A stretch of 42,639 nucleotides of DNA from Gammaproteobacteria bacterium. Its GTDB lineage: Bacteria > Pseudomonadota > Gammaproteobacteria > JAADHQ01. The DNA lies in assembly GCA_011052215.1 (NCBI GenBank), contig DRJK01000086.1, forward strand, positions 1 through 42,639, in the 5' to 3' direction. The notes beneath the pieces are model-generated. The model was not told the origin of the DNA, ran no database searches, and saw nothing but the letters and a program-made list of their open reading frames with translations. The position numbers were made by a program, and so were the translations under genes. Positions 1 through 42,639 of the stretch are shown in pieces; positions within the stretch are counted from its first letter, which is position 1; every line of letters begins with the position of its first letter.

Positions 1-164
1 TCAGATTCATTCTCTGTGGTGCATAATATAATGGCATCTGCATTTCTCGAGTGCTTCATTCGTTTAATCAAATATTCAATTGTGGGCATTCCATTTATCG
101 GCTTTAGCGCCTTGGCCGGCAACCGCGTTGATTGTGTTCTGACTGTTATAAATATTGCGTTCAC
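1..164 (-). CDS. SpsF-like cytidylyltransferase / NTP transferase, N-terminal part (runs off the window)
   Basis: Fifty-odd codons are visible, starting at a GTG (162-164) and leaving the window with the frame open. The N-terminus reads VNAIFITVRTQSTRLPAKAL, the nucleotide-binding signature of the SpsF / CMP-sugar cytidylyltransferase family (usual form: QARMGSTRLPGKVL), followed by a helix like IEYLIKRMKHS and the strand DAIILCTT. Such enzymes activate nonulosonic or other acidic sugars with CTP for surface or flagellin glycans. A stop upstream in the same frame leaves the GTG as the natural start, with a GGGA-like ribosome site 8 nt before it. It follows the methyltransferase by 43 bp on the same strand, so the two are probably co-transcribed. 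Substrate cannot be told from the part present. Confidence 0.72.
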   Translation of the reverse strand, partial: MNAIFITVRTQSTRLPAKALKPINGMPTIEYLIKRMKHSRNADAIILCTTENES

Positions 165-207
165 TCTGTCATCCCGTGTTTTGATTCATTTAGTTAATAA
201 ACTGGCT

Positions 208-1047
208 CTACTCAAGATATGCAATCAGTGTGTCGCATTTTCCTGTTGCAGCAAGTGAGGCCGCATAGGCATTTGTTAATGCTGGTGAATCCAGAAATGA
301 CCAGTGCTGATGCCCCCCGGGTTTATTGCGGCTCAGCCAGTGCAAATGATTTGATAAGGGGTATCGCTGAAATTGCTGTATCGATACGATGCTTAAACCC
401 GCCTGTACGGCAAGTTCACGTAATGTTTCCGGATTGAACAGATACAGATGCTGACTCCAGTACGTAAAATGTTGAAAGGATTTACAATCAAATAACGTCA
501 ATAATGCATCCTCTGAACTGGGCACCTCGATCACCATGCGACCATCATTACTCAAATGTGTTGCCATCTCCCTGAGGATCGAACGCGGGTCTGGCAAATG
601 CTCGATCACATGAAAGGCGGTAATCAAATCATACCCTGCCCCGGCATCTTCAAGGCATGGATAAAGTGTTAACGAATCATTCCAGTATTCCTGCACCCTT
701 TTTTCCGGTTCAACGCCTGCCACTTCGGCGGCCAGCGATTGTGCCTTGTTAATAAATCCCGATGCTCCACTACCAAAATCAAGTATCTTGCTGTTACCTA
801 TAGTAGGCTTAAGCATTTCAAAACGACGCTGATCGTCTTGTTCACAATCCCGCAACCAGGAATCAATCGATGGCAGGTCTTTACCATGCATACCTGCATT
901 TTCGTAATGTTCAACCTGAATATGCTCGAAAGAATCAAGCATCACCAGGCCACAATCAACACACTCAAGAACCTTCAGGGAATCGTTATCACGCACAGTA
1001 CCCTTGCGGGCATTGAAGTTGTCACAATTACAAAGATAACATTTCAT
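208..1047 (-). CDS. Class I SAM-dependent methyltransferase with N-terminal zinc-ribbon
   Basis: A 279-residue cytoplasmic protein. The N-terminus has two CxxC pairs (C3/C6 and C29/C32) typical of the zinc-binding head of C-methyltransferase-like sugar enzymes. Motif I, KILDFGSGASGF at about residues 87-98, is the SAM-binding loop, and FHVIEHLPDP near residue 148 is the post-motif region of Methyltransf_11/23 proteins. It lies between flgL and a cytidylyltransferase on the same strand, a place where many polar-flagellated bacteria carry flagellin or O-antigen glycan genes. Methylation of a sugar nucleotide or glycan is therefore the best inference, but the substrate is not visible. The start ATG is 18 nt behind a weak purine-rich stretch. 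Confidence 0.8.
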   Translation of the reverse strand: MKCYLCNCDNFNARKGTVRDNDSLKVLECVDCGLVMLDSFEHIQVEHYENAGMHGKDLPSIDSWLRDCEQDDQRRFEMLKPTIGNSKILDFGSGASGFINKAQSLAAEVAGVEPEKRVQEYWNDSLTLYPCLEDAGAGYDLITAFHVIEHLPDPRSILREMATHLSNDGRMVIEVPSSEDALLTLFDCKSFQHFTYWSQHLYLFNPETLRELAVQAGLSIVSIQQFQRYPLSNHLHWLSRNKPGGHQHWSFLDSPALTNAYAASLAATGKCDTLIAYLE

Positions 1048-1265
1048 ATCTACTTCACTCTATCTTTTTTATCCCCGGGGTTAATATCACCTCGTGATGG
1101 CATGTTCATTTTTCCTCTATACCTGAAGCCTCAAACACTTCTTCAGCCAGGACTCTGCAAAATACATCCCTTGGAGCATAACCATGGTGCCTGCCAATCA
1201 GTATATGGATTGCCTGTTTACCTTTCAATCCTGCCTTGATTATCAGATAGATATCAAAAAAAACG

Positions 1266-2852
1266 TCACAGGAAATTAAACAATGATAACCCCTGCACCA
1301 GTACATAGGATTGCTGGGCAGCCTCCAGACTTGTTCTCCTGAGATTAAGCTGGGTAATGGCCTCTGCCAGATCCAGGTCTTCAATTTCTGATAATAATTT
1401 CTTGCCTTGCAGAACCACATCTTCATTAATATTATTTTGCACATCTATGGCATTAAGCCTGGCACCGACACTGGACCGTGCCTCCAGTACGCTTTCCATG
1501 ACTGCATCGATATCATTCAAACGTCTCGAGATAATTGCAGTCCCCGCAATAACGGCATTGGCTGTGCCCGTTGAAACCGGCTCTGTTATCGTCAGATTGC
1601 TAATTCCCGCACGTGAAATAAATGTAAGCGTACCCGCACTGTCGTTTGCGGTACCCTGAACAGTGGTATTGCCAGCTGTGAATTGTGCATTTACCTGGCT
1701 ATAAAATGTGGTTGCCGTAGCCGCATTCGTCGCACCCATGGCCACACCAATATTCGTACCGGTCGGTGTGCCACTCGCGAGCAGGAACTGGTAGGTGATA
1801 CCTCCCATACTGACAGTATCATTGACTGCCGCACCGGTTCCCGTGGTTGAATTAACGTTGGTTGCCACCAGTGCGCCACCATTGGCATTAAATGATGATG
1901 CGATGTGGGTTTGTGTACTGGTGGCTGCCCTGGATGTCACTGTCACTGCCGTACCGGCACCGCCAGGCTGGGCAATGACGACATCATTGGTATTGATATC
2001 ACCGTTGGCAACGGCCAGATCCAGTGCAGCCTTGACATTATCGTTCTGGTTACCGACCGTATTTATATTTGAATTGGAGTTTGCCCCGGCACTGAAAGTG
2101 AGGGTATAACCTCCCACTGTCAGTGTGGAGGCCTCACCATCAACTGCATCTGTTGTGACATCAAGGGTATAGGCTCCGGGAGCGGCATTTGCATTATTAA
2201 ATACGATGGTATTGGTGGGGGGCGATATTGTATTCGCCTGTAATTCTGCTGCAATATTATAAACCGTGCTAAAGGCATTCTCGAGGGTATTATTAATTTT
2301 GAAAAAAACATCAAAACCTGTATCACTGTCACTGATCGTACGGTTAGGGCCAATCAGAATCTGACGTTTTCCCTGGTCACCCTGATAAGTATAGGTTCCG
2401 GCACCATTATCGCCAACCGGGTTCTGATTAACACTAAAACCCGAGAATATATATTTACCCGATGAATCTTTTGTTTCTGCCAGACTAACCAGTTGATCCA
2501 GATTCTTTCTTATTTCACTAGCCAGTGAAGCCCTGTCCGACCGGCCATTGGTGGCATTCAGTCCCTGTACTGTCAACTCCCTTATCTTCTGGTATACATT
2601 TAAAAAGCTGGACAATGTCACGTCTTCCGCCCCAATTCTGGCCTGGGCTGTATCTGCATTTCTTTTGTATTGTGCATTGATGGAAATAAACTGGTTGATG
2701 CCAACGATTCGGGCTGCACCCGACGGGTCATCAGAAGGTGTTTCGATTCTTTTACCTGTCGATATTTGTTGCTGGACTTCGCTCAACCGGACCTGCTGAT
2801 CCAGGATGCGACTCAGACTCTCAATCTGGAATTGTGGTGTTGATATCCTCAT
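1266..2852 (-). CDS. flgL: Flagellar hook-filament junction protein FlgL (HAP3)
   Basis: The N-terminus MRISTPQFQIESLSRILDQQ, with the following QISTGKRIETPSDDPSGAARI, is the flagellin-like D0/D1 helix of FlgL. The C-terminus (LRRTSLEAAQQSYVLVQGLS) is the matching D0 helix. FlgL forms the ring between FlgK and the flagellin filament and is exported by the flagellar type III system. At 528 residues it is much longer than the 317 of E. coli. The extra length is a Thr/Ala/Asn/Gly-rich middle (about residues 200-430) that would be surface-exposed. Start ATG has GAGGTAACC before it and is 2 bp from the flgK stop, so the two are translated from one message. Confidence 0.96.
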   Translation of the reverse strand: MRISTPQFQIESLSRILDQQVRLSEVQQQISTGKRIETPSDDPSGAARIVGINQFISINAQYKRNADTAQARIGAEDVTLSSFLNVYQKIRELTVQGLNATNGRSDRASLASEIRKNLDQLVSLAETKDSSGKYIFSGFSVNQNPVGDNGAGTYTYQGDQGKRQILIGPNRTISDSDTGFDVFFKINNTLENAFSTVYNIAAELQANTISPPTNTIVFNNANAAPGAYTLDVTTDAVDGEASTLTVGGYTLTFSAGANSNSNINTVGNQNDNVKAALDLAVANGDINTNDVVIAQPGGAGTAVTVTSRAATSTQTHIASSFNANGGALVATNVNSTTGTGAAVNDTVSMGGITYQFLLASGTPTGTNIGVAMGATNAATATTFYSQVNAQFTAGNTTVQGTANDSAGTLTFISRAGISNLTITEPVSTGTANAVIAGTAIISRRLNDIDAVMESVLEARSSVGARLNAIDVQNNINEDVVLQGKKLLSEIEDLDLAEAITQLNLRRTSLEAAQQSYVLVQGLSLFNFL

Positions 2853-2854
2853 GG

Positions 2855-4801
2855 TTACCTCGAGACAGCTCTCAACAAGGTATTGAATAATTCATCGGCA
2901 GTTTGAATTATCCTTGCAACTGCCTGATAGCCCTGCTGGAAACGAATCAGGTTGGCCGCTTCTTCATCAAGATTAACACCTGACAGTGCCTGCTGGGATG
3001 ATAAAGCCCGCTCATAAAGGACATTACTGGCGTCACGCCCAAACTCTGCCTGTCGGGTTTTTACCCCCACTTCGGTAATCAACCCGGCAAAGGCCTCCTG
3101 ATAGGAGGCCCCACTGTTTTTCACCTGTTTTTGCTGCTGAAGTGCAACCATGTCCAGTACATTCCTGTTATCACCCTGGCCTGCGGTGTTAGTACTCAAC
3201 GTAAATACATCGCCATTTGCCGGCGTCCCGGTTACGGTAAACTGGTAATTACCCAGCCCTGCAACAGTAATTGTTAATGCGCTGCCACTTGCTGTCGCGG
3301 GGTTATAGGCAATGGTTCCACCCGTAGAAACAGTAAACTGATTTCCGGCACTATCGAATGTCAGGGTAATGGGCGTGCCTGGCAAGGTATTACCCGTCCG
3401 CGTAATCAGCTTGTCCCGATCAATAATGGTATTACCGGTATTGGTTGATGCCTGGGAAAAACGTAATGGTGATGCTGCAGCAATCAGGTTGCCGTCCTTG
3501 ATAATGACCGCGATATCACGCGCAGATCGCCTCACCGGTGATATCAGGAATTTGTCCCCTGCATTAACGGTAGAGCCACTATTCAGGACAATACTGAATC
3601 CTTCACTTGCACTGACTGCGGTTGACAGGGCCCCAAGAGACAGTGGCCCGGCAACTGCTTTATTATCACTCAAGCGTGTCAATGTGTAATTTGTTCCGTC
3701 ATAATCAAGACGATACTCGCTGGCCTGAAGCAGATTGCTGTTGGTCACCGTGGTTTGATAAACCGTATCCGTGGAGGCATTGTTCAGGGAGCTGGCCAGA
3801 CTGGTACTGTTTGTTAGATCCTTAAACAGGTTTGCGCCTAGTGCTCCATTCAGATCAAGACCTAATTGTTGCTGCGCATTCATGTCTTCAGACACTGCCA
3901 GTGCCACCAGCCCCAACACGGATGAGGTTACATCAAGTAAATCCTGCCGAAATTCAAGTAACCCGCCTAACTTGCCTCCCGCTATCTGGCTATTAATATT
4001 AGTCACTGCTGAACCCGTAACGACAGCCACTTCAAGTTGGGTGGCAATGAATTCATTTTTTGAAATACCGAGCATTTGTGCCTTGGTGTTAACCACCAGG
4101 CTCTGGCCTTTACCGATGAAGATATTCAAGGCGCCATTTGATTGCTCAATAGTTGTCACATTCACCAGCTCGGACAATTTGCTTATCATGGCTTGTCTCT
4201 GATCCAACAGATCATTTGGCAGGGCATTCCCGCCGAGACCCTTTGCCAGAATAATATCCCTGTTGATATCTGCCAACCCCTGCGAAAGACTGTTTACTTC
4301 ATTAATAGTTGCACTCAGGTCAATGTTTATTCCGTCCCTCAAGCTATCAAGTCTGACAGCACTGTTATTGAAAACAGATGCCAGTGTCTCTGCCTGACTC
4401 AATAGTACCTGGCGATCAGGCGCAGACGACGGGCTTGTTGATAAATCCTGCATTGCCTTAAAAAAATTCTGTAGTACGGGAGGAACACTTGCTTTCGGAT
4501 CTGCAAGGAAATTATCCAACTCATTCGACAATTGTGCCAACTTCTCGTTTTGTTTTAGCGTCGACAAATTGGTGACCACCTGATCTGTCAGAAATTGATC
4601 ATATAACCGCGTAACTCCATTGACCTGTACACCTGCCCCCTCAAACCCTGCGCCGGTAAACTGTGGTGTCTGTGCAGATAACTCGACCCGCTGACGTGAA
4701 TAATTATCCGTATTTACATTAGTTATGTTATGACTGACTGTTGCCAGAGACTGCTGGTATGCCAGTAATCCTGATGTACCTATACTGAGTAAGTCTGCCA
4801 T
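2855..4801 (-). CDS. flgK: Flagellar hook-associated protein FlgK (HAP1)
   Basis: The N-terminus MADLLSIGTSGLLAYQQSLA followed by the TVSHNITNVNTDNYSRQ rod-hook signature, and the C-terminus with NLDEEAANLIRFQQGYQAVA, define FlgK. It forms the first junction ring on top of the hook, before FlgL. Length is 648 residues, about 100 more than the E. coli protein. The excess is in a beta-rich central part (residues about 330-530) with repeated TLTRLSDNKA- and TVSTGGTIAYNP-like stretches, typical of variable exposed domains. It sits 15 bp downstream of flgJ and directly before flgL in the same operon. Confidence 0.97.
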   Translation of the reverse strand: MADLLSIGTSGLLAYQQSLATVSHNITNVNTDNYSRQRVELSAQTPQFTGAGFEGAGVQVNGVTRLYDQFLTDQVVTNLSTLKQNEKLAQLSNELDNFLADPKASVPPVLQNFFKAMQDLSTSPSSAPDRQVLLSQAETLASVFNNSAVRLDSLRDGINIDLSATINEVNSLSQGLADINRDIILAKGLGGNALPNDLLDQRQAMISKLSELVNVTTIEQSNGALNIFIGKGQSLVVNTKAQMLGISKNEFIATQLEVAVVTGSAVTNINSQIAGGKLGGLLEFRQDLLDVTSSVLGLVALAVSEDMNAQQQLGLDLNGALGANLFKDLTNSTSLASSLNNASTDTVYQTTVTNSNLLQASEYRLDYDGTNYTLTRLSDNKAVAGPLSLGALSTAVSASEGFSIVLNSGSTVNAGDKFLISPVRRSARDIAVIIKDGNLIAAASPLRFSQASTNTGNTIIDRDKLITRTGNTLPGTPITLTFDSAGNQFTVSTGGTIAYNPATASGSALTITVAGLGNYQFTVTGTPANGDVFTLSTNTAGQGDNRNVLDMVALQQQKQVKNSGASYQEAFAGLITEVGVKTRQAEFGRDASNVLYERALSSQQALSGVNLDEEAANLIRFQQGYQAVARIIQTADELFNTLLRAVSR

Positions 4802-4816
4802 TTTATTTATTCACTC

Positions 4817-5815
4817 TCATATGCCCATGGACCTGAAAAAACTGGAAAACTCTTTGCCATTAATAATATTGATAATTTTCTTCGCATAAACAGGGTCTGT
4901 TGCATAACCGGCGCGTTGTAATTCTTTTGCATATGTCTCGGGGTTACCACTATTATCCATGGCCCTGCTATAACGATTATTGTCCCTGATAAAATTGACA
5001 TAATCCTGCAGGCTTTCCTCAATTGAGTTATATGCCCTGAACTCCTCATTTGATCGTGTCATAACACCATTTCTGAATTCGAGTGTATCTGCCCTGACCT
5101 TGCTACCGCTCCATTCCTTGTTTGATTTGATACCAAAAAGATTATTACTGCTCGTTCCATTTGGATTTTTTATAATATGTTTTCCCCAGCCTGTTTCCAG
5201 AGCCGCCTGTGCAATAATGGCACGAGGATCAAGACCGCTTTCAACGACTACCTTTTTGGCCATACCCCATAACTTGTCGATAAACTGCATTGGATTATCA
5301 AAATTTAAATCCTCTTGAGGTCGCATATTGACGCCATTCAGCCTGGCCGCGTTCATATTATTTATTTTTGGCGCTTCATTCCGATTACGTCCTGTAATGA
5401 CCTCTGGTTTCTTATCAACAATACTGACCGCAGCAGTTGACATGGGCATGATATATTTATCAGTCTGGATAGACTCCAGTTTGCGCAAGGTGCTACTTAC
5501 TGCCAGATTATTTTCGCCATTTGAAAGCTGCGTCATCATGAGTTTGGCCAGCCCGATCCCTCCATGCTCTGCCATATTAATTGCAATCTGTTTATCGAAC
5601 AGATCGTAATACATACTCTTTTCATTACTGAATTTCTCGTCCATCTCAACTGTCTTGCGCATATTGGACAACATCATCTGGATGAAAATAGCTTCAAACT
5701 GACCTGCCACTTTTTTTGCAGCATCCTGACCACCTGTTCTCGCCTCACCCCTCAGTGCCGCCAGGGAAGAAAAGTCAGCGTAATTACTGTTACTGGTCAT
5801 GGTGTTAACCGGCAT
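4817..5815 (-). CDS. flgJ: Peptidoglycan hydrolase / rod-cap protein FlgJ
   Basis: Two-domain FlgJ of 332 residues. The N-terminal rod-binding domain (about 30-120) has AAKKVAGQFEAIFIQMMLSN and GGIGLAKLMM. The C-terminal glucosaminidase domain (about 175-325) has AQAALETGWG with the catalytic Glu207 and NNLFGIKSN. It acts in the periplasm, capping the growing rod and cutting peptidoglycan so that the rod can cross the wall. A dual-domain form is usual in gammaproteobacteria with both L and P rings. It lies between flgI (17 bp) and flgK (15 bp). Start chosen at the first ATG, with AAAGG about 10 nt before it; Met6 is an alternative. Confidence 0.96.
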   Translation of the reverse strand: MPVNTMTSNSNYADFSSLAALRGEARTGGQDAAKKVAGQFEAIFIQMMLSNMRKTVEMDEKFSNEKSMYYDLFDKQIAINMAEHGGIGLAKLMMTQLSNGENNLAVSSTLRKLESIQTDKYIMPMSTAAVSIVDKKPEVITGRNRNEAPKINNMNAARLNGVNMRPQEDLNFDNPMQFIDKLWGMAKKVVVESGLDPRAIIAQAALETGWGKHIIKNPNGTSSNNLFGIKSNKEWSGSKVRADTLEFRNGVMTRSNEEFRAYNSIEESLQDYVNFIRDNNRYSRAMDNSGNPETYAKELQRAGYATDPVYAKKIINIINGKEFSSFFRSMGI

Positions 5816-5831
5816 AACTTTTTTACCTTTT

Positions 5832-6935
5832 CTAGATTATAATAAGCTCGGCGCGCAGCGCACCTGCCTGCTTGAGTGCTTCCAGTATGGCAATCAAATC
5901 ACCCGGTGCTGCACCCACCTGATTGACTGCACTCACGATCTCATTCAATTTAACCCCCGGATTAAACAGAAACATTCTGTTCTTCTCCTGCTTGACCTGA
6001 ATATTGGATATTGGTGTAACAACTGTCGTACCGTCAGACAACGGTGCCGGTTGACTCACCAATGACCCTTCAGTAATGGTTACGGTGAGACTGCCATGTG
6101 TAACCGCAGCAGGCATTACCCTGACATGGTTGCCTATAACAATGGTGCCCGTTCTTGAATTGACGACAATCTTCGCAGCCGCCTCGGCTGGCACTACATC
6201 GATATTCTCGAGTAACGATATAAACGCCACTCGCTGGGAGGGTTTTCTCGGAGAGTTAACCCTTATAGATGTTGCATCAATGGCGCTTGCCGCACCCAAC
6301 CCGACCACTTCGTTAATCGATTTTGCTACTCTGTTCGCAGTCGTAAAATCACTGTTATTCAGATTTAGTACAATGTGGTTTCCCTGTGAAAAAGAATTCG
6401 GTACGATCCTCTCGACGGTTGCACCATTCGGTATACGTCCTGCGCTCGGAATATTAAGTGATATCCTTGAACCATCACTGCCCGACACACCAAAGCCACC
6501 TACAACAAGGTTTCCCTGGGCAATGGCATAGACCTTTCCATCCGCACCCTTAAGTGGTGTCATCAACAGGCTGCCACCTCTCAGGCTTTTGGCATCACCC
6601 AACGATGAAACAGTGATGTCAATCGTTTGACCCGGTTTGGCAAATGCCGGCAATTCTGCATGGACAGCTACCGCCGCTACATTCTTGGGGGATATTTTAA
6701 TGCTGGCAGGAATCGTTATACCAAAATTTTTCAACATGTTCTTCAGTGTCTGCTGCGAGAATTTTGTTTTGTCGCCGGATCTATCCAGCCCTACTACCAG
6801 GCCATAACCCAGTAACTGGTTTGAACGCACCCCGGCTACTGTCATCAGATCCTTGATACGTTCTGCCTGTACCTCGTTAAACCCCGAAATTAGCAACAGG
6901 CATGTGAAAATGACTGATTTTAGTTTTATATTCAT
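5832..6935 (-). CDS. flgI: Flagellar P-ring protein FlgI
   Basis: A 367-residue protein with a Sec signal peptide cut after VQA-E (about residue 24) and then the family signature [20 protein letters not shown] and [13 protein letters not shown]. The C-terminus contains [20 protein letters not shown] and [14 protein letters not shown], both strongly conserved. FlgI forms the bushing in the peptidoglycan layer, assembled with the FlgA chaperone encoded upstream in this window. Usual length for the family. It lies 19 bp after flgH. Confidence 0.97.
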
Positions 6936-6954
6936 ATTCTATTTTGCCCTTTCA

Positions 6955-7656
6955 TCAGAACGGCCAAAGCCCCCCATTGAAAAACTTTGCCAACCAGCCC
7001 ATCCTGTTTGATTCGGATACCACACCTTCGCCGCTATAGGTGATCCTCGCGTCTGCCAGCAAGGTTGATGAAATAGTATTATTTCTATCAATATCTACGG
7101 GCCGAATGATGCCGCTGATCTGTATATACTCCTCACCATGATTCAACAGTATTCTCTTTTGTCCCTTTACAAAAAGATTCCCATTGGGATAAACCCTGGC
7201 AACTGTTACCGTGATCGTACCATTCAATGCATTACTCTGTGACGCATCTCCTTCACCTGTGAATTCCTGTGAAGATGCAATATTCGCACTAAGTAAATTC
7301 TTTCCATTTTTCGTGACAGCTGAACCAAATAATGACGGTGTACCCAGGTCTGTCGTATTTTCCTTTTTGGTTGCAGTTGTTGCTGTCTTGGTTGCATTGG
7401 TCGATTCTGACAATATAATTGTGATAATATCGCCAAGCCTTCTGGCTTTATGGTCATCAACAATAAAAATATACGCCTGTCCCTGATATATTGCTCCTGT
7501 GTTAATACGGTTTTTTTCAGGTGCTGGAGGGGGCGTCGGCTCATATTTTTTGACGTCCGTTTTTTTATAGGGCGTCAAATTACACCCGGCTAATGTCATA
7601 ATGGCAAGTAGCAAAATCAAAATAACATTCACCGGTTTTATCAAGATGCCTTCCAT
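6955..7656 (-). CDS. flgH: Flagellar L-ring lipoprotein FlgH
   Basis: Outer-membrane lipoprotein that forms the L ring around the rod. The chosen ATG gives MEGILIKPVNVILILLLAIM followed by the lipobox TLAGC (Cys25), a normal lipoprotein signal. The frame is open 10 codons further, but that start would overlap flgG. The ATG used here lies just after the flgG stop, with AGGGCG as ribosome site. Conserved stretches are GDIITIILSESTNATK, LNGTITVTVARVYPNGNLFV and KRILLNHGEEYIQISGIIRP, ending in GWLAKFFNGGLWPF. Length is 233 residues, as usual for the family. Confidence 0.96.
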   Translation of the reverse strand: MEGILIKPVNVILILLLAIMTLAGCNLTPYKKTDVKKYEPTPPPAPEKNRINTGAIYQGQAYIFIVDDHKARRLGDIITIILSESTNATKTATTATKKENTTDLGTPSLFGSAVTKNGKNLLSANIASSQEFTGEGDASQSNALNGTITVTVARVYPNGNLFVKGQKRILLNHGEEYIQISGIIRPVDIDRNNTISSTLLADARITYSGEGVVSESNRMGWLAKFFNGGLWPF

Positions 7657-7666
7657 TTTATTCGCC

Positions 7667-8458
7667 CTATAGCTGCTGTGACGCAAACTGCAACATCTGG
7701 TCTGTTGTAGATATGGCCTTTGAATTCATTTCATAAGCCCTTTGTGTCTCGATCATTGCCACAAGTTCCTCGACAACATTAACATTGGAGCTTTCCAGAA
7801 ATCCCTGTACCAGCGAACCCAGTCCGGAACCGGATGATGCGGGCGCAGCTGTTTGTGGTGTACCGCTTGACAGGGATTCCTTGTAGAGGTTCTCGCCAAT
7901 TGCCTCCAACCCTGCCGTGTTGACAAAATCTGCGAGCTGCATGGTGCCCAGTGATGTTGGCGTTGAATTGCCGGCAGTCAACGCACCAACAACACCATCA
8001 CTGCCAATACTGATACTGATTGTATTGGCAGGAATCGTCAGGCTGGGTTGGAGCAGGTATCCATTCGGGGTCACTACCTGCCCGGTAGAGTCCAGCTGAA
8101 AGGAACCACTACGCGTATAGGCCGTTGTACCGTCAGGCATGAGTATTTGCAGAAAGCCCCTGCCCTGTATGGCAATATCCAGGTTGTTATCTGTTTTAAC
8201 CAGGTTGCCCTGGGTGAATAATTTTTCAGTCGCAACCGTTCTGACACCGGCGCCCAGCGACAGCCCGGATGGAAGTTGAGTTGATAGTGATGTCTGACCA
8301 CCAACCTGTCTGATATTCTGATAAAGCAGATCTTCAAATACAGCTCTGCCTCTCTTGAAACCATTGGTGTTAACATTGGCCAGGTTATTCGAAATAACTG
8401 CCATGCGTTTTTGTTGGGCATCGACACCTGTTTTAGCAATCCAGAGCGCTGGGTTCAT
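7667..8458 (-). CDS. flgG: Distal rod protein FlgG
   Basis: The protein starts [20 protein letters not shown] and continues [18 protein letters not shown], the rod-family signature in its FlgG form. [18 protein letters not shown] and the C-terminal [20 protein letters not shown] confirm it. At 263 residues it matches the conserved 260-residue family. FlgG builds the distal rod that spans the periplasm and passes through the P and L rings. A GGAGA ribosome site precedes the ATG. It lies 29 bp after flgF and 10 bp before flgH. Confidence 0.97.
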
Positions 8459-8487
8459 ACTGTTTCTCCAATCATTCTAATTTATCT

Positions 8488-9228
8488 TTAACGGTTACCA
8501 AGTAACCGGCTGGAAACCGAATCATTTTCTTCCGCTTTCTTCATCATCTTGCTTTGCATTTCATAATTTCTCGCCAGTTCAATCATGTTGACCATTGCAT
8601 CTATTACATTGACATTACTGGTTTCCAGAAAACCGGAAACCACCCTGACTTTCGCGTCAACAGGAGCTGATTCGCCATTCTTCTGAACAAGCAGACCATT
8701 AGAGTTTTTTATCAAATCTTTTGTGTCCGGATTAACCAGCTTGATCCTGTCAATAACCGCCAATGATGTTGAGTCCTGTCCCTTGGTGACAATTGAAATG
8801 GTTCCATCAGCGCCGATCTCTATCTTGCTGGCCGGAGGAATCGTAATGGGCCCGCCATCACCCAGCACGGGGTAACCGGACCCGTTCACAAGCTGACCAT
8901 TCTGGGTGGTGTGCATACTCCCGGCACGGGTATAGGCTTCACCACCGTCCGGTGACTGAACTACAAAGAAGCCTTTTCCCTTTATCGCAACATCAAGATC
9001 ATTTTTGGTGCTTATAATACCACCAACCGACAAATCCACACCGTTATCACTGGCAACGGAATAACTGCGACTGGCATACCCGGAACCATAGACCGGCACA
9101 TCCCTGAATGAAAGCAGGTCTGCCTTGAAACCCGTCGTACTGACATTTGCCAGGTTATGTGAGTTCCTGGCTTGCGCCTGCATTATCTGCTTCAGTCCAG
9201 ACATGGATATGTATAACATTTTGTCCAT
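8488..9228 (-). CDS. flgF: Proximal rod protein FlgF
   Basis: A 246-residue rod protein that begins MDKMLYISMSGLKQIMQAQA, with the rod box NSHNLANVSTTGFKADLLSF and then DVPVYGSGYASRSYSVASD, a FlgF-specific segment. The C-terminal amphipathic helix ETSNVNVIDAMVNMIELARN is the standard D0 segment. It is exported through the flagellar export gate and polymerises in the proximal rod. It lies between flgE (26 bp) and flgG, with AGGTG before the ATG. Confidence 0.96.
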   Translation of the reverse strand: MDKMLYISMSGLKQIMQAQARNSHNLANVSTTGFKADLLSFRDVPVYGSGYASRSYSVASDNGVDLSVGGIISTKNDLDVAIKGKGFFVVQSPDGGEAYTRAGSMHTTQNGQLVNGSGYPVLGDGGPITIPPASKIEIGADGTISIVTKGQDSTSLAVIDRIKLVNPDTKDLIKNSNGLLVQKNGESAPVDAKVRVVSGFLETSNVNVIDAMVNMIELARNYEMQSKMMKKAEENDSVSSRLLGNR

Positions 9229-9254
9229 CGGTTACACCTGCTATTCAATCATCT

Positions 9255-10517
9255 TTATCGAATATTGATGATCGTCTGGGTGATGGTATCTGCCGTCTGA
9301 ATGACCTGCGCATTGGACTGGAAGTTACGCTGGGCGGTGATCATGTTAACCAGTTGCTCTGTCAAATCGACATTGGAACCTTCCAGTGCCCCCGCCTGAA
9401 TAAAGCCAAGCGTACCTGTGCCGGGAGCCCCTACAAGTGCACTACCAGATGAAAAAGATTCACTCCATGATGTATCACCCAGTTGCAACAAACCATTCAG
9501 GTTTCTGAAGTTAGCCATTGCCACCTGGGCCAGCGACAGGGATTGTCCATTGGTATAGCGGGCAGTAATAACGCCTGTATCACCAACATCGACACCACTG
9601 AGCCGCCCGGTTGTATAACCATCCTGGGTCAAGTCAGTGACACCAAAACCGCTACCATACTGTGTCAGCCCGGTAAGGGTTACATCAATAGACATATTGG
9701 CTGCATTGGTAGCGGGGTTGACAGGATTATAATCAGCAATGGTAGCCGTACCATTATTGGGAACAACACCTGTTAATACACCCGTGTTATTAAATGTAAG
9801 CACCATCGGATCACCACTAACACCACCAGCAGGAATTCCCTCAACAATCGTTCCTGCCGGATTGGTGAAATAGGTATACATATTCCAGACGTTTGCTGTT
9901 GCCGTCTTGTCAAAATACATGGTCTGCAAAATAGCATTACCCTGGGTATCATAGGTTGTCAAAGATGTTGAATGGTTGTACGTGGCAGCATTTGTTCGGC
10001 TAAAGGCAACAGTCGGTGCGGTTTGTGAGGCATCCAGATTTGCGGTCATGGTGACTGACGTACTGGCTCGTGGTGCCAGGTCATTGGTACTGAGAACAAT
10101 GTCCCCAAGAGCGCCAGTAATATTACCTGAAGAATCTGCCTGGTAACCTGTTAATCGTTGTCCTTCACTATTGACAGCAAAACCGGTATTATCAACCCCG
10201 AAACTACCGGCACGACTATACTTGGTTACGCCATTGTCATTCAGCCTGAAAAACCCCTCTCCATTGATAGCCAGATCAAGGTTACTACTGGTAAAATCAA
10301 TGTTTCCCTGGAAGAATTGTTGTTTCACATCTGAAATCTTGACGCCGGAACCCACGGCATTGGAGGATGCCCCCAGAGCAGATGCAGCATAGATATCTGA
10401 AAACTGGATTTTGGATTGTTTGAAACCTGTTGTATTTGCATTGGCGACATTATTACCGACCACTCGCAAGTCGGCTGATGCTGCATTTAATCCACTTAAC
10501 GCAATTCTAAATGGCAT
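9255..10517 (-). CDS. flgE: Flagellar hook protein FlgE
   Basis: 420 residues, beginning MPFRIALSGLNAASADLRVV with GNNVANANTTGFKQSKIQFS and DIYAASALGASS, and ending with GSNVDLTEQLVNMITAQRNF and SNAQVIQTADTITQTIINIR. These are the two D0/D1 strands of the hook subunit. The central part (about 150-330) carries the variable outer domains and is rich in Thr, Asn and Gly. FlgE assembles under the FlgD cap into the curved universal joint. AGGGG precedes the ATG. It follows flgD by 15 bp. Confidence 0.96.
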   Translation of the reverse strand: MPFRIALSGLNAASADLRVVGNNVANANTTGFKQSKIQFSDIYAASALGASSNAVGSGVKISDVKQQFFQGNIDFTSSNLDLAINGEGFFRLNDNGVTKYSRAGSFGVDNTGFAVNSEGQRLTGYQADSSGNITGALGDIVLSTNDLAPRASTSVTMTANLDASQTAPTVAFSRTNAATYNHSTSLTTYDTQGNAILQTMYFDKTATANVWNMYTYFTNPAGTIVEGIPAGGVSGDPMVLTFNNTGVLTGVVPNNGTATIADYNPVNPATNAANMSIDVTLTGLTQYGSGFGVTDLTQDGYTTGRLSGVDVGDTGVITARYTNGQSLSLAQVAMANFRNLNGLLQLGDTSWSESFSSGSALVGAPGTGTLGFIQAGALEGSNVDLTEQLVNMITAQRNFQSNAQVIQTADTITQTIINIR

Positions 10518-10532
10518 GATGAATCCCCTCTG

Positions 10533-11201
10533 TTAGCTGATTTGCAATATTTCTGAAAAAGTTCTGCTGCCCTGGCCACGAATATTAACGTTGACCTCAT
10601 TTCCGGTACCACCAAAAGTAATACTTTCTACAGGTGCACTGGCATAATTCTTAATAGCTATGGATTTACCATTCACTAATGCATCGACTGACACCTTGTA
10701 CCGACCTGTTGGTACCTTTGATCCATCCGGTAGTGACCCGTCCCACTGGTAACGGTTAATTCCCTGCGCCATTGCACCCAGATTAAAACTGTGAACCAGC
10801 TGTCCACCAGCACCGTAAACAGATACCTTGACCTGTGCCGCTCTGTCGGGCAATTCAATTGCGCCCTTCATTCCATTGGCATCCAGCGTCAGGTTTTCCG
10901 ATGCTACCAGCACATTCCGGTTTATCAGCCCGGCCGCCTGTAAACTCTGAGTGGGAACGATTGAATTCGAAAAATCCTTAAAGGAATCCCGTAAGTCATT
11001 AATGCCTGATACGGTTCCAAATTGGGCTATTTGACTCAGAAACTCACCGTTATCCATTGGCTTGAAGGGGTCCTGGTTCTGTAACTGGGCCGTCATCAGT
11101 TTCAGAAATGCCTCTTGTCCCAACTTATCATTAGGCTTGCGTGCAGGCTTACTTCCCACACCGATATTTTGTAACAGGTCTGTATCAACTGATGTATTCA
11201 T
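10533..11201 (-). CDS. flgD: Hook-capping scaffold protein FlgD
   Basis: 222 residues with the N-terminal FlgD box KLGQEAFLKLMTAQLQNQDP followed by FKPMDNGEFLSQIAQFGTVS, which is diagnostic. The C-terminal part has the FlgD Ig-like/Tudor domain, with INRYQWDGSLPDGSKVPTGR and YKVSVDALVNGKS. FlgD is a transient cap that lets hook subunits polymerise and is later displaced by FlgK. It lies 11 bp after flgC and 15 bp before flgE. Confidence 0.96.
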   Translation of the reverse strand: MNTSVDTDLLQNIGVGSKPARKPNDKLGQEAFLKLMTAQLQNQDPFKPMDNGEFLSQIAQFGTVSGINDLRDSFKDFSNSIVPTQSLQAAGLINRNVLVASENLTLDANGMKGAIELPDRAAQVKVSVYGAGGQLVHSFNLGAMAQGINRYQWDGSLPDGSKVPTGRYKVSVDALVNGKSIAIKNYASAPVESITFGGTGNEVNVNIRGQGSRTFSEILQIS

Positions 11202-11212
11202 AAGGCTTTACC

Positions 11213-11626
11213 TCACTCTCCCAAACGAAGGGTTGAAAGCATTAACTGCTTGGCTGTATTAAGAACTTCGACATTATTCTGATAGGAACGTGATGCGGAG
11301 ATCATATTGGCCATTTCCTCGACCGGATTGACATCGGCCTGGTATACATAGCCCTTGTCATCCGCCTGGGGATTATCCGGCTCATAACGACGCACGGCTT
11401 CATTGGCGCTTTGCTGGATTCTGTCAACCCTCACACCGGTCACCTGATTCCTTCCGCCCAGTCCCTGCATCACTGCAGAAAATACCGGATTCTTTGCACG
11501 ATAAATCTTTGCCGGGTCACCACTGACATTATTGGCATTGGCCATATTACTGGCCACTGTATTCAAACGGACAGACTGGGCACTCATCCCTGAACCCGCA
11601 ATATTAAAAACATTAAAAATTCCCAT
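11213..11626 (-). CDS. flgC: Proximal rod protein FlgC
   Basis: 137 residues, MGIFNVFNIAGSGMSAQSVR followed by LNTVASNMANANNVSGDP, with the C-terminus PVEEMANMISASRSYQNNVE. This is the FlgC rod protein. The frame is open to a TTG two codons further upstream that would overlap the flgB stop. The ATG at 11624-11626 is preferred because AAGGGGG lies 8 nt before it and because homologous FlgC proteins begin at this point. It builds the proximal rod together with FlgB and FlgF. Confidence 0.96.
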   Translation of the reverse strand: MGIFNVFNIAGSGMSAQSVRLNTVASNMANANNVSGDPAKIYRAKNPVFSAVMQGLGGRNQVTGVRVDRIQQSANEAVRRYEPDNPQADDKGYVYQADVNPVEEMANMISASRSYQNNVEVLNTAKQLMLSTLRLGE

Positions 11627-11628
11627 TA

Positions 11629-12024
11629 TCAATTCCCCCTTAGTACACCCATCAAGCCCTTGAATCGACCACCCAAAAACTTCAGGGTTGTCTGATAGCG
11701 TACTGAATTTTCTGCATAGGCCGCTTTTTCAAGGTCAAGATCGACGGTATTTCCATCAAGTGAAGGCTGGGCCGGAACCCTGTACAGGGTTTGAAAATTT
11801 GTCATGCTACTTCCCGATGAAGTCATATGGCCAGCACTGGTTCTTTTCATCGACATGACGTCGCCTTGCGATTGTTTCAGGATCTGCCTGAAATCAATAT
11901 CCCTGGATTTATATCCAGGTGTATCTGCATTGACGATATTTGCAGACAAAAGACCTGCTCGCCTGGCCTGTATCATCAGGGCCTTTTCGTGGCTTCCAAG
12001 TATTTTTTCAAAATTGATCGGCAT
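11629..12024 (-). CDS. flgB: Proximal rod protein FlgB
   Basis: 131 residues, beginning MPINFEKILGSHEKALMIQA with LSANIVNADTPGYKSRDIDF, the rod signature in its FlgB form. The C-terminus has AAYAENSVRYQTTLKFLGGR. The frame extends 46 codons upstream, but that would run across the sigma-54 promoter, and family members start at this Met. It is the first gene of the long flgBCDEFGHIJKL run. Its 5' leader is about 25-30 nt if transcription starts 12 nt after the sigma-54 GC element. Confidence 0.95.
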   Translation of the reverse strand: MPINFEKILGSHEKALMIQARRAGLLSANIVNADTPGYKSRDIDFRQILKQSQGDVMSMKRTSAGHMTSSGSSMTNFQTLYRVPAQPSLDGNTVDLDLEKAAYAENSVRYQTTLKFLGGRFKGLMGVLRGN

Positions 12025-12057
12025 TTTGATTATCCAGCTTTCAGTTGCAAGTAGTGT

Positions 12058-12073
12058 TGCAACAGACGTGCCA
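12058..12073 (-). promoter_or_regulatory. Sigma-54 (RpoN) promoter of the flgB operon
   Basis: On the minus strand the site reads TGGCACGTCTGTTGCA, which matches the -24/-12 consensus TGGCACGNNNNTTGCW at every defined position. The invariant GG and GC are separated by exactly 10 bases. It lies 34 bp upstream of the flgB start codon. In Vibrio and Pseudomonas the homologous operons are sigma-54 class III genes activated by FlrC/FleR, and the same wiring is inferred here. No activator gene is in the window. Confidence 0.87.
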
Positions 12074-12203
12074 ACCCTGCATGATGCCGTAGAATATTGA
12101 TACAAATGGATGTTGAGAAAAATGAAGCGGTCTGGACGGCAAATTTTACCGTAAAGTGGCAAGATTTCGTGACGGGAAAAAATATATGTATGAAACAGAG
12201 TCC

Positions 12204-13040
12204 TCAGGGTTTCAACTGATAAACAACACCACCATTGGTACGAACCATGTTAAGTTTATCCGTAATACCTGTAATAGACTCGGAACCACCGAGAAAGATG
12301 TGCCCCCCTGGATTCAAAATATTACACATTTTTTCCAGTATTTGTTTTTTTGATTCAGTCGAAAAATAGATCAGTACATTACGACAGAAAATAATATCGA
12401 ACTTGCCCAGCAAATTGTAACTTTGTAATAAATTCAGCGGCCTGAACTGTATCCTTGAGCTGATTGCGGGATTGATTTGCCAATAATTTGGCGTTTCCCT
12501 GAAGAACTTCTTTTTTCGATCGGGCGATAAACCTCTCGCCATTGCCATGTCATCATAACGCCCTTTTTCTGCACTTAATAATATTGCAGGCGAAATATCT
12601 GTCGCAAGAATCTGAACATCGACATTTAATAATCCCGGATTTGATGCTATAAACTCATGAACCAGCATACTGATCGAGTATGGTTCCTGCCCGGATGAGC
12701 AGGCGGCAGACCATATCCTGACAGGTGTTCGACGTCCCTTTGCGAGTTCGGGCAACAGCCTTTCCTTCAACGTGTTAAAGGGATGGATATCACGAAACCA
12801 TGACGTTTCATTGGTCGTCATCGCCTCAATAATCCGGTTAATCAGCTTCCTGGAAGTATCCTTGTTGAGCTCGGCTATCAGGCTGCCCAGCGAATCCATC
12901 TTATTATCCTTCAGTACATGATTCAGTCTGCTGGTAACCAGATACTGTTTGTTCTCACCCAGCACAATGCCACACTCATTCTCAAGGAGCCTGCTGAATT
13001 CCTCATAGTCTTTTGTGCTGATTGTATTACGTTCTGCCAT
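12204..13040 (-). CDS. cheR: Chemotaxis protein methyltransferase CheR
   Basis: CheR transfers methyl groups from SAM to glutamates of chemoreceptors such as the one encoded at 39797. The N-terminal helical domain (DYEEFSRLLENECGIVLGEN) and the SAM domain with MTTNETSWFRD and the motif RIWSAACSSGQEPYS are diagnostic. RNVLIYFS and GGHIFLGGSES follow near the C-terminus. Length is 278 residues from the chosen ATG, which has GAAGG 5 nt before it. An ATG six codons upstream (13058) has no properly spaced ribosome site. It lies in the cheV-cheR-flgB order seen in Vibrio and Pseudomonas. Confidence 0.95.
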   Translation of the reverse strand: MAERNTISTKDYEEFSRLLENECGIVLGENKQYLVTSRLNHVLKDNKMDSLGSLIAELNKDTSRKLINRIIEAMTTNETSWFRDIHPFNTLKERLLPELAKGRRTPVRIWSAACSSGQEPYSISMLVHEFIASNPGLLNVDVQILATDISPAILLSAEKGRYDDMAMARGLSPDRKKKFFRETPNYWQINPAISSRIQFRPLNLLQSYNLLGKFDIIFCRNVLIYFSTESKKQILEKMCNILNPGGHIFLGGSESITGITDKLNMVRTNGGVVYQLKP

Positions 13041-13095
13041 CTGAACCTTCACCTGCATCCTGTTTAGGGTATATAAACCTTACTTTGACCAGCTC

Positions 13096-13109
13096 GTCCT
13101 TGCAAGGAC
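13096..13109. promoter_or_regulatory. Perfect 14-bp palindrome upstream of cheR
   Basis: GTCCTTGCAAGGAC is a perfect palindrome with two 7-base half-sites and no spacer, about 56 bp before the cheR start. A TATATA-like -10 lies between it and the gene (13070-13075, minus strand). A dimeric regulator site is possible. No known operator is recognised. Confidence 0.3.
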
Positions 13110-13160
13110 AACAAAATGTTACGTTAAATATCCACTAAAAAAAAGCAAAATAAGCATCCA

Positions 13161-13183
13161 TAAATAAACCGGCACATGGCCGG
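13161..13183 (-). terminator. Possible rho-independent terminator after cheV
   Basis: On the minus strand CCGGC-CATGT-GCCGG forms a 5-bp GC-only stem followed by TTTATTTA, 87 bp after the cheV stop. A second T-run lies 20 bp further on. The stem is short, so termination may be partial. It would separate cheV from cheR transcription. Confidence 0.4.
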
Positions 13184-13269
13184 CATACCTTGATTATACC
13201 CTGCACTACATGTAATTTATCTGATGCTTCCTGCCTGGCCTGACATTTCCTGGCAAATTATCCGGTAAA

Positions 13270-14214
13270 CTACGGGGATGAGTCCAGTTTTCCCTCAATT
13301 TCACTCACCGCCTCCATTACACCCGTTGCCAGCTCATCGGCATTAAACTTGGGAATAAACTTGTTGGCCCCGACCTTCTCTACCATAGCATTATTAAAAA
13401 CGCCACTTAATGAAGTATGCAACATTATATAGAGATCTTTCAATTCCGGGTCTTTTCGTACCTCGGTTGTTAATGTATAGCCATCCATTTCTGGCATCTC
13501 TATATCAGAAATGACCAGTGCAATCTGATCCTTGATCGGCCCGATCTTGGCCATTTCCTGCATCTGCTCAAGCCCGTCCTTGCCACTTTTTGCCAGTACT
13601 ACCTCATATCCTATTTGATCGAGTGTCCGCTTGACCTGGTTGCGCGCCACAACCGAATCATCTACCACCATAATCTTCCTGATAACTTCATCCTTGTTTT
13701 TCACATCATCCATCAGATCGCTGGATACATCGGCCTTCATCCCGTTGACTTCAGCCATCACCTGCTCAACATCGATAATCTCAATCAGGTCATCGTCTAC
13801 CTTGGTCACAGCTGTCAGGTAACTGCTGCTGCCTGTGCCCTTGGGTGGCGGCATGATGTCTTCCCAGTTCATATTGATAATCCGGTCTACAGAATCAACC
13901 AGAAACCCCTGGGTGGTACGATTATATTCCGTAATGATGATAAATGCCTCATTAACATTTTTTGTGGGTTTCATACCGATCGCATGAGCAAGGTCCATCA
14001 CGCTGATGGTCCTGCCCCTCATGTTCGCAACCCCTCTGACAACAGCGTGGGAATTGGGTATATTTGTCAGCGATGGGCACTGGATCACCTCCTGCACCTT
14101 AAATACATTTATGCCAAACTGTTGACGACTCCCTAACCTGAAGAGTAGTAACTCCAGACGGTTATGCCCCGCCAATTGTGTTCGCATATCAACACTATCC
14201 AGTAATCCCGCCAT
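13270..14214 (-). CDS. cheV: Chemotaxis coupling protein CheV (CheW-REC fusion)
   Basis: 314 residues. The N-terminal CheW-like domain starts MAGLLDSVDMRTQLAGHNRL, and the C-terminal receiver domain (about 180-310) has acidic Asp185/Asp186 (MVVDDSVVA), the phospho-acceptor Asp237 (ISDIEMPEMDG) and the conserved Lys in FIPKFNA. CheV couples receptors to CheA and tunes adaptation by phosphorylation. The frame is open 55 codons further upstream, but family members start at this ATG and it has GGAG 7 nt before it, so the longer reading is rejected. It is divergent from flgA, with promoter-like sites in the shared 191-bp gap. Confidence 0.95.
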   Translation of the reverse strand: MAGLLDSVDMRTQLAGHNRLELLLFRLGSRQQFGINVFKVQEVIQCPSLTNIPNSHAVVRGVANMRGRTISVMDLAHAIGMKPTKNVNEAFIIITEYNRTTQGFLVDSVDRIINMNWEDIMPPPKGTGSSSYLTAVTKVDDDLIEIIDVEQVMAEVNGMKADVSSDLMDDVKNKDEVIRKIMVVDDSVVARNQVKRTLDQIGYEVVLAKSGKDGLEQMQEMAKIGPIKDQIALVISDIEMPEMDGYTLTTEVRKDPELKDLYIMLHTSLSGVFNNAMVEKVGANKFIPKFNADELATGVMEAVSEIEGKLDSSP

Positions 14215-14254
14215 CCATCGTCTCCAAATAATAATATCAAGGTAAGTCACCTTT

Positions 14255-14281
14255 ATATCGGTTTGCTTACCGGTGAACTTA
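14255..14281 (-). promoter_or_regulatory. Possible sigma-28 (FliA) promoter of cheV
   Basis: On the minus strand TAAG, 15 bases, then ACCGATAT, compared with the FliA consensus TAAA-N15-GCCGATAA (3/4 and 6/8 matches with exact spacing). It lies 40 bp before the cheV ATG. The match is weaker than the flgM and chemoreceptor sites, so it is tentative. Confidence 0.38.
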
Positions 14282-14293
14282 AGCACTGACAAT

Positions 14294-14309
14294 CGGCATA
14301 CCTCTTGCA
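14294..14309 (+). promoter_or_regulatory. Likely sigma-54 promoter of flgA
   Basis: CGGCATACCTCTTGCA matches the -24/-12 consensus TGGCACGNNNNTTGCW in all but three defined positions and has the invariant GG and GC with exactly 10 bases between them. It points at flgA, about 80 bp from its start. flgA homologues in sigma-54 flagellar hierarchies are commonly RpoN-dependent. Confidence 0.55.
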
Positions 14310-14405
14310 TTAACCTGTCTACAACATTAAATTTTGCAGCCAGGCTGACTGATTTTTGACGCATGGTACTTAATACCATTACAACTTATTGTTTTTATGG
14401 ACATT

Positions 14406-15113
14406 ATGAAAAATACATATTTGACAACTGTTCTGATCATTTTTCTGACCCTGAGCCTGACGGCAAATGCCTCCGGCAGCAAGTTTGCCAGTCATGAAAA
14501 GATCAGGACTGCTGCCCGTCAATTCCTGGTTGAAAAGGCAAATAAACTCGGGTTTCAGGATTTTACGGTAGAGGTGGGTCATCTTGATAACAGACTCAAG
14601 CTTCCCACATGTGACTCCGAACTGACAGCCAAAGGGGGCAACAACAAGTTACCTGGTAACATCTCTATTGCCGTTCGTTGCAATAGTGACAAACCCTGGA
14701 AGATATACATTCAAGCATCAGTCAAGGCATACAAATCAATCTATGTTGCCCGGTCTCCCATTGCCAGAGGAGAAATTGTACGTAAATCAAACCTTAAAAT
14801 GGCGAAACAGGATGTTACCTCGCTCAACGGTAATTACTTCACTGATATCAACTTGATAAATGGCCATATTGCAAAACGTCTGATTCGGGAAAATCAGGCA
14901 ATAAAATCGTATATGCTGGCGAAATCAAAAGTAATAAAAAGAGGCGAGTACGTCATGATCATTGCCGAGACATCAGGAATAAGCATTAAAATGAAAGGGA
15001 AAGCACTGAATGATGCAACGATTGGTGAACATGTTCGGGTTAAAAACATGAATTCAAAAAGAATTATTGAAGGAACCGCCATACGATCCGGCGTTGTAAA
15101 AATAAACATATAG
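14406..15113 (+). CDS. flgA: Flagellar P-ring assembly chaperone FlgA
   Basis: Periplasmic chaperone for FlgI. An N-terminal signal peptide (TVLIIFLTLSLTANA-SG) is followed by the SAF-domain features of FlgA: RLKLPTCDSELTA, PWKIYIQASVKAYKSIYVAR, SPIARGEIVRKSNLKMAKQD and a C-terminal GEHVRVKNMNSKRIIEG. Length is 235 residues. An ATG three codons upstream (14397) is an equal alternative; the one used here has a GGA 4 nt before it. It is divergent from cheV and 79 bp before flgM, which has its own promoter. Confidence 0.93.
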   Translation: MKNTYLTTVLIIFLTLSLTANASGSKFASHEKIRTAARQFLVEKANKLGFQDFTVEVGHLDNRLKLPTCDSELTAKGGNNKLPGNISIAVRCNSDKPWKIYIQASVKAYKSIYVARSPIARGEIVRKSNLKMAKQDVTSLNGNYFTDINLINGHIAKRLIRENQAIKSYMLAKSKVIKRGEYVMIIAETSGISIKMKGKALNDATIGEHVRVKNMNSKRIIEGTAIRSGVVKINI

Positions 15114-15123
15114 ATAGCGTGAC

Positions 15124-15150
15124 TAAAGAATTTTATTTTATTGTCGACAA
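15124..15150 (+). promoter_or_regulatory. Sigma-28 (FliA) promoter of flgMN
   Basis: TAAA, exactly 15 bases, then GTCGACAA, compared with TAAA-N15-GCCGATAA (4/4 and 6/8). It begins 11 bp after the flgA stop and lies 42 bp before the flgM ATG. A FliA-driven flgM gives the usual feedback by which the anti-sigma factor tracks FliA activity. Confidence 0.7.
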
Positions 15151-15192
15151 CCATAATGGTGCAATGCGCCAAATATATTCGGAGCTTTAACA

Positions 15193-15513
15193 ATGACTAT
15201 TTCGATTACAGACCTGAATAGTTCGAAAATTAACACAGCAACACAAGGCAAGAAGGTTCCTGATACCCGTAATGAAATTAATACGGAATCGCAAAAGCAA
15301 GGTAGTAATAAATCTGCTGACACAGTAACCTTTACCGAATCTGCCAAACTGATACAGGATCTGGAAAAAAAGATTAAAGCCACACCTGTTGTTGATGCAG
15401 AAAAAGTGGCAAGGGTCAGGGAAAATCTGAGTAGTGGTAATTATAATATTTCTCCGGAGAGAATAGCCGCTAAACTCTTACAATATGAATCATTACTGGG
15501 AACTGCTCAGTAA
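15193..15513 (+). CDS. flgM: Anti-sigma-28 factor FlgM
   Basis: A 106-residue acidic-to-neutral small protein. The N-terminal half is Ser/Thr/Asn-rich and likely disordered, as in FlgM proteins. The C-terminal half carries the sigma-binding helices: VDAEKVARVRENLSSGNYNI followed by SPERIAAKLLQYESLL, the family signature. It binds FliA and is exported through the finished hook-basal body, releasing FliA for late genes. GGAG lies 8 nt before the ATG. flgN follows after 11 bp. Confidence 0.94.
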   Translation: MTISITDLNSSKINTATQGKKVPDTRNEINTESQKQGSNKSADTVTFTESAKLIQDLEKKIKATPVVDAEKVARVRENLSSGNYNISPERIAAKLLQYESLLGTAQ

Positions 15514-15524
15514 CAGGGGCGAAC

Positions 15525-16004
15525 ATGGACAAACATACCTGTAGAACCGAACTCTCCACAATGCTTGATAATGAGATCGATCAGATGGAAATTCTAGACT
15601 CCCTGCTCGTGAAAGAAAAGGATATCATCGCAAGTGACAGCAGCTTGCTATTAACAATAAACGATGAGAAAAAAAAGATTTATGATGCCCTGGAGCACTA
15701 CAGTTCCATGCTCAATGCCTACATACAAACACATGGGTTCAGTCCAACGCAAGATGGTATTGAATCCTGTATTTCCTGGTGCGACAATAATAACATTCTT
15801 TCTGCTAAATGGGGCCTGCTTAAAGAAAATATTGGTCGCTGCAAAAAGCTGAACCGGTTAAACGGCAGCATTGTGGACAACAGCCTGCGATCAATAAAAC
15901 AAGCTCTTTCAATCCTCTATGGCCAACAGGAAAATGAAGATACATACAGTTCTGACGGGCATGAAAATAAAAACACGCTAGGCAGAAGCATAGCCAAGGC
16001 ATAA
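15525..16004 (+). CDS. flgN: Flagellar type III chaperone FlgN
   Basis: 159 residues, almost entirely helical with heptad-like spacing: MLDNEIDQMEILDSLLVKEK, then KKIYDALEHYSSMLNAYIQT and a C-terminal helix SLRSIKQALSILYGQ as in FlgN proteins. FlgN binds FlgK and FlgL before export, both encoded in this window. Identity rests on size, helix pattern and its position immediately after flgM (AGGGGCG ribosome site), since FlgN sequences diverge widely. Confidence 0.85.
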   Translation: MDKHTCRTELSTMLDNEIDQMEILDSLLVKEKDIIASDSSLLLTINDEKKKIYDALEHYSSMLNAYIQTHGFSPTQDGIESCISWCDNNNILSAKWGLLKENIGRCKKLNRLNGSIVDNSLRSIKQALSILYGQQENEDTYSSDGHENKNTLGRSIAKA

Positions 16005-16116
16005 TACTGGAAGACCAGTTAATCGTCTGATAATCCGACTGATAATTTTAGTGTAATCCTCCTGAAAACCGTGTATGTAATATTGGTTTGCCACCTTAAC
16101 TATATAACATAACACT

Positions 16117-16824
16117 GTGACCGGAAAAAAAATAACAAATCTTCGTGAATCTGCCAGACTACTTGATAAAGTCAGGGGGCAACGCTCATTACTTCAGATA
16201 TCCATACCAGGTGTCCCTGAAGTATTTTTCAGTTTTATCATAAATATTAGTCTGGATGATCAATTTATATTACTTGATGAGCTAAGCGCCAAACATGGAC
16301 ATGAATTACTGCTCCTCCATAAAAGATTGAATATTCAGTCAAAGGTTGATGGTATCGGGATTCAGTTCTCAACCAATCTGATATCATCCAGATGTGATGA
16401 CGGTATTCCAGTCTACAAGGTTGAATATCCACAAAATATTCTCTATTTTCAGAAAAGACAAAACTATCGAATCAACCTGGGTCTGGGAACTAATATACCC
16501 ATTAAACTAAAAAGAGACGACGGAACACCTATGTACGGGAAGGTTTTTAATCTGTCTGAGTCCGGTGCAGGCATCGCACTTGCCCCCCCATACACTGTTC
16601 AGTTTTCTGAACTTGTCCCCTATTGTGAAATAAGGCTATCCGATAACCAGAACGTTACCTGCCAACTTGAGATACGCTATGCAAATTCTGGCGATATGGA
16701 CAATGGACAAAAACTGGGCGGGAAATTTATAGGACTGTCCGGAGAGCATCAAAGAGTAATAAGTAAAACAGTCATTAATCTTCAGCGCGATATGATGAGA
16801 CATATTCCGAAAAGTGATCTGTAA
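16117..16824 (+). CDS. YcgR-like PilZ domain protein (c-di-GMP flagellar brake)
   Basis: 235 residues with the two-part YcgR layout. An N-terminal beta domain (about 15-108) is followed by a PilZ domain in which RQNYR (Arg114 and Arg118) and NLSESG (Asn145, Ser147, Gly150) match the RxxxR and (D/N)xSxxG c-di-GMP-binding motifs. Proteins of this type bind c-di-GMP and slow the flagellar motor or act on MotA/FliG. It begins at GTG and lacks a clear ribosome site. It follows flgN by 112 bp on the same strand, the usual place for a PilZ protein in Pseudomonas-type flagellar regions. Confidence 0.85.
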   Translation: MTGKKITNLRESARLLDKVRGQRSLLQISIPGVPEVFFSFIINISLDDQFILLDELSAKHGHELLLLHKRLNIQSKVDGIGIQFSTNLISSRCDDGIPVYKVEYPQNILYFQKRQNYRINLGLGTNIPIKLKRDDGTPMYGKVFNLSESGAGIALAPPYTVQFSELVPYCEIRLSDNQNVTCQLEIRYANSGDMDNGQKLGGKFIGLSGEHQRVISKTVINLQRDMMRHIPKSDL

Positions 16825-16903
16825 AACATATCAACCATGACATGTGAGCCTCCGTCCCTCTTCTGGCATCACCTGATCAAAGCCGATAATAATATAATAC
16901 TGT

Positions 16904-16957
16904 CACTGCTGTCCCGTTACCCCATGACGAATGTAGTTGAAATGTAAACAGCCCGTG
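16904..16957. repeat. Solo end of the 232-234 bp MITE-like element (copy D)
   Basis: The segment starts with CACTGCTGTCCCGTTA and continues with ACGAATGTAGTTGAAATGTAA, spaced and ordered as in the left ends of the full copies at 32196 and 35140. Similarity stops near 16957, and neither the inverted arms, core nor right end follow. It is therefore a one-ended remnant. It overlaps the 3' end of the gene on the minus strand and supplies its stop codon. Confidence 0.75.
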
Positions 16958-17546
16958 ACATCGCTATATAATCCTTATGTGTATCCACATCCCTCCGGGT
17001 GTCCAGTAATCTGTAATCAAGCCCCAACCTGCTAACCCTGGAAACCGTTTTATTAAGTACTCTCGATGTACTCCATTCCATGTTCATGAATAGATGCGGA
17101 CTGGTATTTTTCATCGCTATCATCCCGTAACCGCCATCAAACGTTGGCATCAGCACCACATCACATGAGTCAAGATGGTTTATCGCCAACTCAATATCGG
17201 ATGTATCCATAGCAATAATATCAGAACCTATCAGAATGGTTTTAGCCGAGTCCCTTGCCGACTCCCTGAATGCATTCATCATTCTCTCCCCCAGACCCGA
17301 TCCATGTTGAGATTTAAGATGAATATCGAATTCACGTGAGCATTTACGAAAAAACGGGTGTTTGGTATCCGGAGAACACCATAACTCTATGGAATAATCA
17401 TGGCCTGCCACCAAACGACCAATCAGCCTGTACAACATCCGTTTATATATTGCTGATGCGTTCCGCATACCAATGGACTTTCCAAGGCGTGTCATCACCT
17501 TCCCTGGAAGGGGTGCCTTTGCAAATATAATCAGGCTATTTCTCAT
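16917..17546 (-). CDS. TIGR04282-family (arsenosugar-type) glycosyltransferase, DUF2064
   Basis: 209 residues starting MRNSLIIFAKAPLPGKVMTR, the GT-A-like signature of the TIGR04282 / DUF2064 family (usual form FaKaPvpGrvKTRL). GLGERMMNAF, ILIGSDIIAM and VVLMPTFDGGYGMIAM follow in the standard order, and MEWSTSRVL matches the C-terminal WsT box. The usual GTDCP is GSDII here, a change in the metal/donor site region. It overlaps the TIGR04283 gene by 11 bp, a standard pair. The last 12 residues (RAVYISTTFVMG) and the stop lie in the solo MITE end at 16904-16957, so the original C-terminus was probably replaced. Confidence 0.82.
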   Translation of the reverse strand: MRNSLIIFAKAPLPGKVMTRLGKSIGMRNASAIYKRMLYRLIGRLVAGHDYSIELWCSPDTKHPFFRKCSREFDIHLKSQHGSGLGERMMNAFRESARDSAKTILIGSDIIAMDTSDIELAINHLDSCDVVLMPTFDGGYGMIAMKNTSPHLFMNMEWSTSRVLNKTVSRVSRLGLDYRLLDTRRDVDTHKDYIAMSRAVYISTTFVMG

Positions 17547-18213
17547 ACAACTTTGCCAGTTTCTCCGGAGAAACGCCCATAAAATAAAGTACTCTCATCC
17601 TCCACATCAATATAATCGTCGCTATTATACCTTGCTGCTCCCACCTTCTGCTGGAAGTAATTAATGTTGCCTTCAGACAGTCCGGTTTCTTTAACTTCTT
17701 TAACTTCATGCAAATATTAATATCCTCCATGATCAATATATCTGAAAAACCATTTACTCTGTCAAACAACTGCCTGGAAATAAAGATCCCCTGATCACCT
17801 GTAGAGATGCCGCTAGAACACGATCGAATATTCATGAGGCATTCAATTAATCGAAAAACAATTTTTTCCCCTGACAGACGAATATTAAACCTGCCCCATG
17901 CCTGATCGTTCAAACCCTGAAGTAACACAATATATTCTTCAACAGGTAATACAAAATCACTATCGGCATGTAAAAACCATAAAATATCACCAGATGATAT
18001 TGCCGCGCCGGCATTCATTTGCACGGCGCGTCCTTTCCCTGTTTTTATAACTTTAACCTCCGCGAAGCTGATCTCCTGTATAGTTGAATCACTACTGCCA
18101 CCATCCACAATTATCAACTCATGCCCCAGTGCAAGCATACCGGACAGCTTGCCCAGCAATTTTGGCAATGTGGACATTTCATTATAAACAGGAATTATTA
18201 TGGATATCTTCAT
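17536..18213 (-). CDS. TIGR04283-family (arsenosugar-type) glycosyltransferase, GT2
   Basis: 225 residues with the GT2 start MKISIIIPVYNEMSTLPKLL, IIVDGGSSDST, KGRAVQMNAGA, the DxD-like LWFLHADSD, and STGDQGIFISR with the MEDINICMKLKK acceptor-side acidic motif. The closing helices RRWEQQGIIATIILMWRMR and RVLYFMGVSPEKLAKLY are characteristic of TIGR04283. NCBI names this family an arsenosugar biosynthesis glycosyltransferase, and it is usually next to a TIGR04282 gene, as here. The radical SAM enzyme ArsS expected for that pathway is not within the window, so arsenosugar synthesis is only an option. Confidence 0.85.
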   Translation of the reverse strand: MKISIIIPVYNEMSTLPKLLGKLSGMLALGHELIIVDGGSSDSTIQEISFAEVKVIKTGKGRAVQMNAGAAISSGDILWFLHADSDFVLPVEEYIVLLQGLNDQAWGRFNIRLSGEKIVFRLIECLMNIRSCSSGISTGDQGIFISRQLFDRVNGFSDILIMEDINICMKLKKLKKPDCLKATLITSSRRWEQQGIIATIILMWRMRVLYFMGVSPEKLAKLYEK

Positions 18214-18276
18214 GGCAGATTATGGTATTTATGTGTACAATATTGCACTTGAATTATAGTCACATCCGGTCTTAAT

Positions 18277-18353
18277 GCCCCGGTAGCTCAGCTGGATAGA
18301 GCAATCGCCTCCTAAGCGATAGGTCGGACGTTCAAATCGTCTCCGGGGCACCA
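18277..18353 (+). tRNA. tRNA-Arg (anticodon CCT)
   Basis: A full cloverleaf of 77 nt including an encoded CCA. The acceptor stem GCCCCGG pairs with CCGGGGC, the D stem is GCTC/GAGC, the anticodon stem ATCGC/GCGAT encloses CTCCTAA (anticodon CCT, reading AGG), and the T arm is GGACG-TTCAAAT-CGTCT with one G-U pair. It is convergent with the rel gene, whose stop is 15 bp beyond it. No integrase or attachment repeat is seen nearby. Confidence 0.96.
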
Positions 18354-18367
18354 TTTAAGGAATAAAA

Positions 18368-20569
18368 TCAAACCACGCGTTTTGCCTCCAGGACATTTGA
18401 TAATTGTGTTAATCTGGAAAGAACCCGACTTAATTTACTGATGCCAGTCACCTCCAGGGTTAACTTCATTCTGGCCATATGATCCTTAACATCCGTAATT
18501 GTATTCATACTTAGTACATTAACCTTTTCATCACTGAGCACATTGGTAATATCCATGAGTAACCCCTGTCTGTCGTAGGCAAGGACTGATATATCGACAG
18601 GATAGGTTGACTCCTGCCCCCTGCTCCAGGAAACCTCGATTAATCTCTCATGGCCATACCTCAAAATATTCGAACAATCCCTACGATGGATTGTTATCCC
18701 CCTCCCCTTGGTAATATAACCAATTATGGAATCACCCGGTGCAGGTTTGCAACATTTAGCCATTGTTGTCAGCAAATTACCCACGCCGTAAATTCTGACA
18801 TCACCTTTAACCTCTTTTGCCGTGCTGATTTTTGTCTTTTTCAGGATTTCAGCATCCGGGTCTTTTGGTGTTGCGATCTCCTGTGCTGCACCCGCAATCT
18901 GTACTGCTGTTACGTCGCCCTTGCCAATCAACGCATAAAGTTCCTGCATATTTTGTGAGTTCAGTTTACTTGCAAGCCTGTCTGTGTTGATTTTGGATAA
19001 ACCCAGCTTGCTTAATTCCTTATCCAGAATTAATTTTCCCGCCGTAATATTTTTTTCAAGATCAAGATGAGTAAACCAGGATCTTACCTTTGCTCTGGCC
19101 CGCGGTGTTTTCAGATATCCCAGATGTGAGTTCAACCAATCGCGACTGGGTGTACCTGATTTTGCGGTGAGTATTTCAATCTGGTCGCCCGTTTTCAGGG
19201 TATAGGTCAATGGTACAATTGAGCCGTTAATCTTTGCTCCCCTGCATCCATGCCCGACATCTGTGTGTATGTGATAGGCAAAATCCAGGGGTGTCGCACC
19301 CATGGCAAGGTCAACAACATTGCCCTTGGGTGTTAACACATAAACTCTATCCTCAAATATCTCTGATTTAAGCCTGTCTACAAAACCGTCTACATCAGAT
19401 TCCTCATTTTTCCATTCCAGTATCTGTCGTAACCATGCAATTTTTTGCTCATATACCGGATCAAACTTTGAGCCCTCCTTGTATAACCAGTGTGATGCTA
19501 CACCCAGCTCTGCATGTTCATGCATTTCTCTTGTTCTGATTTGCACCTCCAGTATTTTGCCATCGGGCCCTATTACTGCCGTATGTAGTGACTGGTAGTT
19601 ATTACCTTTGGGTGTAGTAATATAATCATCGAATTCATTGGGTATGTGCTTCCAGAGCATATGTGTAATGCCCAAAACACCGTAACAATCTGCAACAGTA
19701 TCAACCAGTACCCTGACAGCACTCACATCAAAAATATCCTTGAAATCCACTCCCTTTTTTTCCATCTTACGCCAGATACTGTAAATATGTTTTGCCCTGC
19801 CCGAAAGTTCTGCCTTGATATTCACTTTTGCCAGTTCATCTTCAAGCTCGGTAATAACCTCATTAATAAAAGCTTCTCTGTCAAGTCGTCGTTCGGCCAG
19901 GAGTGAGGCAATTTTTTTATATTTACCCGGATGCAGATACCTGAATGACAAATCCTCCAGTTCCCACTTTATTTGCCAGATACCCATCCGGCTGGCAAGC
20001 GGGGCAAATATGTCCATGGTTTCCGTGGCAATTCTTGTTTGTCTCTCCTTGTCTAAATACTTCAGGGTTCTCATATTATGAAGCCGGTCGGCCAGCTTGA
20101 TGAGGATTACCCTTACATCTTTCACCATGGCCAGCAACATTTTTCGAAGACTCTCAGAGTTTCCCCAATTCTCTCTGGATTTATTTTGTGCTATTTCAGA
20201 TACGCCCTTTACCTGCCCTATCTTGGTAACACCATCAACCAGTACACTTATAGAATGACCAAATACAGACTCAACCTGTTCAAGGGTAACAGACGTATCC
20301 TCAACTACATCATGCAGTAATGCAGCAATAATGGATTCATTATCAAGGTGGAGATTTACCAGTATTTCTGCCACTTCAAAAACATGAAACACATATGGCT
20401 CACCCGATGCACGTCTTTGATGTGCATGTGCCTTAATCGCAAGCACAGCCGCTTCACGAATTCTTTCCAACTGGTCATCCGGATACAGGGTAGCCAGCTT
20501 GTCCATCCATGCATCCAGTGAAAAACTGTTTTCGCTGACAGAATCATCTGACTTTTTGGTAGTAACCAT
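18368..20569 (-). CDS. relA: RelA-type (p)ppGpp synthetase with intact HD hydrolase motif
   Basis: A long RSH stringent-response enzyme of 733 residues. Order: HD domain (His62, HDVVED at 86-91, ADRLHNMRT at 160-168), synthetase domain (GRAKHIYSIWRKM, EFDD at 312-315, PKGNNYQSLHTAV), TGS (VYVLTPKGNVVDLAMGATPL), zinc-finger-like CCKPAPGDSIIGY and a C-terminal ACT. EFDD is the RelA-type motif, where SpoT/Rel carry RxKD, while the HD residues known from Rel hydrolases all seem present, unlike E. coli RelA. Both making and breaking of (p)ppGpp is possible. Start chosen at the ATG 9 nt after AGGG; an ATG two codons upstream (20575) and a longer open frame overlapping the previous gene are alternatives. 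Confidence 0.92.
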   Translation of the reverse strand: MVTTKKSDDSVSENSFSLDAWMDKLATLYPDDQLERIREAAVLAIKAHAHQRRASGEPYVFHVFEVAEILVNLHLDNESIIAALLHDVVEDTSVTLEQVESVFGHSISVLVDGVTKIGQVKGVSEIAQNKSRENWGNSESLRKMLLAMVKDVRVILIKLADRLHNMRTLKYLDKERQTRIATETMDIFAPLASRMGIWQIKWELEDLSFRYLHPGKYKKIASLLAERRLDREAFINEVITELEDELAKVNIKAELSGRAKHIYSIWRKMEKKGVDFKDIFDVSAVRVLVDTVADCYGVLGITHMLWKHIPNEFDDYITTPKGNNYQSLHTAVIGPDGKILEVQIRTREMHEHAELGVASHWLYKEGSKFDPVYEQKIAWLRQILEWKNEESDVDGFVDRLKSEIFEDRVYVLTPKGNVVDLAMGATPLDFAYHIHTDVGHGCRGAKINGSIVPLTYTLKTGDQIEILTAKSGTPSRDWLNSHLGYLKTPRARAKVRSWFTHLDLEKNITAGKLILDKELSKLGLSKINTDRLASKLNSQNMQELYALIGKGDVTAVQIAGAAQEIATPKDPDAEILKKTKISTAKEVKGDVRIYGVGNLLTTMAKCCKPAPGDSIIGYITKGRGITIHRRDCSNILRYGHERLIEVSWSRGQESTYPVDISVLAYDRQGLLMDITNVLSDEKVNVLSMNTITDVKDHMARMKLTLEVTGISKLSRVLSRLTQLSNVLEAKRVV

Positions 20570-20615
20570 GCACATTATCCCTGCCGGAAAGACTTCTGGT
20601 GACACTGTATTTAAT

Positions 20616-21656
20616 TTAATTAGCAACCAGCCAGTCAATAAAGTTCTTGTAGTTTCGGTACGCGTGGGTATCAATGTAACGCAAAACCTTATTGAGCCGA
20701 TTGAAATGTACCACAGAACCCAGCCTTAATAATTCAACCCCGGATTCATCATAAAAAACCATAGTAGGCGCATAAAATATACCCAACTCTTCGGCCCAGT
20801 GCCTCGATGTTATTTTCCTGCCGGCGGGATCGATAACTTTTTCATCACCTGACATATCCAGCTGCACCACATCAATATTGTTGATCCTGGATAGTATTAC
20901 CTCATTTTGAAATACACTTGCGTGCAGAACATCGCACGCATGACAGTTTTTTTGCTCGAAAATAACCATCAGTGGTCTTTGTGCACGAATTTTATTTCTT
21001 GCAAGATAATAGGGGCTCTTCATGGAAAAATGGCGGTAGTAAATTTCACCCTTGCTATCACGATGAGGGATATTACCTCTGTCGAGATATGTTTTAAAGG
21101 TTTCATTTTTATAGTGCTCATCAGACACAAACTCCAACGCTGCACGAATAGTATATGGCGGGAAGTAGCCAACAAGGCGATGTACTCTCACCCCTTGTGT
21201 ATCATAAAATTCCAGTGTTGGTGTAAAACTTGCGTTTTGCAGTATCGAATATTTTTTCTCGGTAATTTTCTCATCTTTGAGCGTTGTCACTATTCTGCTG
21301 CCTCTGACATCTATGGCTATGATATCAAAGTTTTCTTTTATATACAGTTCAATATCTTTTTTATTAAAACTGTTTTCTATCAGGGCCTTGCAATAGGGGC
21401 ATCTCTGCTGTCCATAATAAAGGATAACACCCTTTTTTCCATCAGCCTTTGCCTCCCTCAGGTCTTCCTTTATATCCAGAAAACTCAACTTAAACCAGCC
21501 TGGCAACAGGATAGGCTCGTCAAGGACAGTATCATTAAAGCCCTTTTCACCTACAGGTATTTCCGCTTTTAAATCAGCTTGATATAGAATGATGGCTACC
21601 AATACAGGAAAAAACAACTTTCCGCAGATCAGTAAAATTCTGAAGCCTAAAAACAA
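20616..21656 (-). CDS. Exported protein with two thioredoxin-like domains (CxxC twice)
   Basis: 346 residues. An N-terminal hydrophobic segment (about 5-25) exports or anchors the protein. Domain 1 has CPYC (Cys86/Cys89) in YYGQQRCPYCKALIENSF. Domain 2 has CHAC (Cys238/Cys241) in FEQKNCHACDVLHASVF followed by APTMVFYDESGVELLRLGS, a complete SoxW/DsbE-like thioredoxin fold with cis-Pro. Domain 1 has a similar TPTLEFYDTQGVRVHRLVGY. A periplasmic disulfide reductant or isomerase relay is likely; its substrate is unknown. The TTG start is well supported by AAAGGA 6 nt before it. It is upstream of relA (46 bp) on the same strand. Confidence 0.75.
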   Translation of the reverse strand: MFLGFRILLICGKLFFPVLVAIILYQADLKAEIPVGEKGFNDTVLDEPILLPGWFKLSFLDIKEDLREAKADGKKGVILYYGQQRCPYCKALIENSFNKKDIELYIKENFDIIAIDVRGSRIVTTLKDEKITEKKYSILQNASFTPTLEFYDTQGVRVHRLVGYFPPYTIRAALEFVSDEHYKNETFKTYLDRGNIPHRDSKGEIYYRHFSMKSPYYLARNKIRAQRPLMVIFEQKNCHACDVLHASVFQNEVILSRINNIDVVQLDMSGDEKVIDPAGRKITSRHWAEELGIFYAPTMVFYDESGVELLRLGSVVHFNRLNKVLRYIDTHAYRNYKNFIDWLVAN

Positions 21657-21688
21657 TAGTTATCCTTTCAGAGGTCAGTTATTTTTAT

Positions 21689-23443
21689 TTACGCACTCAG
21701 TCCCGGAGATCTTACGTCAAACAGGACAAACCCTGTTTTTGACAAAACAATATCGCCCAGTCTTACAGGCAAGCTTTCATTGTTGCGTTTGATAACAACT
21801 GGTGCGCCAGTAATATATTTTACATGGCGGGGTAATATCAACTGCCAATGGTTATCCAGATCCCTGATGAGAATCCCGGGTAGCATTTCCTGCGATGAAA
21901 TATTTTTTCCGGGTTCCATTATTGTCGCAGCTTCTGCAGTAGTGGAAATTTTTACAATGGCAACATCCACCTCACCTGTTGATAATCTGTCAAGCCGGGT
22001 TATGAACCCCAATTGTGGAACTGCATTTTCCTCTGCTGAATCGGGCTTGATTGAAACCAGTTGCCCGACCTCCATGACATGCATATATCTGGTTTCTACT
22101 GTTCTGACCAGAATGCCACCATTACTCTCATTAATTATTCTCCATTGACATTCAAGCACATCTGATTCTCTTTCTACCAGTAAAGAGGAATGCCTGGCGG
22201 CTGCATCCATAAAACTCTCACCTTCTTCACTCTCTCCTGAATTTCCTTTATTCAGGAGATTATAAATCAACCGGTAGCACGCAGCGATCCCACTATAAAT
22301 ATCGACAACCCCGCCCCCATACAACGTTTTTCTTTCATCCTCACGCTGCAAATTTAACAGGTTTTTATGAAATAAATCCAGCAAACCTTCATTGTCAGCG
22401 AGATTTTCAATATTGCCATGTGGTTGCAATCTTTTCTTTTCACTTTCCCTGATGAAGTTCTTGCGCCTCACTTCTTCAAGATCTTTTTCTGCCTGCTTTT
22501 TTAATGCGGAGATATCAATATAGCAACCCGGGAAAGAAGTCTCTTTCTCATTAAATACCGGTGGTGTTTTCTGGCTTGAATAGGTGACAACAAAATCACT
22601 TCCCTTATCGGTCGTTTCGTCGAGTGTTATAGCCAATAAATTTTCATGTTTAGCCAGGTATTTTTCAATTATTTGAATAGAACTTGAGGGCCAACTGGAG
22701 ATATCCAGCAATCCAAAAATCTGTATTGATACAAACATCGAACTGATGCTGCGCAGGTAATTTTTTTCACTAAGAACACCTGACGATTTGTACAGGGCCA
22801 GATCATCACTGAGTTGTTGTGGTTCCTCGATATCAAGCATATTTGCCAGCACGGTAAAAAGAGAATTAATATCATGCCAGTCCTGCTCTGATAACTTCTG
22901 AAACCGGATCGCCAGCATCCTTTGTAACCATAAAGTTAACTCGAATATCCTGATCGAGGTATCACGAACTCTTCCGTGGTACTGGTTGAATTTTCTAAGC
23001 GGCAAATTATAATCATTTACCACTACATATTTATATGAAAGTATTAGTGCCTGCAGGAATAAAATAGTAGTAGTCAGTACTGTCTTTCTCTCGTTATTTT
23101 CGGGAAAGCTGCTCCCCCTGGTCAAATACTTTCTGTAGACAAAGGCAATGGACTTGCCTGTGCATGCAAGGATGGTGCTGTTTAATTCGTTGCGAATGTG
23201 GGGTTTAAGCTCGACTTTATTTAACTGGTTAAGATATTTCAATGCCTCCTGAATCTGTTGCGTTTTTTCCAGGTCATAGCTGGATAAATGAACATGCAGC
23301 TTCCCGGGATTCAGATCCAGATTTTTTGGTTTGCCGCCCAAACGAGGCAAATTGATATCAAGACATGACTGGCGTTGATCATCACTATCATTCGATTCTT
23401 CCCTGTTGAATGCCGCCCTGAAACCTGATAAATAATTTTTCAT
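21689..23443 (-). CDS. Conserved hypothetical protein, 584 residues, PilZ-like C-terminal segment
   Basis: Not recognised with confidence. The first 300 residues are alpha-helical and hydrophobic-patterned (FQALILSYKYVVVNDY is written as LFLQALILSYKYVVVNDY), the next part is charged (KKQAEKDLEEVRRKNFIRES), and TLYGGGVVDIYSGIAACYRL precedes an acidic linker. Near residue 455, LECQWRIINESNGGILVR resembles the NxSxxG half of a PilZ domain, but the RxxxR half is not obvious. The last 100 residues look beta-rich. No signal peptide. It is the first of a minus-strand run (this gene, the thioredoxin-like gene, relA) with small gaps. A c-di-GMP-linked regulator is a guess. Confidence 0.6.
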   Translation of the reverse strand: MKNYLSGFRAAFNREESNDSDDQRQSCLDINLPRLGGKPKNLDLNPGKLHVHLSSYDLEKTQQIQEALKYLNQLNKVELKPHIRNELNSTILACTGKSIAFVYRKYLTRGSSFPENNERKTVLTTTILFLQALILSYKYVVVNDYNLPLRKFNQYHGRVRDTSIRIFELTLWLQRMLAIRFQKLSEQDWHDINSLFTVLANMLDIEEPQQLSDDLALYKSSGVLSEKNYLRSISSMFVSIQIFGLLDISSWPSSSIQIIEKYLAKHENLLAITLDETTDKGSDFVVTYSSQKTPPVFNEKETSFPGCYIDISALKKQAEKDLEEVRRKNFIRESEKKRLQPHGNIENLADNEGLLDLFHKNLLNLQREDERKTLYGGGVVDIYSGIAACYRLIYNLLNKGNSGESEEGESFMDAAARHSSLLVERESDVLECQWRIINESNGGILVRTVETRYMHVMEVGQLVSIKPDSAEENAVPQLGFITRLDRLSTGEVDVAIVKISTTAEAATIMEPGKNISSQEMLPGILIRDLDNHWQLILPRHVKYITGAPVVIKRNNESLPVRLGDIVLSKTGFVLFDVRSPGLSA

Positions 23444-23569
23444 GAATTTTTTAATAGGTATTTCAATCAGTTAACATTATGATTTTGAGAATAATCTATT
23501 TTTTACAAAACTGCTAACTTTTTTATAACATACTGTTTTATATGATATTAACAATCCTGTAACATACCG

Positions 23570-23803
23570 TCATCTCTCCCTGTTGATGGAAATAAGTTTA
23601 TTATTATTATCATATATTATTTTAAACCTGCCACGAACACCATAATGATCTACAAACTTCTGAACCATACTCGCGGGAAATTGCACTTTTTTATTTTCCA
23701 TGGTGGTTACCAGAATATTTTTTACTGTGCCATTATAGTAATAGATAAATTCATCCCGACTTATATCAAGATCAAAATACTGCACATTTTTCTCGTTACT
23801 CAT
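23570..23803 (-). CDS. DUF2835 family protein
   Basis: 77 residues, MSNEKNVQYFDLDISRDEFI followed by VQFPASMVQKFVDHYGVRGR and FKIIYDNNNKLISINRE. This is the compact DUF2835 fold, usually about 70 residues with the pattern YFDLxISxEEFxxYYxG and VQFPAxxLxxFVxHxGVxGRF. Function unknown. The frame is open 22 codons upstream, but those codons are inside MITE copy A, and the homologous part starts at this ATG. The element end touches the start codon, so the 5' leader, with GGGACAG as ribosome site 8 nt before ATG, comes from the element. Confidence 0.85.
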   Translation of the reverse strand: MSNEKNVQYFDLDISRDEFIYYYNGTVKNILVTTMENKKVQFPASMVQKFVDHYGVRGRFKIIYDNNNKLISINRER

Positions 23804-24072
23804 TACTGCTGTCCCGTTAATTTTATAAAACGCATCACTACTAATGGTTCCATTAACTTTATGAGGCACATATCAATGTGAGGACATGAAACCGGCAAGC
23901 CAAATCAAGACCGTCTGACGCACGGTTGCGGCAGCCGAACCGCCATGGATGGCATGTTTTGCGTGTCTTGATCTGGCTTACCGGTTTCATGTCCGGTTTG
24001 CTCAATTTTGCTCAAAATATACTTACCGTTATGTATCAACTATATTTGTTTCGGGTTAACAGGGCAGCAGTA
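23804..24072. mobile_element. MITE-like element, copy A (269 bp, reverse orientation, duplicated end)
   Basis: Ends are TACTGCTGTCCCGTTAA and the inverted GTTAACAGGGCAGCAGTA, matching the 18-bp terminal repeat of the family. Inner arms GGACATGAAACCGG... at 23882-23910 and its inverted copy at 23966-23994 (27 of 29 match) enclose a 55-bp core at 23911-23965. The outer ends are reversed relative to copies B and C. The left end is tandemly duplicated: 23804-23838 and 23839 onward are diverged copies of the same terminus, and the body from 23839 to 24072 is 234 bp like copy B. No ORF. No matching 8-bp flank. It lies between the AddA-like gene stop (26 bp) and the DUF2835 start (0 bp). Confidence 0.8.
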
Positions 24073-24097
24073 AGATTTAAGGAACCTCTGAAATAGT

Positions 24098-27000
24098 TTA
24101 CTTTTTATATTCCCATTCACGCCAGCCTTGCAACATAGGAAAGTATAAACCCAGCTTAATATCTCTTTTATCAATTTTACTCATGATCATCGCATAGTTT
24201 TCCAGTTGGCCACGATAGCGTTCCATCTCTCTATCCATAAATACTTCTTTACCTGTCCCGGAATGGCTGCCTGTCTTGTAATCAATAATCCAGCGAATAT
24301 TATTCTCATCTACAAAAGTGCGGTCAATGATTATGTGTTCCACACCTGAGCCAGATCGTCCCGTCAGTGCATATTCATTTCTGGCTTCCCTGTGGACCGG
24401 ATTCAATATCCAGCGACCTCTGGTATCTTTCATTGTATTTCTAACTGAATCAATAACCTTTACGACAGACTGGCCGAGTTCTGAAGCCGGGACGCCAAGA
24501 CAGGACAAGGATTTTCCTGCTAACCGTGAAAAATAATCCTCCAGATCAGTATCATAACTACTGATATTTTCATTGCTTATATATTGAATGATCTCATGTG
24601 CGACTATCCCGATGAATCTCGCCGTATCACCTGCCCAATCAAAATCCAGAGATTCTCCAGGTTGTTCATTTCCTGCCCCCATATATTCATATGAGCAGGG
24701 TGCATCTGGCAGCCTCCAGTCCGGTGCTAACCTGCTTATTCTATTACCGGATCCAGTCTGCTTCCTGTCCGGTTCTCCTCCATCTGTCAGATACCTGTCT
24801 TTACAGGATTCAAATTCATTATCGTAAATATCCTGTACGGCTGGCCATAATGAAGCCAGCAAGGAGCCAGAACGTGGTTTGCCAGGCTGCAACACTCCAT
24901 CTCTGATATTGCATTGAACATGACCAAATATATGCAATCTACGACGTGCGCGTGTTGCAGCTACGTACAATAATCGACCGGACTCATAAAATTCTTTTTT
25001 CTTTTCGAAATCTTCCAGTAATTTGTATTTCTGATTGATATCCTCTCCGGTCTTTCTGATCGGGGCCATAAGCAAATCGCTTGCATCGGGTTTTCGTGGT
25101 CGTTCAAACCATTTTATCAAATGGCTGTCATTACCGGCCGTCTTGTTACCCAGCCCGGGCAATATTACTGTATCAAATTCAAGCCCTTTTGATTTATGAA
25201 TAGTCATAACCTGCAAATTCTCATCTGCATGGATATCAGGCAAAGCAAATAACCTGTTAACAGATTTTTGTAATTCATATAATACTTTTGATTGTGACAG
25301 GGAATTTATTTTCTCCAGTAACTGAAAAAAAACCTCGGCATCTTCTATATCCGTTTCATCACTTAAACAGGCAGGACCTCCCAGCGACAACCATGCCCCC
25401 TCAACCCATTGCCTGAGTCCTTGTCTCTGTGAGCTATTGATGCTGGCCTGAAGCACCCCGCATACACGCTGCAACCTTGACTGGCCATCCTGACTGATTG
25501 TTGCCTGATGACTGCTATCAACAACCAGTTCCAGAACGTTCTTTTCGCGATCGAGTGAACATAATGCATACAGGTCAGATAATTTCAGCCCACACCAGGG
25601 TGCCCTTAATACGGCCAGCCAGGCAATGCGATCAGATAACTGTATCATGGCCTTTACCAGTGAAAGCAGATCCTGTATGACAGGCCGGTGTGATAATCCC
25701 TCTATCTCTACTGCCCGGTATTTCAGTTTTGCCTTGATCAGACTATTAATAATGCTGGATAAATGGCTGCGTCCCCTCACCAGAATAGCTATCGTTCCGT
25801 CCGGGCTGGTTTTTTTTGTCTGCTGAATAATCAATAGAATTTTTCTTGCTTCCTGTTCCTCATCCTTGATAAAACATGGATAAACTGTGCAGGCATTACC
25901 CTCGATGGCATCATGGCGGGCCATAGAATCGACATATCTGACAGCCCCTGATTCCAGATCATCCCGAGCCGGCAATATTTTCCTGAAACTGCTGTTAACC
26001 CACTCAATGATACCTGCCTGAGATCTGAAATTCACTTTTAGTTGAACCGGTATCAGGGTTATATCCCCTATCCCTTCATTCCATGCCTCCAGAAATAATC
26101 CAACCTCGGCCTCCCGAAACCGGTAGATTGACTGCATCGGGTCACCTACAATAAATAATGTACGGTGATCATCCCCTGTCCAGCCGGAAGTTAGCTGCCT
26201 GATTAATTCGAACTGTGACATTGATGTATCCTGAAATTCATCTATCAGCAGATGATTTATTTTATAGTCCAGGGCCATTGCAAGGTCAGTGGGGTTTTCC
26301 GGTTCACCCAGGGCCCTGGTTGCCGCCAATGAGATTGCTGTAAAATCAACAGAATCTTTTTCATAAAAAACCATCTCCAGTTGTGCCGCTGATAATCGCA
26401 GTATCTCGAATAATGCCTGCATGGTTTGCCATTCATCTTCGCTATATTCCGGGCATGGTAAAACGCGTATGGTGTGCAGGCATTCTATGGCGTCCGGAAA
26501 GGACCCCAGGCATGCCAGCAGCTTGACCATGTCTTCTTTCATCTGTGGAAACAGTTTTTTCTCATCCGCTGTGCGGCCGGCACTTGCAGGTGGAAACCCC
26601 TGCCTCTTGTCTACCTTCTTCCTGAGAGCACCTTCACCGGTTAACAAAAAGTCAGCAATAAATCTCCATGACTTGAGATCTTCAAGCTTGTCACCAGGAA
26701 AGCCGGTAAAACTCGCTGATACAAATTCTCCCTCTATACATGCAGTAACAAGGTTATCTTGTGCAAAGACCATCAGGCTTGATATCTGCTCATTGAGCTC
26801 TTTTGGCCATCTGGCAGATAAATCCAGCAGCCTGTCCTCCACCAGAGATCCCAATGCTGACTCAAGATTCACCCGATCAATTGCAGGATGTGCCGGGTCT
26901 GCTACATGGCGCAACCACTGATCACGTTTTGATAGCATGTTACAAATCAATGACTGGAGATATTCAAGCCGGTTATCCAGGTGGCCGGCAAGATGTTCGA

Positions 27001-27514
27001 TTGACTCCGACCAATGTGTGTCAGACTCGAGAATGGCGATCGTATTTCGTGCAGCCTCTTTATACAGTTCATCCGCATCCTCGGTAACCGGGGGAGTGGA
27101 ACCAAATCCGGATAATAACGGCATTTGTCTGGACAACATTGAACACAAGGAATCAATAGTCTGAATACGTAATCGACCCGGATTTTCCAGAAGGCCCCAT
27201 GCACACTTTTTATTGCGACTGATAACATTTTTTGCCAACAACCAGGTCAGCCTGTGATATTCCTGTTCCGGCTCCCCGCTATTACATGCTTCGTTCAGTG
27301 CTGACATTATTCTTTCACGAATTTCACTTGCGGCCTTACGCGTGAATGTAATTGCAATAATCTCTTCGGGCTCTTCTACACACGCCAGTAGTGTAAGAAT
27401 TCGCTGAATCAACAACCCTGTTTTACCAGAGCCTGCTGGAGCCTGAACAATAAATGACCGTGCAGGATCAAGCGCCTGTGCTCGCTGAGCATTGTCAGCA
27501 ATTTTACGATCCAT
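24098..27514 (-). CDS. AddA-like UvrD/RecB-type helicase-nuclease
   Basis: 1138 residues. SF1A helicase motifs in order: Walker A QAPAGSGKT (about 25-32), ITFTRKAASEIRER, IQTIDSLC, LLIDEFQDTSMSQFELIRQL, FIVGDPMQSIYRFREAE, VNFRSQ, MTIHKSKGLEFDTVILPGL and LYVAATRARRRLHIFG. The C-terminal PD-(D/E)XK nuclease has GIVAHEIIQYI and WIIDYKTG. It is predicted to process double-strand ends for recombination together with the AddB-like neighbour, as an AddAB-type replacement or supplement for RecBCD. Start ATG (27512-27514) has GAGGAAG before it and overlaps the 3' end of the neighbour by 11 bp; a start four codons upstream is possible. No signal of transfer. Confidence 0.9.
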   Translation of the reverse strand: MDRKIADNAQRAQALDPARSFIVQAPAGSGKTGLLIQRILTLLACVEEPEEIIAITFTRKAASEIRERIMSALNEACNSGEPEQEYHRLTWLLAKNVISRNKKCAWGLLENPGRLRIQTIDSLCSMLSRQMPLLSGFGSTPPVTEDADELYKEAARNTIAILESDTHWSESIEHLAGHLDNRLEYLQSLICNMLSKRDQWLRHVADPAHPAIDRVNLESALGSLVEDRLLDLSARWPKELNEQISSLMVFAQDNLVTACIEGEFVSASFTGFPGDKLEDLKSWRFIADFLLTGEGALRKKVDKRQGFPPASAGRTADEKKLFPQMKEDMVKLLACLGSFPDAIECLHTIRVLPCPEYSEDEWQTMQALFEILRLSAAQLEMVFYEKDSVDFTAISLAATRALGEPENPTDLAMALDYKINHLLIDEFQDTSMSQFELIRQLTSGWTGDDHRTLFIVGDPMQSIYRFREAEVGLFLEAWNEGIGDITLIPVQLKVNFRSQAGIIEWVNSSFRKILPARDDLESGAVRYVDSMARHDAIEGNACTVYPCFIKDEEQEARKILLIIQQTKKTSPDGTIAILVRGRSHLSSIINSLIKAKLKYRAVEIEGLSHRPVIQDLLSLVKAMIQLSDRIAWLAVLRAPWCGLKLSDLYALCSLDREKNVLELVVDSSHQATISQDGQSRLQRVCGVLQASINSSQRQGLRQWVEGAWLSLGGPACLSDETDIEDAEVFFQLLEKINSLSQSKVLYELQKSVNRLFALPDIHADENLQVMTIHKSKGLEFDTVILPGLGNKTAGNDSHLIKWFERPRKPDASDLLMAPIRKTGEDINQKYKLLEDFEKKKEFYESGRLLYVAATRARRRLHIFGHVQCNIRDGVLQPGKPRSGSLLASLWPAVQDIYDNEFESCKDRYLTDGGEPDRKQTGSGNRISRLAPDWRLPDAPCSYEYMGAGNEQPGESLDFDWAGDTARFIGIVAHEIIQYISNENISSYDTDLEDYFSRLAGKSLSCLGVPASELGQSVVKVIDSVRNTMKDTRGRWILNPVHREARNEYALTGRSGSGVEHIIIDRTFVDENNIRWIIDYKTGSHSGTGKEVFMDREMERYRGQLENYAMIMSKIDKRDIKLGLYFPMLQGWREWEYKK

Positions 27515-30227
27515 AATCTTCCTCATCCAGAGCCTGATCAGTATTTTTTATTTCATTTATTCTGCATAGCGACTTAAGGGAGCAGTATTTGCATGTGGCC
27601 GGGTAAGATAAAGGATCCACCATCGCCTCACCTCGTGCGAACTCGTCTGCCAGTTTATTAACACATGCCTTCCAGTAGTCCAATAGCCCTGTCCAGTTCT
27701 CGATCCCCCGGGTCTGCAATAATTTCTCCGTGTTTTTTACACCTGGTAAACTGATGTCGCCAGACATCACCCCCTTAAATGCACATTCTCCTGGCCTGAT
27801 TTGACCGAAAACAACGCCGGCAAGTTTTTCCGGCAGGGCCGAAACATAAAGAGGTAACTGCGGGTCTCCCGGACGGTCACCAAACCATTCGTATGGCGAG
27901 ACCTTGCCCGTTTTATAGTCGATAACAATCCTTGAGCCATCATCCATTTCATCTACCCTGTCCACCTTCAGTAGAATATCAATACTGTTTGTGGCAAACT
28001 TTACCTTCTGTTCTGTCATCAATACGTGAAAAGGCTGTCTTGATTTTTCGTTCTCAAGCCATTCGAGCATCAGGGTTTTAAGGCGATTGTGTTCCAGCAC
28101 CCTGAAACGTCCCTTGAAATCAACAAATAATTCCTTTTCCATTTTTGTCATGGCCCGTGATACACACCTGTCTACCTGATCATGAAGCGCATCAGCAGAC
28201 AAGTTCTGCAACTGTGCGCCCGTTCTTACTTCACGCCAGAAATATTCCAGCGCCTGATGTACCAGGCTTCCCCGCTCCGATGGGTCCAGCCCGATAGTGG
28301 GCTCCTGCAATGGCCTCGCTGCCAGTCGCAATTCAGCAAATGCACGAAAAGGGCACAGGGACTGTAATTTAATGATCTGACTACCGCCTGATACATCCCG
28401 GCCCCTGACTGGTGGCGCCTGATTATCCTGTATTGATTCCAGTTTTCCGGACTGAAATATCAGTTGGCACCAGTCGGGAAATTTTCGAGGCAGCAATTGC
28501 TCAATATGAACTTTATCAATATCATTCAATAATGCCGACGGGCGAAGGATATCTGTTTCATCCATGCATGGATAACTGATAATACTCTCGGCCGCATTTC
28601 CGATGAGTCTGGAAGTTATCTTTTCAGCAAACTCAAGTTCTCGTGACGCACTTGAATGCGGCATATTTTTTTCTCTTTGTAACGGAAATGGTATAAATGG
28701 ATCCGGCCTGGGGACAGGTGGCCAGACACAATCATGCAGACCCATGATCCAGGTTTTCTCGAACTCCAGTCCGATGGCTTCCATTACACCCAATACCTGC
28801 ACAGGGGCTTCATTTGTCCTTGGCTGAAATATTCTTTCGGCAGCAATCTGACGAAGAATACTCACCGCACTGCCCAATGTTATTTTCCGGTCTGACATAT
28901 CCAGCTTGATAAACTCACACAGCACGTCCTTCCATGCCTCGGCTGTCTGATATTCATCACTTGATAATGTACGCCCCTTTAAATAGCCAAAGCCGTCCAG
29001 TATCCGCGTAATATAACCTGCCCAGAATCCAGGCAAGGCCCTTGCAGGCATTTTATTCACACCCTCGTCAACTGATTCCAGCATTACTGCTATTTTTCGG
29101 GAAAAATATTGTCTGTCAGAGCGACATGCCAACCGGTTAACAAACCTGATTGAAATTTTTTCATTCCCCGCTTCCCTTATCCTCTTGTCCAGCTGCGAAC
29201 GTGAGAACATCTCTTCTTCCCATCCCGTGATAAAAGGTGATCTGAGTAAGGCAGAAAATTCCTCAACGGCTACAGAATTGTTTTTTAATGACAATATAAG
29301 AAACAAGGTCTGTATAACAGGGTATTGAATGAGAGGCCTGCCCATGGATATATTATATGGGTGCCGGGTTAATTCTGTTCCAGGCTTAATGTTTTCCGGA
29401 CTGAATACCTTGTCAAATATTCCCTGGATCACTTCTCGCATTTCTTTTAACTCAGGGACAACGATCCCCAGACGGATCGTTTTCTTCTCTTCCAGCAAGA
29501 CCCTTGCCCAGTGAGCGGCATAAACTATTTCCTCCCTGTAATTATTAACTTTTAACTTGCATACAGATTGGCTAAGGCCGCTTTTCTCGATCCACTCGAC
29601 GATACACCCCTGCTCTTCACAGGCATTAATCAAAGATAATTGTCGAGGGGTGATTTCATCAAAACCGGTCAGAATGATACGATCCGGAACGGAAAATTGC
29701 CTTGCCAGAATCCATTCTGTTATCAAACCCGGTAGTTGGGCCCTGGTAGTCCAGTTTTTACTCAAACACCTTTTTTGCAGTCGTTTGGCCCACTTCTGAA
29801 ATGCCCGGGTATCCTCATTTTGCCAATGCTTGTCCTGTGACTGTTCAAGCTCCCACTCGTGGGTAAGCCGCCATGTCTCTGCTGCCTGACGCGCAGTTGC
29901 AGATACCTGCAAAAGAGGGCTCTCTGTTGATGCTTCGACAATAATCTGTTCCCACAATCCTTGCTCATGCCAGTCACTTATCAATACGGGGGCATGTAAG
30001 GCGTCCGGTTTGGGACCTTCCCTGAAACACCTCATAATCCATGCCCCCCAGGGAATAATATCGGGTGATTCCCATGCCTGCAGGCCTTCATCAACGGCTT
30101 TTTGATCACAGGAATTGCGAATTGAATCTGTCAGACGTGAATTACCTGTGATAATGGTAACCTCGTGCCCGATTTTATTCAGGAGTTCAGCGCGGTTCAG
30201 GTGAATTGCTTTCAAATGTTCAGCCAT
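27504..30227 (-). CDS. AddB-like PD-(D/E)XK nuclease (TIGR03623 'probable DNA repair protein')
   Basis: 907 residues of the TIGR03623 family. The N-terminal helicase-like region has no Walker A (TIITGNSRLTDSI replaces GxxGxGKT), as expected for a non-ATPase AddB partner. A Cys in SLCPFRAFAELRL and the C-terminal CKYCSLKSLC (three Cys) match the 4Fe-4S-holding cysteines of AddB. The nuclease motif RIVIDYKTGKVSPYEW lies between them. It is the upstream partner of the AddA-like gene (overlap 11 bp), so they are co-translated. This pair is known from beta- and gammaproteobacteria. The ATG lacks a recognisable ribosome site. Confidence 0.9.
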   Translation of the reverse strand: MAEHLKAIHLNRAELLNKIGHEVTIITGNSRLTDSIRNSCDQKAVDEGLQAWESPDIIPWGAWIMRCFREGPKPDALHAPVLISDWHEQGLWEQIIVEASTESPLLQVSATARQAAETWRLTHEWELEQSQDKHWQNEDTRAFQKWAKRLQKRCLSKNWTTRAQLPGLITEWILARQFSVPDRIILTGFDEITPRQLSLINACEEQGCIVEWIEKSGLSQSVCKLKVNNYREEIVYAAHWARVLLEEKKTIRLGIVVPELKEMREVIQGIFDKVFSPENIKPGTELTRHPYNISMGRPLIQYPVIQTLFLILSLKNNSVAVEEFSALLRSPFITGWEEEMFSRSQLDKRIREAGNEKISIRFVNRLACRSDRQYFSRKIAVMLESVDEGVNKMPARALPGFWAGYITRILDGFGYLKGRTLSSDEYQTAEAWKDVLCEFIKLDMSDRKITLGSAVSILRQIAAERIFQPRTNEAPVQVLGVMEAIGLEFEKTWIMGLHDCVWPPVPRPDPFIPFPLQREKNMPHSSASRELEFAEKITSRLIGNAAESIISYPCMDETDILRPSALLNDIDKVHIEQLLPRKFPDWCQLIFQSGKLESIQDNQAPPVRGRDVSGGSQIIKLQSLCPFRAFAELRLAARPLQEPTIGLDPSERGSLVHQALEYFWREVRTGAQLQNLSADALHDQVDRCVSRAMTKMEKELFVDFKGRFRVLEHNRLKTLMLEWLENEKSRQPFHVLMTEQKVKFATNSIDILLKVDRVDEMDDGSRIVIDYKTGKVSPYEWFGDRPGDPQLPLYVSALPEKLAGVVFGQIRPGECAFKGVMSGDISLPGVKNTEKLLQTRGIENWTGLLDYWKACVNKLADEFARGEAMVDPLSYPATCKYCSLKSLCRINEIKNTDQALDEEDYGS

Positions 30228-30313
30228 GCGTATCTATAACATCTTTATCTGGTCAATATACTGCGACCTGGTTTCTATCAGACCAAGATAAATGATTCGA
30301 CTGTAAAAATCAG

Positions 30314-30357
30314 CAAAAAACCCTGCCGGTATTCCGTCTTCCAGACAGGTAAGGGTT
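30314..30357 (-). terminator. Likely rho-independent terminator downstream of the lipase-like gene
   Basis: On the minus strand an AACCCT...AGGGTT stem, with a CCTG/CAGG inner part, is followed directly by TTTTTT. It lies 27 bp after the stop of the lipase-like gene and before the AddB-like gene start, so it would end that transcript. Confidence 0.45.
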
Positions 30358-30383
30358 CAATCACTCATGGATAATAACAAATG

Positions 30384-31217
30384 TTATTGGGATAATATTT
30401 TTGCCAGAAGTTGTCCGTCGGCCGGGTTAAGTGCATGACCGGAATGCGTAACATACACCTTCGCCCTGTTTTGAATGGATGGCACCTGGTTGAGGTCCTG
30501 GCTGAACCCGGGCACCATTTCATCTCCATTGTTTTGAGACAGGCTTTTGATAACAGAATAATAGCGGATATCGGGGTGTTTCTGCCTGTTAAGCCAGCTT
30601 AAGGCACCTTCAGAACCTGCCGGTAACAGATCACGGATCACACCACGTGAATACTTGAGATACTGGTATTTCTCGCCACCAACCATTGATTTAACAAAAT
30701 CTATCCCTGGACCTGGACAAAAAAATGGCTTTGAATCAATTACATTCAGTGCATCTATAGCACGGCTGGTACCGAGATGAGGAGATGCTATGGTAATCAG
30801 CGTATCTATTTTTGGGGCGCCCGGTTGTACCAGTACCATTCTGGCAACAACACCGCCCGCTGAATGGGCCGCTATCGTGATTTTTTCCTGTTTGTTTTTA
30901 TTATGTATAAACTCAAGCTCCGCACGCAGGTAAGCCGACTGAATAATCAGTGGCGCCTCTGCCGGAAGAATAACACGATAAACCCGGTTACCCTGCACCG
31001 AACCCCGGGCAGGAGAGAGATGTGCCACGCCCGCATTTGATATTCCAACGACCCCTGCATCAGACCAGCCGTTTTGCCTTAATACTGGCAAGACTCCACT
31101 CTCATACCAGGTATCTGCACTGGAGGCCCAGCCATGCACAAGTACCAGCACATCGGCGTTTGCAGGAGTCACAACAAGCATCATCAGCATTGCCGGGAAC
31201 AGACGTAAAAATCTCAT
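30384..31217 (-). CDS. Secreted alpha/beta hydrolase (lipase/esterase-like)
   Basis: 277 residues from the chosen ATG. A signal peptide (MRFLRLFPAMLMMLVVTPAN, cut near ANA-D) is followed by the oxyanion-hole strand VLVLVHGWASSADTW, nucleophile elbow AAHSAGG (Ser119) and a C-terminal His in VTHSGHALNPADG. TIASPHLGTSRA is typical of triacylglycerol-lipase-like and PGAP1-like hydrolases. It acts in the periplasm or outside. An ATG three codons upstream (31226) is possible but has a too-short ribosome spacing. Substrate unknown. Confidence 0.8.
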   Translation of the reverse strand: MRFLRLFPAMLMMLVVTPANADVLVLVHGWASSADTWYESGVLPVLRQNGWSDAGVVGISNAGVAHLSPARGSVQGNRVYRVILPAEAPLIIQSAYLRAELEFIHNKNKQEKITIAAHSAGGVVARMVLVQPGAPKIDTLITIASPHLGTSRAIDALNVIDSKPFFCPGPGIDFVKSMVGGEKYQYLKYSRGVIRDLLPAGSEGALSWLNRQKHPDIRYYSVIKSLSQNNGDEMVPGFSQDLNQVPSIQNRAKVYVTHSGHALNPADGQLLAKILSQ

Positions 31218-31353
31218 TTCATGCACCTGAATATATAAGTTATTTAGATTATACTAATATATATCAAATGTTTCCAGTCAGCCTGGCACAAATTAGCTAC
31301 CAAAGATAAATATCCATCCATTCAACTACTTGCGTGGTAATTTTTTGACCAGC

Positions 31354-32046
31354 TTACATCCTCATCAGAAGAACCAGCATAACAATAACAATGACTGCAC
31401 CGATGATGGCAAGCAGGGTGATATATCTGCTGCCTTGAGAACTATTTTTCCTGCCCACGAGTCGAGACCTGATTTCATTGACAGATTGTTGCTCAAGTTC
31501 AATGTTTTTCAATAACCCGCCCCTGTTCAGGCTGCTTTTCCGGGCCCTGCCCTGATCACCTGAAGCGGCGTTATCCATGTCTATTTCTGTCGGGGCCAGG
31601 TCCTCTACAAACGATACCGCCCCCCTCTTTTCCCCGGGTGGATTTTCCGGTTGGGCCTGCCTGGCTTCCATCTGCTTATTACGTTTGGCCAGTTCAACCA
31701 TATCGCCCAGCTTGTCGCCGCTCATGATCATGGTTTTTTCAGGTTGTGTCGTGCCCTGACGACCTGACTGGAAAAGTAACTGGTGGCCTCCGATTGATAT
31801 AATATCACCCGAATGCAGGGTGTGCTCTTCTATACGATGGCCATTAACAAAGGTGCCATTGGTGCTGCCAACATCCTCGATGTGAGTTGCTGTAAATATG
31901 CTGACTATTTTTGCATGGTGACCGCTGGTAGCACTGTCATCCAGATGTATATCATTATCTTCTGCCCGGCCAATCGTCATCGTGCCCGCTTCAAGATTAA
32001 TTTCACCCAGCACAAAAGAATCACGATTGATAGTCAGTTTATTCAT
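31354..32046 (-). CDS. FHA-domain protein with C-terminal membrane anchor
   Basis: 230 residues. An FHA domain (about 1-95) has TIGRAEDNDIHLDD, ATSGHHAKI and GSTNGTFVNGHRI, i.e. the Arg, Ser/His and Asn residues that read phosphothreonine. A Pro/Gln/charged linker follows (about 95-200). The last 23 residues form a hydrophobic tail with a short RM end, so the protein is tail-anchored with the FHA domain in the cytoplasm. No kinase or phosphatase lies in the window. A role as adaptor in a Ser/Thr kinase or type VI/secretion system is possible but not shown. Confidence 0.85.
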   Translation of the reverse strand: MNKLTINRDSFVLGEINLEAGTMTIGRAEDNDIHLDDSATSGHHAKIVSIFTATHIEDVGSTNGTFVNGHRIEEHTLHSGDIISIGGHQLLFQSGRQGTTQPEKTMIMSGDKLGDMVELAKRNKQMEARQAQPENPPGEKRGAVSFVEDLAPTEIDMDNAASGDQGRARKSSLNRGGLLKNIELEQQSVNEIRSRLVGRKNSSQGSRYITLLAIIGAVIVIVMLVLLMRM

Positions 32047-32195
32047 TTAAATGGCGTCCCCGTAATCAATATAGTTCATAATGCCGCCTTCATGTATAGG
32101 TGGAATTCTGATAATTACCCCGTTTGTATACAAGTAAACTACCATTGTCACATCACTATAACTACATGGCTTAAAAGCCATCTATATGGTGGCAT

Positions 32196-32429
32196 CACGA
32201 CTGTCCCGTTAACATGTAACGAATACAGTTAAAATGTAAGCGGCAAGTGTGTTTTGGGTTAAATTGGGCAATCCGGACATGAAACCGGTAAGCCTGACCA
32301 GGATACGCAAAACATGCCATCCATGGCGACTCGGCGGCCGCATCCGTGCGGCAGACGGTCTTGACCAGGCTTACCGATTCCATGTCCTCACATTGTTATG
32401 TGCTTCATAAAGTTAACGGGGCAGCAGTG
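32196..32429. mobile_element. MITE-like element, copy B (234 bp)
   Basis: Ends CACGACTGTCCCGTTAAC and inverted CACTGCTGCCCCGTTAAC form the terminal repeat. Arms at 32275-32303 and 32359-32387 match in 24 of 29 positions. The 55-bp core (32304-32358) is the reverse complement of the core in copy C although both elements have the same end order. Flanks GGTGGCAT (32188-32195) and TGTGGCAT (32431-32438) match 7 of 8, consistent with an 8-bp target duplication plus one extra T. It lies 15 bp after the stop of the lipoprotein gene and upstream of the FHA gene. No ORF. Confidence 0.85.
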
Positions 32430-32444
32430 TTGTGGCATTAAAGG

Positions 32445-33089
32445 TTACAAACTGTCTTCATTCGATACCTTTCCCTCTGATCTGTGTGCAGTATTATTCC
32501 GCTTGCTTGTCACTTTTTTATTTTTTATCCGGCTGAATTCCTCATCCAGGGTTTGCATCGCAATTCCGATGGCCCGAGTATTTGCCTCAATACCCGCACT
32601 GTCAGGATTACGACGCCAGACCAATGCCCGGCTGATTTTTGATTCCAGTCGACCACGCACCATTAAATATGCATCACATACTGTATAAACCTGAACTGTA
32701 CCATTAACAGTCATGGTATTCACTGACGTTGAGGTACATACGGATTTGGTGATACCTTCAGAAATATCCTTATCCTCAAGCAGAATAACCAGATCACCCC
32801 CTCTTTGTGCTGCGGCAACCAATACATCTTTTTCGGACGGCATACCATCTGTAACAGTCTTGCAGGCATTATCCTCATAACATTTCCTGATATTTCTGCG
32901 CACATCGATATATCCGATCAGAAGAAAATCACTATCCAAAAGGTCAGCAATGTCACCATTATATATTCTGGCCGGTGATATACGATTGGAGTAAGATAGT
33001 TCGCTAAATGGCTTATACTTTATCTCGACAGGAACAATTGTACATGCCGCCAAGATAGAAATCAGAAAACCCAGGTATAATATTCGCAT
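32445..33089 (-). CDS. Putative lipoprotein of unknown function
   Basis: 214 residues from the chosen ATG: MRILYLGFLISILAAC, with lipobox ILAAC and Cys16 as lipidation site. Not recognised. The body has VCTSTSVNTMTVNGTVQVYT and ALVWRRNPDSAGIEANTRAI, mixed alpha/beta, and several cysteines (KCYEDNACKT, SVCT, YTVCDAY) that could pair in the periplasm. The C-terminus is basic. A TTG seven codons upstream extends the frame but is not needed for a signal peptide. It is divergent from the M48 protease gene, whose start is 79 bp away. Confidence 0.65.
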   Translation of the reverse strand: MRILYLGFLISILAACTIVPVEIKYKPFSELSYSNRISPARIYNGDIADLLDSDFLLIGYIDVRRNIRKCYEDNACKTVTDGMPSEKDVLVAAAQRGGDLVILLEDKDISEGITKSVCTSTSVNTMTVNGTVQVYTVCDAYLMVRGRLESKISRALVWRRNPDSAGIEANTRAIGIAMQTLDEEFSRIKNKKVTSKRNNTAHRSEGKVSNEDSL

Positions 33090-33168
33090 TTTATTATGAT
33101 GATTTCCCAATACAGAACCCTTTAACTCTATCGGACCGGCTTTCAGAATTGTAACACAGCGCTATTTT

Positions 33169-34191
33169 ATGTCTCATACCCAAACAAGGCTGATCTTGCT
33201 GCCATTTATTTCCATATTATTATCAGCTTGTACCGGTGTGGATAAAAAGCCGCAAATAAAGCCGGTTATTATCAGTCAGAAAGAAAAACAGACCGGGGGA
33301 AAAGTTTATAAACTATTTGAAAAACATTACGGGTTTTATGATAAACCCGAACTCGAATCATATATAAAGTCAATGGTACTGAATGTGTTGTCTCACACAC
33401 CCGCCAGAAATGCTGCCATTACATTCAGGATTCTCGACACATCGCTGGTCAATGCCAGGGCCACGCCTGGTGGCTACATCTACGTGACAAAGGGGCTCCT
33501 GGCACTTGCCAATAACGAATCCCAGGTTGCCTCTATTATTGCACACGAAATAGCCCATGTGGTTGCAGGGCATACAAAGAAAAAATATGAGCAAAAAGAA
33601 AAAATCCTGAAAATTTCCAGAAATATAAACAGGAATATCAATACCAATATGGCGAAACAGGTCACTACCCTGTTCAGCAAAGTGATCATAAAAGGTAACC
33701 AGCGCAGAAATGAACTTGAAGCAGACAGACTGGCATTACACTATATATCAAAAACCCGCTATTCAACCTCATCCATGCTGAATATGCTGGAATTACTGAA
33801 GAAATTCAGTGCCTATAGTAATTCTTTTCAAACTGAGTCAGGCTATACCGAAAACTCTATTTTATCCACTCACCCCAGTATTGACAGAAGAATTACCGAA
33901 CTGAAAAAAAATTACAAAAAAAACAACTATTCCAGAACCATAACAAGCAACTCTGTCATAGATAAAAGGTATCTGGATAAAATTAATGGATTGGTAATAG
34001 GAAAAATTAACAACAGGAAAGTGGTGCTTGGCCTGAAACACTTCCCTGACTACAACCGATATATCAGGGAAGTTAAAAATTATTCCAATGGTGACCGGAT
34101 ACTCGCCGAGTACATCCGTGTATTAAACAATATTCCTGCCAACAGACAAAATAATTCACCTTTACTGATAAAATGGCTTGAAAGAAAATAA
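33169..34191 (+). CDS. M48-family metalloprotease lipoprotein
   Basis: 340 residues with a lipobox LLSAC (Cys21) and the zinc motif HEIAH (126-130) inside ASIIAHEIAHVVAGH. The third ligand is Glu182 in NELEADRLALHY, and GGYIYVTKGLLALANNESQV precedes it, as in the BepA/LoiP (YfgC/YggG) group of periplasmic quality-control proteases. The C-terminal LGLKHFPDYNRYIREVKNYS part is short, without the TPR region of BepA. Likely anchored to the outer or inner membrane and degrading misfolded envelope proteins. No ribosome site was found before the ATG. Confidence 0.87.
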   Translation: MSHTQTRLILLPFISILLSACTGVDKKPQIKPVIISQKEKQTGGKVYKLFEKHYGFYDKPELESYIKSMVLNVLSHTPARNAAITFRILDTSLVNARATPGGYIYVTKGLLALANNESQVASIIAHEIAHVVAGHTKKKYEQKEKILKISRNINRNINTNMAKQVTTLFSKVIIKGNQRRNELEADRLALHYISKTRYSTSSMLNMLELLKKFSAYSNSFQTESGYTENSILSTHPSIDRRITELKKNYKKNNYSRTITSNSVIDKRYLDKINGLVIGKINNRKVVLGLKHFPDYNRYIREVKNYSNGDRILAEYIRVLNNIPANRQNNSPLLIKWLERK

Positions 34192-34482
34192 CATTCCCAG
34201 GCAAATACGTATTTTTACATTCATGATAATTTTTCAGCAAGAAATACCCTTGTACAGAATTTCGGATAACTGCCCGTTTACTCAAGACCAGCACCCCCCA
34301 TCAACCACTATAATTCCATTTTTAACATGTGGTAATCACCTGTAAACTGTGGCATGTGTCACTAAAATGCCCGGAACAGGCATGGCCACCCCTGCCATAC
34401 TCATTCAAACATGACCCAATCGACAAAATCGCGGGACGACAGACGCTAGTGTTCTATCCATGTGATGTTTACGGTTACTTCA
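34192..34482. other. Intergenic stretch of about 290 bp
   Basis: Between the M48 protease and the secreted unknown protein. No tRNA, repeat, terminator or recognisable promoter was seen. The short frames on either strand look like chance. Confidence 0.4.
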
Positions 34483-35031
34483 ATGAAAATAGTACGCTTT
34501 ATAACACTCTCTCTGACCGTCTTCCTGGCGATCAGCCCGGTGGCCAGATCAGAACCCGTCTTGATACTGGCGGGACTGATTTTTGCCTATGAAGTCTCCG
34601 AAAACAATGACAAGAACAAGGCAGACAATGTACCCATGGACTGGCGAGCTACTTTGACTGAAGAAGAAAACAGAAATATCGAGCAAATCGGCAAAGACCC
34701 GGTTATTCAGGCATGCCTTGAACAGGCCAATAATCACAATAATCCCGTTGCACAATATCATCTACGCAAGATTGCTGGTCTGAGTTCTAAAATAAAATCT
34801 GAAATCAGCAAAACGGGCGATATCGGCAATCTGGATAAATACAGTTACAAAAGACCGGTTCAGGGTTTCATATGGTGCAAACGGAATGCCGGCATCATCG
34901 TTGAAAATAATATAGCGCCTTACATGCATCAGGAATATGTCATACAGATTGCGCAACTGGGACAGATTTCCACACAAAATATACATGTGGTTATGGCCGA
35001 AGATAAAGAAGCACCCATGGGCATAGAGTAA
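34483..35031 (+). CDS. Secreted protein of unknown function
   Basis: 182 residues starting MKIVRFITLSLTVFLAISPV with a cleavage site near ARS-E. Not recognised. The mature part has DWRATLTEEENRNIEQIGKD, ACLEQANNHNNPVAQYHLRK and a cysteine in IWCKRNAG; mostly helical with no membrane segment. An in-frame ATG seven codons upstream (34462) gives a less typical signal peptide. It is followed 109 bp later by MITE copy C. Confidence 0.6.
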   Translation: MKIVRFITLSLTVFLAISPVARSEPVLILAGLIFAYEVSENNDKNKADNVPMDWRATLTEEENRNIEQIGKDPVIQACLEQANNHNNPVAQYHLRKIAGLSSKIKSEISKTGDIGNLDKYSYKRPVQGFIWCKRNAGIIVENNIAPYMHQEYVIQIAQLGQISTQNIHVVMAEDKEAPMGIE

Positions 35032-35139
35032 GATATGCCTGATTCCTGCCTGGATCAATCTGACACTAGCACCACCTCAACTAATTTCAAACCACCCCCG
35101 GATTCAGGGTTACATGAGTACTGTGCTTACCCCTATACT

Positions 35140-35371
35140 CATGACTGTCCCGTTAACATGTAACGAATACAGTTGAAATGTAAGCAGCAAGTGCGTTTTG
35201 GGCTAACCCGCAATCCGGACATGGAACCGGTAAGCCGAATCAAGACCGTCTGCCGCACGGATGCGGCAGCCGAGCCGCCATGGATGGCATGTTTTGTGTG
35301 TCTTGATTCGGCTTACCGGTTCCATGTCCTCACATCTATATGTGCTTCATAAAGTTAACGGGACAACAGTG
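35140..35371. mobile_element. MITE-like element, copy C (232 bp) with 8-bp target duplication
   Basis: Ends CATGACTGTCCCGTTAAC and inverted CACTGTTGTCCCGTTAAC. The direct repeat CCTATACT lies at both borders (35132-35139 and 35372-35379), which shows transposition. The 29-bp arms 35217-35245 and 35301-35329 are perfectly inverted. They enclose a 55-bp core (35246-35300) that contains the small hairpins CTGCCGC/GCGGCAG and GCCAT/ATGGC. No ORF, so it needs a transposase in trans. Upstream of the P-type ATPase gene. Confidence 0.9.
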
Positions 35372-35387
35372 CCTATACTGGTATAAT
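35360..35387 (+). promoter_or_regulatory. Possible hybrid promoter of the ATPase gene (element -35, native extended -10)
   Basis: GGGACA (35360-35365), the inverted end of MITE copy C, stands where a -35 box should be (4/6 to TTGACA). TATAAT (35382-35387) with TGG before it is an extended -10. Spacing is 16 bp. The predicted start would be about 40 nt before the ATPase ATG. Sequence-based prediction only. Confidence 0.45.
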
Positions 35388-35433
35388 ATGACTGCCTGTT
35401 TCGTGGCATTGAAAACACACGGGATGAGACATA

Positions 35434-38208
35434 ATGGGATATACCGGGCGTAGAAAACTTGTAAAAAAAGCCACAGGCATGAATGCTGAAAGACCTGACA
35501 AAAACCCTGCCAGCAGCGGAATACTTCTACCCCCTCATTCCATAACCGCTGAAGAACAACTTTCGCTATTAAATGCAACTCCACATGGACTAAGCAAGCT
35601 GGAGGTAGAGGCGCGTCTTAAACAGTACGGGGGGAATATTTTTCCGCATGGTAAACCACCCGGAATTGGCAAGGTTTTTTTCAATCAGTTCATTAGCCCG
35701 CTTATTTATGTATTACTGGCAGCAGCGGTATTTTCAATATTCATCAAAGAATGGTCAGATGCAGGTTTTATTTCGGCAGTCCTGATCATCAATGCAATTA
35801 TAGGCACCATTCAGGAATACTCTGCACAACGTGTAGCATCGGCCCTGAATAAACTGGTGCATACGCGTTGCCAGGTTCTCAGGGATGGCGATACCTATGA
35901 AATCAATGCAAATGAGCTCGTACCGGGCGATATTGTCCTGATCGAATCGGGTGAAAAAATCCCCGCTGATATTCGTTTACTTGACAGTCATGATCTTGAA
36001 ATTGATGAATCCTTACTGACCGGGGAGTCACTCGCCGTCCACAAGGATGCCCACAAAATACTGGATGAGGACACCATACTGGGTGACCGCGAAAATATGG
36101 TATTTACCGGCACCCTTGTAAACAGAGGAAGGGGACGTGGGGTTGTCGTCACAACAGCACTGGAAACGGAATTAGGACATATAGCCGAGGCCGTATTAAG
36201 CAAACCCGAAACCAGGACCCCGCTGTTAATCCGCATGGAAGAATTTACCCACCGGGTGGCTATATTTATCGGAATTGCTGCACTCCTGATGGCCATTATT
36301 TCCCTGGCGCGTGGTATGCCTCTGGCTGAAATCCTGTTACTTTCCGTAGCACTTGCGGTTTCTGCAATCCCGGAAGGCCTTCCAGTTGCAATGACAGTTG
36401 CACTGGCGATCGGTATGCGTCGAATGGCTAAAAGGAATGTTATTATCCGCCGCCTGTTATCGGTGGAGGCCCTCGGCTCCTGCACCTTCATAGCCACTGA
36501 TAAAACCGGGACATTAACCGTCAACCAGCTCACGGTACGTCGAATCATACTTCCGCCATCAAACATCCTTGATGTAACAGGCGAAGGCATGACACCGGAA
36601 GGAAAAATCAACATCCCGACGCCCGGAAATCCTGAACAGGAGCAGATGTTGAAACGACTGTTACAGGCAGTTGTGCTGAATAACGAAGGATTTATCGGCA
36701 TGCGCGATAATGAATGGATGCATCATGGTGATGCCGTTGATGTGGCATTACTCGTCCTGGCACACAAGGCCAGTATTATCAAGGCAGAGACTACCTCCTC
36801 ATACCCCGAAATTGCGAACATCCCTTTTGAATCCGAACGTCTGTTTTCGGCCACCCTCAACAAGGTAGGCAATATGCATGTGGCTTTTGTAAAAGGCGCA
36901 CTTGAAAAATTATTACCCATGTGCAGCACCATGTCGAACGGGAATGACAATATCCCTCTGGACAGAAAATCCATCGAGGCAAATGCAAGTATTCTCGCCA
37001 ATCAGGGATACAGGGTAATGGCAGTGGTTTCAGGCATAACTGAACTCCAGCATGACGAGGTATTTTCAGAGGAACATTTAAAAGGCATGACATTTCTTGG
37101 CCTCACAGGAATGATTGACCCGATACGGCATGAAGCCCGAGACGCTATCACGGCCTGTCTTAAGGCGGGTATCGATGTCGCCATGATAACGGGAGATCAC
37201 CCAGCCACTGCCCTGGCTATAGCCAGGGAGCTGAATCTGGCAAACGAATCGAGTAAAATCGTCACCGGTACTGAACTGCAACATACAAAAAATACCAGCG
37301 AACTGGACAATCTTATACAAGACACAACGGTCTTTGCCCGCGTTGAACCCCGGCAGAAACTGGCGATCATTCAGTCTCTGCAAAGACAAGGGCATTTCGT
37401 TGCTGTTAGTGGCGACGGGGCTAACGATGCCCCTGCTCTACGTGCTGCACAGGTCGGTGTTGCGATGGGGAAAAGCGGTACAGACGTGGCGCGTGAAACG
37501 GCCGGCCTGATTATCACTGACGATAATTTTGCTTCCATTGTCGCCGGTATTGAAGAAGGGCGGGTTGCCTATTCCAATGTCCGTAAGGTTATTTTTCTTC
37601 TCATCTCTACTGGTGCCGCAGAACTGGTGCTCTTTACATTGGCATTACTAACCGGGCAGGCACTGCCTCTGCTGGCGGTACAGTTACTCTGGCTCAATCT
37701 GGTAACAAATGGCATACAGGACATTGCACTCGTATTTGAACCCGCCGAAGGCAACGAACTAAACCACCCGCCCCGATCACCCGATGAGCCTATTTTTAAT
37801 CGCCTGATGATTGAACGGGTTATTGTGTCTGCGTTAACCATGGGGATTCTGACTTTTGCATTATTCCAGTTATTGATGAAACAGGGCTACTCAATTGATG
37901 AAGCGCGTAACGGTGCCCTGTTACTGATGGTGCTTTTTGAGAACATTCATGTATTTAACAGTCGCTCGGAAACACTCTCGGTTTTCAGGCATAATCCCTT
38001 TCGTAACCCGCTGTTACTGCTCGGGACGATTACAGCGCAACTTGTCCATATAGGTGCAATGTATACACCGTGGATAAGCAATATACTTCATATCCAGCCC
38101 GTTTCCCTGATACATTGGGGGAAGCTGTTATTCCTTGCCCTGTTTATCCTGCTGGTTATGGAGCTGCACAAAAAATACTGGCAGAAACGTTCTTTTCATT
38201 CAGTCTGA
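35434..38208 (+). CDS. P2-type cation-transporting ATPase
   Basis: 924 residues. Actuator motif LLTGESLAV, phosphorylation site ATDKTGTLT (Asp356), ATP-binding VAFVKGALEKLL, hinge GDGANDAPAL, and M4 PEGLP (Glu314) place it in the P2 (SERCA-like) class. It is an inner-membrane pump with about 10 helices. In the M5 segment STGAAE730, Gly727 takes the place of SERCA Asn768, while the Glu (SERCA Glu771) is kept. In M6, NLVTNGIQDIAL has Asn759 at the SERCA Asp800 position. Ion choice may therefore differ from Ca2+. The first ATG is used (GGGATGAGAC before it). It ends 13 bp inside the convergent rnd gene. Confidence 0.9.
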   Translation: MGYTGRRKLVKKATGMNAERPDKNPASSGILLPPHSITAEEQLSLLNATPHGLSKLEVEARLKQYGGNIFPHGKPPGIGKVFFNQFISPLIYVLLAAAVFSIFIKEWSDAGFISAVLIINAIIGTIQEYSAQRVASALNKLVHTRCQVLRDGDTYEINANELVPGDIVLIESGEKIPADIRLLDSHDLEIDESLLTGESLAVHKDAHKILDEDTILGDRENMVFTGTLVNRGRGRGVVVTTALETELGHIAEAVLSKPETRTPLLIRMEEFTHRVAIFIGIAALLMAIISLARGMPLAEILLLSVALAVSAIPEGLPVAMTVALAIGMRRMAKRNVIIRRLLSVEALGSCTFIATDKTGTLTVNQLTVRRIILPPSNILDVTGEGMTPEGKINIPTPGNPEQEQMLKRLLQAVVLNNEGFIGMRDNEWMHHGDAVDVALLVLAHKASIIKAETTSSYPEIANIPFESERLFSATLNKVGNMHVAFVKGALEKLLPMCSTMSNGNDNIPLDRKSIEANASILANQGYRVMAVVSGITELQHDEVFSEEHLKGMTFLGLTGMIDPIRHEARDAITACLKAGIDVAMITGDHPATALAIARELNLANESSKIVTGTELQHTKNTSELDNLIQDTTVFARVEPRQKLAIIQSLQRQGHFVAVSGDGANDAPALRAAQVGVAMGKSGTDVARETAGLIITDDNFASIVAGIEEGRVAYSNVRKVIFLLISTGAAELVLFTLALLTGQALPLLAVQLLWLNLVTNGIQDIALVFEPAEGNELNHPPRSPDEPIFNRLMIERVIVSALTMGILTFALFQLLMKQGYSIDEARNGALLLMVLFENIHVFNSRSETLSVFRHNPFRNPLLLLGTITAQLVHIGAMYTPWISNILHIQPVSLIHWGKLLFLALFILLVMELHKKYWQKRSFHSV

Positions 38209-39344
38209 ACTCGTAACTTTCCATTTTCAATATAAATATATTTTTCACTATTTAATATCGACTGTAATTCCACCCCGACAAGATCTTTCCGCCACCCCTG
38301 CATTACCTCAAGGTTATCCTGACCAAGAATCATCCGCTGCAAGTGTTTTCGCGAAGCCAGTTGCGCCGGATTTAATTCCAGCTCTGATGCACGTAGGTGC
38401 ACGACGGCGTTAAGTAAATCGACCAGCCCCTCCTGCGCTACCGACAATTTTGAACTGCGAATGAAATCAGGCAGCGCCTCCGGTGTGTGAACACTGGAGT
38501 CTTTTATCAGACCCAGAAGCTGCTCTCCATATTTTTTTACGATACGTTCATGTAACCCCCGGATACGGGCCAGCTCATCCCTTTTTGCTGGTTGCTGACG
38601 TGCAATATCGACTAATACATCATCCTTAAGCAACCAGCCGCGTGGCATATCCACATCCTGGGCAGTTTTCTCACGCCATTTTGCCAGTGCCTGAAGGACA
38701 GCCAGTGAGGCACCTCGTAATTTATTGGCCGCTTTTACCCGACGCCATGCCTTTTCAGGCAGATTTTCATGTCGCGATGGATCACTCAATTCTGTAAAAT
38801 CATTTTGTAACCATTTCAGTCGCCCACGTTTATCCAGTTCGTCACGCAAGTGTTCATAAATCTGACACAAATAAATAACGTCATCTGCCGCATACTTCAG
38901 TTGCGCTTCTGTAAGCGGGCGATGCGACCAATCGGCCCGTGTATGTGCCTTTCCCAAATGTATGCCAAGAATATCGTCCACCAGACGTGCATAGCCTGCC
39001 TGCTCCGGAAAACCAAGCAAGGGGGCCGCCACCTGCGTATCAAACAAAGGTTCCGGAAGACTGCCCTTTAAATGATAAAAAATCTCAAGATCCTGCCCGG
39101 CAGCATGAAAAACTTTGGTAATTGACGGGTCATAAATAATGTCAAGCAGGGGGTCAATGTCCGGAAGTGATTGTGTATCTATGCAGGCCGTTATATCCGG
39201 TGTGCCAACCTGTAAAAGACACAGTCGCGGATAATAGGTCTTCTCGCGCATAAACTCGGTGTCCAGCGCCAACCATTTGCTACCACGCAATTGTTGACAA
39301 AGGTTCGTCAGTTTGTCGGGTGAATCTATATATAATTTTTCCAT
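38196..39344 (-). CDS. rnd: Ribonuclease D
   Basis: 382 residues from the chosen ATG. The DEDDy exonuclease residues are visible: ALDTEF (Asp28, Glu30), HAAGQDLEIF, FDTQVAAPLLG and YAADDVIYL. HRDC domains follow (LRGASLAVLQALAKWREKTA and a second toward the C-terminus). RNase D trims 3' ends of tRNA and other small RNAs. The frame is open 24 codons upstream with two further ATGs, but family members begin near MEKLYIDSPDKL. It is convergent with the ATPase gene, overlapping by 13 bp. Confidence 0.94.
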   Translation of the reverse strand: MEKLYIDSPDKLTNLCQQLRGSKWLALDTEFMREKTYYPRLCLLQVGTPDITACIDTQSLPDIDPLLDIIYDPSITKVFHAAGQDLEIFYHLKGSLPEPLFDTQVAAPLLGFPEQAGYARLVDDILGIHLGKAHTRADWSHRPLTEAQLKYAADDVIYLCQIYEHLRDELDKRGRLKWLQNDFTELSDPSRHENLPEKAWRRVKAANKLRGASLAVLQALAKWREKTAQDVDMPRGWLLKDDVLVDIARQQPAKRDELARIRGLHERIVKKYGEQLLGLIKDSSVHTPEALPDFIRSSKLSVAQEGLVDLLNAVVHLRASELELNPAQLASRKHLQRMILGQDNLEVMQGWRKDLVGVELQSILNSEKYIYIENGKLRVQTE

Positions 39345-39654
39345 GTAGTGCAGCATATCGCATAGATACCAGGTATATAAGTAGGCGGACATAAAATAAT
39401 AAAGTTGCCGGGGCATTAGTTGAGATCATTCTTTGCAGAAATCTGCCGGTCCCGGGAGTTGGCATTGAGGGTGTTGAGATTCCGTTGCTTCAGAACACGG
39501 GCGGAAAACGGTGAATCATGCCATACACCCGGAGAAAATACACCCCGTCACAGTGGACAGACCGGTATCGGTAACGGCCTGGTAAAATATGGTTAGTCAT
39601 TGTTTTATATGTAAATATAACCCGCCATGCTTCAAAATATATTCTCTGTATCAT

Positions 39655-39681
39655 TAAAGTATCCAGAATAAGTGTCGTTAC
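39655..39681 (+). promoter_or_regulatory. Sigma-28 (FliA) promoter of the chemoreceptor gene
   Basis: TAAAGTAT then 11 bases and GTCGTTAC, compared with TAAAGTTT-N11-GCCGATAA (7/8 and 5/8; TAAA to GTCG exactly 15 bases). Leader to the ATG is about 105 nt. It fits the class of late genes expected from FliA. Confidence 0.55.
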
Positions 39682-39745
39682 CATTTATAGAAACTGCAAA
39701 ATTGAAGTACATTACAAATTTAAATAACCAAGAGCAAACAATAAC

Positions 39746-39772
39746 CAATACTATTGATGCCCAATAGTATTG
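39746..39772. repeat. Perfect 11-bp inverted repeat in the chemoreceptor leader
   Basis: CAATACTATTG and CAATAGTATTG pair perfectly around the loop ATGCC. It ends 24 nt before the ATG and lies in the predicted transcript. It could be an operator or an mRNA hairpin that affects initiation; AT-rich, no T-run. Confidence 0.55.
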
Positions 39773-39796
39773 TATCGACTAAAGGGTACAGAGATC

Positions 39797-41368
39797 ATGA
39801 AAATCAACATGCCTGTAACAGGTGTTGAACAGGGCTTCAGTGAAGGTGATGTACTTATTACCACAACAAATCTGAAGGGGTCTATCACTTATTATAATAA
39901 CCATTTCAAAAGAATCAGTGGTTTTAATGATGACGAGTTGACGGGCAAAAACCACAACATGGTTCGTCACCCGGACATGCCACCCGCGGCCTTCGGTGAC
40001 CTGTGGTCAACTATCCAGTCAGGCAAGTCATGGATGGGCGTTGTTAAAAATCGCGCAAAAAATGGCGACCACTATTACGTTGACGCCTATGTCACACCTA
40101 TCAGCAAATCCGGAAAATCAGTAGAATATCAGTCTGTCAGAATACCGGCGAAAAAAGAGTTTATAGACAGGGCAGAAACCCTGTACAAACGCATCAGGGA
40201 AAACAAGCCGCCGATAAGCATCTGGCACAAGACCGGCATGACTTTAAGATTAATGCTTGCATTTGCTTCGATCCTGATTGCCGCATTGGGATTTTCATTG
40301 CTGCCCGGCAACCCCTCTATTCCACAACTTGTAGTTGCACTGCTGACCGGACTGGGCATTTCTTATGGCCTGGCCCGATTAATCACAAAACCCTTGCAGG
40401 AGATCGTAAAACAAACAAGGCAAACAATTGATAACCCGCTTGCCCGGCAGGTATACGGTGGTTCACAAAGTGAACTGGCGCAGATCAAGCTGGCTCTGCA
40501 TATGAAAGACCTGGAAATAAACAGTATTGTTGCACGCCTGCTCGATACATCTGATCAATGGAGCAGGATAGTCGAAGAAACCTCCTGCGCAACAAAGGAA
40601 ACCAGTGAAGGCGTTGCCAGACAACATTCCGAGATCGATCAATTGGCCACGGCCATGAATGAAGTAGCATCCACCGTTCAGGAGGTGGCGCGCAATACCG
40701 GTGAAGCGGCACAGGCAGCGCAGGATGCCGACCAGACCGTAGCCACGGGTAAACAGGACGTCGCAACGACAATAGAATCCATATCACAAGTCGCAGAGGG
40801 TGTCAGGCAGGCATCTGAAGTGGTTTCCAGGTTGAAAGAGGAGAGCACCAATATTGGCTCTGTTCTGGATGTTATTCGGGGTATTGCCGAGCAGACAAAC
40901 TTACTGGCCCTGAATGCCGCTATTGAGGCAGCACGTGCTGGAGAACAGGGTCGTGGTTTTGCAGTCGTCGCAGACGAGGTGCGCTCCCTGGCAAAACGCA
41001 CACAGGAGTCGACACAGGAAATACAGTCCATGATTGAAAGCATCCAGTCAGGTGCCTCCGAAGCCGTCAGCGCGATGGAAAGTGGCCGGGAGCAAGTCGA
41101 GGGCAGTGTGACGCGGGCACAGAAGGCCGGTGATTCACTTGACCATATTGCTGAAATCGTCACAACGATTTCAAACATGAATATCCAGATAGCCAGCGCA
41201 ACCGAAGAACAAAGCTCCGTGAGCGAGGAAATGAACCGGAACGTCGTAAACATCAACAGTGCAGCCGATTCCAATGCCGCCAACAGCCAGCAAACATCGA
41301 TTGCTGTCGGAAAACTGGAGAAATTCACAGAGCATTTAACGACTCTGGTTCGTCAGTTTCAAAAATAA
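39797..41368 (+). CDS. Aer-like PAS-containing methyl-accepting chemotaxis protein
   Basis: 523 residues from the ATG at 39797. An N-terminal PAS domain of Aer type ([56 protein letters not shown]) is followed by two close hydrophobic segments (about 160-205) without a periplasmic domain, and a long coiled signalling region. The hairpin tip [20 protein letters not shown] and [20 protein letters not shown] is the MCP signature. FAD- or heme-based redox/oxygen sensing is inferred. Methylation sites are targets of CheR above. The longer frame (TTG at 39770) has no need for the extra residues. Sigma-28 promoter upstream. Confidence 0.92.
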
Positions 41369-41461
41369 ACAGTATCGTCCATATGAAAAGACCATACACC
41401 AGGAGTCTGGCGGATTTTGCATGCCTGGCGCTTACCCGTTTGACTAACGAGGGGGACTTAC

Positions 41462-41749
41462 TCAGGATTTATTATTTTCCGGTTCAATGCCGTCTTGTAT
41501 TTGCCCGGCCTGCCCACCACTCACCAGGTTACTCAAATCCGCACTGTCAATGCCGCCTTTCCTGGCGGTATAATAACGACCTGCGGCATAAAGTATTGAC
41601 AGGGCAGTAAAATCGGCTGCCACCAGCAATGGCAGTGTAATAATCTGGTTTAAATCAAACCGTGTCGTGCCTCCATACAGCAAATAAAATAACCAGCTGC
41701 CGGTTAATATGACGATTACGACAATGTCACTTTTTCTGAATTTTATCAT
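41462..41749 (-). CDS. Small membrane protein of unknown function
   Basis: 95 residues with two hydrophobic segments: DIVVIVILTGSWLFYLLYG and IITLPLLVAADFTALSILYA, then a hydrophilic tail rich in Gly/Asp/Asn. Not recognised. The start ATG has GAGG 6 nt before it, and a start ten codons upstream is less likely. It is 93 bp after and opposite to the chemoreceptor gene. Confidence 0.6.
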   Translation of the reverse strand: MIKFRKSDIVVIVILTGSWLFYLLYGGTTRFDLNQIITLPLLVAADFTALSILYAAGRYYTARKGGIDSADLSNLVSGGQAGQIQDGIEPENNKS

Positions 41750-42128
41750 CTTGGCCTCTTGATTGTTGCAGTAATACAATATGTCGCTCCCTCCTATTCA
41801 GTTTGATGGCTGATTGTAGTGGAAGCTTATCTGCATTCTATAAACCCTGTGTTGCGAGACATCAAGAATATCACATATAAGCACCTGGCCTGAATACCCC
41901 ATCAATAAAAAAGGCAAAACCTTTAACCTGGATTCATCAGTTGGATGGCCTGTAGAGTGTGTTGAATTTTGTGGCTGGCAAGGCGCGATGAGGAGTAATA
42001 GCCAGCTATTGCGACGATTCGCAGCGACTCAGCTATCGGGTGAGTCCTGATATAACTCTATTTCTATAATTTTTCATTAACTTAATGCGTTATTTAAGCG
42101 GTCCACTGATGAATCCAGGTTCAAGACC

Positions 42129-42160
42129 ACACATTATTCAATGTGTTTATATTGAATAAT
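42129..42160. repeat. Two overlapping, mutually exclusive inverted repeats
   Basis: ATTATTCAAT (42133-42142) pairs with ATTGAATAAT (42151-42160) over an 8-nt loop. Alternatively ACACATT (42129-42135) pairs with AATGTGT (42140-42146). They share bases, so only one can form at a time. They lie between the transporter terminator and the upstream side of the small membrane protein gene. Confidence 0.55.
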
Positions 42161-42190
42161 GACAACGGCTTTACCATAACAAATTGATGA

Positions 42191-42225
42191 TAAAAAACAG
42201 GCCGTGATTACAATCACGGCCTGTT
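42191..42225 (-). terminator. Strong rho-independent terminator of the YeiH-type transporter gene
   Basis: On the minus strand CAGGCCGTGATT and AATCACGGCCTG form a near-perfect 11-12 bp GC-rich stem, followed by TTTTTTATC. It lies 40 bp after the transporter stop codon. Confidence 0.92.
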
Positions 42226-42264
42226 CAGGGTTACCTCTTATTATTATTATGGATCACACGATCA

Positions 42265-42639
42265 TCAACCTCCTGTCACTACCGGAGGCATCAGGCCATG
42301 ATGGAAGATCCAGGACACTATATAGGCGATCGGGGCAATGATGGCGAACAACGCAATCCCATATAATGCCGCCAAACGACCCATACCCTTCAGTTTGCTG
42401 AAGTCGGTGATAACGCCGATGGCCACGAAGGTCAGCATGAACATCATCTTACGCATGGGGCTCTGCACGACCTTGGCGCCCGCATCAGCTGCTTTTGCGG
42501 ACTCCGGGAACCAGATGACGATCGCCACATAAGTCAACCATGCAACGAAGTAGCCGATGACGAATTTCGGGAAACGGAACCAGATCTCCGATACCGCTAC
42601 GTGCGAGTCCCCCGGTTTTCGCTCCACCTTGTACACCCA
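42265..42639 (-). CDS. YeiH-family putative sulfate exporter, C-terminal part (start beyond the window)
   Basis: The last 124 or so codons are present and the frame is open at the window edge. Hydrophobic segments are FPKFVIGYFVAWLTYVAIVI, MMFMLTFVAIGVITDF and LAALYGIALFAIIAPIAYIV. EIWFRFPKFVIGY and FVAIGVITDFSKLKGMGR match the C-terminal region of YeiH/UPF0324 proteins, where the usual form is FVSIGLETDFREL. Function as sulfate or sulfonate exporter is by family name only. It ends in a strong terminator. Confidence 0.8.
   Translation of the reverse strand, partial: WVYKVERKPGDSHVAVSEIWFRFPKFVIGYFVAWLTYVAIVIWFPESAKAADAGAKVVQSPMRKMMFMLTFVAIGVITDFSKLKGMGRLAALYGIALFAIIAPIAYIVSWIFHHGLMPPVVTGG

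Follow-up and report, generated by a model that had tools for sequence, protein, structure and literature searches.

Evidence for repeated in-place inversion of a TwoAYGGAY-like core within a high-copy MITE family of a gammaproteobacterium

The core of a non-autonomous MITE appears to have been inverted repeatedly and independently, in place between ends that remained unchanged, a conclusion that is well supported by comparison of the copies with one another. The element was studied in a window of 42,639 nucleotides, a single contig among the 183 that make up a 2.6-Mb draft genome (G000), and then throughout that genome and in a congeneric sister species (G002). The overall explanation that we consider probable is that a CsrA-site-like TwoAYGGAY module is carried by the MITE and is inverted in place by template switching between the two arms that enclose it. 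New here are the scale of the process, with about 13 apparently independent events in a single repeat family, and the finding that the core is likely to be a TwoAYGGAY / CsrA-site-like module, a character not recognised in the initial annotation of this DNA.

Layout of the element and orientation of its core

The element is approximately 230 bp long, with terminal inverted repeats (TIR) of CACTGYTGTCCCGTTAA and a target-site duplication (TSD) of 8-9 bp. Its central module is a 113-bp palindrome in which a 53-bp core is enclosed by arms of 30 bp each. The order L-end, arm, core (ACGCAAAACATGCCATCC...), arm, R-end was designated standard. Three core-bearing copies, designated A, B and C, are present in the window (Table 1).

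The initial annotation had reported that core B is the reverse complement of core C with a few mismatches, that the ends of B and C are ordered alike, and that copy A has reversed ends and the same relation of core to ends as copy B. All three statements were confirmed. Core B (32304-32358) and core C (35246-35300) were identical at 51 of 55 positions as reverse complements; gapped alignment in direct reading gave only 32 matches, and shuffled versions of core C gave at most 39 matches to core B (mean 33, gapped alignment). The outer ends follow the same order in B and C while the whole of copy A lies on the other strand, so that copies A and B are standard and copy C is inverted. The inverted arms that had been described around the core were also found, with a measured length of 30 bp in place of the 29 bp given earlier. 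The arms of copy C are 100% complementary and those of copy A 93%. Adjoining copy A, at 24098-30227, are neighbouring genes for a UvrD-type helicase and a PD-(D/E)XK nuclease, in appearance an AddAB-like repair pair.

Table 1. Coordinates of the MITE copies and their parts in the window
Feature	Coordinates	Strand	Remarks
Solo MITE L-end fragment, without core	16903..16970	+	65% to copy B over aligned stretch
Copy A of MITE	23836..24072	- (L-to-R)	Left boundary uncertain; second TIR-like motif 23804-23820
Copy A arm adjoining R-end	23882..23911	.	
Copy A core, standard order	23912..23964	ANGGA strand +	Loop 1 decayed: CGGT, not CGGA
Copy A arm adjoining L-end	23965..23994	.	
Copy B of MITE, standard order	32196..32429	+ (L-to-R)	
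Copy B left arm	32275..32304	.	
Copy B core	32305..32357	ANGGA (TwoAYGGAY-like) strand -	
Copy B right arm	32358..32387	.	
Copy C of MITE, inverted core	35140..35371	+ (L-to-R)	
Copy C target-site duplications	left 35132..35139, right 35372..35379		Both CCTATACT; read from sequence
Copy C left arm, 30 bp	35217..35246	.	
Copy C core, inverted relative to its ends	35247..35299	+	Hairpin loops A-CGGA-U and A-UGGA-U on + strand
Copy C right arm	35300..35329	.	

The TIR gave 127 matches in the source genome and the core at least 162, and about 150 distinct copies were extracted as short stretches for comparison. At least 8 flanking bases were shared by 38 of 86 copies, against about 2 expected. In the stretches around the copies, no transposase-sized open reading frame was found inside one TIR pair of core-bearing copies, and no autonomous parent element was found between TIR pairs. 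The same module of arms plus core occurs in the sister species within quite different outer ends. A plasmid search with copy C gave no match; the core pattern was absent from viral contigs, and among genome contigs it was found only in MAG JAADHQ (apparently G002).

Two further arrangements were observed. Head-to-tail tandem arrays are present in G000 (C77:1-572, C54:12348-12643 and C28:1-450; L058, L137 and L009), built of units of about 210 bp that are truncated at the R-end and joined straight onto the next L-end. In G002, an element of 439 bp (C45:16135-16573; L203:1501-1939) lacks the core but has perfect CACTGCTGTCCCGTTAA ends, and apparently has another small inverted-repeat element nested inside it.

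Core direction was scored with the ends oriented, a comparison that the initial annotation had suggested, using two independent classifiers, one of which scores the ends while the other fits whole-element templates in both core orientations. There were zero conflicting calls. Both orientations proved real: among two-ended copies in G000, 94 were standard and 12 inverted, and with half-ended copies included the counts were about 131 and 17, that is, about one in nine or 12% inverted. In G002, five copies were standard and one (L060) was inverted, the core of the latter being of the G002 type.

The core as a putative CsrA-binding RNA module

In standard copies, the core strand that runs in the R-end to L-end direction matches Rfam family RF01731, TwoAYGGAY (clan CL00106); matches were obtained on the ANGGA strand only. 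At E <= 1e-3 there were 49 matches in G000, two in G002 and none in two other congeners. Relative to the curated gathering score of 43 bits, five copies in G000 scored above (43.1-44.3 bits) and most fell slightly below, as did the module of copy C (35209-35337; 33.2 bits, E 0.0012). The predicted fold consists of a 30-bp closing stem around two hairpins with the loops A-CGGA-U and A-UGGA-U; loops of this form, A-N-GGA-Y, are the sequence signature of binding sites for the global regulator CsrA/RsmA. ANGGA was found in loop 1 of 117 of the 131 modules and in loop 2 of 126, both being intact in 112; the N varies between C, G and U, and the GGA and the leading A are fixed. Pair 60-75 is compensatory, with C-G in 89 copies and G-C in 29. 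On the ANGGA strand the arm pairs included 245 G-U against 61 A-C, an excess that lends weak support because it shrinks to 77 against 52 once the three most variable pairs are removed.

A canonical CsrA is encoded in G000 (C134:10066-10224; 91.5 bits, Pfam PF02599), and none was found in G002, which is 79% complete. A possible divergent CsrA paralogue was also observed in G000, with one element about 0.9 kb away (C9:26242-26370 and C9:27239-27436; L250 and L236). TwoAYGGAY has been reported to match the CsrA-binding motif and was proposed to sequester CsrA (Gardner and Eldai, PMC4333381). Given the ANGGA hairpins, the RF01731 match, this published proposal and the CsrA of the genome, the best reading of the core is a predicted CsrA-binding RNA module carried by the MITE, which would be transcribed and would bind CsrA. 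No CsrA sites on transposable elements were found in a non-exhaustive search of the open-access literature.

It is somewhat unlikely that the palindrome is a feature of the DNA or of transposition only and that its likeness to TwoAYGGAY is coincidental. Scores lying mostly just below the gathering cut-off are in keeping with coincidence, but the two ANGGA loops in which N is free to vary, the compensatory pair and the excess of G-U over A-C are not, nor is the conservation of the core between species whose outer ends are unrelated.

RF01731 was detected in 18 of 274 sampled genomes of the class, in 13 of them above the cut-off and often in many copies, including multiple copies in a single-contig genome (G270). 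In several carrier genomes the RNA sits in longer dispersed repeats with unrelated flanks, so that repeat carriage of TwoAYGGAY modules may be a general pattern. Among the few TwoAYGGAY copies read in other genomes no inverted core was found. Multi-copy TwoAYGGAY was seen at L296-L315 (G270, G160, G242, G148, G028 and G088), where the longer dispersed repeats of several genomes end in a TTTTCTTGGACAAGCAAGAAAA-type hairpin.

Copy C is followed, 62 bp downstream, by a P-type cation ATPase gene (35434-38208), and only the inversion places the ANGGA strand of this copy in the sense direction of that gene. Relative to the neighbouring genes, flipping would determine the DNA strand on which the ANGGA hairpins are encoded. 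Between co-directional genes, the module was sense in 33 cases and antisense in 17 (p = 0.033), a weak bias; for inverted copies the corresponding counts were 5 and 2, with no clear pattern. Nothing above chance was found in a search for a promoter or terminator within the element. A cis-regulatory reading from gene orientation was set aside, the bias being weak and nothing being specific to inverted copies. Selection for flipping is not claimed. We advance only tentatively the possibility that a mobile element has scattered more than 100 CsrA-docking hairpins, and that inversion toggles docking in neighbouring transcripts and so rewires a global post-transcriptional regulon.

Arms, mechanism and independence of the inversions

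The two arms of a copy resemble each other more than they resemble arms of other copies (identity 0.888 within a copy vs 0.830 between copies; the maximum of 2000 shuffles was 0.844). Inverted copies had fewer arm mismatches (p = 2e-4), and perfect arms were found in 6 of 12 inverted and 6 of 103 standard copies (p = 2e-4). An inner marker, TCAAG/TAAAG, situated 5 bp inside the arm, was informative in three inverted copies and had flipped together with the core in each of them. The outer marker AAACC/GAATC was swapped in L031, L069 and L073 and unswapped in L063, which indicates, from few informative copies, that the breakpoints vary along the arm. A second-level inversion was seen in G000 at C73:23159 (L104), where the four-base loop of hairpin 1 has itself been turned round, giving TCCG on the RNA strand in place of CGGA, and the short arms of this hairpin (8-11 bp) are now perfect.

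Template switching between short inverted repeats, by which the arms are homogenised and the spacer inverted, has been described for coding genes of yeast (PMC8604942). Since arm homogenisation together with spacer inversion is this published signature, the inversion mechanism appears to be of a known kind. The initial annotation had held that flipping inside a MITE of this kind is undescribed; spacer inversion as such is known from the yeast study, and the narrower statement stands in that no report of inversions inside MITEs was found in a search, not exhaustive, of the open-access literature. Template switching is our preferred agent. After insertion of the element, its two arms would occasionally pair during replication and the polymerase would switch template between them; such a switch would homogenise the arms and would sometimes leave the core inverted between otherwise unchanged ends.

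The main rival is ordinary intrachromosomal homologous recombination, with inversion of the core by crossing-over of its two 30-bp arms. An exchange of the RecA type would leave traces largely like those of template switching, and the near-perfect arms of inverted copies and the variation of breakpoints along the arm agree with it. We nevertheless judge it unlikely. Arms of 30 bp offer little homology for RecA-dependent exchange, and a loop of 53 bp is very short to be inverted by crossover. A crossover also hardly accounts for the nested tetraloop inversion, whose arms measure 8-11 bp, and arm homogenisation without inversion is more natural under template switching.

The independence of the events was assessed on a maximum-likelihood tree built from the ends alone, with arms and core left out (121 columns, poorly resolved). 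On this tree the 13 inverted copies need 13 changes, equivalent to random scatter (shuffled mean 12.5), and at least 6 changes are required even when only the strongly supported branches are considered. A single clade of inverted copies was rejected (AU p = 3.5e-8), and there was no excess of inverted nearest neighbours among inverted copies. After rectification, inverted cores showed a mean distance of 0.088 to the five copies nearest by ends and of 0.112 to all copies. TSDs also flank several inverted copies (L031, L060, L069, L073, L076 and copy C of the window). Because the TSDs are kept and the cores match the type of their own subfamily or species, inversion probably took place within inserted copies, or at the latest on insertion. 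Inverted copies were not significantly older than standard copies (p = 0.22), nor were they younger, and the inversions appear to have left no detectable descendants. The suggestion of the initial annotation that the core is inverted between its arms is largely upheld by the count of changes on the tree, the rejection of one clade, the inner-arm markers that flip with the core and the persisting TSDs.

Misassembly of a short-read metagenome, with the assembler passing from an arm into the wrong end of the core, is very unlikely, even for a fragmented draft of 183 contigs in which many contigs end inside the element. The inverted copies are internal to their contigs and their TSDs are intact, and private arm variants occur in both arms of some of them (e.g., L065, L076 and L131). 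Any usual k-mer resolves 30-bp arms, and the same picture was obtained in the independent assembly of G002, the contig names of which suggest k=127.

From the 12% of inverted copies, r*t was estimated at about 0.14; with a typical end-branch of about 0.09 changes per site, this corresponds roughly to one inversion for every 150 substitutions that an element accumulates. A proportion of 12% argues against a fast switch and for a slow mutational process, too rare for a programmed switch. A phase-variable regulatory switch, in which the core would be flipped by a site-specific recombinase, is slightly less likely still than misassembly. Perfect inverted arms around a compact core do have the layout of an invertible element, but no fixed crossover site was seen in the few informative copies, the breakpoints of L063 differing from those of L031, L069 and L073. 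Moreover, a fast switch would tend towards 50% inverted, no preferred gene orientation of inverted copies was found, and the element holds no recombinase gene. Two old subfamilies with opposite cores, each spread by transposition, were the scenario that the initial annotation had itself set against flipping; although both orientations are present in two species, this is a negligible prospect, excluded by the ends-only tree and the neighbour tests, as the inverted copies are scattered singletons of which no two are sisters, their single clade is rejected and their cores follow their own subfamily.

Significance and comparison with known systems

The family constitutes a natural replicate experiment: a single inverted repeat is available in more than 100 copies, about 12% of which appear to have been inverted independently, and both the rate of template-switch inversion and its breakpoints can thereby be measured for a bacterium. 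Should CsrA bind the module, the MITE would be spreading a regulatory RNA part genome-wide, and this would help to explain the multi-copy TwoAYGGAY RNAs of several Gammaproteobacteria.

In its short length, lack of coding sequence, TIRs, TSDs of 8-9 bp, high copy number and intergenic location, the element resembles bacterial MITEs in general, from which it differs by the strongly conserved internal RNA-like module and the internal inversions. A likeness in shape is offered by the terminal repeats of parvovirus (AAV) with their flip and flop forms, in which a palindrome likewise encloses two small internal hairpins and the core occurs both ways. The analogy is one of shape only, as the MITE module has an internal position and no terminal-resolution enzyme.

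With template switching as described in yeast (PMC8604942) the family shares arms that become identical, a spacer that inverts in place, independent recurrence and a preference for perfect arms. The yeast cases have arms of 10-16 bp and spacers of 3-5 bp within genes, whereas the arms here are 30 bp long and the spacer is a structured 53-bp sequence in a bacterial mobile repeat, at many loci.

Like other TwoAYGGAY RNAs (RF01731), the module holds a pair of AYGGAY-looped hairpins within a closing stem, and five copies exceed the curated score. It differs in that loop position 2 is often G (ANGGAY), most copies lie just under the cut-off, and the module forms the centre of a MITE whose outer ends are unrelated, in far more than 100 copies and with a strand orientation that varies between them. 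The CsrA-sequestering RNAs of the CsrB/RsmZ type also present hairpins with ANGGA loops; in contrast to their many sites within one sRNA gene, the family described here would disperse two putative sites per unit on a mobile element.
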